NCBI GenBank assembly: GCA_021806235.1
Contig: JAJZXU010000024.1
Span: forward strand, 62,001 to 126,000
Origin: Thermoplasmata archaeon
GTDB lineage: Archaea; Thermoplasmatota; Thermoplasmata; Thermoplasmatales; Thermoplasmataceae
Direction of reading: 5' to 3'
DNA length: 64,000 bases
Below the pieces are notes generated by a model. The model did not search any database and was not told the DNA's origin. It saw nothing but the letters and a program-made list of their open reading frames with translations. The translations under genes were made by a program, and so were the position numbers. Numbering within the stretch: the stretch's first letter is position 1; every line of letters begins with the position of its first letter. Shown piece by piece: positions 1-64,000 of this stretch.

Positions 1-2
1 CC

Positions 3-1766
3 AGTAAGGTACCTGTAGAGGTCGGCGATGCAACCGTGGTGGAAATCAGGGAGGAACCCGCATCCGAGGTTCTCGAAGAGGTAACAAGGGTAAGTTACGA
101 GGATATTGGTGGATTATCGGAACAATTAGGAAGGATAAGGGAAATCATTGAATTACCATTGAAACACCCGGAACTGTTTGAGAGGCTTGGAATAACACCA
201 CCAAAGGGTGTTTTATTAAACGGTCCTCCAGGAACCGGTAAAACTTTAATAGCGAAGGCAGTTGCCAATGAAAGTGGTGCAAATTTCTATGCAATCAATG
301 GACCGGAAATAATGAGCAAATATTACGGCCAGAGTGAGCAGAAGTTAAGGGAGATCTTTCAGAAGGCGGATGAATCGGAACCTTCAATTATATTTATAGA
401 TGAAATAGATTCAATCGCACCAAAGAGGGAGGATGTCCAGGGTGAAGTGGAAAGAAGGGTTGTTGCACAGTTATTAACCCTGATGGACGGCTTAAAGGAC
501 CGCGGCCATGTAATAGTAATAGGTGCAACAAATAGACTGGATGCTGTTGACCCTGCGTTGAGAAGGCCCGGTAGATTTGACAGGGAAATAACTATAGGTG
601 TGCCTGATAAGAAGGGTAGAATAGAGATATTAGCAATACATACAAGGGGTATGCCCCTGGGTATGGATGAGGACACCCGTGATCAGTTCTTCTCAAGAAT
701 GGCGGATTTAACATATGGTTTTGTTGGGGCTGATATGGCAGCATTAACAAGGGAATCCGCGATGAATGCTCTGAGAAGGTATTTACCGGAAATAGACCTT
801 GATAAACCCATACCTACAGAAGTTCTGGAAAAAATGACGGTAACAGAAGATGACTTCATGGAGGCATTAAAGACCATAGAGCCGAGCAGTTTAAGGGAGG
901 TAACCGTTGAGGTGCCCAATATAAAATGGAGTGATATAGGTGGACTCGAAAGTGTTAAATCCGAATTAAAGGAGGCCGTTGAGTTACCATTACTGAATCC
1001 GGGGGTATTTACAAGGCTTGGAATAAGGTCACCGAAGGGATTTCTATTATATGGACCACCTGGAACCGGAAAAACCCTGCTGGCAAAGGCAGTTGCCAAT
1101 GAGAGCAATGCAAATTTTATATCCGTAAAGGGTCCAGAAGTTCTATCAAAGTGGGTTGGAGAAAGTGAAAAGGCCGTAAGAGAGATATTCAAAAAGGCAA
1201 AACAGGTTTCACCAGCAATAATATTCATGGATGAAATAGATTCAATCGCACCTAGAAGGGGGGCATCTATGGATTCCGGCGTAACCGAGAGAATTGTGAA
1301 TCAGTTATTAACATCAATGGATGGCATTGAGGTCTTAAACGGCGTTGTTGTAATAGCCGCCACCAACAGGCCTGATATAATCGATCCCGCACTGCTAAGG
1401 GCGGGCAGATTTGATAAAATCATGTACATACCACCGCCAGATGAGGAGGGTAGATTAAAAATACTGGAAGTCCACACAAAGAAAATGCCACTTGCAAAGA
1501 AGACAGATTTAAAGGAAATCGCAAGGAAGACCGAGGGTTATGCCGGTGCAGATCTTGAAAACCTCTGCAGGGAAGCAGGAATGATGGCGTACAGATCTAA
1601 CCCGGATGCAACTGAGGTTAGTCAGGATGATTTTCTAAAGGCAATGACAACAATAAGGCCATCAATTGATAAAAACGTGATAAAATTCTACAGTGACCTT
1701 GCAGTGACAATGGGACATGATATAGCCCAGAGGAAAAAGACGGAAGATCTGGGTTTATATCAGTAA
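3..1766 (+). CDS. vat: VAT / CDC48-family AAA+ ATPase (5' end outside window)
   Basis: Hexameric unfoldase of the p97/CDC48 group that extracts and unfolds proteins, in archaea probably feeding the proteasome whose alpha subunit lies at 47.5 kb. The reading frame is open to the left edge, so the N-terminal substrate-binding domain (roughly 150-180 residues in the family) is missing here. Both AAA modules are visible: counting from the GTG at 36, the D1 Walker A GPPGTGKT is at 63-70 and Walker B IIFIDEID at 118-125, and the D2 Walker A GPPGTGKT is near 339 followed by IIFMDEID. The SRH arginine context RRPGRFDRE is present. The C-terminus ends without the long acidic tail of eukaryotic p97. 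The stop overlaps the convergent channel gene by a few bases. Family assignment is firm. Confidence 0.96.
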
Positions 1767-2755
1767 GATTTTATAAATATATAACTTTCCACATCTATTT
1801 TTTCATCACTATTTTTCCTTAAATATATTTTATCATTTTCCCTGAAGCCGAGAACTATTTTACTATTTTTTTCCATTTCGGATATAAACTGTGTATATGT
1901 CATATTCCGGTAATTATCATTTATATTCTCCTCAATAATGCTCTTTGTCGATAATAAATCATTGATAAACTCCGGTATTCCCGGGATCATAATTGAGGAA
2001 TAAATTAACATTGAGGAAACATCACCCTTTATGATTATATCATCCATATAATTTACCGCATGTTCCCTGCTATCCGGATTTAATATCTCACCGATTATCC
2101 GTACGTTTTTATTTAGTTTCCTTACAACCATTGCCGCCAGTATTGTTTCTGCATCTAGTGCCAGTGAATACTTTTCACCGGTATCCCTGGAAAACAAAAT
2201 AATAGACGATGCCTTATTAATACCGGATTTTATTAAATCATTTTCCCTTAAAAAATTTCCCTTGATGAATGTAAACTCAGGGGTTTCTTTAACTTCACTA
2301 TCGTTTAAAATCACTACATCAATACCCTCACCCTTTATTTTTTCAAGAACCTTTCTTGTTGTTTCATTATAATTGCATAAAATTACATGTTTCTTTTCCA
2401 CTGCCATTTTATCACCCAGCCGTGATGCCAGCCTTATGTCAATTAATACACTGGTTAATGCGGCCATCAGGTAACCCAGAGAACCTATTCCTAACACCAT
2501 GATAATTATACCATTGGTTTTGCCATAAAAACCGTAAACCGGTGTATCCCCATAACCTACTGTTGTGATTGTCTGCATTGTCCACCATAAACTCGTAAAT
2601 AAATTATGTATGCCACTTGATGGTACTGTATTTTCAATATAATATTCACTGAAAACCGAATATACAATTACTGATACTGCAAGCAATGAAGCCTTCATTA
2701 TGTGGTTTCTTGAAAATTTCCTGAATTTTTTGAAGAACAGTATAAATGGGTTCAC
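1760..2755 (-). CDS. Potassium channel with cytoplasmic RCK (TrkA-N-like) domain
   Basis: Two-helix K+ channel of the MthK type. One membrane helix lies at about residues 20-40, the pore loop carries the selectivity filter TTVGYGD at 64-70, and a second helix follows at about 84-108. The rest is a cytoplasmic RCK/Rossmann domain from about residue 120 (VILCNYNE start) that normally gates the channel in response to Ca2+ or nucleotides. At 331 residues it has the usual length for one pore module plus one RCK domain. It is convergent with VAT, with stops overlapping by 7 bp, so the two genes share one short termination region. The gating ligand cannot be read from the sequence. Confidence 0.93.
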
Positions 2756-2819
2756 GGAGAATTATGCATTAGTAATATTTATTATTTATTAAAAGCGATT
2801 ATATATGCTTCTCTGTAAA

Positions 2820-3002
2820 TTATATCCTGACCTTATATCCAGTTTTACCACGGGACCTTTCAGGGATAAACTGTGGTTTGTTGTCGGTCTCAGGTGTAAA
2901 GTTATCTGGAATATTACCATTGAACTGTTCACTGATTGAATGTAATATACAATCTGGGTTAAACCTTTCAGTTAATACGTGAAACAAAGGAAAAATTCGC
3001 AA
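2820..3002 (-). CDS. Hypothetical 60-residue ORF, possible mobile-element remnant
   Basis: A short reading frame with no motif I recognise; its C-terminal half is hydrophilic and basic (PERSRGKTGYK). It sits at the start of a gene-poor stretch that also holds two transposase fragments, so it may be part of an old insertion sequence, not an independent gene. No ribosome-binding site is evident. Coding status is doubtful. Confidence 0.25.
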   Translation of the reverse strand: MRIFPLFHVLTERFNPDCILHSISEQFNGNIPDNFTPETDNKPQFIPERSRGKTGYKVRI

Positions 3003-3233
3003 TTAAATGACCATTTCATGATAGCTAATAATCGTCAGAGTATAATACCTGTGACAGACATAAACTGTTGGAAACATTGCACAATTTATTAGAAATCTGA
3101 CAAAAATTATGAATATATATATGATTTATTCCATATGAGACAATTTTGCACCACGATGAACTATTACGAAGACATTGATATTTATTGCTCTGAAAATAGA
3201 CAATAAGAAAAAAAATCTAACGATTTATATTTG

Positions 3234-3449
3234 CTATGAAAATAATATAATAGTTTCTATCTCATCATTATTAATTTCCTCAGGTTTTCTTCTGTTATTT
3301 ATCCTATATTTTCCGTTGTCTTTATATTTTTTATAAATATAGTTTACATACCTTGTAGTTATTTTCATTTCACTGGCTATTTCTGTAGATGACCTTCTTT
3401 TATTCTTCTCCCTTATGATATAGTTTATTTTCTTCTCATTTAACTTCAT
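3234..3449 (-). pseudogene. Transposase N-terminal helix-turn-helix fragment
   Basis: The 71-residue product starts with a helix-turn-helix of the transposase/resolvase kind (STEIASEMKITTRYVNYIYKK) followed by a basic linker NRRKPEEI, the pattern of the DNA-binding head of IS481/IS630-type transposases. The catalytic DDE part that should follow is absent: the frame ends after IETIILFS. I read it as the 5' stump of a decayed insertion sequence. The exact IS family is not certain. Confidence 0.55.
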
Positions 3450-3545
3450 TCTGAGCTGATATTCCCTTATTATATTTCTACCTAGTATATATAGAGAATA
3501 TTTACGGGACAGTACATATTCGAAACTGGTATGATAATAAAATTA

Positions 3546-3947
3546 TTATTTAAGCAGTTTAATTTTGTTTTTAGTACAATATTTTTTTAGGTTGTTATCA
3601 AATGTAAATAATGGTATATTCTTAATTCTTGATATATATGATATTATAACATCATTAAAATTTTTAAATTCATAAACATTAATGGAATTATTTATTATAT
3701 TGATAATATAATCGTTTTGTATTTCTATTACTTCTATTTGATATGAATTATAAATTTCAAGAACTTTATTTTTAACAATATTAAAGGGGACACCGAGTTT
3801 TGATGAAACATATACAAATTCATTTATAACTATTTCAGGTATTATTATGTTGTCTATTGTATCCAATATATTCTTTGCCTTATTGTGGTATTCTGAATCT
3901 TCTATAAATTCATAAATTAATACGTTTGTATCTATCACTGCTTCCAT
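3546..3947 (-). CDS. vapC: VapC-type PIN-domain ribonuclease toxin
   Basis: PIN-domain endoribonuclease, presumably the toxin of a type II toxin-antitoxin pair that cleaves RNA when the partner is degraded. The four acidic metal-binding positions of the fold can be placed at D6 (VIDTNVL), E43 (NEFVY), D99 (FNDVI) and D117 (TFDNN). Length (133 residues) is typical. Its start overlaps the 3' end of the upstream antitoxin gene by 13 bp, so the two are translationally coupled. It lies among transposase remnants, which fits a mobile addiction module. Confidence 0.85.
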   Translation of the reverse strand: MEAVIDTNVLIYEFIEDSEYHNKAKNILDTIDNIIIPEIVINEFVYVSSKLGVPFNIVKNKVLEIYNSYQIEVIEIQNDYIINIINNSINVYEFKNFNDVIISYISRIKNIPLFTFDNNLKKYCTKNKIKLLK

Positions 3948-4183
3948 TCTGTTTTTCCCCTATATTCTTCCTTTAAATGGTTTATTTCGGCATTTGATAA
4001 TTGTCTTCCAAGCCGGTAGGTTAATGTAAGTTTATTATGATCAGGATTTTCTGGCTTATTATAAGCCCTTAATTTTTCATTTATCAGCACTGAAAGTTTT
4101 TTTGCTGTTCCATACTTTTCTATTGACTCATTAATAAGTTTTTTATATATTTCATCATCTAAAATAATGGTTGTTTTTACCAT
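3935..4183 (-). CDS. vapB: VapB-type antitoxin
   Basis: Small protein (82 residues) encoded directly upstream of and overlapping the PIN toxin. The N-terminus (MVKTTIILDDEIYKKL) has the beta-strand plus helix pattern of ribbon-helix-helix or AbrB-like antitoxins; the rest is a charged helix that would wrap the toxin. A perfect 7+3+7 palindrome lies 5 bp in front of the start codon (4189-4205) and is a good candidate for its own operator. The antitoxin role comes from position and pattern, not from a strong family motif. Confidence 0.75.
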   Translation of the reverse strand: MVKTTIILDDEIYKKLINESIEKYGTAKKLSVLINEKLRAYNKPENPDHNKLTLTYRLGRQLSNAEINHLKEEYRGKTEWKQ

Positions 4184-4188
4184 AATAA

Positions 4189-4205
4189 TTACATTATAAA
4201 TGTAA
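4189..4205. promoter_or_regulatory. Palindrome upstream of vapBC, probable operator
   Basis: TTACATT-ATA-AATGTAA is a perfect inverted repeat ending 5 bp before the antitoxin start codon at 4183. Type II antitoxins normally repress their own operon from such sites. The role is inferred from position and symmetry. Confidence 0.55.
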
Positions 4206-4340
4206 ATAAATACTTTATGGTTATATGGTTATATTCTAAATTGCAATCAGCCCGATTATGGTGTGCAGATGATGGCATAAGACGTTTCCTAATAACCCCG
4301 AAACTATCACGTTTATATTATCTAACAGTTCCAGGAAGGT

Positions 4341-4960
4341 CTATTTATACGTAATAATAAAACCTATACAGATTAAAAAAAACCAAAAATTGGGGTTTTT
4401 AGAAATCGTCTTAGGAATATGCATGATAAAATTGATATTATTTGATACAAGGTAATTTATTGCATCTATGGAGAAGAAATCACCATCCATGAGAAGTACC
4501 TTTATCTTTATGCCAGGGTTATTAACAATGTGGATGGTAGCCCTTGCCATATTCAGTACTGATCTCTCCCTAACAGGTATTGTGGCTATAGAAAACCTTA
4601 ACCCTTTTGTTACTATGGATATGGTGGCATATTCACAGGCATAGTTTGTACCCCTGCAATTCTCTGTGCCTATCACGCCGTCTGTATGGGTATTGCCATA
4701 ATACATCTCATCATGCCAATCTAAGGCAATCATAAGGGGTTTTCTTAACACGCCCATCTCTCTCAGCGTTGCAATCATGTCACTGTTGATCTGCAATAAC
4801 CTGCCCGGGTTTATATTCCTCAGGTAATTCCTTACAGTCTGGCCTGAAACACCCGTTAATTGTTAGTATTCCTCAACATAGCTGTTTGTCATGGAGGCAA
4901 GCATAAGTGTCCTGTAAGATAGTTCCCCATTCCCTGATTTTCCGGATCCCGGTGTGTGTA
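4341..4960 (-). pseudogene. DDE transposase pseudogene (ISH3/IS4-like), interrupted by a stop codon
   Basis: The 4341-4796 frame encodes a transposase catalytic segment (ALDWHDEMYYG, then LLMDGDFFS) containing two of the acidic positions of a DDE site. Reading the same frame upstream gives a continuous helix-turn-helix segment (TGVSGQTVRNYLRN) that is cut from the preceding SMTNSYVEEY by a TAA at about 4866-4868. The true gene therefore began further right, near 4960 or beyond. The other end is also abnormal: after HIPKTISKNP the protein turns into a low-quality hydrophobic tail, so the C-terminal third with the catalytic glutamate is missing. The family label ISH3/IS4-like is from motif style only. 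Confidence 0.7.
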
Positions 4961-5186
4961 ACAGGGAAGAGAACGGTTTAAATCTGAACCTGCATTATAA
5001 CTTTCATATGTGATATGGGAATTTTCATTAAATTCGTTAGTTCCATGCCACGCTATTTACTGATTCCTTATAAATTTTTGATCTACTGTTTAGTCGTGGG
5101 AGGATGTCACAAAGAGATAAGAATAGATATATTAATCCACTGAATGAAGCAAATTAATCCGGAGTGGAATAATAAAATTAATTAAT

Positions 5187-6425
5187 TTATATATTTATCT
5201 GGTTTTCCGGTATATATCTTAGTATACCGGCCAGTCCTCCGAAGGCAGTTTTTAACAGACGCCCCTCATCGCTATCCTCAGATACCAGTTCAACCTTTGT
5301 TCCGGAATCTTCCGACATTTTATATAAATCCTCAATAAAATCATCCTCCCTCTCGAAATCCATGGGTGTATTATCTTCGTCGCATAATGGCTGGTCTTCA
5401 GGTTCATTTGTAAATGTTTTTTCGGCATTGCATACGGGACATCGGTAAAAGTATTTTATCTTTCTTATACTATCAGAGACTATTAACAGTTCAAGATTTT
5501 TCATTTTCAGTGAATTTAATATTGCATTTTCTCCATAAACCCCAAGGCCGCCATCGGATTTTTTAATTTCCCTGAGAAATCTATTGATTATATCTTTCTC
5601 CTTTGATATCCTCATACCCTTGATGGATTCAGATGCCTTTTCAACAAGTTCATGCAGACCAGATTCATCGGTATAACCTATATCGAAGAGATCCTTGATT
5701 TTCGCCTTGACCTCGTCCCTTAAATAATTGCCGTTTAGAAAATATTCCTTGGTAGCACCGGGCCCACCCAGAAATATTGCAGTCACATCCTTTATTACCG
5801 GTAAAAATGTTGTATTTGATATTTCACCCATTTTCTTATAAAATTCATTTGCCTTGTTTTCTATTAATCTTTCGAACCTTCGCGATGACTGCCCGCCCTG
5901 GTGATGTTTGCTTGGCACCAGAGAATATTCATAGTCTGCAACCTCAATTTTTGTACCCTTTAAGAACCCTACTGTCGCCTCTTTTCTGTCTATCACTATT
6001 AAACCATATACTTCCTTTTCCCTTAACTGGTCAGTTAACTGTTCTAAATGAAAATTTGAATCGCATTTGTATAAAAATGTCTGTATTGGCTGTGGTGGCT
6101 CTATTATCTTTGTATACATCTCTGTCTGATCACCTCGTGTTGCTATATGGCCTACAAAAAACACAAGTCCGTGCTCCGGTGGCTGTTTGTAATACTTTAA
6201 CCGCGACATTATTGATTCTATTGCAGCCAGAACATTTTTCCTTGTTGATTTTGATTTTATATTTGAGGATGTTGAGAACTCATCCCTTAGATACTGAACA
6301 ACATCGGATATCTGCTTATCTGGTGGTATGTATAATGATATTAATTCAGTGCCTCTGCCGGTTAATTTTGAAAGTTCTTCCATTGCTTTTTTAAATTCAT
6401 ACCTTTTATAATCTCCATCGTCCAT
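5187..6425 (-). CDS. prf1: Peptide chain release factor aRF1
   Basis: Archaeal release factor 1, which reads all three stop codons in the ribosomal A site and triggers peptide release. The stop-codon recognition motif NIKS is at residues 55-58 and the peptidyl-transferase motif GGQ at 177-179 ([12 protein letters not shown]). The C-terminal third has the small zinc-ribbon-like insertion (CPVCNAEK with a later LCDED). The length of 412 residues is standard. The GGQ glutamine is the usual target of an Mtq2-type methyltransferase, and a candidate for that enzyme lies at 23.0 kb in this window. Divergent from pyrH with a 42-bp spacer. Confidence 0.97.
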
Positions 6426-6467
6426 GATAGAAAATTTTATAATAATATTTAACCTTAATGAAAATTA

Positions 6468-7145
6468 ATGAAGAGTGTTGTAATATCTTTGGGTGGTTCA
6501 ATAGTCTCAACCGATAGATTGAATCTTGAATTAATGGAATCTTTTTCAGTCGCAATGGGTGATATCAAATCATATGATAAATTCGGCATAGTTGTGGGTG
6601 GCGGCAAACTTGCAAGAACGTATATATCAGATTTAAAGAAGTATAATGTGAATGATAATATACTGGATGAAATCGGCATAAATGCCACAAGGATTAATGC
6701 CCTGGCGTTAACAACGTTTTTTGATGACGTCAACTCAAAAATACCGACAACAATTAATGATGCAGCGGAGATGGTCCATAACTACAGGTATGTAATAATG
6801 GGTGGTACAGAACCGGGTCATACCACAGATACCGTTTCAACCTTACTTGCCGAGAGAATTGGTGCCAGTATACTCATAAATGCAACATCTGTTGACGGCG
6901 TTTACTCCGGTGATCCAAGAACCGATAAAAACGCAAAAAAATTTGATAGATTATCATACAATGATGCCATAGAACTGTCCATTCAAAATTCAAAGGGAGC
7001 TGGAACAAATACATTTATGGATATAACGGCACTGACAATAGCAAAAAGATCAAAGATTAAAATATTTGTTGTTAATGGATTAAATTTAAATGAATATAAA
7101 AATATTTTATATAACGGTAAATGTGATGGAACAGTTATATCCTAA
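6468..7145 (+). CDS. pyrH: Uridylate (UMP) kinase
   Basis: Archaeal-type UMP kinase of the amino-acid-kinase fold, phosphorylating UMP to UDP in pyrimidine nucleotide synthesis. The N-terminal glycine loop (SLGGSIVS) and the [11 protein letters not shown] and [12 protein letters not shown] segments are characteristic of the archaeal subgroup, as is the 225-residue length. [16 protein letters not shown] near residue 140 is the conserved acceptor/nucleotide loop. The start ATG is the first in frame after the short divergent spacer shared with prf1. It ends only 2 bp before the convergent ABC permease gene. Confidence 0.95.
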
Positions 7146-7147
7146 AT

Positions 7148-7951
7148 TTATTCCCTTATTTCCCTATTTGATACAATGTATGTCATTACCAGCATAAACA
7201 CACTTAATGCAAGTAGCCCAAGCATGTATATTAAAACTGTATGTGCCTCTGAAGAGGTTAAGGATCCATGAATCAGTACCATTCTTATGGACTGGGATGA
7301 CCATGATACGGGATTGTATTTTGCGACATTGCTTAACCATGTTGCCATTAAATCGGGCGGAAACATTGCATAACTTGCAAACATCAATGGTAAATTTATT
7401 AAATTGACAATTCCGAATACCGTTTCCATTTTTGTTGTTCTTACTGCAATTATACTGAATAATGAGGAAAATATGAATGATATCATCAGTACTGCAGATA
7501 TTAATATTACAACATCTATTATGCTGATTCCGTTTACTATTTTTAAACCGTTGGGCATGACAAAGGCAATTCCAAACAATATTGCAACCTGGATAAATAT
7601 TCTAACAACCGATGATAATATCCTTGAGAATACTATTGAAGCCCGGTTTATAGGTGCCATCAGGAGTCTCTGAAGTATGCCAAGACGGCGGTCCCATATT
7701 ATATTAATACCGGAAAACATTCCTGTGAATAGGCCGATAATTGTTAATATGCCACCCATTAAATATGTAATATAATCCGGTGCACCCTCAAATATTGCCG
7801 GGGTATTGGCCCCTGCAAATTTTGCAATATCAAATGCACTGCCGAATAAAACGATCCAGAATATTGGCTGTATTACACCCACTACTGCAGATACTGGATT
7901 CCGGTACCATCTTTTTAAATCCCTTACTGTTAGGGGTATCAGTCCACCCAT
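7148..7951 (-). CDS. ABC-2 type multidrug exporter permease
   Basis: Membrane subunit of an ABC-2 exporter of the DrrB type: about six transmembrane segments and the ABC2 signature region near WDRRLGILQRLLMAPI (residues 87-102), where the coupling helix touches the ATPase. It starts one base before the upstream ATPase gene ends, so the two are co-translated. In DrrAB-like systems the pair pumps drugs or lipids out of the cell; the substrate here is unknown. The PadR gene upstream suggests induction by a toxic compound. Confidence 0.9.
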   Translation of the reverse strand: MGGLIPLTVRDLKRWYRNPVSAVVGVIQPIFWIVLFGSAFDIAKFAGANTPAIFEGAPDYITYLMGGILTIIGLFTGMFSGINIIWDRRLGILQRLLMAPINRASIVFSRILSSVVRIFIQVAILFGIAFVMPNGLKIVNGISIIDVVILISAVLMISFIFSSLFSIIAVRTTKMETVFGIVNLINLPLMFASYAMFPPDLMATWLSNVAKYNPVSWSSQSIRMVLIHGSLTSSEAHTVLIYMLGLLALSVFMLVMTYIVSNREIRE

Positions 7952-8932
7952 TTATCTCGCCCTCATAAATTTTGCATAATCCTTATTTTCCTGCTCGGCA
8001 TTTATATTTCTTCCAGTATACTCTATAAATACCTCATCCAGTGATGGTTTTCTTATGTTTATCGATTCAGGTGAAATTGAATTATCGGATAAATATTTCA
8101 TTAATACCGGTAAAATTTCATCGGAATTACTGACCTTCATACGTATTTCCTTATTTTCCATCAATTTTATTTCTGTTGCATTTTTGAATTCCCCAATTTT
8201 ATTGATTTCATCATCATTTTTCAGTTTTAGGGTTATTATATCACCGTTCAGGCTCTTTTTTAATTCCTCTGATGTACCGGATATAATTATCTTTCCATGG
8301 TCTATTATCGATAATTTATCGGCCAGGGAATCAACCTCATCAAGATAATGTGTTGTAAGTATTATTGTAATTTTAAACTCTTTCTGAATCGATCTTATAT
8401 AACTCCACAGGTTCTCCCTTGTTGTTACATCTAACCCCAGTGTTGGCTCATCCAGAAACAGAACCTCCGGGGTGTTTACTAAGCCGCATACAAGTTCCAG
8501 CCTCTTTCTCATACCTCCCGAATAGGCACTGGCATGCCTGTTCCTTACATCATACAGGTCTACCATCTTTAATAAAACCTCAATCCTTTCCTCTGCCTCC
8601 TTTTTTGGTACATCATACAGTTCGGCTACAAGTTTCAGGTTTTCCCTGCCACTTAGATCTCCATCCGTGGTTAAATCCTGTGGAACAACTCCCGTGATCC
8701 TTCTAATCTTTAATGAATCCTTATTCAGGTCATTGCCTGCTATTCTTGCCGTACCAGAAGTTGGTTTCAGCACACCTGTAAGTATCTTTATCAGTGTTGA
8801 CTTGCCTGCCCCGTTCTGTCCCAGCAGGCCATAAATCATACCCCTGCCGATTTTTAGGCTTACATTATCCACAGCCGTTACCCTGCCGCTATATATCTTT
8901 GTTAAATTTTCTATTTCTATACTGTTATCCAT
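7952..8932 (-). CDS. ABC exporter ATP-binding protein, DrrA-like
   Basis: Nucleotide-binding subunit for the permease encoded directly downstream. Walker A GQNGAGKST is at residues 38-46, the signature is YSGGMRKRLEL, Walker B is VLFLDEPTLGLD and the switch histidine is in TTHYLDE. The 326-residue length includes the extra C-terminal domain typical of DrrA/CcmA-type drug exporter ATPases (SLDEVFIEYTGR motif). It abuts the padR gene on one side and the permease gene on the other without spacers, giving a three-gene operon in the order padR, ATPase, permease. Confidence 0.95.
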   Translation of the reverse strand: MDNSIEIENLTKIYSGRVTAVDNVSLKIGRGMIYGLLGQNGAGKSTLIKILTGVLKPTSGTARIAGNDLNKDSLKIRRITGVVPQDLTTDGDLSGRENLKLVAELYDVPKKEAEERIEVLLKMVDLYDVRNRHASAYSGGMRKRLELVCGLVNTPEVLFLDEPTLGLDVTTRENLWSYIRSIQKEFKITIILTTHYLDEVDSLADKLSIIDHGKIIISGTSEELKKSLNGDIITLKLKNDDEINKIGEFKNATEIKLMENKEIRMKVSNSDEILPVLMKYLSDNSISPESINIRKPSLDEVFIEYTGRNINAEQENKDYAKFMRAR

Positions 8933-9349
8933 CTACTCACCCTTGCGTATTTCTTCTGCGATTTTATTTATTTTATTAATTACATTTTCCTGGTTGACCT
9001 CTATGTAATCCTTATCCGCATTACGTATTGCATGGAATAAATTTTTTATAGCCTTTCTTAAATTTTTGAAAAATATTTTATTATAAATAAAATTTGAGAC
9101 CATTTTACTGTAATCATTATAATTGTCATTGAAATATTCTTTACCCCTATCAGTTATTTCATACCCGTGATCTGACTTTTTAATGTAATAATTAGATAAT
9201 AATCTTTTCAATGAGGGATATATCATACCTGTGCTTGGTTTATAATCAAAGTCAAATTTGTTCACTATGCCCTTTATTATCGCATATGGCTTTTTCTGGC
9301 CACTGTGTAATTGCTCCAGTATAAGCATATCAGATAAATGAAAATTCAT
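8933..9349 (-). CDS. PadR-family transcriptional regulator
   Basis: Winged-helix repressor of the PadR group. The N-terminal LSDMLILEQLHSGQKKPYAI and TGMIYPSLKRLLSN segments are the recognition helix and wing region, and DHGYEITDRGKEYF is the usual wing-end motif. A C-terminal helical region (residues 85-138) would form the dimer arm. It leads the operon with a drug-exporter-like ABC pair, the standard arrangement for autoregulated PadR systems. A perfect 10-bp inverted repeat lies 30-55 bp in front of the start (9380-9404). Confidence 0.9.
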   Translation of the reverse strand: MNFHLSDMLILEQLHSGQKKPYAIIKGIVNKFDFDYKPSTGMIYPSLKRLLSNYYIKKSDHGYEITDRGKEYFNDNYNDYSKMVSNFIYNKIFFKNLRKAIKNLFHAIRNADKDYIEVNQENVINKINKIAEEIRKGE

Positions 9350-9379
9350 AATTAACTAAATATCTTTTTAGTATTTAGA

Positions 9380-9404
9380 TATATCTTTTGTTAAAAAAGA
9401 TATA
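9380..9404. promoter_or_regulatory. Inverted repeat between sugar kinase and padR: operator or terminator
   Basis: TATATCTTTT and AAAAGATATA form a perfect 10-bp inverted repeat with a 5-bp spacer, and a further half-like ATATCTTTT lies at about 9360-9368. The position, directly upstream of padR and directly after the stop of the preceding gene on the same strand, allows two readings: PadR operator, or hairpin terminator of the kinase transcript. The extra half-site favours an operator. Confidence 0.45.
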
Positions 9405-10364
9405 TTATTTTATAAATAATATATCCCTTTCATCACGTGATAATTCACTGATCTTACCGTTAAATTCATTTATTAATTTATCCCTTATATTAAAATCATT
9501 TATATTCAGTAATTTCATGGCATTTCCTACGGCTACATGGTAACCATAAAATATTTTTATATCATTAAATTTTTCCATTAAATAATTTTTGATAATTTCC
9601 GATTGCATTACACCACCGACGGATCCAGTTATTACATCATTATCAAAGTTTTTTCTCATGCCATCTATCATCATTTTAATTTCCTCATATGCCAGCCTTA
9701 AAACCTCTTTAGCTATAAGATCTCCATTGTTAGCTGCATCATTTACTATTATGGCAAGAGATGCCATCAATCTCTTATCGAAGTGGTCTTCCAGATTGGA
9801 TACAAGATCCCTTAATGGTAATTTAAAATAATCCTCGAATTCATTTATTAAGACTGTATCACCGATTAGCCCATCATAACTTTTCTCACAGAATTCAAGG
9901 GCCTTACGTGTTATCCAGTATCCGGATGAAATATCATCAGTTAAATAACTCCAGCCACCTATTCTGTTTATCTTTCCATTCTTTATATATGCACCCACGG
10001 ACCCGGTACCTATTGCTGTAACAATGCCATCGTTGCCAAGGGTTATGAGATATACGGCAGCCTCGCCATCATTTGTTATTACTGCATTTTCATTTATGGA
10101 GGTTATGATTGAATTCAGTTCCTCCGTATGGTATTTTGAATCACCATAGCCGGCTATGCCATATATTGATCTGTCAATTTTTTTAACCCCAGCCATGGCC
10201 CTCGCCTTTTTTACAGCCTTTAAAATATTCTTCCTTGATGTTATTGCTGTAACGCTCCGTACATTGCTTGGACCTGCCACACCAATGCCCTTAACCATCA
10301 ATTTCTTTTCATCTATTACAACCGCAAGAGTTTTTGTACCGCCACCGTCAACTGCCAGTATCAT
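9405..10364 (-). CDS. BadF/BadG-type sugar kinase, probable 2-keto-3-deoxygluconate kinase
   Basis: ASKHA-fold kinase with the phosphate-1 loop DGGGTKT at residues 5-11 and the second phosphate loop around AIGTGSVGA. Proteins of this BadF/BadG/BcrA/BcrD subgroup in Thermoplasma and Picrophilus have been described as 2-keto-3-deoxygluconate kinases of an unusual class; N-acetylglucosamine kinase is the main alternative. If KDG is the substrate, the enzyme would make KDPG in a branched Entner-Doudoroff route. The start ATG at 10364 gives a glycine loop close to the N-terminus as expected. It is the first gene of the minus-strand run that continues with padR. Confidence 0.8.
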   Translation of the reverse strand: MILAVDGGGTKTLAVVIDEKKLMVKGIGVAGPSNVRSVTAITSRKNILKAVKKARAMAGVKKIDRSIYGIAGYGDSKYHTEELNSIITSINENAVITNDGEAAVYLITLGNDGIVTAIGTGSVGAYIKNGKINRIGGWSYLTDDISSGYWITRKALEFCEKSYDGLIGDTVLINEFEDYFKLPLRDLVSNLEDHFDKRLMASLAIIVNDAANNGDLIAKEVLRLAYEEIKMMIDGMRKNFDNDVITGSVGGVMQSEIIKNYLMEKFNDIKIFYGYHVAVGNAMKLLNINDFNIRDKLINEFNGKISELSRDERDILFIK

Positions 10365-10479
10365 AATATGCTAATGTGTTTTACATAAATGATTTTTGCG
10401 TTTTTGAGTATATTATACGAATTTAGTAAAAATAATACGAAACTTTTATTTATGAAAAAAGAATATACTGTGGATATCA

Positions 10480-11595
10480 ATGATAGGTATACTGGACTCA
10501 ACATTAAGGGAGGGCGAACAGACACCGGGAGTTTTATTCAGCCGGGAACAGAGGATTAAAATTGCCAGATTGCTCTCTGATGCGAATATAGCTATGATAG
10601 AGACTGGCCATCCGGTTGTATCGGATGATATACTCAGTTCAATAAAGGATATAATGGAATTAAAAAATTCAGGTATAATTAAACCGGAAATTGTCGCACA
10701 TAGCAGGGCCGTAAACTCCGATATTGATGTTGCAGCATCGTTGAATGTTGATAGGATAGCAATATTTTATGGCATCAGCGATCTACACTTAAGGTATAAA
10801 ACACACAAAAGCAGGGAAGAGGCATTGAATATCATATATAATTCAATACATTATGCAAGAGCATATGGAATAAAAGTAAGGTTTACAGCTGAAGATGCAT
10901 CAAGAACAGATATAAACTTTTTGAGAGATGTAATAAAAACGGCTATCTCAGCAGGTGCGGATAGAATATCCATAGCGGATACCCTGGGTATACTGACTCC
11001 AGAAAAAACCAGGTATATATTTAACAATATAAACGATATAAAAAATGTGGAATATGATTTCCACGGACATAATGATCTGGGCATGGCAGTTGCCAACAGT
11101 TTAGCTGCATTTGAATCCGGTGCAACCATAATACACACAACAGTAAATGGTTTGGGTGAGAGGGTTGGGATAGCACCGACACAGGTAATCGGGGCGCTCT
11201 TAAAATACCATTATAATTTAGATGTGGTAAATTTAGGCTCACTGAGGACTCTATCCGGAATTGTTGAGAAATACAGCAATGTAAAAATGCCATTAAATGA
11301 ACCGGTAACAGGTGATAATGCATTCATACACAAATCTGGCGTACATGTCAATGGCATAATCAATAATCCGGAAACATATGAATTTATGAGTCCGGAAATA
11401 TTCGGGATAAAAAGAAATTTTACCATAGATAAATACTCTGGAAAACACGCATTAATGGAAAAATTGAACAGACTAAACCTGAAAATTGATGATGATGGAA
11501 TATCATATATACTGAATGAGATAAAAAATAGCAATAAGATATATAGTGATAATGATATAATTTCTATAGCTAATCATTTCCTTATAGGAAATTGA
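10480..11595 (+). CDS. Homocitrate synthase / 2-isopropylmalate synthase family enzyme
   Basis: Claisen-condensing enzyme of the DRE-TIM metallolyase family, joining acetyl-CoA to a 2-oxo acid. DSTLREGEQTPG at residues 6-17 is the DRE motif; HGHNDLGMAVAN carries the metal-binding histidines; GLGERVG and a HKSGVH motif follow. At 371 residues it lacks the C-terminal LeuA allosteric domain of true isopropylmalate synthases, which fits homocitrate synthase of the alpha-aminoadipate lysine route used by several archaea. Citramalate synthase cannot be excluded. It stands alone, divergent from the sugar kinase. Confidence 0.85.
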   Translation: MIGILDSTLREGEQTPGVLFSREQRIKIARLLSDANIAMIETGHPVVSDDILSSIKDIMELKNSGIIKPEIVAHSRAVNSDIDVAASLNVDRIAIFYGISDLHLRYKTHKSREEALNIIYNSIHYARAYGIKVRFTAEDASRTDINFLRDVIKTAISAGADRISIADTLGILTPEKTRYIFNNINDIKNVEYDFHGHNDLGMAVANSLAAFESGATIIHTTVNGLGERVGIAPTQVIGALLKYHYNLDVVNLGSLRTLSGIVEKYSNVKMPLNEPVTGDNAFIHKSGVHVNGIINNPETYEFMSPEIFGIKRNFTIDKYSGKHALMEKLNRLNLKIDDDGISYILNEIKNSNKIYSDNDIISIANHFLIGN

Positions 11596-11847
11596 TCTCT
11601 GTCACGGATCCTATGAGAATTAGGTCGTTTGATAATAGGAACCCGAGGGAGAAGATACTTTAATCAGGAGGTATAAACCTTATAAGGAAAGAAAGGTCAG
11701 GGATATGAGGGCGCCATGATATAAACATTAAATTCCACATAAAGATGTTACATTAGATAATATAATATAAGTATTCATGGTAGGCAAGTCAGGCAGAAAC
11801 CGGGGAGAGAAGGGCAGGCTCGCCAGGAAATAGGTAGAGGGTAAAAA
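11596..11847. other. Intergenic region with possible decayed coding sequence
   Basis: No complete gene. Short in-frame stretches rich in Lys, Arg and Glu, each broken by stops, read like an old transposase end. Base composition (GGAAAG, GGGAGAGAAGGG runs) differs from neighbouring AT-rich spacers. I can support no function. Confidence 0.3.
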
Positions 11848-12645
11848 ATGGTTAATTCAAAAAAAGGAAACTCTATATTTAACAGAAATGCTTCTGAATA
11901 CAACAGATCACGTCCCACCTATCCTTCCAGCCTTATAGACGATCTTATACGTGTTGCATACCTTGATGGTGATTCTAAGATACTGGAGGTTGGCATGGGA
12001 ACCGGACAGCTTACTAAGGGTCTGGCAGACAGGAAGCTCTCAGTAACTGCGGTGGAAATGGGTAAAAATCTTGTGAATGTGGCAAAAGTTAAGTTTTCCG
12101 AATTTCCAGGAATAGAAATTATAGAAGGAAGCCTTGAGAAAATTGTACTGAAGCAGATATACGACGCTGTCATTTTTGCAACATCATTCAAATGGATAGA
12201 TCCTGAGTTCAGAATTCAAAGAGTAAAGGAAGCACTCAAAAAAGATGGTATCCTTGCCATTATAGATACGCATCACGCAATGGGTGGTGACAGGAAATTT
12301 TTCACTGAATCCCAGGACTGCTATCTCAGATGGTGCAGTGGCACATCGCCCGGTTACAGACTTCCAGAAATCCCTGAAGTACACCTGAAAAGATGGGAAA
12401 AGGAGACCTGGAGCCATTTCGAAACAGTATTTTCCGGCACATATCAGCTGGAGATATCGTATACATCTTCAGAATACAGGAGACTTCTGAGCACATATTC
12501 GGATATTCTATCTATGAGAAAAGGTAAACAGGATCAGTTACTTGACTGCATATCCGCACTTATTGATTCAAAATTTAATGGTAAAATCAGAAAATTGTAT
12601 TTATTTGAGCTATTTATTGCCAAAAAGAAATTAACACATATATAA
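11848..12645 (+). CDS. Class I SAM-dependent methyltransferase
   Basis: A Rossmann-fold methyltransferase of the UbiE/Methyltransf_11 type. Motif I ILEVGMGTGQLTKGLA (residues about 43-58) binds S-adenosylmethionine, VTAVEMGKN is the acidic motif II region, and ALKKDGILAII is the post-motif strand. The C-terminal half (residues 150-265) is less conserved and probably holds the substrate site; EVHLKRWEKETW resembles UbiE/trans-aconitate-type relatives. Codon use is slightly less AT-rich than in its neighbours, and the flanks contain no partner genes, so it may be an acquired gene. The substrate is unknown. Confidence 0.85.
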   Translation: MVNSKKGNSIFNRNASEYNRSRPTYPSSLIDDLIRVAYLDGDSKILEVGMGTGQLTKGLADRKLSVTAVEMGKNLVNVAKVKFSEFPGIEIIEGSLEKIVLKQIYDAVIFATSFKWIDPEFRIQRVKEALKKDGILAIIDTHHAMGGDRKFFTESQDCYLRWCSGTSPGYRLPEIPEVHLKRWEKETWSHFETVFSGTYQLEISYTSSEYRRLLSTYSDILSMRKGKQDQLLDCISALIDSKFNGKIRKLYLFELFIAKKKLTHI

Positions 12646-12981
12646 AGTAATATAACCGGGCAAAAACGGATAATCTCCATCAGTAAGGCTTATTATACCA
12701 GTGTCAGGAAATAGACCGGATTTTATCTATATTCAGGTGTGTGCATAATATCATATTATGGAAAATTTATTATCATGATATCTGGAAATGTTCAGGATTC
12801 CACGAACAATTTTTATGGTGTAAGTTGAAATAACATAGCTATAATAATGGCACAGTGACTGTTTAAACCAGCTTTTCAATCTTAAAAATTTTATTACGTT
12901 TCCGGATAACTCTTCTCTTTGTATTATAATATAAAAGATTTAGCATAAGTGCATTTTTTGCATCTAAAATAACGGGTAAGT
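12646..12981. other. Intergenic region, promoter of the YeeE/YedE-type gene
   Basis: No reading frame or RNA that I recognise. The last 100 bases are AT-rich and include TATA-like stretches (about 12925-12935 and 12980-12990) that may drive the transporter gene at 12982. The remainder shows no repeat or hairpin of note. Confidence 0.4.
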
Positions 12982-14205
12982 ATGATATATAAATGTGGAA
13001 TTATGGGCATTTTAAATAAAATTTTCAGTTCGGCTTATTTCTACGGAATCCTACTTGCCATTACGAGCTTTCTCCTCGCACTGTTTACATATTTGTTAAC
13101 AGGTACCGGACTGTGGTGGGGTGTAACCGGGGCTGAGAGCCAGATGGGAGGTGTGTTCTGGACTCTTTTTGGTCTTCATATCTCATCACTGCAATATTAT
13201 CACGTTTATCCGATACCTGAATTTAATAGGGCATTTACATGGTTCCTTGTATATGGAGTAATATTAGGGCCCCTTCTTGTTTCATCGTTTAGAAAGGAAT
13301 TTAGCATAAGGCAGGTTCCAAATAAATGGCTATCCATTGAGGCCCTTTCCGGTGGAACACTCATAGGATACGGCACAAGAATGGCCGGAGGTTGCAATAT
13401 AGGGGATTTTTATAGTGGCTTTGCAACAGGGAGTGCATGGGCATTTCCATTCTTCCTTGCTATGATAGCAGGAATATATTCAATAATAATCAGTAAACGG
13501 TTTATGGGGCACCGTGGCATTTCCATTTCTAAACTGACTCCTACAATGATATGGCCTGAGAAAAATGTGCAAATATCAATATTTGTGGCATCAATAGCCC
13601 TTATATCAGTAATGCTTGCATTTGTTGATAACCTTGTCCGGCTCTGGCTTGTTTTTGGTCTGATTTTTGGCTCTGTGGGATACCTCGGAACCCTCTGCTT
13701 CCAAACCTCCTTCCGGGAGACCATAGAAAGGTCCAGTGGTAGAAAAATGGCCAGAGTTCTTGCCATATCACTTCTTGTCTTCTCTATTGTATCACAAATT
13801 GCCATCCTGGGATTTGGAATGAAAGCTAATTTTTTCTTTGACCAAAGCGAGAGCGTACTTTACCAGACGCTTGGTGGATATATATTTGGCCTTGGTATGG
13901 GCCTGGCGTTCAACTGTACCTTCAGTATGGAATGGCGTATGGGTTCAGGCAATATACAGGCTCTTATTACATTCATTGGCCTCACCTTCATCGGGGCACC
14001 GCTGTATGCAATAACATACAGCTGGTGGCATTCTTTCATTCCTGTAGTTGTTTCACCGTCACATTACTGGCAGTTTTCCCTTTATAAATTTGGGATTTCG
14101 GGGGCAATGCTTATAGATCTATTCCCTATAATATGGTTTATATATTCCCTGAAACCAGTTGTTTCATACAGGCAGAAAGCTTTAAAAATTAAAGAGAGAT
14201 ATTAA
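12982..14205 (+). CDS. YeeE/YedE-family sulfur-compound transporter
   Basis: Polytopic membrane protein with two related halves of the YeeE/YedE (Sulf_transp) family, whose characterised member imports thiosulfate. The signature GGCNIGD is at residues 136-142 with conserved Cys138, and the second-half cysteine is C239 (GYLGTLCFQ). About ten hydrophobic segments are visible. An alternative start at the second methionine (MGILNK, 13003) would also give a good N-terminus. The 407-residue length fits the full-length two-repeat form. A possible TusA-like protein is encoded 0.5 kb downstream on the same strand, a common partnership in this family. Confidence 0.9.
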   Translation: MIYKCGIMGILNKIFSSAYFYGILLAITSFLLALFTYLLTGTGLWWGVTGAESQMGGVFWTLFGLHISSLQYYHVYPIPEFNRAFTWFLVYGVILGPLLVSSFRKEFSIRQVPNKWLSIEALSGGTLIGYGTRMAGGCNIGDFYSGFATGSAWAFPFFLAMIAGIYSIIISKRFMGHRGISISKLTPTMIWPEKNVQISIFVASIALISVMLAFVDNLVRLWLVFGLIFGSVGYLGTLCFQTSFRETIERSSGRKMARVLAISLLVFSIVSQIAILGFGMKANFFFDQSESVLYQTLGGYIFGLGMGLAFNCTFSMEWRMGSGNIQALITFIGLTFIGAPLYAITYSWWHSFIPVVVSPSHYWQFSLYKFGISGAMLIDLFPIIWFIYSLKPVVSYRQKALKIKERY

Positions 14206-14728
14206 TGGGGCAGAAGACGATATAGTAAAATTACTATCACCGAATTTCATTTAATAATAGATGTTTCCTGATAATCTCCATTTCTTAATGTGATTTAATA
14301 TTTCGATAGTGATCTCATGAATGAATGCTCCTATTGCGGATGTGGCTAATTACGTACTCCTGGATTCATCATAGGCATAAAAACATATGAATATAATTCC
14401 GACCCAAAATGTCAAAAACAGGTTTTTAGAAAAACTCAATAATGTAAATTTGAACTTGAGTTTCGAGACTTGACTGAAGTAGAATATCACGAAGATCCCC
14501 TTTTTCTCTGATTCTCTGTGCAATTTTTCTCTCACTTTGTTAGTACGGAATTCACGATTTTTACGTACCAACAAAATCCAAAGGAGAATGAGTAAAATAA
14601 GTGTTTTCAGAATTTTTACGCCCGAAACTCAAGTTTGAATGTTTATTAATATAAAATTATGAAGTTTATAACAACTGATAATCATAGCCGTGGGCTTAGA
14701 AAGTGTTAAATAACATTGCATCAATTTA
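14206..14728. other. Intergenic region with nested inverted repeats
   Basis: No convincing gene; a 74-codon minus-strand frame (14350-14574) is biased and motif-free. CTTGAGTTTCG (14455-14465) and CGAAACTCAAG (14623-14633) are inverted copies. Inside them TTGTTAGTACG (14537-14547) and CGTACCAACAA (14564-14574) pair with one mismatch. The arrangement resembles a small non-autonomous element or a structured leader for the downstream gene. Confidence 0.45.
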
Positions 14729-14980
14729 GTGAATAAAATGAGAATAGAAGATATGAGAAAACATGTGTGCAGGGGAGATCCACTGACTTATATACGGTCA
14801 ACATTAAAATCCCTGGCAGTGGATATGGATAAGAAGGAGGAGGTAAAAGTTATAGTTCCAAAACTGCTATTCCCATATCCAGCCGGCGTATTTATTAAAA
14901 TTGCTAAATCGGAAAAGTTCAATTGCCTCAGTAAAGAGGAGTCTGCTGATGATCTGGAATTTATTCTTTTATCCCATTAA
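14729..14980 (+). CDS. Small protein, possibly TusA-like sulfur carrier
   Basis: 83 residues from a GTG start, or 80 from the ATG at 14738. The pattern D-x-R-x-x-x-C (D8, R10, C14) followed by P18, then a helix and a strand ending in LEFILL, resembles the TusA/SirA fold, where a Cys-x-x-Pro cysteine carries persulfide. Here the motif is CRGDP, so proline is displaced by two positions. The neighbouring YeeE/YedE transporter supports a sulfur role, since TusA-like genes often travel with it. The call is tentative; the central TusA loop does not match well. Confidence 0.5.
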   Translation: MNKMRIEDMRKHVCRGDPLTYIRSTLKSLAVDMDKKEEVKVIVPKLLFPYPAGVFIKIAKSEKFNCLSKEESADDLEFILLSH

Positions 14981-15183
14981 TAGGTAGATTATTTACAGTA
15001 TAACCGCATCCATAAAGCCTTCGATCAAATAAATTTTCAAGCTGTAAGTTAATGATTATATGTAATTTATCCTGCATTTTTATCGTTTACTAAATCCGAA
15101 CTGTGCAGGATCTGATCAATTTTACGGTAACAAAAACAGCCATTTATATGGAAATATTTTTCATTATAATTCCCGTTCAGGCA

Positions 15184-15927
15184 TCACTTCCTCCTTCTTA
15201 TAAGGATAACTCCAGCAACAGCTATTACTGACGCTATAATTACCCCACCAACTATGATCCAGATATAGGAATTGCCGCTACTTCCCATAGGGACATTTGT
15301 GCGGGTTAGGTTCATATACACGTTGCTGGATCCAGTACCCGGTGTCATGTCTATTTTTAAATAGAGTTTAGCTATAATGCCAGAAGTTGTATCAATAAAC
15401 ATTGCATAAGAAAGATTCTCGGTTTTATTAGTACCGTATATCTCATCGGCAATAAATGTCCCTGCAGTGGTAGAAACTGTAACATTTTTCTTAAGCTTTG
15501 CACCCGGAAAGCCTGATGTGAACGTTGATGGAATCCTGCCAGCGTTCAACTGTGATAGCCCAGTTATATTAAGGGCAGGAAAATTTCCTGGATTGCTAAA
15601 TGTTGCATTGGAAACTCCAGGTGAAAAAAAGATGACCTCTGATGAATTTAGACCTGTGGTAGTATCCATGGTAAAACTCCCACCGGATCCAATAGATGTA
15701 ATCTTAACTAACTCATATGACGATACCTTTTTTGATGCGTTTGACGCAGAATAAGAATAATTTGCATATGCTCCCTTAAATCCCCATTTGGGGGTACTGT
15801 GTGATGTACTGGATGACATCTGCTGGTTGGTGGTGCCTGTGGATATACCCGGGGCAAGATTTACCAGCATTAGCAATAACACCAATAGAACAACAAACGT
15901 GGCAGATACAGCATATTTTTTTGACAT
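15184..15927 (-). CDS. Secreted, membrane-anchored surface protein
   Basis: A cell-envelope protein by architecture. An N-terminal signal sequence (hydrophobic core at about residues 8-26) is followed by a Ser/Thr/Gly/Asn-rich extracellular region of roughly 190 residues with many N-x-S/T sites, and a C-terminal transmembrane helix with an RRRK stop-transfer (residues 220-247). I do not recognise a domain. The composition fits S-layer-associated or heavily glycosylated proteins of wall-less acidophiles. It is followed on the same strand by no gene; the regulator at 16.0-17.0 kb is separately transcribed upstream. Confidence 0.7.
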   Translation of the reverse strand: MSKKYAVSATFVVLLVLLLMLVNLAPGISTGTTNQQMSSSTSHSTPKWGFKGAYANYSYSASNASKKVSSYELVKITSIGSGGSFTMDTTTGLNSSEVIFFSPGVSNATFSNPGNFPALNITGLSQLNAGRIPSTFTSGFPGAKLKKNVTVSTTAGTFIADEIYGTNKTENLSYAMFIDTTSGIIAKLYLKIDMTPGTGSSNVYMNLTRTNVPMGSSGNSYIWIIVGGVIIASVIAVAGVILIRRRK

Positions 15928-16029
15928 AATTAGAGATCTCTAGGAAGTATTTTAAATAATACGGCACTTAAACTTCAGTATTGTGCCATATTTCAGTTTA
16001 AACAGTTTTTAGTTGAACTATTGTAATTT

Positions 16030-16977
16030 TTATTTTTTTATCCCGGGATAACAGATATAAGGGTTGTTATATGATCCGTTTCTGTAGGTAACTATTGCAG
16101 ACGCATCAATATCTTTCATTTTTGAGGTAAGTTCATCTATAATAGAAAAACTTTCCGTGTAAAATATAAACAATGAAAAACGGGTAAAATTTTTGTAGAG
16201 CATAAGTTTATCACTTAAGAATCTCAACTTTAATATTCTGGGCAACCAGATGTTAAAATCCCCCCTCATAATAACGCTTGTTATCAGCACGCCCCTGGCT
16301 TTGCCTGTATCCAGAGAAACCTCCTCATAAATTACCCCCTCTTCTAGCAGGTGTTCAATTCTTCTCCGGAGCGTTCTTGATGGGATTTCAAGTTTTTTCG
16401 CTATTTTATTTATGCTTATTTTCAATGGGTCCTGGTATACAATTTCATTTACAATAGACATGTCCTTACTATTAAGTATGCCACCGGGCCTGTTATGGTG
16501 CTCCATGATTTCAGCATCATCCAGTACACCTTTTAATATCGAGTCGATAATTTCCATTTTACTTTTAAAGTCGTTATTACCGAGTGCTATAACAGAAATG
16601 CTTAAAAGATCTACTTCCTCTATAACCGTACTGTACGATGGTATTGAATGTGGAATATAGACCGTACCAAATATCACACGCTCAACAAAAGGCAGTTTCT
16701 GAAAATTATCCAGCATAATTTTTTGGAGCCCTTTGCATTTTTTTAGAAGAATAAAATAACGCTTCCAGGGCATAAAATTATCGTCCGCATAAAACTTAAC
16801 TCCTCTAACAGCACCGGATTGAAACAATTCTGCAAGCCTGGTTTTCACAACAAATGGATGCACCCCCAGTTCTTTTGCTATATGGTATATTGATGGCCTA
16901 TTTATATAGCTGTAATCTTCTCCATTTGGCCATTGGAACCTCCGTATAATTTCCATTGATACTCTATCAAATACCAT
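16030..16977 (-). CDS. Transcriptional regulator with two winged-helix domains
   Basis: Two similar halves. Each begins with a winged-helix segment (IYHIAKELGVHPFVVKTRL around residues 30-48; INKIAKKLEIPSRTLRRRI around 193-211), followed by an alpha/beta region like an Lrp-type ligand-binding domain. The tandem HTH-effector layout suggests an internal duplication of an Lrp/AsnC-like regulator, of a kind seen in Thermoplasmatales. It lies upstream of the surface-protein gene on the same strand with a 100-bp gap and may control it. The effector is unknown. Confidence 0.7.
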   Translation of the reverse strand: MVFDRVSMEIIRRFQWPNGEDYSYINRPSIYHIAKELGVHPFVVKTRLAELFQSGAVRGVKFYADDNFMPWKRYFILLKKCKGLQKIMLDNFQKLPFVERVIFGTVYIPHSIPSYSTVIEEVDLLSISVIALGNNDFKSKMEIIDSILKGVLDDAEIMEHHNRPGGILNSKDMSIVNEIVYQDPLKISINKIAKKLEIPSRTLRRRIEHLLEEGVIYEEVSLDTGKARGVLITSVIMRGDFNIWLPRILKLRFLSDKLMLYKNFTRFSLFIFYTESFSIIDELTSKMKDIDASAIVTYRNGSYNNPYICYPGIKK

Positions 16978-17640
16978 TTATAACTACCATCCTATTTTAA
17001 CCGTAATCATGTTAGCACATACCGGAACTCTATATGATGTTTCTTTTAATCACCGTATCTAATAATTCAGAGAAAGCATTCCATTAACATCTATCATGAA
17101 TTTATCCTTTTTATTTCTCGTCCCTCATTTTTTATTGCATTCTAAACTACAACTTTATCCTATCTCATATGCCTTTGCAGCCGTTCTCTGTCTTATTCTC
17201 CTTCTAAATCTTTTATGGATTTTCGATTCTTATATCCCCTCAAAACATTATTAATCTTTCTATGCTATCCAGAATTTATACTGTAAATATTCTCTTCATA
17301 TATAGTGTAGAAGTATAATTAAATAATAAGAAAATACATAATAACGGAGAAAAATAAAAGTAGGTCTTCCACAGATATAGCAAAAGAGATGAAATAACTA
17401 CTGGTATGTCTCACTTCAAAATTGGACAGCTATGCAACAGAATGTGTAAGCAATGTGAACAGTAATCCCGGGGAGCCGGAATGAACAGATAAGCACAGGA
17501 ACATACTGGGCACTCTCAACAGGATATCACGGTGGTAAAATTATGGTGCTCAGGACCTAATCATTTGAATTAATTATTTATAAACACAGGTTAACGTCTA
17601 AAAATAATATAAAAATAAACAGGAGGGTAAGAACACTTTC
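16978..17640. other. Gene-free 0.66-kb region
   Basis: No intact gene. On the minus strand around 17160-17250, interrupted Lys/Arg-rich frames (RRIRQRTAAKAYEI) look like the end of a degraded transposase. The stretch 17440-17570 is less AT-rich than its surroundings but shows no tRNA or other RNA fold that I can place. Confidence 0.35.
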
Positions 17641-18597
17641 CTAATTATACGGTATTGTCCTTCCAAATCCCATTATATTTATTGCCACATCCATTACAAC
17701 CAGGATAACTACTATTGCCAGCATGTAGTAGTCCAGGCGGTTTATTGGGGTAGACTCAACATAGCTCCTTTTTTTTGTAGCCCTGAAACCTCTTGTATCT
17801 GCAGATATGCCGGTATCTTTGCCACCACGCATAATATGTATTATTGTAGGCACCAGGCCCTGCATTGCAGCAATGAAGAAAAATATAGGCTTCAGATACT
17901 TGCTGTGTTTTGATCCAAGCCCCCTCATCATCTGTATTTTTATGGATTCATTGAGATATTCAAGTACAAAGGAAACAGTCCTCATTGCAACCATTATGGA
18001 AAATAGTATTGGATCAGGGATATGGAACCTGTGCAGTGTTCTGAGGATCTGTGAGGGTGTGTTTGTCATAACGAGCAACAGGGCTGATGCCATTATAGCT
18101 GTGGATCTAAAGGATATCTGAAATGAATATTTGAGTGCCTGCAGAGTGAGAACATGCTGATATCCCATAATGGCAAAATAGGAAGGCCATGTCCATATAA
18201 CATCAGGTGTGAAGTGTGGGAAGACTACACTGAGTGTTGAATATGTTACAAATGGTGCGTATCCCCAGAGGGATCCTACAAGTGTGGACATTATGAATAA
18301 GGATCCAATGTACAGCTTCCTTTTTCCATGTTCCAGGGTTATGTACAGGCTCAAAACGGCAACGGTAAGAATTGCACCGATCCACCATATTGTTGTGGTG
18401 ACCACCATCATTATCACAACGGCAAAAACAATTTTTATTGCAGGATTAACCCTGTAGAGAAATGTATTATATTTACTGTATACGGTTATCTCTCTAAATC
18501 CATTGAATCCTATTGCCTTAAAAATGACATACAGCGGGGCTCCAACTCCAAATATCAGTACAAACCAGCTGATGAATGTATCCAGCAAACTATACAA
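17641..18597 (-). CDS. ecfT: ECF transporter transmembrane component (T)
   Basis: Energy-coupling membrane subunit of an ECF-type vitamin or metal transporter. Several hydrophobic segments surround a cytoplasmic helical region containing the two Arg-Gly coupling motifs, MMRGLGSK and ADTRGFRATKK (near residues 225 and 275), by which EcfT docks on its ATPases. NPAIKIVFAV near the N-terminus is another family hallmark. The gene overlaps the 3' end of the ATPase gene by 8 bp, and the operon order is S, A1A2, T. Confidence 0.92.
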   Translation of the reverse strand: MYSLLDTFISWFVLIFGVGAPLYVIFKAIGFNGFREITVYSKYNTFLYRVNPAIKIVFAVVIMMVVTTTIWWIGAILTVAVLSLYITLEHGKRKLYIGSLFIMSTLVGSLWGYAPFVTYSTLSVVFPHFTPDVIWTWPSYFAIMGYQHVLTLQALKYSFQISFRSTAIMASALLLVMTNTPSQILRTLHRFHIPDPILFSIMVAMRTVSFVLEYLNESIKIQMMRGLGSKHSKYLKPIFFFIAAMQGLVPTIIHIMRGGKDTGISADTRGFRATKKRSYVESTPINRLDYYMLAIVVILVVMDVAINIMGFGRTIPYN

Positions 18598-20185
18598 TTA
18601 TACCCCTCCTTAAACTAAATTCAGCCGGTGGCAGCAAACCATAAATTTCACTACTGTCAAAAACCTCCTCGGGTGTGCCATCAGCCACTATTTTTCCATT
18701 GTCCAGAACCACCATCCTATCTGCATAATGGAATGCAAATCTCATATCATGTGAAACCATAATTATCGTGTACCCCATCTGTTTAAGAAGGCCAATTTCA
18801 TCTCCAAGATTCTTTTTATGGTAATAATCCTGACCCGATGTTGGTTCATCCATTAGAATTATTTTTGGGCCACCGGCAATTGTTGCTGCCATGGCAACTC
18901 TTCTTCTCTGTCCCTGGCTTAACATAAGTGGATCAGTATCCATGTATTTTTCAAGCGTAAAGAGTTTTGTTATTCTTTCAATGTCCGAATCTGAATTGCT
19001 GTTTCCACGCACACGCCTTGAATAATGTAATTCACGTTTAACAGTCCTGTTTATTAACATCAGGTCAAAGCTCTGGGGAAGATATCCGATAATTTTGCCA
19101 CGTTCTGCTATATTATTGTCCTTAATCACCTTCTCTGGTGTTTCAATTTTGACATCTGAAACTGCCTGGTGCATATCATCCAGCCAACCGATTAGCCCCT
19201 TAAATAACGTGCTCTTGCCAGATCCATTCTTTCCAACAATAGCAGTAATGGTTCCACTCTTGAATTCTAGATTAAAATTTAGATCAAATCCAGTGTCATA
19301 TTTTACGTTTCCTGATGTGCGTAGTGAAAGCTTATCACCTATTTTCCGTTCGGGCATTTTTAGGGCAATTCTGTTTTCAGAGATATACTGGGATACCGTT
19401 TCGATGTCATAGCTCTTCAATCCCATCTTTCTGGCAAGAAACATATTCTCAGGTATTTCTATTCCAAGCTTTTCAAGCAGGGAAACATCGTTTAGAATAT
19501 TTTCTTTTTTATCATCAATTACTATCCTGCCCTGATCAAATACAACAACCCTATCGATAAATGGCAACACACGCTCAACCTTATGCTCCACCACCAGAAG
19601 TGTCCTTTTTCCCACCTCTTTCCTGAGAAATTCAAAAATCTGGTTTGTACCCTCGGGATCAATATTTGATGTTGGCTCATCCAGAATTAATATCCTTGGA
19701 TCCATTGTCAGAACAGATGCCAGTGCAACACGTTGCAATTCTCCACCTGAGAGTTTCAATGTTTCCTTTCCCTTAAGGTGATCTATGCCAACGGATGATA
19801 TTGCATTGTTTACCATTTCCTTTATCTCAGCTGCAGGTATATTGAAATTCTCCGGTGCAAATGCTACCTCCTCCTCAACAGTATAATTTATCACCTGCCT
19901 CTCTGGATCCTGAAGCAATGTGCCCACAGTTCTTGAAATTTCTGGCACCTTCATTTCTTTTGTGTCATTTCCAAATATCTTCACACTTCCATCAAAGGTG
20001 CCGTCAATAATATGTGGGATTATGCCATTAATGCACTGTATAAATGTGGATTTTCCTGATCCAGAAAGCCCTGTTATAAGCACACTTTCTCCTTCCTCCA
20101 CTGAAAATTCATGGATTGATAATGATTTATCATTACTTCCCAGGTATGCGAATTCTATATTATTAACCTCTATTGCTTTGCTCAT
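18590..20185 (-). CDS. ECF transporter ATPase, two ABC domains fused (A1-A2)
   Basis: One polypeptide of 531 residues carrying two complete ABC modules. Module 1 has Walker A GLSGSGKST (39-47), signature LSGGELQRVA and Walker B ILILDEPTSN. Module 2 has GKNGSGKST, signature LSQGQRRRVAMA and IILMDEPTSGQD. In many ECF systems these are two genes, ecfA1 and ecfA2; the fused form is common in archaea. Module 2 has Gln in place of the second Gly of the signature, an asymmetry that may make the two ATP sites unequal. Start and stop overlap the neighbouring S and T genes, showing coupled translation. Confidence 0.94.
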   Translation of the reverse strand: MSKAIEVNNIEFAYLGSNDKSLSIHEFSVEEGESVLITGLSGSGKSTFIQCINGIIPHIIDGTFDGSVKIFGNDTKEMKVPEISRTVGTLLQDPERQVINYTVEEEVAFAPENFNIPAAEIKEMVNNAISSVGIDHLKGKETLKLSGGELQRVALASVLTMDPRILILDEPTSNIDPEGTNQIFEFLRKEVGKRTLLVVEHKVERVLPFIDRVVVFDQGRIVIDDKKENILNDVSLLEKLGIEIPENMFLARKMGLKSYDIETVSQYISENRIALKMPERKIGDKLSLRTSGNVKYDTGFDLNFNLEFKSGTITAIVGKNGSGKSTLFKGLIGWLDDMHQAVSDVKIETPEKVIKDNNIAERGKIIGYLPQSFDLMLINRTVKRELHYSRRVRGNSNSDSDIERITKLFTLEKYMDTDPLMLSQGQRRRVAMAATIAGGPKIILMDEPTSGQDYYHKKNLGDEIGLLKQMGYTIIMVSHDMRFAFHYADRMVVLDNGKIVADGTPEEVFDSSEIYGLLPPAEFSLRRGIIV

Positions 20186-21000
20186 CCAAGCACCTTCGAA
20201 ACTCTGGCAGCTATGAGGGACCCAATGATGCCAAATATTAGGAAGGATGGAAGTGATGCATACATGCTGAATATAATTGCCTGCCAGTCAACTATACCAC
20301 CGTAAAGCAATGGAGCAAAGAAGCCGGTAAAGAATATTGGTCCTGCAATGGCATATGGTATTCCCATAACTATTCCGGCTATTACCGGTATTATCTTCGG
20401 TTTTGAGAGAAAAGACCCGGTTCCAGCCGAGGCTCCTGATGCCGATACAAAGCCCGATGATCCCGCCGGTGCTTTAGCTCCAACATTAGTATCTGATGCC
20501 TTTGGTATTTTTCCAGAACCAATGCCAAATGGTTTTCCTCTGGTAGCTGCGATCCAGAGATCCATAATAATTCCGAATGCAAACATTTTGTAAATCAGAT
20601 AAATGGGCTCCCCTCCAAATCCATATGAATATATATCTGCCAGTATATCGTAAATTGCCCATCCAAGCATTCCTACACCAACCTTTCTTACCACACCTAT
20701 CACAATCAAGAGTATGACGAACTGTCCAAGCGATCCAAAACCAATGAATGAAGCTGCTCCGGAAGGAACAAATTTATCCAGAAATGGGCCTACAAAAAAG
20801 TTCCATACAATCATGAAAGCGGCACCAATTCCAACATACACATAATCCACAGTCTTAAACCTTGATAAACTTCCATTTTTTCTAGCTATATAGAATAAAA
20901 ATAAACTGGCCAGTGCAAAATATATAGCCACTATAGGCCAGGGTATTATTCCCGGTTCACTTAAATTTCCCGCTATTCCATTAAAACCCATTTTTATCAT
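20182..21000 (-). CDS. ECF transporter substrate-specificity (S) component, substrate unknown
   Basis: Membrane protein with about six helices encoded first in the ECF operon. It overlaps the ATPase gene by 4 bp (ATGA). The likely start is the ATG at 21000 (MIKMGFNG), about 32 bp after a TATAAAAT box, which suits a leaderless message; an upstream in-frame start at 21075 exists. Between helices 4 and 5 there is a flexible loop of roughly 45 residues rich in Ala, Gly, Ser and Pro, unusual for S proteins. No riboswitch is present in the 48-bp divergent spacer, so the vitamin or metal carried cannot be guessed from regulation. Confidence 0.75.
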   Translation of the reverse strand: MIKMGFNGIAGNLSEPGIIPWPIVAIYFALASLFLFYIARKNGSLSRFKTVDYVYVGIGAAFMIVWNFFVGPFLDKFVPSGAASFIGFGSLGQFVILLIVIGVVRKVGVGMLGWAIYDILADIYSYGFGGEPIYLIYKMFAFGIIMDLWIAATRGKPFGIGSGKIPKASDTNVGAKAPAGSSGFVSASGASAGTGSFLSKPKIIPVIAGIVMGIPYAIAGPIFFTGFFAPLLYGGIVDWQAIIFSMYASLPSFLIFGIIGSLIAARVSKVLG

Positions 21001-21123
21001 AACAATATCCAGCATACCATATATATATTTTATACCAATAATATATATTAAATTATTTACCAATATATATTGCAATATAGTATATATATGTAAAATTAAT
21101 AAATAATATTATCTTTATTATAT

Positions 21124-21867
21124 ATGGATAGGGAAGAATATAAAAATACCGTACCAATTCCACATATAAGCGATATACATGCAATGTTTTTTGATATGGA
21201 TGATACACTGGTAAAATACCGGGAAGCTGTGCGTGCCGGTTTTAAATCCATAAAAAATATAGTTCCAGAATTAGATAATGTAACTGTAGAAGAATTAGAA
21301 GAAAATTTCAGGAGGTTATTTAATTATGAAGAGATATTTAAAACAGGGATTTCGTACGCGGATGATGCTAAAACGAGGATTATAAAGGTAATAGGAGACT
21401 ACGGTTCCTATAATAAGGATAATATAATGCAGTTTACCACCGCTTTCTGGCAGGCCTTCTGGGAGGAGAGAAGATTAATAGATGGTGCAGGGGATGTTTT
21501 GAAACTGTGCAACAGAATGAAAATACCCGTGGCTATAATTTCAAACGGCAATCTGCAGATGCAATTCAGGACAATGGCGCGGCTTAAGCTATATAGATAT
21601 GTTGATATAATGCTGGCACCGAGAAATGCAGAAGAAATGAAACCAAATAATTTACTTTTTGAGAGGGCTATGAATACCCTCAATGTTGCACCAGAAGACG
21701 TCATCATGATCGGGAATTCTATTTCCAGTGATATGAAAGGTGCAATAAATTCTGGAATTGCTCCAGTATGGTTTAACCATTCTGGAAGGGATAAACCTGA
21801 AGATATAGACATTACTGAGATTGTATCATTTTATGAACTCATAAAAATATGGGAACCCATGGATTAG
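21124..21867 (+). CDS. HAD-superfamily hydrolase
   Basis: Haloacid-dehalogenase-like phosphatase. Motif I DMDDTLV places the nucleophile at D24 and the general acid at D26; motif II is IISNGN; motif III lysine lies in EEMKPNNLLF; motif IV is MIGNSISSDMKG. An alpha-helical cap follows motif I, as in subfamily I (YjjG/phosphoglycolate-phosphatase-like). It is divergent from the ECF S gene with 123 bp or less between starts, so a link with the imported compound (for example dephosphorylation of a vitamin nucleotide) is possible but unproven. Confidence 0.9.
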   Translation: MDREEYKNTVPIPHISDIHAMFFDMDDTLVKYREAVRAGFKSIKNIVPELDNVTVEELEENFRRLFNYEEIFKTGISYADDAKTRIIKVIGDYGSYNKDNIMQFTTAFWQAFWEERRLIDGAGDVLKLCNRMKIPVAIISNGNLQMQFRTMARLKLYRYVDIMLAPRNAEEMKPNNLLFERAMNTLNVAPEDVIMIGNSISSDMKGAINSGIAPVWFNHSGRDKPEDIDITEIVSFYELIKIWEPMD

Positions 21868-22017
21868 TGCATTAGAAGCATCTGGCAATTCCCCCTGGAA
21901 AATAGAGGATCTCCGTGATTCATTATATTCTGCAGAAATTATATGCAATGCATTCTTTTTCCAGTAGATGTAAAAACTATAAGAATAAATGTAGAAATAA
22001 TTATATAATAATTCATA

Positions 22018-22820
22018 TTGTTAATAGCAATGGAGATTAGAGATTTCATTGATTCAATAAAAAATGATGAAACTTTGAGAAAGGAATTTTATAATGTTCT
22101 AAAGCCATATTTTGACACCGATATGGATACACTAATACTGGATTCTGTGAAGGATCTGAATAAAAAACTTAGTGAATTAATGAAACTTTTCGATAAAACA
22201 GCATCAAAGATAGAGGAACACATAGAGGCTTTAGAAGCCAGAATGGATAAAACTGACGAACACATTGCAAGAATAGAGGATCATATGGATAAAACATGGG
22301 AGATTTTAAAAGACTTAAAGAGATCCGACACACAGCTAAGAGGCATTATGGGATCTTTTACAAACAATGTTGCTATTGATGATTGAAGGATTATAATTTA
22401 GAGCTAAGAGGCATTATGTGATCTTTTACAAATAGAAGTGGAAAATGGATAGAGAATACAATACTCGGTGTGTATAAAACGGCACTTAAAAACCATAATA
22501 TAACCATCAGTAAAATAAGAAAGGCTTACATTACTGATACAGAAGGCGTAATTTTAAAGGATAAGAGATTTGAAACAGATATGGTAGAGGACAATAACTT
22601 TATAAACCTTTTTGAGATAAAAAATTTTGCGGATGCAGGGGCAATAGAGCAATTATCTATAAGGAAAAAGATATTGGAGTCGAAGTATAAGGATGGCAAA
22701 AAAATCAGATCATTCATTGTTTCCAATTTCATTACAGATGAATATTTAGAGGTGGCAAAAGAAGAGGGCATAACAGTTATTTCAGGAAATATTGTAAAGG
22801 AAGATTATACCGAGATGTGA
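22018..22820 (+). pseudogene. DUF3782/DUF1626-like coiled-coil nuclease-type gene, broken by a small duplication
   Basis: Two frames, 22018-22386 and 22470-22820, are halves of one gene. The first half is an alpha-helical coiled coil with heptad-like MDKTDEHIARIEDHMDKTWE repeats; the second has the alpha/beta pattern of the restriction-endonuclease-like domain (NLFEIKNF with the acidic and lysine positions). The segment CTAAGAGGCATTATG... occurs at 22336-22365 and again at 22404-22433. The 68-bp offset shifts the frame, and the second copy also has TGA where the first has GGA. Joining at the second copy restores LRGIM-SFTNRSGKWIENTILGVYK. Related archaeal proteins are of unknown role. Confidence 0.7.
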
Positions 22821-22840
22821 GCTGGTAGACTATGATTTCT

Positions 22841-23003
22841 GTTAACATCCATCCTAGGCAGTTATCATCTTTTATGAAGAGCTTAAACCTCGTTGCCTTC
22901 CGGTTCAGATATTGCTTTTTTCCAGTATAAAATCACATTTCCGCCGATTTCAAAGAATGTTATTATAGGCAGTTAACATAATTAACAGAAACTTAAACTA
23001 TAC
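22841..23003. repeat. Dispersed repeat, short copy (A)
   Basis: About 160 bp nearly identical in blocks to the longer copy at 41726-42112. Shared blocks are GTTAACAT..CATC, AGTTATCATCTTTTATGAAG..CTTAAAC, TCGTTGCCTT, CGGTTCAGA, AAAATCAC.TTTCCGCCGA and AGTTAACATAATTAA.AGAAAC, in the same order. Relative to the long copy it lacks about 30 bp and about 190 bp internally. That is the pattern of a deletion derivative of a small mobile element. Confidence 0.75.
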
Positions 23004-23039
23004 AATAAACATAAAATATTGATATGATATTATAAATAA

Positions 23040-23582
23040 ATGCTAAATATTGATTATTCAGATGATGTGTATAGACCTGCAGAGGATACCTACCTAATTA
23101 TAGACAATGCAATACCGGGGAATAAAATACTGGAAATAGGGTCCGGTACAGGAATCATTGCAATACATTTTGCATTAAAAAATCATGATGTAACAGCAAC
23201 AGATATAGATGAAAATGCCATAGAATTGATACGTAAAAATGCAAAAAATAACCATGTAAATATTAAAGTTATTAAATCGAATTTATTTGAAAATGTCTAT
23301 GAAAAATTTGATACAATTATTTTTAACCCGCCATATTTACCTGTAGAGAATGAATCATTACAATGGGCAGGAGGATCAACCGGCTTTGATACAATTAATC
23401 AATTTCTAAACGATGCATATAAACATTTAAATAATAATGGCAATATATACATTATATTATCGGATTTAACTGATATTAAGGGTTTAATTAACCGGTATAA
23501 AAATTATGAATTCAAAAAAATTAAATGTGAAAGTTTTGATTTTGAATCAATATTATTATTTCAATTAAAAGTGATACAATGA
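23040..23582 (+). CDS. HemK/Mtq2-type protein-glutamine N5-methyltransferase
   Basis: Small class I methyltransferase with motif I ILEIGSGTGIIAI (residues about 30-42), acidic motif ATDIDENA, and the catalytic NPPYLP at 97-102 that contacts the amide of the substrate glutamine. At 180 residues it lacks the N-terminal helical domain of bacterial PrmC, as archaeal and eukaryotic Mtq2 enzymes do. The expected substrate is the GGQ glutamine of aRF1, encoded at 5.2-6.4 kb. Its TGA overlaps the ATG of the DRG GTPase gene (ATGA at 23579), so the two are co-translated. Confidence 0.88.
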   Translation: MLNIDYSDDVYRPAEDTYLIIDNAIPGNKILEIGSGTGIIAIHFALKNHDVTATDIDENAIELIRKNAKNNHVNIKVIKSNLFENVYEKFDTIIFNPPYLPVENESLQWAGGSTGFDTINQFLNDAYKHLNNNGNIYIILSDLTDIKGLINRYKNYEFKKIKCESFDFESILLFQLKVIQ

Positions 23583-24658
23583 CTATAGAAGAGAGGATCA
23601 GGGAAATAGAGGACGAAATAAAGAAAACGCAAAAAAACAAGGCTACAGAAAAGCATATAGGCCTGTTAAAGGCCAAGATGTCAAAACTTGAACTTGAGGA
23701 GGAGTCACATAAAAAATCTGGAGGTTACGGTTTTTCTGTATCAAAGAGTGGGGATGCTACAATAGCCCTGGTTGGTTATCCCAATGTCGGTAAAAGTTCA
23801 CTGTTAAACATACTTACCAATAAGAAAAGTACTGTGGGCAATTTTAGTTTTACAACCCTAACAGTTATACCCGGTACATTGAATTACAACGGTGCACAGA
23901 TACAGATACTGGATTTGCCGGGAATAATAGATAATGCAGCCCTTGGTGCAGGACGTGGAAGAGAAATTATAAGCACCATAAGAACCGTAGATTTAATAGT
24001 TCTGGTAACCGATATACAGCTTAAAGGCCTTAAAAGGATAATTTCGGAATTATACAAGGCCGGGATAGTACTGAACAGAAAAAGAAAGGATATAACATTT
24101 AAAAAAGCGAATTATGGTGGTTTACGGATCCACAAGCCAAGGCATGTCGATATAAACATCAGCGATATAAGGGATATTGCAAAGGAATTTAAAATTGTTA
24201 ATGGTGATATTTACATAAGGGAGAATGTTGATATAGACGATTTAATTGATTTTTTCAAGGGAAATATTGTTTATATAAAATCATTCATGGTTGTCAACAA
24301 AATAGATATGCCACATGATGAAAATTTACTGAAAAAGAAATTATCAGATACAAATTACATAGAAGTTTCGGCCACAACAGGGTATAATATTGAAAGTATG
24401 AAGAATTTGATATACAAATCACTGGACATGGTGCGTATATACATGAGAAATAAAGCCGGTGTGGTTGATTATGAAAGGCCATTAATTCTAAGTGAAGGTT
24501 CAACGGTACGTGATGTGTGCAGGAAGATCAGCAGGGAAATGATATCAACATTCAGATATGCAATAATTACAGGTCCATCAAGAAAGATAGAATTAAGGGT
24601 AGGTCTTGATTATAAGGTAAATGATGAGGATATAATAACATTGATAAGTAAATATTAA
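23579..24658 (+). CDS. drg: DRG-family GTP-binding protein
   Basis: Developmentally-regulated GTP-binding protein homologue (Obg superfamily) with a presumed ribosome-associated role. An N-terminal charged coiled coil (residues 1-45) is followed by the G domain with G1 GYPNVGKSS, G2 TTLTVIPG, G3 DLPGIID and G4 NKID. The GAGRGREII segment after G3 is a DRG hallmark. The C-terminal about 70 residues form a TGS domain. The 359-residue length is typical. Coupling to the Mtq2-like methyltransferase ties both to translation. Confidence 0.94.
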   Translation: MTIEERIREIEDEIKKTQKNKATEKHIGLLKAKMSKLELEEESHKKSGGYGFSVSKSGDATIALVGYPNVGKSSLLNILTNKKSTVGNFSFTTLTVIPGTLNYNGAQIQILDLPGIIDNAALGAGRGREIISTIRTVDLIVLVTDIQLKGLKRIISELYKAGIVLNRKRKDITFKKANYGGLRIHKPRHVDINISDIRDIAKEFKIVNGDIYIRENVDIDDLIDFFKGNIVYIKSFMVVNKIDMPHDENLLKKKLSDTNYIEVSATTGYNIESMKNLIYKSLDMVRIYMRNKAGVVDYERPLILSEGSTVRDVCRKISREMISTFRYAIITGPSRKIELRVGLDYKVNDEDIITLISKY

Positions 24659-24734
24659 AAAATAAAAAAAATTAATTATGTGATCCATTTTTCGTATCTT
24701 TATAAGTTTATACCAACTTTCATTATCCCTCACA

Positions 24735-24902
24735 ATGGCAATTTTAGTAACTGGAACGAAGAAGCATAAATACATGCTGGAGATCCTCAGGGATATCAAT
24801 GGTGGTAAAACCAGAAGTTCGGGTTATATAGGCAGTCTACTAGAAAATGGTAAAAACAACAATAGAGGCAATGAATTTGAAATATACTGCAATATTCCAT
24901 GA
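24735..24902 (+). CDS. Small ORF of 55 codons, unknown
   Basis: The ATG at 24735 opens a frame encoding a basic, soluble peptide: MAILVTGTKKHKYMLEILRDINGG, then GYIGSLLENGKNN. The helix-rich middle could be part of a winged-helix protein, but no motif is decisive. A TATA-like TATAAGTTTATA lies about 30 bp upstream. It follows the DRG gene by 76 bp. It could be a true small gene or a fragment. Confidence 0.3.
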   Translation: MAILVTGTKKHKYMLEILRDINGGKTRSSGYIGSLLENGKNNNRGNEFEIYCNIP

Positions 24903-24925
24903 ATAACTGACCATACCCCAGCACA

Positions 24926-25274
24926 TTAAAAACTGAGGGATGTTAAGTCATGTATTATTATATTTTTGATATTTTTATAAACAAAATAGGAATATACCGA
25001 CATGATTATAAATGTAATAACGGAATAATAAATATTTCTTGTTAGGAAGATTATCAGCATTTCAATGAATACCGCAAAAATAAGAAATGGTGCAACCCTT
25101 CTTATAGTAATTTTCAATATATTCCTCATTGTATTTATTAAGTTTTTTCATATAGTATGGGTACAAAATGTCATGATAAACATTGTAACTACTAAAATGG
25201 CTATTCCCACTCACAATATAATATAATTTAAAATAATTTATAAATATTGCTATGGATTTAATAATAAATATCAT
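24926..25274 (-). pseudogene. Small membrane protein, probably frameshifted
   Basis: Two overlapping minus-strand frames appear to be one gene. 25274-25062 encodes an N-terminal part ending KKLNKYNEEYIENYYKKG; 25129-24926 then supplies two transmembrane segments (PFLIFAVFIEMLIIF and SVITFIIMSVYSYF). They differ by one reading frame in a 68-bp overlap. A single-base slip near 25070-25090 would join soluble and membrane parts. No function is recognised, and the whole may instead be a non-coding AT-rich spacer. Confidence 0.35.
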
Positions 25275-25481
25275 CTCTAATTAAATTTCTATTTAAAGAT
25301 AACAATAATATACATAAATCACTAAAGAATTGGCATTATAGCTCATTACGAACATTTTTGTTGTATTGAATTCCTATTGATCATCCATTAAACTATTTTC
25401 TGTGAATATGTTAAGTATAGCTTGCTTAGTAATCAACTAAAATAATAAAAGATTTTTAAATTATATAACAATTATGTACTT
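25275..25481. other. Short AT-rich spacer
   Basis: I see no gene or structured RNA. A TATA-like AAAGATTTTTAAATTATATA at about 25448-25467 precedes the acylphosphatase start by some 15-30 bp and is its likely promoter. Confidence 0.35.
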
Positions 25482-25748
25482 ATGGTTACAGAGCACATTA
25501 TATTTTACGGTTTTGTCCAGGGTATTGGCTTTAGATCACACGTTAGGAATAAGGCGGTGAAATTAAATATAACAGGCTGGGTAAAAAATCTTGATGACGG
25601 ATCAGTAGAGGCAGTTTTCTCAGGTGATGATAGTAATATGGGCATTTTAGTAAACTACTGTTTAAAAATTCCACTATCAAAAGTAGAAAAATACGATGTG
25701 AGAGAAATCGAATCTGACAGCTATGAAACCTTTGAAATTAAATATTAG
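25482..25748 (+). CDS. acyP: Acylphosphatase
   Basis: Small hydrolase of acyl phosphates. The phosphate loop GFVQGIGFR (residues 10-18, catalytic Arg18) and the strand GWVKNLDDGSVEAVFSG with catalytic Asn36 match the family; the usual VQGVxFR is VQGIGFR here. The length of 88 residues is typical. The first codon at 25482 (ATG within TTATGGTTACAG) follows a TATA-like element closely, suggesting a leaderless message. Confidence 0.95.
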   Translation: MVTEHIIFYGFVQGIGFRSHVRNKAVKLNITGWVKNLDDGSVEAVFSGDDSNMGILVNYCLKIPLSKVEKYDVREIESDSYETFEIKY

Positions 25749-25784
25749 ATAATTTTTTATATTATTATTTGTTTATATAAATCT

Positions 25785-26120
25785 ATGAAAAAATCACATC
25801 AGAGAATAATGGTAGTAGTATTTATAATAATTATTCTAATAGCATTATATGGCATATTGCCATTAACATTGAATACCAGTACAACATCTATGCATGATAA
25901 TAAATCATATTATGTTTATGGTAATATTACAAATGTTATAACGATTAATAATAGAAGTTACATGAGAGTAGACGATTACGGGAAAAATATATTTGTTGCA
26001 TATAACGGATCGGTGCCCTCAGTAGGGTCGTATGTGCTGGTTCACGGTAAATACGAATCGTCTTTTTTTGGTCCAACAATACAGGCAAATTCGGTTACGA
26101 AATGGTACTACACATTTTAA
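25785..26120 (+). CDS. Small membrane-anchored protein with an OB-like outer domain
   Basis: One N-terminal transmembrane helix (residues 9-30, after a Lys/Arg-rich start) is followed by an extracytoplasmic domain of about 75 residues. Its strand pattern (YYVYGNITNVITINNRSYMRVDDYG, then VGSYVLVHGKYE) resembles an OB-fold of the CcmE/tRNA-anti type. No catalytic residues are visible. It follows acyP by 36 bp and may share its transcript. The 3' end overlaps the convergent threonine dehydratase gene by 4 bp. Confidence 0.6.
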   Translation: MKKSHQRIMVVVFIIIILIALYGILPLTLNTSTTSMHDNKSYYVYGNITNVITINNRSYMRVDDYGKNIFVAYNGSVPSVGSYVLVHGKYESSFFGPTIQANSVTKWYYTF

Positions 26121-27322
26121 TTTACAATATTATATTTATAACCGAGTTCATCTAAATTTTTCAATAATTTATTTATTCTTGACTTATCCAGTACATTTAC
26201 TGTAAATAATAGATTCTGATATCCTATAGGTGTATTTTTATTTAAATTATCAACCTCAGCATGATATATATTTGCTCCAGACTTAGATATTGCATTGACT
26301 ATCTTTATCATTGTTCCCGGGTGATCCGGTAGGTTAAATTCAATTCTCAACAATTTATCCTCCATTTCAAGTGATTTGTAAATAATATTTGATAGGAGTA
26401 AAAAGTTTATATTTCCACCGGATAAAACTATTGCAATCTTTTTATGGCTTACCTTAATTTTATTTTCCATCATTGCGGCAAGGCCCGTGGCACCTGAAGG
26501 CTCCACCAGGATTTTTTCCCTTTCAAGGAGTTTAAACAGTGCATATGCTATATTTTCATCTGTGACGGTAACAATATCATCAACGTACTGTTTTACCATT
26601 TCATAGGTAATGTTTCCAGGATATTTTACGGCAATGCCATCAGCTATGGTATCGTTGCTTGTGTATGGAACTATTTTGCCATTTTTTATAGATAATTCCA
26701 TTGAATTAGCCTTTTCTGATTCAACCCCTATTATCCTTACATCCTTTTTTATACTTTTTGCTGCAAAGGATATTCCGGATATTAAACCACCACCACCTAT
26801 AGGAACAATAATTATATCAGGGTTTATATCCTCCATAATTTCCAGCCCGATTGTCCCCTGGCCCATAATAACGTCATAATCATTATATGCTTCAATAAAT
26901 GTTCTTTTTTCCCTTACAGATAGTTTTATTGCATATTCATGGGATTCATCATAACTGTTGCCCTTTAATACGACGGTCCCGCCATAAAACTGCACGGCAT
27001 TCACCTTCGCAGGCGGTGTATTTTCAGGCATCACGATCTTTGCATTTACATTATAATATGAGGCTGCAAATGCAACTCCCTGGGCATGGTTTCCGGCACT
27101 TGCAGTTATTACGCCCCGGGATTTTTCCTCATTACTTAGTTTCGAAAATTTAATTATGGCACCCCGGGATTTGAAGGATCCTGTTTTCTGGAAATTCTCC
27201 ATTTTAAAATATATATCATTACTGAACATATCACTGAATGTTTTTGAATGGAATACCGGTGTCCTGTGCAATTTTTCCACTATAATTTTTTCTGCATCGA
27301 CAATATCATCATATTTTAACAT
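26117..27322 (-). CDS. ilvA: Threonine dehydratase (with C-terminal ACT-like domain)
   Basis: PLP enzyme that deaminates threonine to 2-oxobutyrate, the entry to isoleucine synthesis. Lys51 in KTGSFKSRGA is the Schiff-base lysine, the phosphate is held by the glycine-rich GGGGLISG loop, and SAGNHAQGVAFAA is the substrate loop. The last 75 residues form an ACT-type regulatory domain (RIEFNLPDHPGTMIKIV). The 401-residue length matches the TdcB/short IlvA class with ACT. A minor serine dehydratase role is possible. Confidence 0.93.
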   Translation of the reverse strand: MLKYDDIVDAEKIIVEKLHRTPVFHSKTFSDMFSNDIYFKMENFQKTGSFKSRGAIIKFSKLSNEEKSRGVITASAGNHAQGVAFAASYYNVNAKIVMPENTPPAKVNAVQFYGGTVVLKGNSYDESHEYAIKLSVREKRTFIEAYNDYDVIMGQGTIGLEIMEDINPDIIIVPIGGGGLISGISFAAKSIKKDVRIIGVESEKANSMELSIKNGKIVPYTSNDTIADGIAVKYPGNITYEMVKQYVDDIVTVTDENIAYALFKLLEREKILVEPSGATGLAAMMENKIKVSHKKIAIVLSGGNINFLLLSNIIYKSLEMEDKLLRIEFNLPDHPGTMIKIVNAISKSGANIYHAEVDNLNKNTPIGYQNLLFTVNVLDKSRINKLLKNLDELGYKYNIVN

Positions 27323-27425
27323 AACATGTGATAAAATTTATGCATAAATATTCTTTTATGTGGATTTTACTATGATCGTCTAAACAGTATATACATTAAA
27401 TATTTTTAATTAATTTTTATTGAGG

Positions 27426-28661
27426 TCATCCAGATAACCTCACCATATCATTGCTGTTGATATAAAACATGGTTACGGCAAATCCCAGTAAACACGTTAT
27501 GCTCAAAAATATCAATCCGTAACCAACTCCGGCAATGCCGAATGCACTGAATAATAGCACGCCGAAAAGTCCACCAACCCTGCCAAACATTTCATTGAAT
27601 CCCTGGCCCGATCCCCTTACTGAGGGGTCATAATTCTCAATAGGCATGATTACCGTAGTTTTATCTGGTCCCATAGAGCCGAAGAATAATGCCAGTCCCA
27701 ACAGTATAATTATTTCTATGCCGGTAATTCTCAGTGCAAAAAATAATTCGAATCCTATTATCCCCAAGAATAAGGATCTTATTAAAAATCCCATTGCCTG
27801 TAGATATCTTGTGCCTATTCTCTGTATGACCATAAAGGCAAGTATTGATGCAGGTATTGTAAACACCTTAACAATAACTGCTGAAAATGCCCCACTGACA
27901 CTTGATACATGCAATGCATATATTAGTATTAGTGGCAAAAATAATGTCAGGCTCTGATCGCCTATCTGATAGAGAAACCACGGTATGGAGAATCTTACCA
28001 GATTTTTCCGATTTTTCTCTGACGTCACATTTTTTATTATGGATTTAATTGATGATATTTTTTTGAGTTCCCATAATTGAGACTCCTTTAATTTTAACCT
28101 CATAATCAATGGTATTAATGAAAATAATGCACCTGATAAAAGCACATATCTCCATCCTTCTGGTCCTAATGTTAATAAAATACCGCCGATTAGATATGAA
28201 GACAATATGCCAAAATTTGCAAAAAACATGATAAATGCCAGATCTCTTGTATTATTTTTTATTAAAACCTCGGACATATATGTGAATATCACCACATAAT
28301 CTATTCCAACACCAATTCCAACGGCGGTTCTGAAAAACATCAGCATAATTATATTTGTTGATAGGGCACTGCCAATACCTGCAGCAAAAAACGTCAGAAT
28401 ATCAATTGTAAGTATCCACAATCTTCCAAAACGGTCGGAGAGTAAACCGCTTAATAATGCTCCTATAATTGCTCCCACAAATATCAATGAACCAAGTATA
28501 TAAACTACGATAGATCCTGCATTGAATGCCCTTTCTACTGGATTCAGGGCGACAGATATTATTGCTGTGTTATAACTCGCAACAAAAATGCCTATTGACC
28601 CCACAATGATATAAAAAGTGGCACTGTATGTATTTTCTGGTTTTGTTTTAGATGAATCCAT
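27426..28661 (-). CDS. MFS transporter, sugar-porter-like
   Basis: Twelve hydrophobic segments in two halves. The MFS signature between helices 2 and 3 is LSDRFGRLWIL (about residues 72-82), followed by GIGVGIDYVV in helix 4, which resembles the phosphate/sialic acid and benzoate carrier branches. Length is 411 residues. It stands alone on the minus strand between threonine dehydratase and the C1 operon. The substrate cannot be read from sequence. Confidence 0.88.
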   Translation of the reverse strand: MDSSKTKPENTYSATFYIIVGSIGIFVASYNTAIISVALNPVERAFNAGSIVVYILGSLIFVGAIIGALLSGLLSDRFGRLWILTIDILTFFAAGIGSALSTNIIMLMFFRTAVGIGVGIDYVVIFTYMSEVLIKNNTRDLAFIMFFANFGILSSYLIGGILLTLGPEGWRYVLLSGALFSLIPLIMRLKLKESQLWELKKISSIKSIIKNVTSEKNRKNLVRFSIPWFLYQIGDQSLTLFLPLILIYALHVSSVSGAFSAVIVKVFTIPASILAFMVIQRIGTRYLQAMGFLIRSLFLGIIGFELFFALRITGIEIIILLGLALFFGSMGPDKTTVIMPIENYDPSVRGSGQGFNEMFGRVGGLFGVLLFSAFGIAGVGYGLIFLSITCLLGFAVTMFYINSNDMVRLSG

Positions 28662-29000
28662 ATTAACACCGTAAGGATAGCCTTACATGTATTACTTTTA
28701 TTTAACGGTTTCCTGTGAAACTCTGGCGATTATTAACTGTTATTTCTAGCATTTTTATATAAATCGTGAATATATAAGTGGTCTCCCGGGATATATCACA
28801 TACTTTCTCACAGGCATACTATCTACCCACAACCCTGTTAACAGTACACTGTATATGGGTATAATATATAAATTCCCTACACACATGTTAAACTACTGGA
28901 TTAGTAAGAGAAAATTATATGATATTTCGGACACCGATGATCGCCATAGCTATGGGATGGTTTATATTTATATAATGTTTTAAAAATAATATTTTTAAAA
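28662..29000. other. Intergenic region between C1 operon and MFS gene
   Basis: No gene or tRNA. Around 28760-28800 there is a less AT-rich patch with GGTCTCCCGGGATATATC. The centre of the MFS promoter is probably the AT-rich 28690-28760. The short palindromic GCCATAGCTATGG at about 28943-28955 has no known role. Confidence 0.3.
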
Positions 29001-30614
29001 TTATGACAATCCTGTGATATTACCGTCATTATCAATGTCAATATTTTCCGCAGCCGGTTTTTTCGGTAATCCCGGCATGGTCATGATATTACCCAGAACC
29101 GGGACAATAAATTTCGATCCGGAGTTAATATTTATATTATTCACGGTTACCGTGAAATGATCCGGGGCATTCAGTAATTTTGGGTTATCACTCAGTGAGG
29201 ACTGTGTTTTTGCCATACAGACATAGAAATTATTGAAATTATATTTATCAATGATTTTCAGTGTCTTTTCTGCGTCACCCGAAAATTTTACATCACCGGC
29301 CCTGTAGACATTTTTTGCTATTTTTATAATTTTTGTTCTGATATCATCGTTGATGTCATAGGTGTACTTTATTTTATTTTCCGTTATATTTTTCATAACC
29401 TTCTCTGCAAGGTCAATACCACCATCCCCGCCCCTAGAATATACCTCTGATATTGAATATATAATATTCCTCCTGTCCAGTTCACCTGAAACAAAATTTA
29501 ATTCTTCACCGGTATCCGTGGTATGCCTGTTTATGGCTATTACAGGGTTTATCCCAAAATCACGTACAATTTCAATATGCCTGTATAAATTATCCATGCC
29601 GTTTTTCAGGGCATTCATATCAGCACTATCAATATTTTTTGCACCTCCATGGTATTTCAGTGCACGCAATGTTGCGACGATCACAACGGCATCCACATTT
29701 AATTTTGATTCCCTGGTAAATATATTCATGAATTTTTCAAAGCCAAGATCTGATCCGAAACCCGCCTCGGTAATTAAATAATCGAATAGCTTTAATCCAA
29801 TATAATCACCGGTGATGCTTGATGTCCCATGTGCAATATTTCCGAAGGGCCCGGTATGTATTATTGCCGGGGCATTTTCTGATGTCTGGACAATATTAGG
29901 CTTCATGGCATCAACTAATAGTGCGGCCATTGCCCCGCCGGCATTTAAATCTCCAGCAAATACAGGTTTTCCATCATATGTATATCCTATAAGTATGTTT
30001 TTTAACCTGTTTTTTAAATCCGCATAATTCACTGAAAGGGCCATGATTGCCATTATTTCAGATGCGGCGGTAATCACATAATTATCATTCATCAAAATAC
30101 CATTATTTCTATTTCCATTGCCAACAATTATGGATCTCAATGACCGATCGTCCATATCAACATTCCTCGGAAAAACCACCCTCTTTGGATCTATATTCAA
30201 TTTATTGCCGTGGAATATGTGGTTATTTATCATTGCAGATAACAGGTTATGTGCTGCAGAAATTGCCGGGAAATCCCCGGTAAATATTAAATTGATTTTA
30301 TCATATGGTTCAACGGTAGATTTTCCACCACCGGTTGCACCGCCCTTGACACCAAAGCATGGTCCAAGTGATGGCTCCCTTATTGCAATGCCGGCATTTT
30401 TATTCAATTTTCTCATGGCATTACCCAGTCCTATTGCCGTTGTTGTTTTTCCCTCACCGGCAGGTGTTGGTGTCATTGCAGTCATTAATATTAATTTGCC
30501 ATTTTTGTTTTTATTATTTAATAATTTTAAATCAAGTTTTGCAATATATTTTCCATAATTTTCATAATCCTTTACATTGATATCTGCCAGAATTTCATCT
30601 ATGTTTTTTAACAT
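29001..30614 (-). CDS. fhs: Formate-tetrahydrofolate ligase
   Basis: ATP-dependent enzyme that activates formate to 10-formyl-tetrahydrofolate. The P-loop TPTPAGEGKTTTAIGLG lies at about residues 49-65, and GGATGGGKSTVEP and FTGDFPAISAAHNL follow in the order expected. The 537-residue length is slightly short of the bacterial norm of about 555. It is the last gene of the ftcD-fchA-fhs operon, so formyl groups from histidine breakdown and from free formate meet in one tetrahydrofolate pool. Confidence 0.96.
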   Translation of the reverse strand: MLKNIDEILADINVKDYENYGKYIAKLDLKLLNNKNKNGKLILMTAMTPTPAGEGKTTTAIGLGNAMRKLNKNAGIAIREPSLGPCFGVKGGATGGGKSTVEPYDKINLIFTGDFPAISAAHNLLSAMINNHIFHGNKLNIDPKRVVFPRNVDMDDRSLRSIIVGNGNRNNGILMNDNYVITAASEIMAIMALSVNYADLKNRLKNILIGYTYDGKPVFAGDLNAGGAMAALLVDAMKPNIVQTSENAPAIIHTGPFGNIAHGTSSITGDYIGLKLFDYLITEAGFGSDLGFEKFMNIFTRESKLNVDAVVIVATLRALKYHGGAKNIDSADMNALKNGMDNLYRHIEIVRDFGINPVIAINRHTTDTGEELNFVSGELDRRNIIYSISEVYSRGGDGGIDLAEKVMKNITENKIKYTYDINDDIRTKIIKIAKNVYRAGDVKFSGDAEKTLKIIDKYNFNNFYVCMAKTQSSLSDNPKLLNAPDHFTVTVNNININSGSKFIVPVLGNIMTMPGLPKKPAAENIDIDNDGNITGLS

Positions 30615-30648
30615 TATATAGTAATAACCTAAATTTTAATAAATTTTT

Positions 30649-31245
30649 TTATAAGTTTTTTTCAATTTTTTTGATTTTATAAATATAATCATTTACCATC
30701 TCGTCAAATAATTTTATCTTCAGTTTCTCGTTATTTTTAAATTCATCCCCACTGTAAAACTTCAAGTTTACCCTTATATTACTAATTGATGTGTTGAATG
30801 AAGCATATGACATATATACTGATGATATGTTATCTGATATAAGGTTCTTATTTCCCCTTACTGACAGAAAATATGCATTTTTAATATTTATAAATGATAT
30901 ATTTGCTATTTTCCACGATGTTATTATACTATCTTTTATTGCAGTATTTATTTTCTCGCTCCTGTCCGGATCATTTTTATCCGTTTTAAATGCGTTCATT
31001 ATAGCCATAAAATGGTTTTCATCTTCCGTCATTAAAAGTTTTAATTTATCAATATTTTCATTGCTTATCATTATTATACTGTTGTAGTCATCCCTGTATT
31101 TTACTAATCCTTTTTTATCAACTGAAAGCAATGATGCCATGGAATTCAGGGATGCGGAAAACATCGAAGTTATTGCAGAGGCAGATCCACCCCCGGGCGT
31201 TGGTGAAGAACTTTTTAATTTATCTATATATTCATTTATATCCAT
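30649..31245 (-). CDS. fchA: Formimino-tetrahydrofolate cyclodeaminase / methenyl-THF cyclohydrolase
   Basis: Member of the FTCD C-terminal domain family, converting 5-formimino-THF to 5,10-methenyl-THF with release of ammonia. The glycine-rich opening SSPTPGGGSASAITSMFSASLNSM (residues 13-36) is the family signature; the rest is all helical. In mammals this is fused to the transferase; here it is a separate gene whose start overlaps the end of ftcD by 14 bp. It is 198 residues, as for stand-alone FchA. Confidence 0.92.
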   Translation of the reverse strand: MDINEYIDKLKSSSPTPGGGSASAITSMFSASLNSMASLLSVDKKGLVKYRDDYNSIIMISNENIDKLKLLMTEDENHFMAIMNAFKTDKNDPDRSEKINTAIKDSIITSWKIANISFINIKNAYFLSVRGNKNLISDNISSVYMSYASFNTSISNIRVNLKFYSGDEFKNNEKLKIKLFDEMVNDYIYKIKKIEKNL

Positions 31246-32131
31246 TATTAGTTAATATATTATATTCTAAAACTTTTTTGCTATTCAGATTAGATCTTAT
31301 ATAATAATTTAAGGTGGCGGTAATGGCATCCTCAGGCAATAATCCTATTATTTCGGATTTCACTACTGAAACATTATATTTCCTTGCCTCCATTGCTATG
31401 AATTCGTATACCCTGTATAATGGATTCTTTTTATAATCAGTAATATTCATTGATATCTGTATCATATTCTCACTTTCAATGAACAATGATAGCGACCTTA
31501 CATATCTTAATCCACCATTCCTGTATCTTATTGATCTGGCTATTTCATTACCTGTATTTTTATTATCCGTATTCAGGTATATATTGTATGCAATTAAAAA
31601 ATCCCTTGCACCGACAAGCACTGCACCGGCTTTACCAACACTCAATGGCCCGTAATCAGGTTTATATTTCATATCGGTTATATGCAGTTTTAAATCTTCA
31701 TACTGAAACTTCATATTTCTTATATACGAGATCTCTCTCCTATTTTTACTATTTGCGGATTTACCGTATAAATATACCGGCATTTCCAGTTTATTTCCTA
31801 TTCTTTCACCAATAATTTTTGATATTTCTATGGCATCATCCATGGTTGAATCAAATAGGGGTATAACGGGCAAAACATCGGTTGCACCAATTCTCGGATG
31901 TAAACCCCTGTGTAAATTCATATCAATTAATTCTGATGCCTTTTTTACCATACTGTACAATAAATCTATTATATTTTTACTGCAGATAAAGGTTATGACG
32001 CTTCTGTTATGGTTTATATCCACATTTATGTCCAGTATATTTCCACCATATTTTTTTATTTCATCCGATAATTTATTTATAACATTTTTATCTGAGGTAC
32101 TGAAATTCGGGACTATCTCAAACATTTTCAT
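31232..32131 (-). CDS. ftcD: Glutamate formiminotransferase
   Basis: Transfers the formimino group of N-formimino-glutamate, a histidine breakdown product, to tetrahydrofolate. The 299-residue product has the two alpha/beta subdomains of the enzyme: EIVPNFSTSDKNVINKL at the N-terminus, HRGLHPRIGATDVLPVIPL with the catalytic histidine (about residue 80) and GAVLVGARDFLIAYNI. It heads the operon. No hutH/hutU genes are nearby, so the upstream histidine steps must lie elsewhere. Confidence 0.94.
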   Translation of the reverse strand: MKMFEIVPNFSTSDKNVINKLSDEIKKYGGNILDINVDINHNRSVITFICSKNIIDLLYSMVKKASELIDMNLHRGLHPRIGATDVLPVIPLFDSTMDDAIEISKIIGERIGNKLEMPVYLYGKSANSKNRREISYIRNMKFQYEDLKLHITDMKYKPDYGPLSVGKAGAVLVGARDFLIAYNIYLNTDNKNTGNEIARSIRYRNGGLRYVRSLSLFIESENMIQISMNITDYKKNPLYRVYEFIAMEARKYNVSVVKSEIIGLLPEDAITATLNYYIRSNLNSKKVLEYNILTNNGYK

Positions 32132-32349
32132 TGTAATATATTATTAATGGATATAAAAACAAATATTTAATGTACCTATATATATAATTATAATATATTT
32201 AGATGCATTTATTATCTATTTAGGTAAAGAATATGATAATATTACAGGTAACTTACTGCTGATAAGTGGATACAAACATGATAAAAGATTAGGTTAAGAA
32301 AAATTTTAAATTCTTTTAAGTTCTATTCTTTTTACTCTTGTGATGCAAC

Positions 32350-35300
32350 ATGATAACAACAATAAAAAACGTTATAAAAAGGGACGGATCGAAGGTTCCG
32401 TTCGATAAGACCAAAATTGTAATGGCAATATATAAGGCTATGCTATCGGTAAAAACAGGCTCCATGGAGGATGCAAACAAATTTGCAGATCTCGTTCTTG
32501 TTGAAGTTGAGAAAACCAGTAAGGAACCAAATGTTGAGCTGATACAGGATACAGTGGAAAATGTCCTTATGACAGAGAAAATTGATCATAAATCATATGT
32601 ACCCGTTGCAAAGGCATATATATTATACAGGGAGAAAAGGAAAACAATAAGGGAGGAAAAGCAATTAATAGGTGTAAATGATGATTTAAAATTAACTGTA
32701 AACGCAGTAAAAGTTTTAGAATCCAGATATCTATTCAAGGATTCAGAGGGTAAAATCATAGAAACTCCGAAGCAGATGTTTCACAGGGTTGCCGTCCATC
32801 TTGGTGTAATACAGGGGCTGTACGATTACATAAATTATCAGAAAAATAAAAAAGTAAATAATAACGGTGAAGTATATGCATCCGTATCGAAGACAGAGAT
32901 AGAAGAATTAAAAAGGGCATTCAGTGAATTAAAAAAAGAGTATGAAATTAAAGGTACATTTGATGACTTCATGGACTTTTTACAGACCAAAAAAACACTG
33001 GTGAATTATTATATAGATAGATTCGAACATGTCATGTCAAACCTTGAATTCGTTCCAAATTCACCTACATTGATGAATGCCGGCGGTGCCCTTGGACAGC
33101 TATCCGCATGTTTTGTTTTGCCTGTAGATGATAGTATAGATTCCATATTTAATGCCCTGAAGGCAACAGCGGAAATACACAAATCAGGAGGCGGTACCGG
33201 ATTTTCATTCTCGAGGTTAAGGGCAAAGGACGATATTGTAGCATCAACAAAAGGTGTTGCCTCAGGTCCAGTATCGTTTATGAGGATATTTGATGTTACA
33301 ACCGATGTGATAAAACAGGGTGGAAAAAGAAGGGGGGCAAATATGGGTATATTGAATTACAACCACCCAGACATAATGGATTTTGTAATGAGCAAGGATT
33401 CAGAGAATAAGGTATTGAGTAATTTCAATATATCCGTGGCTGCTGACGATGAATTTTTTGAGAAACTTGACAATAATGACTATATAGACCTATTAAACCC
33501 ACGTGATAAAAAACCTATGGCAAAGATAAAGGCCAGTATGTTATGGAACTCAATTATAAGCCAGGCGTGGAAGACCGGTGATCCAGGAATGATATTCCTC
33601 GATGAGATCAACAAGAAAAATCCGGTAAAAAATATCGGTAATATAGAGTCCACCAATCCCTGTGTAACTGGTGATACACTTATATATACAGCAGACGGAA
33701 TGAGGCGTGCAATCGACCTGTACAGGGAAGGGAATAACCTGGACGTTGTGGTTGATGGAAGAATGACAAATCAGACAATACAGAATGCTTCCGCCGTATT
33801 TTCTACAGGAGTTAAACCCATAATTAAGGTAACCACAAAGGAAGGCTATAGCATACGTGTAACATCTGACCACCTTATTTACAGCGATAGCAGAGGCTGG
33901 ATAAAGGCTAATGAGCTGGAGATTGGTGAGCCCATCAGAATTATGAATGCACCGGGTGGATTTGGAATTGACGGAAGCCTTGAGGCTGGCAGGGTACTTG
34001 GCTGGTTAGTCGGTGACGGCTATATAAACAATGGAAAGGTCAATAAAAGTGCAGTACTTGATTTTTATGCACAGGATAAGGCTTTAGCTGAAGAATTTGC
34101 TGGCTATGTAAATAAAATTATAAGGTCTTCAACCAATAACAGGGATTATAAAGTTGGTGTTATTAATTTAGAAGGTGTTAACAGAAACACTGTGAAATCT
34201 GAAAGGCTTAAGGAATATGCTATTGAGGCTGGACTCGGGGAAGAAAAATTAAAGGTTCCAGATTCTGTGTTTAGCGGCAATGAAGAAATGCAGAAAGGCT
34301 TTTTACAGGCATTATTTGAGGCGGACGGTACAGTCTATGACGGCAAAAGCGGGACTAAAAACGTGAGGCTTACCTCAATAAGCGAGAGATTATTGCAGGA
34401 TGTACAGATGCTTTTGCTTAATTTCGGTGTATATAGTAGAATATACAGGAACAGGAGAAAAGCAGAAATGAGATATTTGCCAGATTCACATGGCAATCCA
34501 AAGCTTTACCCAACACAGGCATACCACGATCTTATCGTGAGCAGTGAAAGCTTAATTATTTTTGCGGAGAAAGTAGGTTTCCTTTCAGATAGGAAAAATG
34601 ATAAACTGAAAGTTATAGTAAATAATTATACAAATGAGGCACGCAAGACTAAATGGATTGCAAAGGTAATGTCAATAGAAGACGATGGTGAAGAAAAAGT
34701 GTTCGATTTAGTTGAACCAGAGACGCATTCTTTCATTGCAAATGGCGTAATCGTACACAACTGTGGCGAACAACCGCTTTTGCCTTACGAATCATGTAAC
34801 CTTGGCTCAATAAATCTATCAAAATTTGTCGAAAATGATAAATTTAACTATGATAAATATAAGGAGGTTATAGATACGGCTACCATATTCCTTGAAAATG
34901 TTATTGATGCAAACAAATTCCCCGTTGAAAATATAAAAAATATGACAAGGAAGACAAGAAAAATTGGACTGGGGTTAATGGGATTCGCAGATATGTTAAT
35001 AAAATTAAAGATACCGTATAACAGCAATGAAGCCCTTGAAATTGGAGAGCAGATCATGAAAATATTGAACGACGAATCACACATGGAATCACAGAAACTG
35101 GCAGAGGAACGTGGAGTATTTCCGGGATGGTACGGATCTGAATGGGAAGAAAACGGAATAAAAATGAGGAATTCAACAACAACCACAATAGCACCCACAG
35201 GCACAATATCGATAATAGCTGGGTGCTCGTCATCAATAGAACCTTTGTTTGCAATAGCATTTGTAAGGCATGTTTTAAACGGCCAGGAATTATTAGAGGT

Positions 35301-35775
35301 CAATCCATTATTTGAAGAGGCGTTGAGATCCAGGGGGCTATATTCTGAGGATATAATGGAAAAGGTTGCACATACAGGAACATTAAAGGGTGTTAATTTA
35401 CCTGAGGACATTAAAAAGGTATTTGTAACGGCGCAGGAAATAGAGCCGGACTGGCATGTACTTATGCAGGCAACTTTCCAGAGATACTGTGACTCCGGTG
35501 TGTCAAAAACAATAAATCTACCATTTGAGGCAACACCTGATGATATAGCAAAGGCATACAGACTGGCAAAAGACCTACACTGCAAGGGCATAACCGTATA
35601 CCGTGACAGGAGTAAATCACAGCAGGTATTATATGCAGGCAATGAAAACAGGGATAATCAAAAAAAAAGTGACGAAGAAAAGAAAATAGATTTAACACTG
35701 GAAATGCCTGATAAATTTTTAAAATTAAGTTCTACATTTGACCCGGCATGCCCTACCGGAAAATGTGAATTATAA
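32350..35775 (+). CDS. nrdJ: Ribonucleoside-diphosphate reductase, B12-dependent (class II), with intein
   Basis: Makes deoxynucleotides with adenosylcobalamin. An N-terminal ATP-cone (residues 4-95) is followed by the catalytic ten-stranded barrel: GGALGQLSACFVLP gives the first redox cysteine, and CGEQPLLPYESCNLGS carries the catalytic loop. The C-terminal tail ends CPTGKCEL, the redox-shuttle pair. The precursor is 1,141 residues. Removing the 367-residue intein (residues 438-804) leaves 774, close to the usual class II length. A MIT...VIKRDGSKVPFDKTK opening marks the real start. No radical-subunit gene is nearby, as expected. Confidence 0.96.
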   Translation: MITTIKNVIKRDGSKVPFDKTKIVMAIYKAMLSVKTGSMEDANKFADLVLVEVEKTSKEPNVELIQDTVENVLMTEKIDHKSYVPVAKAYILYREKRKTIREEKQLIGVNDDLKLTVNAVKVLESRYLFKDSEGKIIETPKQMFHRVAVHLGVIQGLYDYINYQKNKKVNNNGEVYASVSKTEIEELKRAFSELKKEYEIKGTFDDFMDFLQTKKTLVNYYIDRFEHVMSNLEFVPNSPTLMNAGGALGQLSACFVLPVDDSIDSIFNALKATAEIHKSGGGTGFSFSRLRAKDDIVASTKGVASGPVSFMRIFDVTTDVIKQGGKRRGANMGILNYNHPDIMDFVMSKDSENKVLSNFNISVAADDEFFEKLDNNDYIDLLNPRDKKPMAKIKASMLWNSIISQAWKTGDPGMIFLDEINKKNPVKNIGNIESTNPCVTGDTLIYTADGMRRAIDLYREGNNLDVVVDGRMTNQTIQNASAVFSTGVKPIIKVTTKEGYSIRVTSDHLIYSDSRGWIKANELEIGEPIRIMNAPGGFGIDGSLEAGRVLGWLVGDGYINNGKVNKSAVLDFYAQDKALAEEFAGYVNKIIRSSTNNRDYKVGVINLEGVNRNTVKSERLKEYAIEAGLGEEKLKVPDSVFSGNEEMQKGFLQALFEADGTVYDGKSGTKNVRLTSISERLLQDVQMLLLNFGVYSRIYRNRRKAEMRYLPDSHGNPKLYPTQAYHDLIVSSESLIIFAEKVGFLSDRKNDKLKVIVNNYTNEARKTKWIAKVMSIEDDGEEKVFDLVEPETHSFIANGVIVHNCGEQPLLPYESCNLGSINLSKFVENDKFNYDKYKEVIDTATIFLENVIDANKFPVENIKNMTRKTRKIGLGLMGFADMLIKLKIPYNSNEALEIGEQIMKILNDESHMESQKLAEERGVFPGWYGSEWEENGIKMRNSTTTTIAPTGTISIIAGCSSSIEPLFAIAFVRHVLNGQELLEVNPLFEEALRSRGLYSEDIMEKVAHTGTLKGVNLPEDIKKVFVTAQEIEPDWHVLMQATFQRYCDSGVSKTINLPFEATPDDIAKAYRLAKDLHCKGITVYRDRSKSQQVLYAGNENRDNQKKSDEEKKIDLTLEMPDKFLKLSSTFDPACPTGKCEL
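33661..34761 (+). other. Intein with LAGLIDADG homing endonuclease inside nrdJ
   Basis: Protein-splicing element inserted between Pro437 and Cys of CGEQPLL. It starts Cys-VTGDTLIY (block A), has the block B histidine in VTSDHLIY, two LAGLIDADG-type helices (VLGWLVGDGYI and LQALFEADGTVY), and ends with block F EPETHSFIANGVIVHN. The terminal His-Asn and following Cys are the splicing residues. All key residues are intact, so both splicing and endonuclease could be functional. Inteins at the same RIR1 position are known from Thermoplasmatales. Its codon use is slightly less AT-rich than the exteins. Confidence 0.93.
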
Positions 35776-35800
35776 AAACTTTTAATTTTATCTATAATTT

Positions 35801-36928
35801 TTATTTATGATAATTGTGATCAAAATCATCCAGGATATTCATATATGATAAAAATGCGTTATATGGTGTTTTATACGGGTTAAAATAATTATGCACTTCC
35901 TGATCTCCAGGATTACCGGTTGATAAATAATATAAATTGTCTGAGGTTTGCAGGTACCTCCACAATTTTTTATTCTTATTATATTTCAATGAAATTAATT
36001 TATCAAAGGCTTCTTTCTGCATTTGATTGCCCAGCCACGGATTTAAATTCCGGTCGGTATCGGCCCATGATATTGTATCCTTTACTGATATTATTCCATG
36101 GTTATCGAATTTTGAGGCCTCATCTATTTTAACAAAATCTATACCATTTTTTCTGAATTCAACGGGCAAATATTTTAAAAACTCGAATATTCCCGTGCTT
36201 TCCTTCTGATGTTCTCCAAAGGTTTCATAATCCATAAATAAATTTATAAAGTCTCCAGGCGTTCTCTTTATCCATGATGCATATTTATCAGCAGTTAATG
36301 GGAATTCATTCCATGCATGGTTTGAAAATCTGAATGAAATATCGTCGCTGAGCCTGTAATTTCTCAGTAATAAATTTAAACCCGAAACACTTTTATATAA
36401 ATAATCTGGGTTATAATTATTTATTATGCTATCCGTACCCTCCGTTATTATATTTTTATAACCCAGTGATGAAATTGTTTCTGATATATCATCATTATAA
36501 ATTAATTCTGTATTTCTGAAGGTTTTTGGCTCAATATTGAATATTTTTTTCATCAGTTTTTTATGTTCGTTTATCTGGTATATGAACTCCTTCTTATCGA
36601 ATACTGAGGATAAACTATGGTAATAGGTTTCATCCAGCAATTCACCTAAACCTGATCTAAAATAATCACTGAATGCATCTATTACCTTCGGGTTATATTC
36701 TAATGCCTGTTCCATCAATGTCCCGGAAATAGAAAAACCTGCATTTATATTATTCTCCATTAGTATTTTTGTTGTTTTGATGTAACTCTCATCGGCCACC
36801 CTTAAAAATATCTCCTTATTTTTTTCATGCCAGAAATAATCATTTTCATTATTTATATCGTTTAACCGATAAAGCTTCAATCTTTTTGGCTGATGTACCT
36901 CGAAATAAAATATTACATTATCGCTCAT
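35801..36928 (-). CDS. GH57-family glycoside hydrolase (alpha-amylase-like)
   Basis: Family 57 enzyme for alpha-glucans. FYFEVHQPKRL at the N-terminus is the first conserved region, FRNTELIY holds the likely nucleophile glutamate, and FMDYETFGEHQ the general acid aspartate. I place the start at the ATG at 36928 (MSDNVIFYF) because a GGTGAT ribosome-binding site precedes it; the longer frame from 36961 would add 11 residues. The start overlaps the upstream glycosyltransferase gene by 11 bp. The pair probably makes or trims a storage polysaccharide such as glycogen. Confidence 0.9.
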   Translation of the reverse strand: MSDNVIFYFEVHQPKRLKLYRLNDINNENDYFWHEKNKEIFLRVADESYIKTTKILMENNINAGFSISGTLMEQALEYNPKVIDAFSDYFRSGLGELLDETYYHSLSSVFDKKEFIYQINEHKKLMKKIFNIEPKTFRNTELIYNDDISETISSLGYKNIITEGTDSIINNYNPDYLYKSVSGLNLLLRNYRLSDDISFRFSNHAWNEFPLTADKYASWIKRTPGDFINLFMDYETFGEHQKESTGIFEFLKYLPVEFRKNGIDFVKIDEASKFDNHGIISVKDTISWADTDRNLNPWLGNQMQKEAFDKLISLKYNKNKKLWRYLQTSDNLYYLSTGNPGDQEVHNYFNPYKTPYNAFLSYMNILDDFDHNYHK

Positions 36929-38150
36929 AATCACCACCTGAAAATACTGATTTATAAACACTCATTGTTTTTATTGCCGCATTATCCCACGTGAACCTTT
37001 TTGCCTCTATCTGGCCGTTAGTGCCCATAGTTTCCCTTAAACCCTTATACTTTAATAGCCCTATTATATATTCTGCCATTAAATCAGTATCATAAAAATC
37101 ACATTTAAATACATTATATATAGCTTCACCAACACCGGTTGTATTGCTGATTATTGTGGGTGTTCCCATGCTCATTGCCTCTATTACGGAAATCCCAAAG
37201 GGCTCTGAAACCGCGGGCAAAACAAAAACATCGGCATCCTTAAAATATCTTATCTTATCATTTAAACTTACAAAGCCTGTAAAAATAACATTATCTTTTA
37301 TTCCTGATTCTACTGCAAGTTTTTTCATATCATGTATCAAATCGCCGGTACCTGCAACTATAAATTTAACATATGGAAAATATTTTATAACCTTTTTTGC
37401 AGTTTCGAGGAAAAATTTAGGTCCTTTCTGTGTTGTTACCCTGCCAAAATATAAAACATTACTGTGCAGGTTATAATCCCTATATATCGGATCAATAAAG
37501 TCAGAAGTTATACCATTGTATACAACACATATTTTGTTTGCGTCCGCACTGTAATGATCTATTATCATGTTTCTGGTGTAATCAGATACTGCAATTATTT
37601 TATCTGCCCTTTTTATTGCTTCCTTCTCTATATCCATTATATATCTCTGTGGGAAGAAATTACCGGATCTATCTATTTCCGTGCTGTGAATTGTTATAAC
37701 TAATGGTATACCATATTTTTCCTTCAATTCTATACCCGCATCGAATGTTATCCAATCATGGCAGTGAATTATATCCGCATCTTTATCAAAGCAATCGATA
37801 ACTCCTTTATTATAGTAATATATCATTTCGTTGAAGTCCTTAAAATTAAAATTATTGAAATTTATATTTTTAATTCCAGAATTTTTGTAATAACTATTCT
37901 CATCGGGTTTATTTTCAATTTTCTTTTTTTTAGTTTGCCCTGCGGTGCCAGAATATTCACTGGAACTTTCAGTATTAAATCTAATTTTTTTTATATTGAA
38001 TGGGTATTTATCATATAAGCCATCTACATCCGGCACATATACAGTAACATCAATCATTTTATTCAATATTGAAAAAATATTTATGGTATGGACACCAAGA
38101 CCTCCAGAAAATACAGGGGGCAATTCCCAGCCTATTACAGAAACCTTCAC
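36918..38150 (-). CDS. GT4-family glycosyltransferase (glycogen-synthase-like)
   Basis: GT-B fold glycosyltransferase. The N-terminal domain opens with the sugar-nucleotide loop WELPPVFSGGLGVH (residues 8-21); the C-terminal GT4 motif is PAVSEPFGISVIEAMSMGTP, containing the two conserved glutamates. HCHDWITF is also typical of glycogen/starch synthases. Length is 410 residues. A charged insert around residues 70-95 (KKKKIENKPDEN) is unusual. It is the first gene of a two-gene operon with the GH57 enzyme, which argues for alpha-glucan metabolism. Confidence 0.9.
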   Translation of the reverse strand: MKVSVIGWELPPVFSGGLGVHTINIFSILNKMIDVTVYVPDVDGLYDKYPFNIKKIRFNTESSSEYSGTAGQTKKKKIENKPDENSYYKNSGIKNINFNNFNFKDFNEMIYYYNKGVIDCFDKDADIIHCHDWITFDAGIELKEKYGIPLVITIHSTEIDRSGNFFPQRYIMDIEKEAIKRADKIIAVSDYTRNMIIDHYSADANKICVVYNGITSDFIDPIYRDYNLHSNVLYFGRVTTQKGPKFFLETAKKVIKYFPYVKFIVAGTGDLIHDMKKLAVESGIKDNVIFTGFVSLNDKIRYFKDADVFVLPAVSEPFGISVIEAMSMGTPTIISNTTGVGEAIYNVFKCDFYDTDLMAEYIIGLLKYKGLRETMGTNGQIEAKRFTWDNAAIKTMSVYKSVFSGGDYER

Positions 38151-38174
38151 AGTGCAATAATAACTATCGATATA

Positions 38175-39563
38175 TTAAGTTAGTGATTTTATTTTTATAT
38201 TTTTACTCATCCTATATATTAATAAAAATGATGGCATTAACAGCATTATAAATAAAAATATGAATAATTTATCAGTTATTAATCCAGATAATATCATTGT
38301 AATAAATCCTGCAAATGCAAACAGTGAAATAAAAAAATAAAAATGCCTGTAATTTACGCTTTTATTTCCTCTGTATAAATAAATGCCTGTGAATGCGTCA
38401 ACTGCAAACTCAAGCATTAGAAATATACCAGAAATGGATAATAATTCTGCAAAGAAGTTTTCTATTGAGGGAATAAACAGCATAACTGCATTGATCGATT
38501 CGGTAGCCACGGCTATTATAATTAAATTTGACCATGGACTTTCATATTTTTTATGTGTGTACCCAAATATATCCGGGAATAATTTATCCCTGGACATTGC
38601 ATACCATGCCCTGCTCAGTATATACGTTGTTAACCATAATGAACTTGCAGTTGAAGCTATCACAGCTATATCCATTATAAACGAATATTCTGGTATTATG
38701 TATTCTGCCCATATAGCCAGGGGGTCCACACTATTGGATAATAAATTTATGGGTGTCTCCATCTCCATTAAACTTAAGGTAATAATATAAATAATAAAAA
38801 CTATAATTAATCCTGCTATCCCCGTTGTTCCCGGCCATTTCTTTTTATTAAATGATTCCTCCGATGCATATGAGTCTATTTCCCAGCCATCCATTATAGT
38901 TGCTATTACAGGAAAGGCAAGCATGTATTTATATGGACTTTTTATAATATTGCCGAAATCAATGAACCATTTAAATGATATGTTATTTACAACATGGTTG
39001 GGCATATAATATAACGCTATAAATATAAATAATATGATTATAAACAATTCAATAAATAAAAATATCTCAGTTAACCTCGCAGTTGGTTTTGCACCCAGAA
39101 CAGATGCTATCAGGGTTATCATTATCCAGATGCTGCCTATTATAAATACTGTATGGTTGCTGGAAAATGTGCTGTAATTTATAATTCTTAAATTATACAG
39201 TAATATTGCAGTGTATTCGCCCGCCGGGATAACTATGGGCGGTATTGAAAAGAAATATGCCAGTGTAATAATCCATGCCTGGAATGAGCCATATTTTTTT
39301 GAGACAATTTTATTTCCCCAGTGATATGAGGCACCTGCATTCGGGTATAGCCTGTTAAATTTCCGGAAAATAATGGACGCGGACAAATACACAGGCAATA
39401 CAATCATTATTGCCATTATTGAATAGAAACCCAAATAATACGCAATAACACCATATGATGCAGCTATACTGAAGGCCGGAGCAACACTGGACGTTGATAA
39501 TGATACCAGGTCTTTCAATCTGTGCACATTTTCCCTGAGGGGCAATACCTTATAATCTTTCAT
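38175..39563 (-). CDS. APC-family amino-acid permease
   Basis: Polytopic carrier of 462 residues with about twelve helices. Helix 1 carries the unwound APC motif in SVAPAFSIAASYGVIAYYL, and helix 6 is in SYASEESFNKKKWPGTTG, where acidic residues contact substrate. YHWGNKIVSKKYG is the loop after helix 2. It is not in an operon: the GT4 gene downstream is 24 bp away on the same strand, and AACS is divergent. The amino acid or polyamine carried is unknown. Confidence 0.88.
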   Translation of the reverse strand: MKDYKVLPLRENVHRLKDLVSLSTSSVAPAFSIAASYGVIAYYLGFYSIMAIMIVLPVYLSASIIFRKFNRLYPNAGASYHWGNKIVSKKYGSFQAWIITLAYFFSIPPIVIPAGEYTAILLYNLRIINYSTFSSNHTVFIIGSIWIMITLIASVLGAKPTARLTEIFLFIELFIIILFIFIALYYMPNHVVNNISFKWFIDFGNIIKSPYKYMLAFPVIATIMDGWEIDSYASEESFNKKKWPGTTGIAGLIIVFIIYIITLSLMEMETPINLLSNSVDPLAIWAEYIIPEYSFIMDIAVIASTASSLWLTTYILSRAWYAMSRDKLFPDIFGYTHKKYESPWSNLIIIAVATESINAVMLFIPSIENFFAELLSISGIFLMLEFAVDAFTGIYLYRGNKSVNYRHFYFFISLFAFAGFITMILSGLITDKLFIFLFIMLLMPSFLLIYRMSKNIKIKSLT

Positions 39564-39695
39564 TGGATCACTTAAATATACTTCATTTTAGGTAAGTTTA
39601 CTTTATATATAAATTTATTTTAAATTTTTTTATAAAATATAAGCATTATATTACCAATAATCAAGATTTAAATATAGATTTGATATTAAATAAGA

Positions 39696-41618
39696 ATGAA
39701 AGTATTATGGTCTCCAGGAAACTATGACAGAAAAAATTCAAACATGTATAAATTCATGGATTATATTAATAGCAAGGGAATTAATACAAATAGTTATAAT
39801 GATTTATATAACTATTCGGTAAACAACATAGAAAATTTCTGGGAAAATATACTGAACTTTTTTGATATTAAAAAATATGGTAATTATGATTATATATTAT
39901 CCGATCATAAAATGCCGGGCAATATGTGGTTTAGGGGTTTAAAATTGAATTATGCAGAAAATGCGTTAAATCATGATGGCCTGGCAATTATATATAAAAC
40001 CGAGGTAACAGAAACAAAAACAATGACCTATAACGAATTAAAAAATAAAGTATCAAAATTATATAATTTTTTAAAGGAAAATAATATAAAAAGGGGTGAT
40101 GTAATTGCATCGTACATGCCGAATGTACCTGAAAACGTTATAACCTTTCTGGCTTCTGCTGCCATAGGGTCAACATTTTCCTCCACGGCAATGGATTTTG
40201 GATCAAAAAGTGTAATAGAAAGATTCAACCAGTTAAAGCCGAAAGTCCTGGTTACATCGGACGGTTACTCATACAGCGGGAAAATATACGATAAAACTAA
40301 TGAAATAAGGGAAATAATAGATAATATAGATTCGATAGAAACCGTAATTATTTACCATTATATAAATAAGGAGATATCAATAAACAGGAAATTATTTGAC
40401 TTTGATTATATTTACAGTAATTACACGGGTAATATTGAATATGAAAGGATGAATTTTAATGATCCATTATGGGTTTTATTTTCATCCGGGACAACCGGAA
40501 AACCTAAGGGCATTGTTCATAGCCATGGCGGAATAATCCTGGAACATTTAAAATCATTATCACTGCATATAAATTTAAAGAAAAATGACAGGTTCTTCTG
40601 GTATACAAGCACAGGATGGATGATGTGGAATTTTTTAACAGGTTCATTATTAACAGGTTCCACAATGGTTCTTTATGATGGTTCACCCTTCTATCCAGAT
40701 AATAATTTTCTGTGGAATTTTTTAAATAAAAATAATGTTAAGTATTTTGGGACAAGTGCCGCATATATAACCTATTTAAGGAAGATTAATTTTATGCCTG
40801 AGAATACTGATAATATAAAGGGCATATTTTATACGGGTAGTCCACTGGATAGGGAGGGTTATGAGTATATATATAAAATAAATAAAAATTTCTGGTTTTC
40901 CGGGATAAGTGGTGGAACAGATATATGCTCCGCATTTTTCATGCCGGCTCTTTTATTAGATGTATACGATGGTGAAATGCAGTGCATAGCCTTAGGGGAT
41001 AAGGTAAGGTCATATGATGAAAATGGAATTCCTGTAATAGATCGGATCGGTGAATTAGTGGTTGAGGAACCGATGCCATCCATGCCGGTATATCTGTGGA
41101 ATGATAAAAATTATGAGCTCTATAGGGACTCATATTTCAATTATTATGAAAATGTGTGGAGGCATGGCGATTTTATAAAAATTACCGAAAGAAATACTGT
41201 TATAATATACGGTAGATCGGACGCAACCCTGAATAAAAACGGAATAAGAATTGGTACATCTGATATATACAGTATTGTTGAGAATATACCGGAAGTAAAG
41301 GAATCCCTAATAGTGGGCATTGAAACAAAAAATGGATATTATATGCCCTTATTTATTGTTAAAAATACTGATATGGATGATAATATACTGAAAACAAAAA
41401 TAAGGAATGAAATGAAAAAATATTTACCGAGGTATTTACCGGATGATATATTTTTTGTAAATGACATACCTAAAACATTAAACAATAAGAAGATGGAAGT
41501 ACCTGTAAAAAGGATATTAATGGGCTACGATATTAACAAATCAATAAATTATGGGTCTGTTCTGAATCCAGGAGCCATTAAATATTTCATAGACCTATCA
41601 AAAAAATTAAAGATCTAA
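39696..41618 (+). CDS. Acetoacetyl-CoA synthetase / acyl-CoA synthetase
   Basis: AMP-forming acyl-CoA ligase of the ACS/AACS subgroup. The phosphate loop FSSGTTGKPKGIVHSHG is at about residues 266-282, WMMWNFLTGSLLTGST follows, and the hinge with the acetylation-type lysine is near the C-terminus in PKTLNNKKMEVPVKR. An N-terminal domain with WFRGLKLNYAENAL (residues 91-104) is typical of acetoacetyl- and acetyl-CoA synthetases. The 640-residue length fits both. The HGDFIKIT motif replaces RDGDxG-type sequences. The exact acid is uncertain; acetoacetate is favoured by the C-terminal motif. Confidence 0.85.
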   Translation: MKVLWSPGNYDRKNSNMYKFMDYINSKGINTNSYNDLYNYSVNNIENFWENILNFFDIKKYGNYDYILSDHKMPGNMWFRGLKLNYAENALNHDGLAIIYKTEVTETKTMTYNELKNKVSKLYNFLKENNIKRGDVIASYMPNVPENVITFLASAAIGSTFSSTAMDFGSKSVIERFNQLKPKVLVTSDGYSYSGKIYDKTNEIREIIDNIDSIETVIIYHYINKEISINRKLFDFDYIYSNYTGNIEYERMNFNDPLWVLFSSGTTGKPKGIVHSHGGIILEHLKSLSLHINLKKNDRFFWYTSTGWMMWNFLTGSLLTGSTMVLYDGSPFYPDNNFLWNFLNKNNVKYFGTSAAYITYLRKINFMPENTDNIKGIFYTGSPLDREGYEYIYKINKNFWFSGISGGTDICSAFFMPALLLDVYDGEMQCIALGDKVRSYDENGIPVIDRIGELVVEEPMPSMPVYLWNDKNYELYRDSYFNYYENVWRHGDFIKITERNTVIIYGRSDATLNKNGIRIGTSDIYSIVENIPEVKESLIVGIETKNGYYMPLFIVKNTDMDDNILKTKIRNEMKKYLPRYLPDDIFFVNDIPKTLNNKKMEVPVKRILMGYDINKSINYGSVLNPGAIKYFIDLSKKLKI

Positions 41619-41711
41619 ACGTTCCTCATTGATAACATCTATTAACGATCCAGAAGCCATAACAACCGGTATTTTATTTTTTAATTCATTCATAATTGGC
41701 AGGGTAGATAA
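41411..41711. repeat. Direct repeat, left copy: 3' end of acyl-CoA synthetase plus racemase 3' fragment
   Basis: This stretch, running across the end of the synthetase gene, recurs at 42611-42828. The last part (41607-41711) differs from the right copy by only about two bases in 105 and is a non-coding fragment of the end of the racemase gene. In the left copy the synthetase part is intact; in the right copy it is shortened and dead. Confidence 0.85.
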
Positions 41712-41725
41712 TTTATGTTAACCAT

Positions 41726-42112
41726 GTTAACATTCATCTTTGGAAGTTATCATCTTTCATGAAGAGCTTAAACTTCGTTGCCTTAACCCTAAGGCATCTA
41801 TCCAGTCCCCTTTCGGTTCAGAGACTGCTTTATTATATAAAATCACGTTTCCGCCGATTTCAAAGCATGACCTGTTTTGCCTGTGTTTTACCCCGGGTCG
41901 GGAACCCTATACGCATCGAGCCCTTCTTGCAGAAGAGATTTCATTCCTGTTCATTATTTTCCAGCACCCTTGTCCTCTGGACTTATGCAGTTATGCTGGA
42001 AAACTCGCATTTCTTCATTACGTTGTATTATAAAAATATTTAAATGAAACGTTAAATTGTGAAGAGTGTTATAAGTAGTTAACATAATTAATAGAAACAT
42101 AAACTATATATA
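41726..42112. repeat. Dispersed repeat, long copy (B)
   Basis: About 390 bp sharing both ends and several inner blocks with the short copy at 22841-23003. It lies just inside the duplicated junction, next to the inserted membrane-protein gene. Two overlapping plus-strand frames of 94-97 codons within it (41740-42043) show no protein-like pattern, and the minus strand has only interrupted frames. It may be a non-autonomous transposable element whose mobile relatives lie elsewhere in the genome. Confidence 0.7.
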
Positions 42113-42152
42113 TAAAAATTAGATTCAGGCTAAAGCGGGATGATAGATAAAC

Positions 42153-42608
42153 ATGTATTCAAAAAGCAACACACATGAGAATAGTTTTTCTTTTAATTCT
42201 ATTATGATACTTATTTTTATAGAGTTTTTTCTTTTAATTATTCAGTTCATACTTGGTATGTGGATGAATTTATTCGCAGTTTACCCTGATATCCATCGTG
42301 GTTTTTACGGTATGTTTTCCATGATGCAGGCGATGTTTTCTGTACCGGAACTTATGATTCATATGATGATGGGAGTTCTTATCCTCTTCATATCACTAAT
42401 AATTTTAATATTAACAATTGTGCGGGGAAATCCAGCATTAATAATATCAGGTTTTATAGCATTTGTATCTATAGCAGTAGCTGGCATAGGAGGCATGGAA
42501 TTTGTGATTTCAGGCTTTAGCAACAATGTATTTTCTTTTATTATGTCACTTGGATTTTTATTTACAGTTATTTCCTATGCACTATCACTTTATTTTATTC
42601 ATCAGTAA
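42153..42608 (+). CDS. Four-helix membrane protein, unknown
   Basis: 151 residues with four clear hydrophobic helices (about 17-40, 70-90, 97-117, 126-147). Between helices 1 and 2 is a Met/His-rich segment (YPDIHRGFYGMFSMMQAM, then MIHMMMG), which could bind metal or haem, though no known motif is complete. The gene lies inside the segment bracketed by the 41.4/42.6-kb direct repeats, so it probably arrived with the insertion. The start follows a stop-rich spacer and has no strong ribosome-binding site. Confidence 0.65.
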   Translation: MYSKSNTHENSFSFNSIMILIFIEFFLLIIQFILGMWMNLFAVYPDIHRGFYGMFSMMQAMFSVPELMIHMMMGVLILFISLIILILTIVRGNPALIISGFIAFVSIAVAGIGGMEFVISGFSNNVFSFIMSLGFLFTVISYALSLYFIHQ

Positions 42609-42610
42609 GA

Positions 42611-42828
42611 AATTAAAAAATATTTACCCGATGATGTATTTTTTGTAAATGGGGCATCCGAAACACTGAACAGTAAGAATATGGAAGTACCTGTAAAAAG
42701 GATATTAGTGTCCCATCAAAAAATTAAAGATCTAAACGCCCCTCATTGATAACATCTATTAACGATCCAGAAGCCATAACAACCGGTATTTTATTTTTTA
42801 ATTCATTCATAATTGGCAGGGTAGATAA
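42611..42828. repeat. Direct repeat, right copy: decayed synthetase end plus intact racemase 3' end
   Basis: 42611-42710 is a damaged copy of the last part of the acyl-CoA synthetase gene (KYLPDDVFFVNG...SKNMEVPVKRI in fragments), missing about 12 bp near its start and about 70 bp near its end. 42720-42828 is the true 3' end of the racemase-like gene. In the presumed ancestor, synthetase and racemase genes met tail-to-tail with overlapping stops. Confidence 0.85.
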
Positions 42829-43371
42829 AATTGTACATGCAATATACACAGCATCGGCATTGCTATCATTCGCTATTTCATTTGCCATTAATACAGTATC
42901 ATGATATATCCTGGCTATTTCATCCCTACCTGTTTTGTCCATTGCTATTGATCCTACTGTTCTAAATCCGTTATTATTTAACCATTTTATCTCTAAACTG
43001 TGTCTTTTCTGGTTATACGGGGTTATCACAAATAAATTTTTAGCCTTTAATCTCCTCAATACTGTATCTGTGCTGATTAGAACTCTATTATCAAAGAAAC
43101 CTTTAAATTCATTTATGCATTTTTTATAGAAAACGCCATATGACCTTGCGTATATTACTAAATCAGCTCTATCTATATTATTTTTTATTTCCAATAAATC
43201 CTGATACATTCTATTTTTTGCTTCTTCATTTAGAAAATGGCCTGGATAAAATCCCATGTAAAACGTTTTTACCCTATCTTTATAAAATAAATTTATATCA
43301 TATGGTAAAACCTTATTTAATTCTGAAACTATTAATGATATCATATTTAGGACGTTTCCTAACAACTTCAT
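42724..43371 (-). CDS. Asp/Glu racemase-like (maleate isomerase/arylmalonate decarboxylase family) protein
   Basis: Two-domain racemase-fold enzyme of 215 residues. The second catalytic cysteine region is VYIACTILSTLPIM (about residues 178-191), and GRDEIARIYHDT and KRHSLEIKWLNNNGF match the maleate-isomerase branch. The first catalytic cysteine of the family is expected in the ARSYGVFY region but Ser stands there. The N-terminus is suspect: the first eight codons come from a sequence (GACGTTTCCTAA on the plus strand) also present at 4281 beside a transposase pseudogene, so the original start may have been lost. Confidence 0.65.
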   Translation of the reverse strand: MKLLGNVLNMISLIVSELNKVLPYDINLFYKDRVKTFYMGFYPGHFLNEEAKNRMYQDLLEIKNNIDRADLVIYARSYGVFYKKCINEFKGFFDNRVLISTDTVLRRLKAKNLFVITPYNQKRHSLEIKWLNNNGFRTVGSIAMDKTGRDEIARIYHDTVLMANEIANDSNADAVYIACTILSTLPIMNELKNKIPVVMASGSLIDVINEGRLDL

Positions 43372-43634
43372 TTTCTGATGTGGTCAGAGAATTTGATTGT
43401 CATGACATGAATAAAGATTCATACTGTAGAGTCAGGAATTCATAGATTTACGGATCAAACGTGTGTACAAAAACATAAAGGAGACATCTGATCCAAAGGA
43501 GCCAAAGAAGGGTTTTTAGGAAAAGTTTTAGGTAAAAACTTGCATTCTATCAATAGATTATTACTTAGAGATGGTTCATAAAATAATTTTTGATCTGCCG
43601 TTAAGCAGGTTAATTTATTCATAAAAAAATATCA
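43372..43634. other. Spacer with mobile-element-like sequence
   Basis: No gene that I can support. It begins with the GACGTTTCCTAA motif region and contains AAGGGTTTTTAGGAAAAGTTTTAGG, similar in style to the 3' edge of the transposase pseudogene at 4.38 kb (GGGGTTTTTAGAAATCGTCTTAGG). It is probably an insertion-sequence scar. Confidence 0.4.
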
Positions 43635-44051
43635 TTATAATTCAATAGGATTTATAATAGAAATACCAAAAGATTTAATAGCGCTCTCTTTTTTCTTGAA
43701 ATCCCGATCAAAGGTAACAAATTTTTCTGCATTTAATGATATAGCATTTGAGATATGAATGCAGTCCAGGGTTTTTAATTTAATTTTATATACAATGCTA
43801 ATAGCTATTTTCATTGATTTTTCCATATCTATATCAATATAATTTAATATTTTTTTAATATATTCAATAACTGCATCTATTTCTATTTCGGTAAGGTCTG
43901 TACTTCTGGAAATAACACTCTTTGCCTCGATTATATTCATTTCTGTTATAACAGGTTTATTACAATTGTTTAATAGATCCATAGCTATCCTGTGCTTCAT
44001 ATCCTTTTTATCTATTAGCGAAAGCATAACACTTGTATCAATATATTCCAT
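43635..44051 (-). CDS. vapC: VapC-type PIN-domain toxin (second pair)
   Basis: PIN-domain ribonuclease of 138 residues. The acidic site is D5 (YIDTSV), E42 (IIEAKS), D96 (TLDCIH) and D115 (TFDRDF). The motif LKTLDCIHISNAI is the classic fourth-helix signature of VapC proteins. Its start overlaps the antitoxin stop by one base. It is not closely similar to the PIN toxin at 3.5 kb and so is an independent pair. Confidence 0.88.
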   Translation of the reverse strand: MEYIDTSVMLSLIDKKDMKHRIAMDLLNNCNKPVITEMNIIEAKSVISRSTDLTEIEIDAVIEYIKKILNYIDIDMEKSMKIAISIVYKIKLKTLDCIHISNAISLNAEKFVTFDRDFKKKESAIKSFGISIINPIEL

Positions 44052-44299
44052 TATTCTCTCTCCTCTATAGATATATCAGAAAGATTTCCAGGCAGTTCTG
44101 GCAATCCATTTTTAATATAACTGTTTAAAATGCCTGATATTTTATCCTTATTTTCTATAATGCCATAGACATTATTTATTCCCTTTTCCATAATTATGTA
44201 TACTGCTTCCTTTTTGTTTTTTGCGATTTTATATGAAATCATTTTATTTATTAATTCTAATATGCTATCGTCCACACGGATGCTTAGTACCTTGCTCAT
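44051..44299 (-). CDS. vapB: VapB-type ribbon-helix-helix antitoxin (second pair)
   Basis: 82-residue partner encoded directly upstream of the PIN toxin. The opening SKVLSIRVDDSILELINKMI has the strand-helix pattern of a ribbon-helix-helix DNA-binding domain; the C-terminal acidic tail (LPGNLSDISIEERE) would block the toxin. The upstream 45 bp are extremely AT-rich with ATAAT/ATTAT symmetry (44303-44317), where promoter and operator probably coincide. Confidence 0.8.
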   Translation of the reverse strand: MSKVLSIRVDDSILELINKMISYKIAKNKKEAVYIIMEKGINNVYGIIENKDKISGILNSYIKNGLPELPGNLSDISIEERE

Positions 44300-44440
44300 A
44301 TTATAATGATATATTATTTGTATATATATGTTTTCATATGTTTACATTTTAAAGTAGCATATGATATGATAGCTCCGGCAAGGAATTTTAATATGGATTC
44401 AATATATAATGCATTGAAAATATACGGTTACATATTTGGA

Positions 44441-44497
44441 ATACAAATACAATTCCTGTAACCCATACAAATACAATTCCTGTAACCCATACAAATA
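44441..44497. repeat. 24-bp tandem repeat, 2.4 copies
   Basis: The unit ATACAAATACAATTCCTGTA plus ACCC occurs twice exactly, followed by ATACAAATA of a third copy. There are no spacers, so it is not a CRISPR array. It is probably replication slippage in non-coding DNA. Confidence 0.85.
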
Positions 44498-45036
44498 GAA
44501 GCATGGGAATAATTAATAATAAATTATTAACGAATATAAATATTGGATTAATTTAAGGGAAATATTTTAAATTATATTTATTAATATGTAAGATAATTTA
44601 CTTTTTCAATATTTGAGGATATTATTAAATCTGAGAATATCCAGCATATCAAAAAGTATTATAACGTTACTATTGGGTTAAAGGTTATAGATTGCAATCT
44701 TATGCTAATATCAATAACTGAAGTTTTGCGTTAATTTTATTTGATTACACGAATATAATGTTAATACACAAAATTAAATAGATTGTCATGCATATGCATA
44801 ACATATGGAAATACCTGTACCGGAAACGCCTGATAGCATAGGGGAACTTGTAGCAAATTACAGATCAATATTTGCTGATGTGATTATGTTATTATAAACA
44901 CTTAAATTAGGCATTCTCTAATCGATCAATTCAATTCCAAATAGTAAATATCTCCATTAATCTTAAGAAGCTTTCAAAAGACTCTAATTTATGGCGTTTC
45001 ATATCATGTGCTATTTTTTTGGCATAATACCATTTT

Positions 45037-45128
45037 ATCTAAATCCTTTGTATTACGTGTTTTATAAGATACCAAATAATCAGATATCCCCCCTCAAAAA
45101 ATCTCCAAGTTTTTGTGGTACAGATCAG
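45037..45128 (-). mobile_element. Insertion-sequence remnant, copy 1
   Basis: About 90 bp matching 58058-58150 at roughly 75-80% identity by eye, including the near-identical CTCAAAAA.TCTCCAA.TTTTTGTGGTACAG core. On the minus strand it continues into the transposase-like C-terminal fragment at 44925-45030, so the shared part is probably transposase-coding or terminal sequence of one IS family. Confidence 0.55.
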
Positions 45129-45552
45129 CACATATCATACTATTTACGTTCCTGAGCCATATGTTTATGTTACATAAAAAATTTTTATAGTTTATAATTA
45201 AAAATTAGTGTGCCACATGTTTTAACAGATAGTGATTTTAATTATCTTCCTGACTTGCTTTTTGTTTTCATGCCTGATATTAGAATTATATTATAAACAC
45301 TTCAATCAAGTAGCAGTATTAATAATTCCTGTTTCCTATATATCGTAATCCAAACGTTCTTATTTTTTTAATAATTTCGGCATCTGCCTGATATATTATA
45401 AAATGTAAGTTCCTTTAAAATTAATATATTCTTTAACAGTTTATATACATAGAATTATATATAAATAAATATAAAAAATTAATAAAAATCGCAGTCCGTG
45501 TTTACTAAAATTGAAAAATTCGATATATCAATAAACAAAGCAGGTATAAATG

Positions 45553-45627
45553 TGCTCCGACCGGGATTTGAACCCGAGTCATCGGCTCGAAAGGCCGGAA
45601 TGCTTGGCCGTACTACACCATCGGAGC
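45553..45627 (-). tRNA. tRNA-Glu (anticodon TTC)
   Basis: 75-nt cloverleaf. The acceptor stem GCTCCGA/TCGGAGC pairs fully with discriminator A, and the T arm is TCGGG-TTCAAAT-CCCGG. The anticodon arm is CCGGC-CTTTCGA-GCCGA, giving anticodon TTC. The pair at 27-43 is C/A, a mismatch at the top of the anticodon stem where related archaeal tRNA-Glu have C-G. No intron. CCA is not encoded. Confidence 0.95.
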
Positions 45628-45684
45628 CTAACAGTATAACTATAAACAATATACCTATTTTTTGCATTACATAATCGCATTATA

Positions 45685-46965
<1,281 letters not shown>

Positions 46966-47120
46966 TTAAACCTATAAGTTATAATAATAAAGTATAAAAT
47001 TTTTTATCATAATCCAACATTTTTATAATTATCATATACCGTGGGGCAATATAATTTATTCTATCATTATAATATAAATATCATGTTGCTGATGACCCGG
47101 TACTGAGGACGCCCGCACCA

Positions 47121-47504
47121 TTGCATTATGGACTTTTAATCCTTTATATAATATTACTGACCACTGCACTTATAATGGTGTTTAAAAGCAGAACCAGGAA
47201 CTATTCCATGGAACTATTCAGGATTCTGGGTGGCGGAATGTTTGCCCTGATGCTTGCGAATACGGTCTTTTGGCTTCCTGTGTCCTCCGCATATTCTGCC
47301 ATACCATACATGGGCTGGAAATATCTATTTGGATTCGGAACAACTTCAATTTCATCTACTGCCCTATCGGTAGCGTTTTCAGTAATAATGATGGCATCAG
47401 CACTTTTATTTTCAATCAAAAACACAAAAATAAGTAAAAAAACATACTGTAAAAACGGTAAAATAATAAATAAATTTACTTTTTTAAAATTTTTATTTAA
47501 TTAA
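47121..47504 (+). CDS. Small three-helix membrane protein, unknown
   Basis: 127 residues with three hydrophobic helices (about 2-20, 33-55, 70-98) and a basic C-terminal tail ([15 protein letters not shown]). No motif is recognised. The 3' end overlaps the end of the proteasome gene by 8 bp in convergent orientation. The first in-frame codons after 47121 (ATGCATTATGG.. region) lack a clear ribosome-binding site. It is probably a real gene because of the clean membrane pattern. Confidence 0.6.
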
Positions 47505-48201
47505 GGTATTTCTGTACTTCCTCGTTTGTATATATATGGAATCTATCCCCGACAACTATAGATGCAAGTTCAGGTTCTTTCATAGATCCCTCATCTGTAA
47601 CTGCTGATTTAAGTGCTGCAATTCCAAGTTTAACTGCGTCTTCAAGTGACATGTCCTCCCTGTATTCCCTTTCTACATATTCTGTTACTGCATCTTTCCC
47701 GGCACCAATGGCCACAGATTTATATTCGTTTATTGTTCCTGCAGGGTCACAATCAAACAATCTCGGACCTATTGTGTCAGTTCCCGCAAATATCAGTGAA
47801 ACACCATATGGCCTTACACCACCGAACTGTGTATACTGCTGCATCTGATCGGCAACCTTTTTTACAAGGTTTTCTATGTTTGTTAATGATCCATATGTTA
47901 CCTTCTCCTGCTGTGCTCCAACCCTTGCAAAATCTATTAAGACCCTTGCATCTGCAACTAAACCTGAAGTAACGGTTGCAACATAATCATCAACAAGCTG
48001 AATCTTTTCAATGGAATTCTTCTCTACAAGGTGGCTTCTTACCTTTTTCTCTGATAGTAATAATACACCATCCTTAAATTTTATACCTAAAGCTGTTGAA
48101 CCTTTTTTTACTGCCTCTCTTGCATACTCAACCTGAAATAGTCTTCCATCCGGGGAAAACACTGTTATTGCTCTATCATAAGCCATTTGACCCTGTTGCA
48201 T
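47497..48201 (-). CDS. psmA: Proteasome alpha subunit
   Basis: Forms the outer rings of the 20S proteasome and gates substrate entry. The N-terminal [27 protein letters not shown] (residues 8-34) is the alpha-subunit signature. The length of 234 residues is standard. A strong ribosome-binding site, GGAGAGGTGA, lies 4 bases before the ATG at 48201, fixing the start. The VAT ATPase at the window's left end is a plausible unfoldase partner. Confidence 0.97.
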
Positions 48202-48333
48202 ATATTCACCTCTCCTTAATTATATCATATAATTATAATTTTTCCTATGCTTTCATATTATCTTTCATTATAAAATTTTCCATATTGAAAACAAATAAAA
48301 AAACTATAAATATAACCTTATTTTTTATGCATA

Positions 48334-49164
48334 ATGGAAATATTCAAATCGGTATTTGATAATTTTATGCACATAAGAAGAGCCGGATTTTACATGGATT
48401 CGATAAAATTGTTTAAACAGTATGGAGGCACATCAGTAAATCTTGTTAATTTCCCGGAATACAGTTATGAACCTGAAAACCATTACAGGAAGTTATATGA
48501 CGATACAGTAAAAACCGCTGCCGATATAAATAGCAATGGAATAAATACAGTTATTACAGTAGGGCCATACCCACTGGATTATTTCTATTTTTTAAATAGT
48601 AATAAGGATCCATTATATTATATGAAAGAGGGTGTAGATCTAGCAGTAAAATATATTAATGATGGCAGGGCGGATGCACTGGGTGAAATAGGGTATCCAC
48701 ATTTTAGCATTTCAGAGGATGTGTATAACAGGTCAGGAGAAATATTAGAATATGCTATGGATTCCTGCATGGATTATGATATACCGTTAATACTGCATAC
48801 CGCGGATATGGATAATCAGGGATATCTGCAGATAGAAAATATGGCAAAAAAACATTATAAGGTTAATAGAATAATTAAACACCATGCAAATGCAACCGAC
48901 CTTAAATATGAAAATAATATACTGAAATCAGTTATAGCATCAAGAAATAATATAAGAATAGCAGTGGAATCAAAAAATGATTTTTTATTAGAAACCGATT
49001 ATACAGACCAGAAAGAAAAACCCGGGAAGGTAATACCACCATATTCTGTTCCAAAAAGGGCTTTAATGATTAAAAATGAATACAGCAACTATGAGGAAAT
49101 ATTAAATAAAATTTTTATAGACGTACCATATAGATTTTACAAAAAAGATTTTTTCACAATATGA
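48334..49164 (+). CDS. TatD-related metal-dependent hydrolase
   Basis: TIM-barrel hydrolase of the TatD/amidohydrolase superfamily, possibly a DNase or an amidohydrolase. Metal-binding positions can be placed in ALGEIGYPH (Glu and His, about residues 109-117), LILHTADM (His, about 150) and IKHHANATD (His, about 178), with a late acidic LLETDYTD (about 218). The usual HxH at the N-terminus is not obvious (DNFMHIRRAG), which marks it as a divergent member. It is divergent from psmA and starts a plus-strand run with GINS. Confidence 0.8.
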   Translation: MEIFKSVFDNFMHIRRAGFYMDSIKLFKQYGGTSVNLVNFPEYSYEPENHYRKLYDDTVKTAADINSNGINTVITVGPYPLDYFYFLNSNKDPLYYMKEGVDLAVKYINDGRADALGEIGYPHFSISEDVYNRSGEILEYAMDSCMDYDIPLILHTADMDNQGYLQIENMAKKHYKVNRIIKHHANATDLKYENNILKSVIASRNNIRIAVESKNDFLLETDYTDQKEKPGKVIPPYSVPKRALMIKNEYSNYEEILNKIFIDVPYRFYKKDFFTI

Positions 49165-49201
49165 ATATTTTAATTAATATGTATCATATTCATAATTAAT
49201 T

Positions 49202-49909
49202 ATGTTGGATTTAAATAAATACGATAAAACTTTGGAGGAGTTAAAATCCGTGCTTTTCTCTGAAAGGAAAACAAGAAAAATTAATAAAATTGATCCTAAT
49301 TTTTATAAAAATATTTATTCGTTATTTTCTGATTTAAAGGTAGAAAAGGCAGAGGCCTTATCAACGGACATAATGAAATACATGGAAATAACAAGGTTGC
49401 TGGATGATGTTAGAAAGAATTTTAAGGCATTTTTTCAGGTAAGGTTTGAAAAAATAGCAAGATATTCTGTATATGAATTAACAGATGATACATTATACAA
49501 TTTAACAAATGAGGAAAAAAACATAATAAAAGAGTTTTCAGACAAAATGAAATATTATTATGATGATTTTATCGGTACCGGTAAAGCAGAAGAAAATGCC
49601 GTGGAATTAAATGATGATATAATTAATGGGAATATAAATGAGAATAAACCGGCTGAGGAAAATGAAATAAGGGGAGATAAAACCGGCAATCAGGGATCAC
49701 CTGAAGAAATTCCGGAGAAAATGGAAAAAGAGGTAAAAAGTGAAAATTACGTTCTTGTAAGAATATTAAAGGATTTACCGCCAGTGGCACAGCCTGATAA
49801 AAACTATTACTTACATAAAAATGACATTTTATATATTACTGAATCCTTTGCAAACATTTTAAAAAATCGTGATTCTATAATTATGATAAACAAAAAGCAA
49901 AAATTATAA
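49202..49909 (+). CDS. Archaeal GINS subunit (Gins51 type)
   Basis: Replisome protein that links the MCM helicase with Cdc45/RecJ-like and primase. An N-terminal helical A domain (residues 1-115) is followed by a charged linker (about 125-180, with PAEENEIRGDK) and a small C-terminal B domain (YVLVRILKDLPPVAQPDKNYYLH). The A-then-B order defines the Gins51/Sld5 class. Thermoplasma GINS is described as a homotetramer of this class, so no Gins23 gene is needed. Confidence 0.88.
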   Translation: MLDLNKYDKTLEELKSVLFSERKTRKINKIDPNFYKNIYSLFSDLKVEKAEALSTDIMKYMEITRLLDDVRKNFKAFFQVRFEKIARYSVYELTDDTLYNLTNEEKNIIKEFSDKMKYYYDDFIGTGKAEENAVELNDDIINGNINENKPAEENEIRGDKTGNQGSPEEIPEKMEKEVKSENYVLVRILKDLPPVAQPDKNYYLHKNDILYITESFANILKNRDSIIMINKKQKL

Positions 49910-49930
49910 ATTAAATATAGATAATGTGTC

Positions 49931-50116
49931 ATGGATAAAATATGTGATGTTGTAGGGTGCGAGGGGGTAAGTTTTCAGACAGTGCCTGCGGATCTGGCCA
50001 AAAAAGTATTTTCATTGAAGGATAATAAGACAAAGGTGCATTTATGCAAAGCTCATTATAAAGAATACAAGAAGAACACAAAAAAAGAGAGAGAAAATAA
50101 TAAACTGGACTGGTAA
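49931..50116 (+). CDS. Small putative zinc-binding protein beside GINS
   Basis: 61 residues. CDVVGC near the N-terminus and HLCKAHYKEYKK in the C-terminal half supply a possible C-x4-C/C-x2-H zinc site; the tail is highly basic. It starts 21 bp after the GINS stop and ends 8 bp before the GT2 gene, so it is within a tight plus-strand operon. The function is not known; a nucleic-acid-binding helper in replication or translation is a guess. Confidence 0.7.
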   Translation: MDKICDVVGCEGVSFQTVPADLAKKVFSLKDNKTKVHLCKAHYKEYKKNTKKERENNKLDW

Positions 50117-50124
50117 TACGACCT

Positions 50125-50892
50125 ATGTATGGCATTTCTATAGTAATTACAGTATATAATGAGGAGAAAAATATACGGGACCTTCTGCATTCGTTGATAC
50201 TGCAGGAACAGCCTGTAGAAATAATTATAGTTGACTCAATGAGCACTGATAAGACTCCGGAAATAATTAAACAGTATACCAATAAATATAAATTTATAAA
50301 ATATTATAGAAAACTGTCTACAAGAGGAGAGGGTCGTAATTACGGTGTTTCACTCTCAAAATATGATTATATAGCATTTACAGATGGTGATGCTGTTGCA
50401 CATGAATACTGGATAAAAAATATGAGGAAATTAATTAATAAGTATGATTTAATTGCCGGTGAAACACTGAATGCCGGTAATAAAAAATATTCAGCCGGGA
50501 GACTAAAATTATTCTATAATGGATTTGAGGTTACACAACCATCAGCGAATCTATGTTATTCAAAGGAGTTGTTCAATAAAATAAAAGGTTTCGATGAAAA
50601 ATTTGTAACTGCTGAGGATATTGATTTAAATATCAGGGCAATAAATGCAGGTGCAAGGTATACCTGCTGTAACAATTGCCTTGTGTATAATAAAGCCCGG
50701 GACAATTTACATGATTTTTTTAAGCAGGCATACTGGAATGGTTATGGTAGGGGTCAGTTAAAAGCAAAATATAGGGATATCAAATTTGATCATCAAAATG
50801 AGTTAAAAAGGATCTTCATGCCAAAATATATCATGCGTAATGGGGCAGGATTAATAGGGTATTTGGCTTACAAATGGAGAAAAAATAAATAA
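50125..50892 (+). CDS. Family 2 glycosyltransferase
   Basis: GT-A fold glycosyltransferase. Opening ISIVITVYNEEKNIRDLL (residues 4-21) is the nucleotide-binding strand, IIVDSMSTDKT is the donor loop, and AFTDGDAVA is the DxD-type metal motif. ETLNAGN and AEDIDLNIRA are the acceptor-side motifs, the latter with the catalytic ED. Length is 255 residues. There is a single possible C-terminal hydrophobic helix. Probable role: surface glycan or glycoprotein synthesis in a wall-less archaeon. Confidence 0.88.
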   Translation: MYGISIVITVYNEEKNIRDLLHSLILQEQPVEIIIVDSMSTDKTPEIIKQYTNKYKFIKYYRKLSTRGEGRNYGVSLSKYDYIAFTDGDAVAHEYWIKNMRKLINKYDLIAGETLNAGNKKYSAGRLKLFYNGFEVTQPSANLCYSKELFNKIKGFDEKFVTAEDIDLNIRAINAGARYTCCNNCLVYNKARDNLHDFFKQAYWNGYGRGQLKAKYRDIKFDHQNELKRIFMPKYIMRNGAGLIGYLAYKWRKNK

Positions 50893-51132
50893 TGATAGAC
50901 ATTCAAATAAAAAATATATATCATTAGGGTAGAAATAATTACAGGCATAACATTTTTTATTATGGAGGAGATATTTAGCAGTATTTCTAACCTGAGTTCC
51001 GCACTTATATTTTTGTGGAATTATAGTATTAACCAATATTTTACCGCTTTTCTGTGCGAAAGCAGGTCATTTTGTCTGTGTACCATCCAGCAATGTAATC
51101 GATGTGGATTTCATAGTTTCCAGAATTCAATA

Positions 51133-52083
51133 TTATTCATATAAATCCGTTGATAGATACTTAAGCCCCGTATCAGGCAAAATTGTTACCACCACACTTC
51201 CACTATCAAGGGTGGAATCAAGTTTCATAGAAGCCGCCACATTGGCACCGCCAGAAAAGCCCGCAAATATACCCTCTTCTTTTGCCATACTTCTGGCAAC
51301 TTTTATTGCCTCCTCGTCAGAAACCGCGAGATATCCATCAACCAGCCCCTCATACCAGTATGGTGGTTTTACAGCGTGTCCTCCACCCTGTATTCTATGC
51401 TTTGTTGTTATAACTTTTCCACCGGCAAGGAAAGGTGCCACATCCGGCTCTACTGGATAACATTTTATGTTATCATTAAAATTTTTGAGTGCTTTTGAAA
51501 CACCTATAAACGTTCCACCCGTTCCTATATATGCGGCAAATGCATCTATCCTGCCTCCCGTTTGCTCCAGTATTTCCCTACCTGTTGTTTTTTCATGTAC
51601 CTTCCAGTTCATCGGATTGGAATACTGGTTTGGTCTATAGGCATTTAACTCTTCCATTAGCTCTATGGTTTTCCTTTCTACTGCCTCATTGTCTACTCTT
51701 GATATCTGCCCGGGTTTTTCACCTGGAAGTTGGGGAACAAGGACAACCGTTGCCCCCATTGCCTTTAGCATTTTCTGCCTTTCAATGGAATTGCCTGCAG
51801 ATATAACCGCAACAAATTTGTAACCCTTAACAGCGCATACTATTGCTAAACCTATGCCTGTATTACCTGATGTTTTTCCAATAATGGTATCACCGGGCTT
51901 TATAATGGCTTTTCTCTCGGCTTCCTCCAACATGCCTATTGCTATTCTATCTTTTATACTCAAACCAGGATTATAGTATTCCAGCTTCACATATATTTCT
52001 ATATTTTTGCAACCTGTTTTATTTAATCTAACGAGGGGCGTGTTGCCTATGGCTCCTAGGACATTCTCCTTTACATCCATCAT
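51133..52083 (-). CDS. cysK: Cysteine synthase family PLP enzyme
   Basis: Makes cysteine from sulfide and O-acetylserine or O-phosphoserine. Lys44 (LSIKDRIAIGM) binds PLP, GKTSGNTGIG is the substrate loop, and GTGGTFIGVSKALK is the phosphate loop (about residues 174-187). PVEPDVAPFLAG and VSDEEAI are also family motifs. The 316-residue length fits both CysK and CysM. An archaeal preference for O-phosphoserine cannot be decided here. The upstream start is followed by SD-poor AT-rich DNA; ATG at 52083 or 52080 are equivalent. Confidence 0.93.
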   Translation of the reverse strand: MMDVKENVLGAIGNTPLVRLNKTGCKNIEIYVKLEYYNPGLSIKDRIAIGMLEEAERKAIIKPGDTIIGKTSGNTGIGLAIVCAVKGYKFVAVISAGNSIERQKMLKAMGATVVLVPQLPGEKPGQISRVDNEAVERKTIELMEELNAYRPNQYSNPMNWKVHEKTTGREILEQTGGRIDAFAAYIGTGGTFIGVSKALKNFNDNIKCYPVEPDVAPFLAGGKVITTKHRIQGGGHAVKPPYWYEGLVDGYLAVSDEEAIKVARSMAKEEGIFAGFSGGANVAASMKLDSTLDSGSVVVTILPDTGLKYLSTDLYE

Positions 52084-52563
52084 ATTTTATAATCGCATAA
52101 CTCATATTTAACATTATATGTAAAATGTAACTTAACTAATTGAATTGATATACACAATTAGTCCATTCCCGCATTTACACCACAATGGTGTATGTACATT
52201 TATTGCAGAAAAGTGCAGGAAAATCCGTAAAATTCAATATATACAATAACTACTGGATGGAAATGCCAAAACGATAGGTTCAGGCAATAAAAAAATTGAG
52301 GATTAATAAAACCCTTAGAACAGTATTATAAAATAAATGATATTACAGACAAGGTTTTTAATTTTAACCGTTATTCAATGGTTTTAATGGTAATATACAC
52401 ATTGATAAGTAAACGAAAGGTATATACTACACCTCATATTTGCATGGTCACAGGGACTGGCAAAACACGGTACTGTGGGAAAAGTTGATCCCTCTCATGC
52501 ATACATTACCGACCGGTTACTCCAAAACAAAAAAACTTTATCCTTTAATTTTATAAGAGTGGC
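52084..52563. other. Intergenic region without a recognised gene
   Basis: Several short inverted motifs (for example CACCACAATGGTG at about 52178-52190). Around 52440-52530 a less AT-rich patch (GGCAAAACACGGTACTGTGGG) could be a scar of a mobile element. The last 50 bp contain the promoter for the small gene at 52564. Confidence 0.3.
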
Positions 52564-52719
52564 ATGGTCGCTAAAATATCTGACTTTAAAGGGCATAAAA
52601 TAATAACATTGTCAGTGAAAGAAGATGATAAATATCCTTTCTCCTTTGGTGTTGCGAAGGCTAAATTAATTCTTGAGAACCTGGATGAAATTAAAAAATT
52701 TGTTGATGAATCTAAATAA
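52564..52719 (+). CDS. Small conserved-looking protein of 51 residues
   Basis: ATG at 52564 opens a frame with a clean protein pattern: AKISDFKGHKIITL, then DDKYPFSFGVAKAKLILENLDEIKKFV. This FKG...ITL...KYPFSFGVAKAKLIL...IKKFV pattern recalls a family of very short conserved archaeal/bacterial proteins of unknown role. An AT-rich promoter with TTTATCCTTTAATTTTATAAGAG lies directly upstream. The gene stands alone. Confidence 0.65.
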   Translation: MVAKISDFKGHKIITLSVKEDDKYPFSFGVAKAKLILENLDEIKKFVDESK

Positions 52720-52844
52720 TTTTTAATTTGTTATACCCTGAATTTCGCAAGAAAACTGGTGTAAAACTGCGAATTGAGCCTTTGTATTTAGGAATATTTT
52801 TAATTTTTTAATGCTCTTCCGGTAGTGCACCAGTGAATACCATG

Positions 52845-54171
52845 TCAGATGGATTTACCCTCATCCTGTATACCTTCTTTAGCCTCTCTGATATAATCAT
52901 ATTCGGAATCATTTTCCTCTTCTGCATTGGTTCTAAACTCATCACTCATTTTGGTGAATTTTTCGTCCTCGATACCTGTTAAGTTTGAGCCAAGGATACG
53001 TTTAATACTTGCCTTCAAAAAATCGTATCTTTCTCTCGAAGTTGCTGAAATAAGGATGTCATTCTTCTTGAACTCCAGGTTGCCATAGACTATCAATCCA
53101 GAATCTGTATCTAAACCGTTACCTCTCTGATCCACGAGTTGAGTTTGGAGAATGAAAACATTCTTCTTATCTTTTACTTCGGGGTTATGTGGAATTGGTG
53201 GATCAGGGTCAATCCAGTTATAAAAATGTTTTTTATTGCCTGCTGCAACAATGAAATCCTTACTTTTTGATATGGCGTTAATCGCGGTGCCTGTTTCCCT
53301 GATCTTAACAGTGCCAGAACAGAACATTATTTCATGACCTTCTGGTGTGATAAACTTCTTTTCCCTTGATGTTTTAGCCACCTGTTCAATTTTATGTATG
53401 ATTTCAAGACTTGTTTCCCTGAGAAATTTTTTCCGGTTTTCGGGATTATCGGTAGAGATAGCATGCTGATTCTGGAATGTTTTGTAGCCTGAATGAAGTA
53501 TATCCATCAGTTCTTCCTTCGTGGAATAAGGAACCTTGATAACTCCAGAACCAAATCTGGAATATATCTCAAAATCGTATGCCCTTACAAACATCAGGTC
53601 ATACTTCCGCATAAGAATTGAGGAGGTGGTGTCAGCAATAAGTTTACGCTTACCATGTTCAAGGAACATGTCCTCAATTGAATACCCAACCCCCTTCCTT
53701 ATATTAATTACTGTATAGAGGGAGAATACAGAATCTGACCAGTTTTTAAGATAATTCTTTTCTCTTTCGGGAAGAGATGAATAAACTTCCTTTAACACCC
53801 TCCTGATTAGGGAAGTATTTTTTCCAGAAGGGATGAAATCATGGATATATCAGTCCATAAAAAGTTGTAAATCATCATCCATAACTATGCGGTCACCAAA
53901 ATCGAATTTTTTCATTCCCTCTCCTAAGCTTTCTTTATCTAAATCAGAATATTTCATTATGATTGATCTGAGATGGTCCTCAGGCGGATCAGTCTTCTTT
54001 CTTTCTGTTATTATGGGAAGGCAGCATTGTTTGAATTTTTTCCACTACCGCACGGGCAGTCGTCGTTTCTCCGATCTTATTAAATTCCTCATTTATACGC
54101 CTTCGAATCTCCTCTACCTGCTCATTAATTCCATCGTATGGTTCCTCCTCATCATCATTTTTAGTTACCAT
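52845..54171 (-). pseudogene. SEC-C/DUF-type hypothetical protein gene, broken by frameshift and stop
   Basis: A single ancestral gene of about 440 codons is split. 54171-53989 gives the N-terminal 60 residues; a one-base frameshift near 53990-54000 then leads into TDPPEDHLRSIIMKYSDLDKESLGEG. That frame continues to a TGA at 53850-53852 in LQLFMD-stop-YIHDF, where relatives of this kind usually have Trp (DWY), so TGG to TGA is likely. The last part (53798-52845) remains open. The protein family resembles bacterial SEC-C-associated proteins with an LFxDWY...G.T segment; its role is unknown. Confidence 0.7.
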
Positions 54172-54350
54172 GATATCTTTTATAAATAATATTTTACAGT
54201 TTAAAGTATTCTATTACTTACAATTAATCGAGGTGAATCGCACCAGTTTAAATTTACATAAGTTAACAAAGCCCTCTGACCAAAAATACTCAATTAATCA
54301 CGCGACTCTCTACTTATCTTTATGATAAAGGATTTGCACACATATATAAA

Positions 54351-54492
54351 TGGAAGCCGCGGGACTTGAACCCAGATCTAAGGGTCTCTTCCATGTTTCA
54401 TCGTTCCAGTCATTCATCATAAATTCAGATAACCTTTAGCTAATCACAAACTGACTGGAGCCCTCCAGGATACCCGACTACCCCATGCTCCC
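54351..54492 (-). pseudogene. Degenerate copy of tRNA-Trp with intron
   Basis: 142 nt, differing from the intact copy at 56184-56325 at about eight positions; only one change is in the intron. The acceptor/T region has lost pairing: the acceptor GGGAGCA faces GGCTTCC (a wobble and a mismatch), and the T stem CTGGG faces CCCGC. No archaeal promoter is visible on its 5' side (54493-54530), whereas the intact copy has one. I take it for a pseudo-tRNA. Confidence 0.75.
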
Positions 54493-56183
54493 TTAATAAA
54501 ATGTGAGATTCCTGGACACCGGTTGATTAATGATGAGTTGATCTGCTCATGGCCGTAGACACAAGTTGGGAATTTTTAAAACTCTCAGATTTAAAATGTC
54601 ATTGTCTGTCAGTGACATGAACCTGGCATGAGTGATTCCATTGCAGAAGGAATTTTCATTTGGCGTTGGTATGCATCAATAACAAAATTATCTGATACCA
54701 TCAAGGTCGATGCAGTAATAGCCTTCTCCAATCAATTTTTGTTTTTCCTCTATTTTCAACGCAATTATACCGAAAAATGCTTTTTTGCCTGGATATATTT
54801 CGTTATAATTATTTACCATGTTAACTAATATTGATTTTGCCCCGTTATAATTTAATTTTTTATACTTTACCTCGAAAATACCGGTATATATCTTATCAAT
54901 ATCCTGAACTACAATATCGAATTCATAGATTTCCCCGGACCTTGATTTTTTCCATGATCTTCCGATATAAAATATATTAAATGGCATGATACTGTATTTT
55001 ATTAACAATTCACGTGCAATAAATTCAAATCTGTGTCCATAATATGTGTTAATATTCTTATCTATTTTATCATACACGTATTCTATATTATTAATTTCCA
55101 GTAGGCTTTTATAAGGGTAAACAAAACGGAACCAGAATGCAAAAAAATTATCCCTTATGTAATATATATGACTTTTTTTGTTTCCCGTTAGTAATGGCGA
55201 TTCTTTTCTAACTATTTCAGATCTCTCCAGAACATTTAGTACTTTAGAAAGCTTGTTCTGGGCTATATGTGATTTCAATGAGATCTCATTGAATGCTGAT
55301 GCTCCATTTGCAATGGAACTCAGAGCAGAAAAATATGATGTTATATCCTTATATTCCTCAAATAGCAAATTTAAAGGTTCATGATATAAATAGGAATTCT
55401 TATTCAGTATTTTGTTTATTATATTTTCCCTCAGGGTTTTATATGTGAATTCTTCCAGATACCTTGGAACCCCACCAAGGATCATGAATATTTTTGAGGT
55501 TTCAGCATAACTTACATTAAAAAATTTTGATGAATTTATGAAATTAAGTGGTGCAATATTCATTTCTCCAGTTTTTCTGCCATACAGCGCCGATCCATAA
55601 CCAAGGGATATTCCGTATATGGATGAAATTAAGGATCCAGAGAGTATCAAAAATATTTTTGTATTTTTCAATTCCTCCCAGTGGCGTTGCAATATTGTTG
55701 GCCATGCCCTGAAAACGGTATAAAGGTACTGGAATTCATCGATAGCCACAACAAACCTCTCATTTTTAGAAATACTGTACAGAAAATTGAAAAAATCATC
55801 CCAGTTAGAAAATTTTACATAATTAAATTTCTGTGACGCAATTTCAGAAAAGGTATCAAGTATATTGTCGCTGGCATCTGCCATAAAGAATAGTGATCTT
55901 TTATCTGCAGTGAAGTGCTGCAGTAAGGTTGTCTTGCCTACCCGTCTCCTACCATACAGAATCAACAGCTGTGCCCTGTCTTCAGCATTGAAATTTTCAA
56001 GTGAATTCAATTCATTTTCTCTGTCAATAAACATACTTTTGATAATCATACTTTATAGTATGTTTTTATTATATTTAAACCTGATTTTGGCAGGTAATTT
56101 TTAATTTGAATCTTGATTATATGATGCACACCACGTGTATCACTCATTTATAGCAGTAAAAATGAAAAGGGCTTCCAGAAATA
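54493..56183. mobile_element. 1.7-kb segment between two tRNA-Trp copies, carrying an ATPase gene
   Basis: The segment is bounded exactly by direct 142-bp copies of the tRNA-Trp gene, both on the minus strand. It contains one complete gene (DUF234 ATPase) and, at its left edge, TTCATTTGGCGTTG (54656-54669), which is also present at 56793-56806 within IS21-like end repeats. tRNA genes are common integration targets; the duplication of the whole gene instead of its 3' half is unusual. The mechanism is inferred; no integrase gene is present. Confidence 0.55.
54688..56049 (-). CDS. Archaeal-type ATPase with C-terminal DUF234 nuclease-like domain
   Basis: STAND-like ATPase of the archaeal ATP_bind family. 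Walker A GRRRVGKT is at residues 33-40, Walker B VVAIDEFQYL at about 100-109, and SGSLISS is the sensor-1 region. A winged helix follows (about 260-300: HIAQNKLSKVLNVLERSEIV). The C-terminal DUF234 part (about 360-450) has EFDIVV and IFEVKYK, the acidic and lysine positions of a PD-(D/E)xK nuclease-like fold. Such genes are numerous and mobile in archaea; their role is unsettled. It is enclosed by the two tRNA-Trp copies. Confidence 0.88.
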   Translation of the reverse strand: MIIKSMFIDRENELNSLENFNAEDRAQLLILYGRRRVGKTTLLQHFTADKRSLFFMADASDNILDTFSEIASQKFNYVKFSNWDDFFNFLYSISKNERFVVAIDEFQYLYTVFRAWPTILQRHWEELKNTKIFLILSGSLISSIYGISLGYGSALYGRKTGEMNIAPLNFINSSKFFNVSYAETSKIFMILGGVPRYLEEFTYKTLRENIINKILNKNSYLYHEPLNLLFEEYKDITSYFSALSSIANGASAFNEISLKSHIAQNKLSKVLNVLERSEIVRKESPLLTGNKKSHIYYIRDNFFAFWFRFVYPYKSLLEINNIEYVYDKIDKNINTYYGHRFEFIARELLIKYSIMPFNIFYIGRSWKKSRSGEIYEFDIVVQDIDKIYTGIFEVKYKKLNYNGAKSILVNMVNNYNEIYPGKKAFFGIIALKIEEKQKLIGEGYYCIDLDGIR

Positions 56184-56325
56184 TGGAAGCACTGGGATTT
56201 GAACCCAGATCTAAGGGTCTCTTCCATGTTTCATCGTTCCAGTCATTCATCATAAATTCAGATGACCTTTAGCTAATCACAAACTGACTGGAGCCCTCTA
56301 GGATACCTGACTACCCCATGCTTCC
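56184..56325 (-). tRNA. tRNA-Trp (anticodon CCA) with 69-nt intron
   Basis: Acceptor GGAAGCA/TGCTTCC and T arm CTGGG-TTCAAAT-CCCAG pair fully, and anticodon stem GAGGG/CCCTT has one G-T pair. Anticodon loop CT-CCA-G is followed by an intron of 69 nt, inserted after position 37, the standard archaeal site. Intron bases UGACUGGA (43-50) pair with UCCAGUCA spanning anticodon and exon-intron joint, as in a bulge-helix-bulge splice structure. An archaeal TATA-like element (TTTATATTA on the minus strand, about 56343-56352) supports transcription. CCA is not encoded. Confidence 0.93.
56219..56287 (-). ncRNA. tRNA-Trp intron, candidate box C/D guide RNA
   Basis: Within the 69-nt intron, motifs run in order: box C-like GUGAUUA (8-14), box D' CUGA (27-30), box C' AUGAUGA (35-41) and a weak box D AUGA (54-57). 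By the N+5 rule the guide before D' (CUAAAGGU) pairs with ACCCUUAG and points to C39; the guide before D (UGACUGGA) pairs with UCCAGUCA and points to C34. Euryarchaeal tRNA-Trp introns are known to guide 2'-O-methylation of positions 34 and 39 in their own tRNA. Box D is non-canonical. Confidence 0.6.
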
Positions 56326-57111
56326 TCATAACTATATTATTTTTTAATATAAATATCTATAGTGTTTATTCGGCAAAATGGCATATGGCATCAAAATCCT
56401 TGCACGCCGAGGGGTATATATGGCTAACCAGTGTAAGTTTGGTATGGGAAATTACCTGTTCATACCAATAAGGCTTGTCAACGCCAATGTAATTTTCCCC
56501 ACCCATATATACACTTTGATTCATTTTTATTTTATCTCGTTTATTTTAGTATTCCCAATATTCTTTCTCTCTTTATATTTGGGTACAACCCTGGAATTCA
56601 CATACTTTTTCACAGTATTTCTGTTCACATCAACTCCTTTGCTATGTCTGATATTTTCACGCCGTTCTCAGCCATCTTTCTCATCATATACCACCTCTCA
56701 TCTCTAAACATTTAGTTTTCCTCATCTTCGGTAAGAAATAGGGGGATTCTAATTGGCGTTTTGAGGATTTTTATTCTGGCGTTTCCGGGTAAAATTCATT
56801 TGGCGTTGACACTCCGGTATTCCTCTTGAGAGGATACAGTTCGGCTATATAGCAACCAGGTTCATGCAGGGGGACTCCTTGACATGGTTGAGGGGGTGGG
56901 CCACCATGTTGACAGTGAGGGTCTTGAGAGAATTGGACTGTACTATGATTTTAAAAAAAACTTCCTTTTCCTTTCATTCTACAGGAAAAGGCCATCAGGG
57001 AATCGGAAAACTGCAGGCAGTGCGGGAAAAGATTGATGGAACACCACACATACGGCAGGTCAACAGCACTGATTGTATTGCAATAATGTTTATTAACTAT
57101 TGATACCTACA
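56326..57111. mobile_element. IS21-type remnants
   Basis: No intact gene in nearly 800 bp. On the minus strand, 56709-56525 encodes a broken IstA transposase N-terminus (YMMRKMAENGVKISDIAKE, then after a frameshift VNRNTVKKYVNSRVVPKYK). TTGGCGTT-type repeats at about 56751, 56774 and 56798, about 23 bp apart, plus an inverted TGTCAACGCCAA at 56477-56488, resemble the multiple terminal repeats of IS21 elements. The plus-strand frame 56864-57103 (79 codons) is of unclear reality. Confidence 0.6.
56525..56709 (-). pseudogene. istA-like transposase fragment with frameshift
   Basis: Start ATG at 56709: MFRDERWYMMRKMAENG leads into an IS21 IstA helix-turn-helix. One frame stops after AKELM; the neighbouring frame continues VNRNTVKKYVNSRVVPKYKERK, then ends. 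The HTH plus NTVKKY plus PKYK order is characteristic of IstA proteins. Only about 60 of about 400 codons remain. Confidence 0.65.
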
Positions 57112-57126
57112 GTTACCTATGGTAAC
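57112..57126. promoter_or_regulatory. Palindrome over the relB start codon, probable operator
   Basis: GTTACC-TAT-GGTAAC is a perfect inverted repeat whose centre includes the ATG of relB (57119). Flanking CTACAGTT is present on both sides as a direct repeat. Binding of RelB here would block transcription or initiation, in line with known autoregulation of RelBE systems. Confidence 0.55.
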
Positions 57127-57379
57127 TACAGTTCAGATTGATAATGAACTCAAAGAAAGGCTGAATCGCCTAAAAATACATCCAAGGGAATCTTACAACG
57201 ACCTTATTTCGAGGCTAATAGATTCATATTCCACTAATATGGCCAGCAGGGAATCTTTAATAGAAACACTTGAGATTCTTTCAGATCCGGAAATGATGGC
57301 TGGCATTGCAAGAGGGCTTGAAGACATAAAGTCAGGCAGAACGAAGGCACTCAATCAAATTGTCAAAGAGTTTGATTAG
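57119..57379 (+). CDS. relB: RelB-type antitoxin
   Basis: 86 residues. The N-terminal strand-helix TTVQIDNELKERLNRLKI and HPRESYNDLISRLIDSY are ribbon-helix-helix features; the C-terminal helical part (SLIETLEILSDPEMMAGI with ARGLEDIKSG) is typical of archaeal RelB proteins that wrap RelE. Its stop is 3 bp before the TTG start of the toxin gene. The start codon lies inside a palindrome (57112-57126). Confidence 0.85.
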   Translation: MVTTVQIDNELKERLNRLKIHPRESYNDLISRLIDSYSTNMASRESLIETLEILSDPEMMAGIARGLEDIKSGRTKALNQIVKEFD

Positions 57380-57381
57380 TA

Positions 57382-57636
57382 TTGTCCTTTGAGATTGTAT
57401 TCACTAAGGAATCAGAGGATTTTATCAAAAAATGTGACAAAGCAGTCAGAGATAGGATACTTGGATCTCTCCGCAGGCTTGAAAATGACCCTGAGATCGG
57501 GAAACCCCTAACTTCAATAATGGCCGGGCTGTGGAGTTTGAAGATCGGGGATTACCGTGCAATATATCAGATTAAGAACAACGAATTAATAGTTGTTGTA
57601 ATAAAGATTGGGCATAGAAAGAATGTATACGGATAA
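57382..57636 (+). CDS. relE: RelE-type mRNA interferase toxin
   Basis: 84-residue RelE/ParE fold toxin that cleaves mRNA on the ribosome. It starts with TTG (MSFEIVFTKESEDFIKK), then helix DKAVRDRILGSLRRL, and the beta-sheet LKIGDYRAIYQIKNNELIVVVIKIGHRKNVY with Arg and His positions used for catalysis. The TTG start is accepted because it gives the normal N-terminal strand and lies 3 bp after the antitoxin stop. Confidence 0.9.
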   Translation: MSFEIVFTKESEDFIKKCDKAVRDRILGSLRRLENDPEIGKPLTSIMAGLWSLKIGDYRAIYQIKNNELIVVVIKIGHRKNVYG

Positions 57637-57735
57637 TTAAACCCGGTATTTTTAACCTTAATTCAATTAAAATATAATAGTTTAATAAGTTTCGTTCAGG
57701 CCTATATTTTAACCCAATGCACTGTATAATCTTAG

Positions 57736-57897
57736 ATGAACAGAATAAAAAGAAATAACATGCTGAATAAAGCTGAAATTAATGAACTTGCAACCCAGTT
57801 AAGGGCTATGGACCGAAATATTTTAGGTGTTGCAATTCTGGATTTAACAGAGTGCTTTTGGTATGTCCTATCCAAATTTGGATATTATGCAAAGTGA
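57736..57897 (+). CDS. Small ORF of 53 codons, unknown
   Basis: ATG at 57736 opens a peptide with an amphipathic helix (MLNKAEINELATQLRAMDRNI) and a beta-rich end (LGVAILDLTECFWYVLSKFGYY). It looks like the first half of an alpha/beta sensory or Roadblock-like domain cut short by TGA. It is probably a fragment. A few TATA-like bases (TGTATAATC) lie directly upstream. Confidence 0.35.
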   Translation: MNRIKRNNMLNKAEINELATQLRAMDRNILGVAILDLTECFWYVLSKFGYYAK

Positions 57898-58057
57898 TAT
57901 ATATTTAGGCAATAATATAATTATATTACTATAATCCACTAAATTAGGAGATTTTTAATAGAGTAATTCAATATTATGAAGTAAGGATATCCCTTTATGT
58001 CAGAATACTTTAATTTGGGATATTTGACTGTATATACCACTTTTTAACTATAATATT

Positions 58058-58150
58058 AGTCTATCTGTATTCCGTGTATTACACATTTTCTGTCCGGTCA
58101 AATAATTAGACTCTCCACTCAAAAAGTCTCCAACTTTTGTGGTACAGGTC
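58058..58150 (-). mobile_element. Insertion-sequence remnant, copy 2
   Basis: Matches 45037-45128, sharing CTCAAAAA.TCTCCAA.TTTTGTGGTACAG and the preceding TCAAATAATTAGA/CCAAATAATCAGA block, then diverges. On the minus strand short frames (NTRNTDRL against KTRNTKDL of copy 1) suggest common transposase-coding origin. Confidence 0.55.
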
Positions 58151-58302
58151 AATCAAAAATCTAAAAGGATTTTGACACCATATAAAATGGCAACAATATA
58201 ATAGATACAGTAAAAAACACATTTACTGATTGGAACATACATATAACCCAAACTAAATAAAAACTGTTTAAATTTACATTTTTAATATAAAAAATATTTA
58301 AT

Positions 58303-59394
58303 TTATATAATGCCCGCTGAGATAAAAGTTATAATAACAACAATTACTGGAATGGATATTAACAGAATAAATATAACAAGCCCTACCGGGCGACCGAAAT
58401 TTATCGTGTATCCAACACCGAATCTTTTCGGTACCATCATGCGTGTATCATTTTTATTATAATAGAGCACTCCAGCTTTCCACAGAGAATCATCATCACT
58501 GTTATTGGATACTTTATTATCATTATCTATCTTAATATTGCTACCCAGCTGGCCTGTTTTAAATGAAACAACAAGGACAAGAACTACCATTAGAAATATG
58601 GGAATAAGGTCAACTAAAATATTCTTTTTTAATATCCCCCACATCTGAAAACTGCTAATCAGCAGTGTAGAATTTATAAATGCCGGGATTAATAGCACAG
58701 TATAAACCATTCTTTCCCTGAATAGCATCGCCTTTTTCTCTCCATTTGATGATGCATTATCTGTTTTCAATGAAGTTTTATATATAGCATATGCAAGAAG
58801 AATAATCATTGCCGTGGTTACTATGCTTATAAATCCAAGAATAAAGACACTGCCTATTGATTTTATTGAATATGCATTTGGAACACCATTTGCATTGAAA
58901 TGTGTTGCAAATTTATGTGGTATATTTTTATAATATAATAACCCTGTAATAAATATTGAAATAGTTATTAATATTCCCGGAATTCCGAAAAACCATGGAA
59001 ATTTTGCTTTTTCTGTATTGAATATGCCAGTAATCTTATTTTCATTCACGTTTCCATTCATAATCCAGTGCTCACTGCTTTTAATTTTTTTCAGTCTGTA
59101 ATGTTCTGGCAAATATACCATAAATTCTACTATTATAATAAATAATGGCATAAGGGATATTATAAATATATAGGGGGTTATCAATGTTATAACCGTAAAA
59201 ATTGCTGTCAAAATTAAAACAATAAACAGATATGTTTTTTTCATTTTATTTACAGTATTAGAATTAATATACTCCAGGGGTATCCTTACACCAAATATTA
59301 CGGATTTTTCAGTCATATATGGTACCATAGCTATTATTATTCCTATTATAAATACAAATAAGGTTTCAGTAATGGTAAATAATGTTATAACCAT
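58303..59394 (-). CDS. DUF1648-containing membrane protein (SdpI-like)
   Basis: 363 residues with eight or more hydrophobic helices. The DUF1648 motif lies at about residues 160-185: KNIPHKFATHFNANGVPNAY. Such proteins, when next to YtrA/GntR-type repressors, act in bacteria as sensors or immunity proteins for membrane-active peptides. The gene follows its regulator with no spacer (59394/59395). A middle Asn/Asp-rich loop (NIKIDNDNKVSNNSDDDS) faces the cytoplasm. The exact role in archaea is not known. Confidence 0.82.
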   Translation of the reverse strand: MVITLFTITETLFVFIIGIIIAMVPYMTEKSVIFGVRIPLEYINSNTVNKMKKTYLFIVLILTAIFTVITLITPYIFIISLMPLFIIIVEFMVYLPEHYRLKKIKSSEHWIMNGNVNENKITGIFNTEKAKFPWFFGIPGILITISIFITGLLYYKNIPHKFATHFNANGVPNAYSIKSIGSVFILGFISIVTTAMIILLAYAIYKTSLKTDNASSNGEKKAMLFRERMVYTVLLIPAFINSTLLISSFQMWGILKKNILVDLIPIFLMVVLVLVVSFKTGQLGSNIKIDNDNKVSNNSDDDSLWKAGVLYYNKNDTRMMVPKRFGVGYTINFGRPVGLVIFILLISIPVIVVIITFISAGII

Positions 59395-59775
59395 TTAATC
59401 AGCCCCGTTTTTTAAATTTAGAATATTTTTTACTGTTTTTATTATATCATCATCGTTTAAGCCCCTAACCATAGCCTCGTTTATTATATCAATTTCCTTT
59501 TTTTTAAAATTATCAATGGCATTTCCCGTTTTATTTTTCTTTGATATTATATACCTTTTATTCTTTGTAAGTTCAATAATGCCATTTTCACGTAATAATT
59601 GATATGCCTTATTTACCGTATGGAAATTTATATTTAGAACGCCTGCTATTTCCCTGGAAGATGGTATTTTATCTCCAGGATGAATGTTATTAGAAGCTAT
59701 CTGTTCAACTATCTGATTATATATCTGCCGGTATACCGTATCCTCAAGGTTGTAATCAATACTTATTTTCAACAT
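59395..59775 (-). CDS. GntR-family (YtrA-like) transcriptional regulator
   Basis: 126 residues. The N-terminal winged helix follows the GntR pattern: YRQIYNQIVEQIASNNIHPGDKIPSSREIAGVLNINFHTVNKAYQLLRENGII. The short C-terminal arm (about 50 residues) defines the YtrA subfamily. It is the first gene of a two-gene operon with the DUF1648 protein. A perfect 10+3+10 palindrome lies at 59785-59807, 9 bp upstream of the start, and is almost certainly its operator. Confidence 0.92.
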   Translation of the reverse strand: MLKISIDYNLEDTVYRQIYNQIVEQIASNNIHPGDKIPSSREIAGVLNINFHTVNKAYQLLRENGIIELTKNKRYIISKKNKTGNAIDNFKKKEIDIINEAMVRGLNDDDIIKTVKNILNLKNGAD

Positions 59776-59784
59776 TTATTACAC

Positions 59785-59807
59785 CTGTTATATATATTAT
59801 ATAACAG
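59785..59807. promoter_or_regulatory. Palindromic operator upstream of the GntR/DUF1648 operon
   Basis: CTGTTATATA-TAT-TATATAACAG is a perfect inverted repeat of 23 bp. It begins 9 bp before the regulator start codon and its centre resembles a TATA box, so bound repressor would also block transcription-factor access. Assignment to the regulator is by position. Confidence 0.65.
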
Positions 59808-60008
59808 TTAAATATAAAGTTTACCTTTTAAACGATATTCTGCATAGCCTGTATACCAAATTTTTAATTTTTTAATAAAAAATATTATAACAGAACAGGT
59901 AAATTACCGCATCATTAAAGAAAACCGTACTGAGTTTTAAAAAATATTTTCAAATTCTGTATAGATAATAAAAATACCGGTCTGAAATAAACAAGTAAAA
60001 ATGTAAAC

Positions 60009-60116
60009 TTACTGTTTACTTGCCCTTCTTGCTCTCTTCAATCTCCTTATCTTCTTTTTTCTCCATTTCCAGCGCATGTTGCCTCTTTTCTTCCAATCTC
60101 TTGAACTTCTCTTCAA
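60009..60116 (-). CDS. rpl41e: Ribosomal protein eL41
   Basis: A 35-residue, extremely basic protein. Its core [19 protein letters not shown] is unmistakably eL41 (eukaryotic relatives read MRAKWRKKRMRRLKRKRR). I start it at the TTG at 60116, which gives the N-terminal extension [19 protein letters not shown] lies at a good distance before that codon, and no such site precedes the inner ATG at 60077. The eL41 peptide sits at the ribosomal subunit interface. Flanked by the GntR operon and UspA; eS17 is encoded 0.7 kb away. Confidence 0.85.
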
Positions 60117-60262
60117 TATGTCACCTCAATTGTTAATAACGTAATATGGTATTGTTTTTTAATATAAATACCTATTTTATTATCTTTTATTTTTTTATAC
60201 TTTATTGAAAAAAACAAATTGGATTTTAGATAAATTTATATATAAATATTGAATTTATTAAT
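60117..60262. promoter_or_regulatory. Divergent promoter region of eL41 and uspA
   Basis: AT-rich spacer with the eL41 ribosome-binding site at its left edge (TCACCTC at 60121-60127, that is GAGGTGA on the minus strand). TTTATATATAAATA at 60235-60248 is a TATA-like element about 20-30 bp before the uspA start. Confidence 0.5.
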
Positions 60263-60703
60263 ATGAAAATTTTAGTTCCGTATGATGGTTCGGAGGGTGC
60301 GAAAGAAGCTTTAAAATTTGCCCTGAGCTGCAAATGCAATGTAGCAGAATATACAGTGGTGTATATAATTCCAACAATAGTGGGAATAAGTGCAAGCTTT
60401 GATTCATATATACCAGCATCGGTCTACGAGGGTCAGGATAAAACTGCCGATGAACTTCTAAACAAGGCGAAAACAGAACTGGAGAATGCAAATGTAAAAT
60501 ATGAATTAATAAAGGTAAACTCCAATGGAAATGAAATAGCAAAAATGATACTGGATACTGCAAAGGAGAACGGCGTTGATTTAATAGTAACCGGTACAAG
60601 GAAATTGCATGGCTTCAGCAAGCTAATCCTCGGATCTGTTAGCGCCGGTTTGATAGCCCATACAGATATACCTGTTACTGTTGTACCACCAAAACAGGAA
60701 TAA
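60263..60703 (+). CDS. Universal stress protein UspA family
   Basis: Single Usp domain, 146 residues. LVPYDGSEGAKEALKFAL (residues 4-21) is the first strand and nucleotide loop; GTRKLHGFSKLILGSVSAGLIAHTDIPVTVVP near the C-terminus is the ATP-binding region, in which the second glycine of the usual G-x2-G spacing is replaced by Lys, so nucleotide binding may be altered. A T-rich stretch directly after the stop (60704-60719) is a likely terminator. Confidence 0.93.
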   Translation: MKILVPYDGSEGAKEALKFALSCKCNVAEYTVVYIIPTIVGISASFDSYIPASVYEGQDKTADELLNKAKTELENANVKYELIKVNSNGNEIAKMILDTAKENGVDLIVTGTRKLHGFSKLILGSVSAGLIAHTDIPVTVVPPKQE

Positions 60704-60720
60704 ATTTTTTTATATTTTAC
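60704..60720 (+). terminator. T-rich terminator after uspA
   Basis: AATTTTTTTATATTTTA directly follows the uspA stop codon. Runs of T on the coding strand are sufficient to terminate archaeal RNA polymerase; no hairpin is needed. Confidence 0.5.
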
Positions 60721-60772
60721 AGTACCCGCATTCAAACAAATTGTTTATATATACTTATAAAATATAGATAGA

Positions 60773-61003
60773 ATGGGAAGTATAAGGTCATCAAACATAA
60801 AAAGAATTTCAGTGGATCTGGTAGATAAGAATAAGGATTTATTTAATGATAATTTCAATCATAATAAGGAAATACTGGATAAATTCATCGCAAAATCTGT
60901 TACGAAAAAGACTTTAAATGCAATAGCAGGTTATATAACGAGATATAATATTAAGAAGAAATCAAAGGAAAAGAATGAGATGGAACAGTTAGGTCTGGCC
61001 TGA
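60773..61003 (+). CDS. rps17e: Ribosomal protein eS17
   Basis: Small-subunit ribosomal protein. MGSIRSSNIKRISVDLVDKN, the central DNFNHNKEILDKF and AGYITRYN match archaeal eS17 (MGRVR..FVKR..ELV..., then F..NKK.V, then AGYVTR). Length is 76 residues, about ten more than the minimal archaeal form because of a charged tail (KKKSKEKNEMEQLG). A TATA-like TTTATATATACTTATAAAATATA lies upstream. Confidence 0.93.
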   Translation: MGSIRSSNIKRISVDLVDKNKDLFNDNFNHNKEILDKFIAKSVTKKTLNAIAGYITRYNIKKKSKEKNEMEQLGLA

Positions 61004-61064
61004 TTATTCTATATAGAATTTTAAATTTGTATATTATATTAGAATTCAAATTATTTATAAAAAA

Positions 61065-61421
61065 TTATTTTTCTTCAGGCAGTTTATTTCTTCTCCAGTT
61101 ATTCATTCCACCCTCAAGGTGATATAAATTTTTATAACCTGACCTTACCAGTCTATTTGCTGCCGCCCTACTTCTATGCCCTGTTTTGCATATTAAAATT
61201 ATTTTTGCATCTGTGCCGAAATTATCCACAATATTTTTCTCACTGCCAAGTTTATAATTGACCGCGTTTTTTATATGGCCGCGTTTATATTCAAATTTTG
61301 TCCTGACATCTATTATCTTATATTCATCAATCATTTTATAAACCTCTTCAGGGCTTAAATTCTTCAATTCATCAGGTTGATTGAAATAATCGGATCCGCG
61401 GAAATAATTTTTTATTGACAT
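61065..61421 (-). CDS. Rhodanese-like sulfurtransferase
   Basis: Single rhodanese domain of 118 residues. YKIIDVRTKFEYKRGHIKNAVN (residues 35-56) is the substrate-side motif, and Cys78 in ILICKTGHRSR is the persulfide-carrying cysteine. Directly adjacent to the HemQ-like gene (stop 61422, start 61421), so the two are one operon. A link between sulfur handling and haem synthesis or oxidative protection is possible. Confidence 0.93.
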   Translation of the reverse strand: MSIKNYFRGSDYFNQPDELKNLSPEEVYKMIDEYKIIDVRTKFEYKRGHIKNAVNYKLGSEKNIVDNFGTDAKIILICKTGHRSRAAANRLVRSGYKNLYHLEGGMNNWRRNKLPEEK

Positions 61422-62084
61422 TTACACCACCAGCTTATCATTATTATATATTCCAATAAATATCGGGGATTCATTTATAATCCATTTTCTTGCCATTACC
61501 TCCCTCAATTTCTGTGTTACATGTGACCATGAGCTTAAATCATCGACCTCATATAGAACCACGAATTCCTGATCACCCAGTCCAAAGGAGTACGTTGTAT
61601 ACGACAGTATTCCCGTGCTTTCTTTATCAGACCTTGCGGTGCCTATATGGCCGGATAAAATTTTCTTTCTTTCCTCGTAATTTATTAAATACCATTCCCT
61701 ATCCTTGCTCATGGGATAAGCAACAAAATATTTTTTAGGCTCGGCCTTTAATGTGTCCTCCAAACTCTTATTTTCCTTGATGTATGGTGAATTCTCATAC
61801 AGGGAGAACATACTGTATACTGTTTTACCATATGTGCCTATTATAGAATTAAAACCCTCCTTGAATTTCTCGAGATCCAGTGGATCGTGTGCCGATAGCC
61901 AGAATAGAATATCATTATCATGCCTCATGGATTTATAATATTTTATGCTTATCAGTTTTTTCCCATAATTTTTAATGAATTCAATTGCCCTGTCATTTAT
62001 CTCATTTTTGTTTTTATTATCCAGTTCCCAGAATCTTCCATTCAATTTATAAGCAAGTACGTATGTATAAATCATGTATATCAA
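61422..62084 (-). CDS. HemQ-like chlorite dismutase family protein
   Basis: 220 residues, two ferredoxin-like halves. The motif YPMSK (Y123, K127) and the likely proximal haem ligand His146 in SGHIGTARSDK match coproheme decarboxylase/HemQ more than true chlorite dismutase. EWYLINYEERKK (130-141) is also typical. HemQ turns coproheme into haem b in the coproporphyrin route; in archaea lacking the standard route the role may differ. Thermoplasma has a structurally solved relative. Confidence 0.88.
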   Translation of the reverse strand: MIYMIYTYVLAYKLNGRFWELDNKNKNEINDRAIEFIKNYGKKLISIKYYKSMRHDNDILFWLSAHDPLDLEKFKEGFNSIIGTYGKTVYSMFSLYENSPYIKENKSLEDTLKAEPKKYFVAYPMSKDREWYLINYEERKKILSGHIGTARSDKESTGILSYTTYSFGLGDQEFVVLYEVDDLSSWSHVTQKLREVMARKWIINESPIFIGIYNNDKLVV

Positions 62085-62268
62085 AAATTATAAGTGTAAC
62101 TTAAAATATAACCTTTATCGTTACCTAAAATACATATATGCCCATATTTCATATTAGGGGATAGATTTCACACCTTAAAAACCTGCCATGGTTGCAGGCT
62201 TTATCCGTAATATCCCTCCAGCAAATGGATTTATGGGTTATACCCGGATGGTCATAATTTTTATAATG

Positions 62269-62853
62269 TCAGTCCAGTGTTTTCTGATTATTATTGACAA
62301 CAGAGTATTTTTTAATATCATATTCATTATAAAATATAAATGAAATCAATTTTGATAATAAATTATTATCCTTTTCTAATGGTTCATATAAGGAACTGCT
62401 CTGCGGTATCTTTATATCAAGTTCTGACAGTTTCTTAATATATTCATCCCTGTATTTAGAATTTACAGTTTTAAAGCCATTTTTAGGCAAATCGACATTG
62501 CACCTATCCATCTCCTTTGTGAATACCGGCCTGTCAAATAAATAGGATAGTAATAGCAATGTATTGTATCCTGAATTATTATTATCAAATTTTTTCATAT
62601 TTTCTCCAACTACAAAATATATGTCCTTTCTGCTCCGTTCCACAAAAGAGAATATCCTTGCAGGCTTTATCTCCTTTTCCTTCAAGATGCCGAGCTCAAC
62701 CATTGCATTTAAATAGCCCGTTAAAACGAGTCTGTGCATATTTATTCCCTTTTCCTCCAGGGATTTCTGTATGCCTGTTATTGATTTTTCCTCCCCGTTT
62801 ATTTCGTTCAATATTAATTTATATTTTTTCTTCTCCTCAAATTTATTGATCAT
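62269..62853 (-). CDS. Hypothetical protein, wHTH-like, next to purB
   Basis: About 194 residues (200 from an alternative start at 62871). The N-terminal half fits a winged helix (KLILNEINGEEKSITGIQKSLEEKGINMHRLVLTGYLNAM then LKEKEIKPARIFSF). The C-terminal half is helical and not recognised. The start at 62853 (MINKF) overlaps the purB stop by 11 bp, so it is translated after purB from the same message. No DNA target or ligand is evident. Confidence 0.6.
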   Translation of the reverse strand: MINKFEEKKKYKLILNEINGEEKSITGIQKSLEEKGINMHRLVLTGYLNAMVELGILKEKEIKPARIFSFVERSRKDIYFVVGENMKKFDNNNSGYNTLLLLSYLFDRPVFTKEMDRCNVDLPKNGFKTVNSKYRDEYIKKLSELDIKIPQSSSLYEPLEKDNNLLSKLISFIFYNEYDIKKYSVVNNNQKTLD

Positions 62854-64000
62854 AAATCTCACCCATGACATATTTTAATAATTCTTCTGAATTCTTTATG
62901 ATAATTCTACATATTTCCTTAGAACTGCCAGTAAATTTAGATGGATCCATTGCATATTCTAAATCTTTATTGCTTATAAATTTATATATTCCATTTTTTA
63001 TTAATGAGTTCTTTAAACCTATATTATTTTCATAGGCATACATCGATGATTTCCTTACAAATTCATGTGCATCCTGCCTTGGCATTCCATTTTTTGTTAA
63101 TGTGATTGTTATGCTCTCCGACATAATAAATTGATCGTTTATTACTTTTTTTAACATTTCATCCTTATTTATATACAGGTTTGAAAATACGTCATTCATT
63201 TTATTCAGAACATCATCGATTAATATTGATGCATACGGTATTGTAAACCTTTCATCTGCACTGTTTGTTAAATCACGTTCATGCCACTGTACGGCTGATT
63301 CATATTCAGGTGTAATGAATGACCTTAACAGTCTTGATAGGCTAACAATATTCTCAGAAACTATAGGGTTTCTTTTACTTGGCATTGAACTTGAACCCAC
63401 CTGTTCCCGGTCATTGAAATATTCAGATACCTCATTTATTTCAGGCCGCTGCAAATTCCTTATCTCAGTTGCAAATTTTTCCAGGGAAACAGATATATTA
63501 TTTACTATTGATAAATACTCTATATACCTGTCACGGTCAACAATCTGATTTGTTGCTATTTCATGGGTTATACCCAGGATATCGCATGTTTTTTCCTGTA
63601 TTTTCAATGCATTTTCTCCGAGGGCTGCACCGGTACCTACCGGTCCTGATATTTTGCCAGCTATTATCCTTTTCTTTGCGTCGTTTAATCTCTCTATATG
63701 CCTGTTTATTTCAGATAGATAAACGGATAATTTCAATCCAAATGTTATCGGTGATGCATGCTGCCCGTGTGTTCTTCCAACCATTATAGTATCTTCATTT
63801 TCCCTTATTAATTTTACAAGTGTTTTACTTAAATTAAGCATATCAGAAATCATTATATTTACTGCCATTTTTAGCTGTAATGCTGTTGCGGAATCATTAA
63901 TATCATTTGATGTTACCCCGAAATGCACATAATTTCTTCCCTCACTGCATTTCTCGGTTAACGCCTCAACTATTGCCATAACATCATGATTTATTTTTTT
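62843..64000 (-). CDS. purB: Adenylosuccinate lyase (5' end outside window)
   Basis: Cleaves adenylosuccinate to AMP and SAICAR to AICAR; partner of PurA at 45.7 kb. The frame is open to the right window edge (KINHDVMAIVEALTEKC precedes the first internal Met), so about 60-70 N-terminal residues are missing. HFGVTSNDINDSATA carries a catalytic Ser/Thr-rich loop, GRTHGQHASPITFG has the catalytic histidine, and the fumarase signature is GSSSMPSKRNP. Ends in an 11-bp overlap with a wHTH-like gene. Confidence 0.95.
   Translation of the reverse strand, partial: KKINHDVMAIVEALTEKCSEGRNYVHFGVTSNDINDSATALQLKMAVNIMISDMLNLSKTLVKLIRENEDTIMVGRTHGQHASPITFGLKLSVYLSEINRHIERLNDAKKRIIAGKISGPVGTGAALGENALKIQEKTCDILGITHEIATNQIVDRDRYIEYLSIVNNISVSLEKFATEIRNLQRPEINEVSEYFNDREQVGSSSMPSKRNPIVSENIVSLSRLLRSFITPEYESAVQWHERDLTNSADERFTIPYASILIDDVLNKMNDVFSNLYINKDEMLKKVINDQFIMSESITITLTKNGMPRQDAHEFVRKSSMYAYENNIGLKNSLIKNGIYKFISNKDLEYAMDPSKFTGSSKEICRIIIKNSEELLKYVMGEIYDQ

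Follow-up and report, generated by a model that had tools for sequence, protein, structure and literature searches.

tRNA genes serve as targets of integrases (reviewed in PMC8371274; Islander, PMC4383910), and tRNA-Trp has been listed beside the islands of acidophilic archaea (PMC12302457). That archaeal tRNA-Trp can carry a box C/D intron is likewise already known (PMC4090602), and for the tRNA-Thr of Caldiarchaeum an attachment (att) site carrying a tRNA intron has been proposed (PMC3293823). Here we describe a locus at which a complete, intron-containing tRNA-Trp gene is present twice, on either side of an ATPase gene. It lies in a window of 64,000 nt (contig JAJZXU010000024.1, 62,001–126,000) from an acidophilic Thermoplasmata archaeon (genome G000), and coordinates are positions in this window unless another contig is named.

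Direct repeats at 54350–54493 and 56183–56326 (94% identity, spacing 1833 bp) each hold a minus-strand tRNA-Trp(CCA) gene of 142 bp that is interrupted after position 37 by a box C/D-type intron. In the right copy, the exons comprise tRNA-sense positions 1–38 and 108–142, and the 69-nt intron has box C/D-like motifs. As to C/D boxes and guides for C34/U39, motifs could be seen in the sequence, and the Rfam model sR2 gave sub-threshold matches only (19 bits). The original prediction of direct 142-bp repeats at these borders with about eight differences proved accurate: exactly eight tRNA-sense positions differ (3, 18, 27, 62, 128 and 133–135), the changes in the left copy being A3G, A18G, A27G, C62T, A128G and AGT133–135GCG in the 142-bp numbering. 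Since the best ungapped match among 20 shuffles was just 61/142, a chance origin of the repeat is excluded. An assembly artefact is unlikely as well, because the two copies differ at eight sites and have distinct flanks. Identity ends within one base of both ends of the tRNA-Trp gene, and the flanks outside match at 13/30 and 11/30 positions, which is the chance level. ARAGORN reported neither copy; a covariance model for tRNA-Trp built from the genes of relatives scored the right copy at 169.7 bits and the left copy at 141.9 bits. A third tRNA-Trp match in the same genome (C10:158767–158797) turned out to be the T arm of another tRNA. No terminal inverted repeats were found at the borders of 54351–56325, and the combination of such repeats with a target-site duplication, by which an insertion sequence or transposon would be recognized, is absent around this segment.

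The right copy (56184–56325, minus strand) forms all 20 cloverleaf pairs, and all 27 modelled pairs when the bulge-helix-bulge is included. Upstream of it, in the promoter region at 56326–56369 (minus strand), lies a TATA-like box (TTTATATTAA) of the type (TTTATATTAA or TTTATATCAA) that also precedes the tRNA-Trp genes of congeners. The CCA anticodon, the intron after position 37 and the bulge-helix-bulge pairing are conserved through the family. At the sequence level, the right copy is identical to the gene of the closest relative, G002, 98–99% identical to those of most other congeners and 97% identical to that of G003 over a partial match; the gene order upstream agrees with G002 and G005. 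Because the promoter is common to congeners and the sequence identical to that of G002, we regard the right copy as the ancestral, working tRNA-Trp gene. On its 3′ side, 26 bp (56158–56183, minus strand) are common to G002, where an integrase remnant comes next, which suggests that this flank is probably element-derived. Together with the tRNA-Trp 3′ end it forms a terminator-like hairpin.

Farther upstream of the right copy, a transposon-like insertion occupies 56375–58191; G002 is without it and has the single-copy site. The insertion has 19-nt terminal inverted repeats (56383–56401 and 58165–58183, 17/19 matching), a flanking 8-bp direct repeat (AAAATGGC) and a RelB/RelE-type toxin-antitoxin pair at 57119–57636, with no intact transposase. 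Its ends recur on three other contigs of the same genome (C17, C20 and C35). Nested inside it, at 56476–56811, is a MITE-like sequence of 336 bp whose inverted repeats are 25 nt long (TGTCAACGCCAA ends), together with debris resembling the start of a helix-turn-helix transposase.

The left copy (54351–54492, minus strand) keeps 18 of the 20 cloverleaf pairs. Pairs 7-66 (A-G) and 49-65 (C-C) are broken, pairs 3-70 and 50-64 have become G-U, and the intron is almost intact. The TATA-like box of congeners was not found upstream, and most of the changes fall at positions that are invariant in the family alignment. From these features, we read it as a dead, full-length pseudogene of the genus-type tRNA-Trp and a second copy of the genome's only tryptophan tRNA gene. 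The expectation that the right copy would fold well and have a promoter, and that the left would be damaged and promoterless, was thus borne out. An origin of the left copy in another genus can be rejected, given its genus-type intron and the changes at family-invariant positions. Six of its seven G+C-altering changes go toward G or C, although the window has 34% G+C; neutral decay should rather lower the G+C content.

Both copies lie in a variable stretch between core genes (50890–59937); in G005, these core genes have nothing but tRNA-Trp and some 1 kb between them. Usable tRNA-Trp flank (190 bases or more) was available for 26 genomes of the family, and 11 of these have a tyrosine-integrase gene or remnant directly behind tRNA-Trp, oriented antisense with its 3′ end toward the tRNA gene (G002, G004, G006, G009, G011, G015, G016, G024, G026, G029 and G035). 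Judged by these genes and remnants, the tRNA-Trp locus is an integration hotspot in the family. In G009, an island of 30.5 kb adjoins the 3′ end of tRNA-Trp (C1:585387–615911; L070, L069, L110), with an intact integrase whose open frame extends into the antisense of tRNA-Trp. The far repeat of this island consists of the last 19 nt of tRNA-Trp, and next to it stand 169 nt from the 3′ end of an integrase. The corresponding empty site is seen in G004, which has the same sequence as beyond the G009 far repeat and no island, and this occupied/empty pair gives the attachment site of the family-wide hotspot. Similarly, a 20-nt 3′ fragment of tRNA-Trp and an integrase remnant lie between the ATPase and tRNA-Trp in G002. 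As integration here usually copies just 19–20 nt (G009, G002), the full-length repeat of the window is exceptional, in line with the initial remark that it departs from the usual duplication of a tRNA 3′ end. In G011, an integrase adjoins tRNA-Trp, and a search of 60 kb revealed no distal att repeat. Downstream of either window copy, tblastn (E<0.1) found no integrase remnant. The assemblies of G023 (L075/L076), G045 (L077/L078) and G048 (L079/L080) are interrupted at tRNA-Trp, which would be expected if some cells of the population carried an insertion at the hotspot.

The second copy is also rare. Among 117 genomes of the order, no other had two intron-type tRNA-Trp genes on one contig, nor did the covariance model find a second same-contig copy in any other of the near-complete genomes of the class with a recognizable gene (n = 56). 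On the evidence of these searches, the duplication is specific to the G000 lineage among the sampled genomes. An old, fixed duplication, with both copies in all relatives, had been named at the outset as the contrary case; it can be rejected, as no relative carries both. What looks like a second copy in G023, G045 and G048 is an overlap at contig ends (141, 127 and 127 bp, respectively) where the assembler split one gene. G063 and G092 each have two differing tRNA-Trp copies on separate contigs, possibly due to contamination, as is perhaps also the case for a partial second copy in G029. The two genes of G063 are full length (L100 on C77, 4544–4680; L101 on C112, 98–235) and their contigs end in the same downstream sequence, so that this pair is either contamination or another whole-gene duplication.

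A single intact gene lies between the two window copies, as had been predicted. It encodes an ATPase of 453 aa (54688–56049, minus strand) with ATPase_2 and DUF234 domains, both above the Pfam cut-offs (66.8 and 68.8 bits). In G002, its homologue (92% aa identity) occupies the same place and orientation beside tRNA-Trp, within a shared block (54610–56078 of the window, minus strand; 91.6% nt identity) that includes the ATPase and lacks the left tRNA copy. Comparison of the two genes (dN 0.038, dS 0.281, dN/dS ∼0.13) indicates that the ATPase is under purifying selection. Only G000 and G002 have it adjoining tRNA-Trp. Beyond the left copy, a SEC-C-like pseudogene (52845–54171, minus strand; motif CPCGSGK..FKQCC) has about two frameshifts and one in-frame TGA stop. 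Just the last ∼25 bp of this gene are left in G002, where 478 bp of different sequence stand in place of the stretch from 52870 to about 54610, in which the SEC-C pseudogene and the left tRNA copy of the window are located. The left copy may therefore have been lost in G002 or may never have been present there; its loss by deletion is plausible because the neighbouring SEC-C gene has been cut down.

The divergence of the left copy, 8/142 or 5.6%, allows a rough dating. Neutral divergence per lineage since the split from G002 ranges from ∼6.8% (intergenic stretch 52084–52844) to 14% (half the ATPase dS), which predicts ∼10 to 20 changes in 142 bp. With eight observed, the left copy would have arisen roughly around or after the split of G000 and G002; the number is too small to tell an older copy that disappeared from G002 apart from a gain in G000 only. 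Should the left copy be younger than the split, an element with the ATPase inside could not have had it as its far border.

We favour, with a probability of roughly 45%, the reading that the left copy is the fossil of a one-off event in which DNA with a complete tRNA-Trp gene recombined at attB, after which the integrase disappeared and decay set in. In this view, the right copy is the attB used by tyrosine-recombinase elements in this archaeal family, and the incoming DNA may have been an element that, through imprecise excision at another site, had picked up the gene in full. Recombination would place a full-length tRNA at both borders, the right one keeping the chromosomal promoter and the left one having a foreign 5′ flank and no promoter. 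The event would date from about the time at which G002 split off, in keeping with the 8/142 changes in the left copy against about 10 expected per lineage from the intergenic divergence to G002. Afterwards, the integrase would have been lost, the left copy and the SEC-C gene would have decayed, and the ATPase would have been kept as selected resident cargo. Three of these steps are inferred: that a whole tRNA was captured, that it arrived together with the ATPase, and that G002 subsequently lost its left copy. This reading is supported in that it explains the gene-length repeat, the promoterless left copy and the place at an integrase hotspot. Edges of the duplicate within one base of the gene ends would follow from an attP that contained the gene and none of the host's flanks. 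The 3′ edge alone is not telling, since the 3′ flanks at the tRNA-Trp locus are replaced by each integration, and it is the exact 5′ edge of the copy that still needs explanation. Against integration, there is no integrase trace between the copies or behind the left one. An element with a whole tRNA-Trp was not found in IMG/VR (exact patterns), phages or plasmids, nor as a second same-contig copy in the other genomes searched, and the known integrations at this site use 19–20 nt only.

The closest rival, possible yet on balance doubtful, is that a local recombination or replication error copied tRNA-Trp with no mobile element involved, the ATPase being already present or arriving separately. 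Such copying might have occurred by template switching, by one-sided strand invasion that started from a 3′ fragment left at an earlier att site, or as a segmental duplication that was later trimmed. A one-off event in one lineage, with no integrase near either copy and an ATPase that is separable from the left copy, would fit this explanation, and short 3′ tRNA fragments able to prime the copying exist at the locus in relatives. Nothing in the process, however, would make the copy stop no more than one base from the 5′ end of the tRNA, and the promoter and flanks are absent from the copy. Both origins offered in the original prediction, an element with a whole tRNA-Trp on board and a duplication made by recombination, are candidates. 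A local accident would make the left copy a minor scar at a busy integration site. Delivery by an element, in contrast, would show how mobile DNA can move or replace tRNA introns and tRNA genes in archaea. A broader claim, that a mobile element in the genus uses a complete intron-containing tRNA-Trp as its attP and moves tRNA genes, introns and guide RNAs between archaea, is unlikely. If true, such an element would be the kind of vector that the intron-carrying attP model requires (PMC3293823), a model that does not itself show an intact gene.

Direct repeats around one gene could also mean that the 1.7-kb segment, made up of the ATPase and one repeat, is mobile in its own right and moves when one tRNA repeat recombines with the other, mobility having been inferred in the original prediction; DUF234 ATPases are indeed patchy across the family. 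We reject this idea, which has very little probability left, because in G002 the ATPase adjoins tRNA-Trp and there is no left copy, and the ATPase thus appears not to be mobile together with the repeats. The unit has neither an integrase remnant nor terminal inverted repeats, and the search for it elsewhere in the same genome, suggested with the prediction, returned only ATPase paralogues of ∼37% identity or less. The closest other homologues (59–63% identical) have no tRNA-Trp within about 1.5 kb; those of G004 and G009, at 63%, lie at other loci. No viral contig encoding a relative of the ATPase was found at the sensitivity used. The other allele that was to be looked for in relatives, with one tRNA-Trp and no ATPase, does exist: G005 has neither the ATPase nor the left copy. 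As G002 carries the ATPase and no left copy, however, the two borders do not delimit a single unit.

Insertion of a reverse-transcribed pre-tRNA-Trp, end-processed and unspliced, would account for a copy of exactly positions 1 to 73 plus the intron, as in such an end-trimmed precursor. It is nevertheless highly improbable, as the copy has no CCA tail, no target-site duplication was seen and no reverse transcriptase was found nearby; we know of no archaeal precedent for RNA-mediated tRNA copying. That both copies work, or that the left one is kept for its intron-encoded box C/D guide RNA, would suit the one intron change against seven in the exons, the reverse of the between-species pattern, but this split is not significant with positions 133–135 counted as one event (p ∼ 0.12, binomial), the copy is promoterless with two stem pairs broken and family-invariant positions changed, and the right copy already encodes the guide, so that we give this idea hardly any weight.

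Compared with described systems, the ATPase is an ordinary member of the archaeal ATPase_2/DUF234 family (PF01637/PF03008), having both domains and several paralogues per genome, and differs only in its place next to tRNA-Trp in G000 and G002. The right copy matches the archaeal tRNA-Trp genes with a box C/D intron (PMC4090602) in its CCA anticodon, the intron after position 37, of about 65–70 nt, and the C/D-like motifs; the left copy is unusual as a second, decayed gene. Archaeal integration by tyrosine recombinases of the SSV or pNOB8 type resembles the locus in the promoter-bearing target tRNA, the downstream direct repeat and the integrases or remnants at the same site in relatives. Here, by contrast, the far repeat is a whole intron-containing tRNA gene and not a 3′ fragment, and the integrase is gone. 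The target keeps its chromosomal promoter, as in integrated elements, but we do not class the locus as one, because it has neither a fragment-type far border nor an integrase between the repeats; it probably arose in the same setting. The Caldiarchaeum tRNA-Thr (PMC3293823) shares with it an archaeal tRNA sequence repeated around an inserted segment and the model of an intron-containing att site. In Caldiarchaeum, what is repeated is a 5′ fragment of the tRNA and the intron is a new gain, whereas the window has a complete gene with an old, family-wide intron. If the left copy was indeed delivered by an element, the locus would be a candidate for an intron-carrying att site, rather than proof of one. 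Its setting, tRNA-gene integration and a tRNA-Trp with a box C/D intron, is known, and what sets the locus apart is mainly that a whole intron-containing gene was copied instead of the usual 3′ end.
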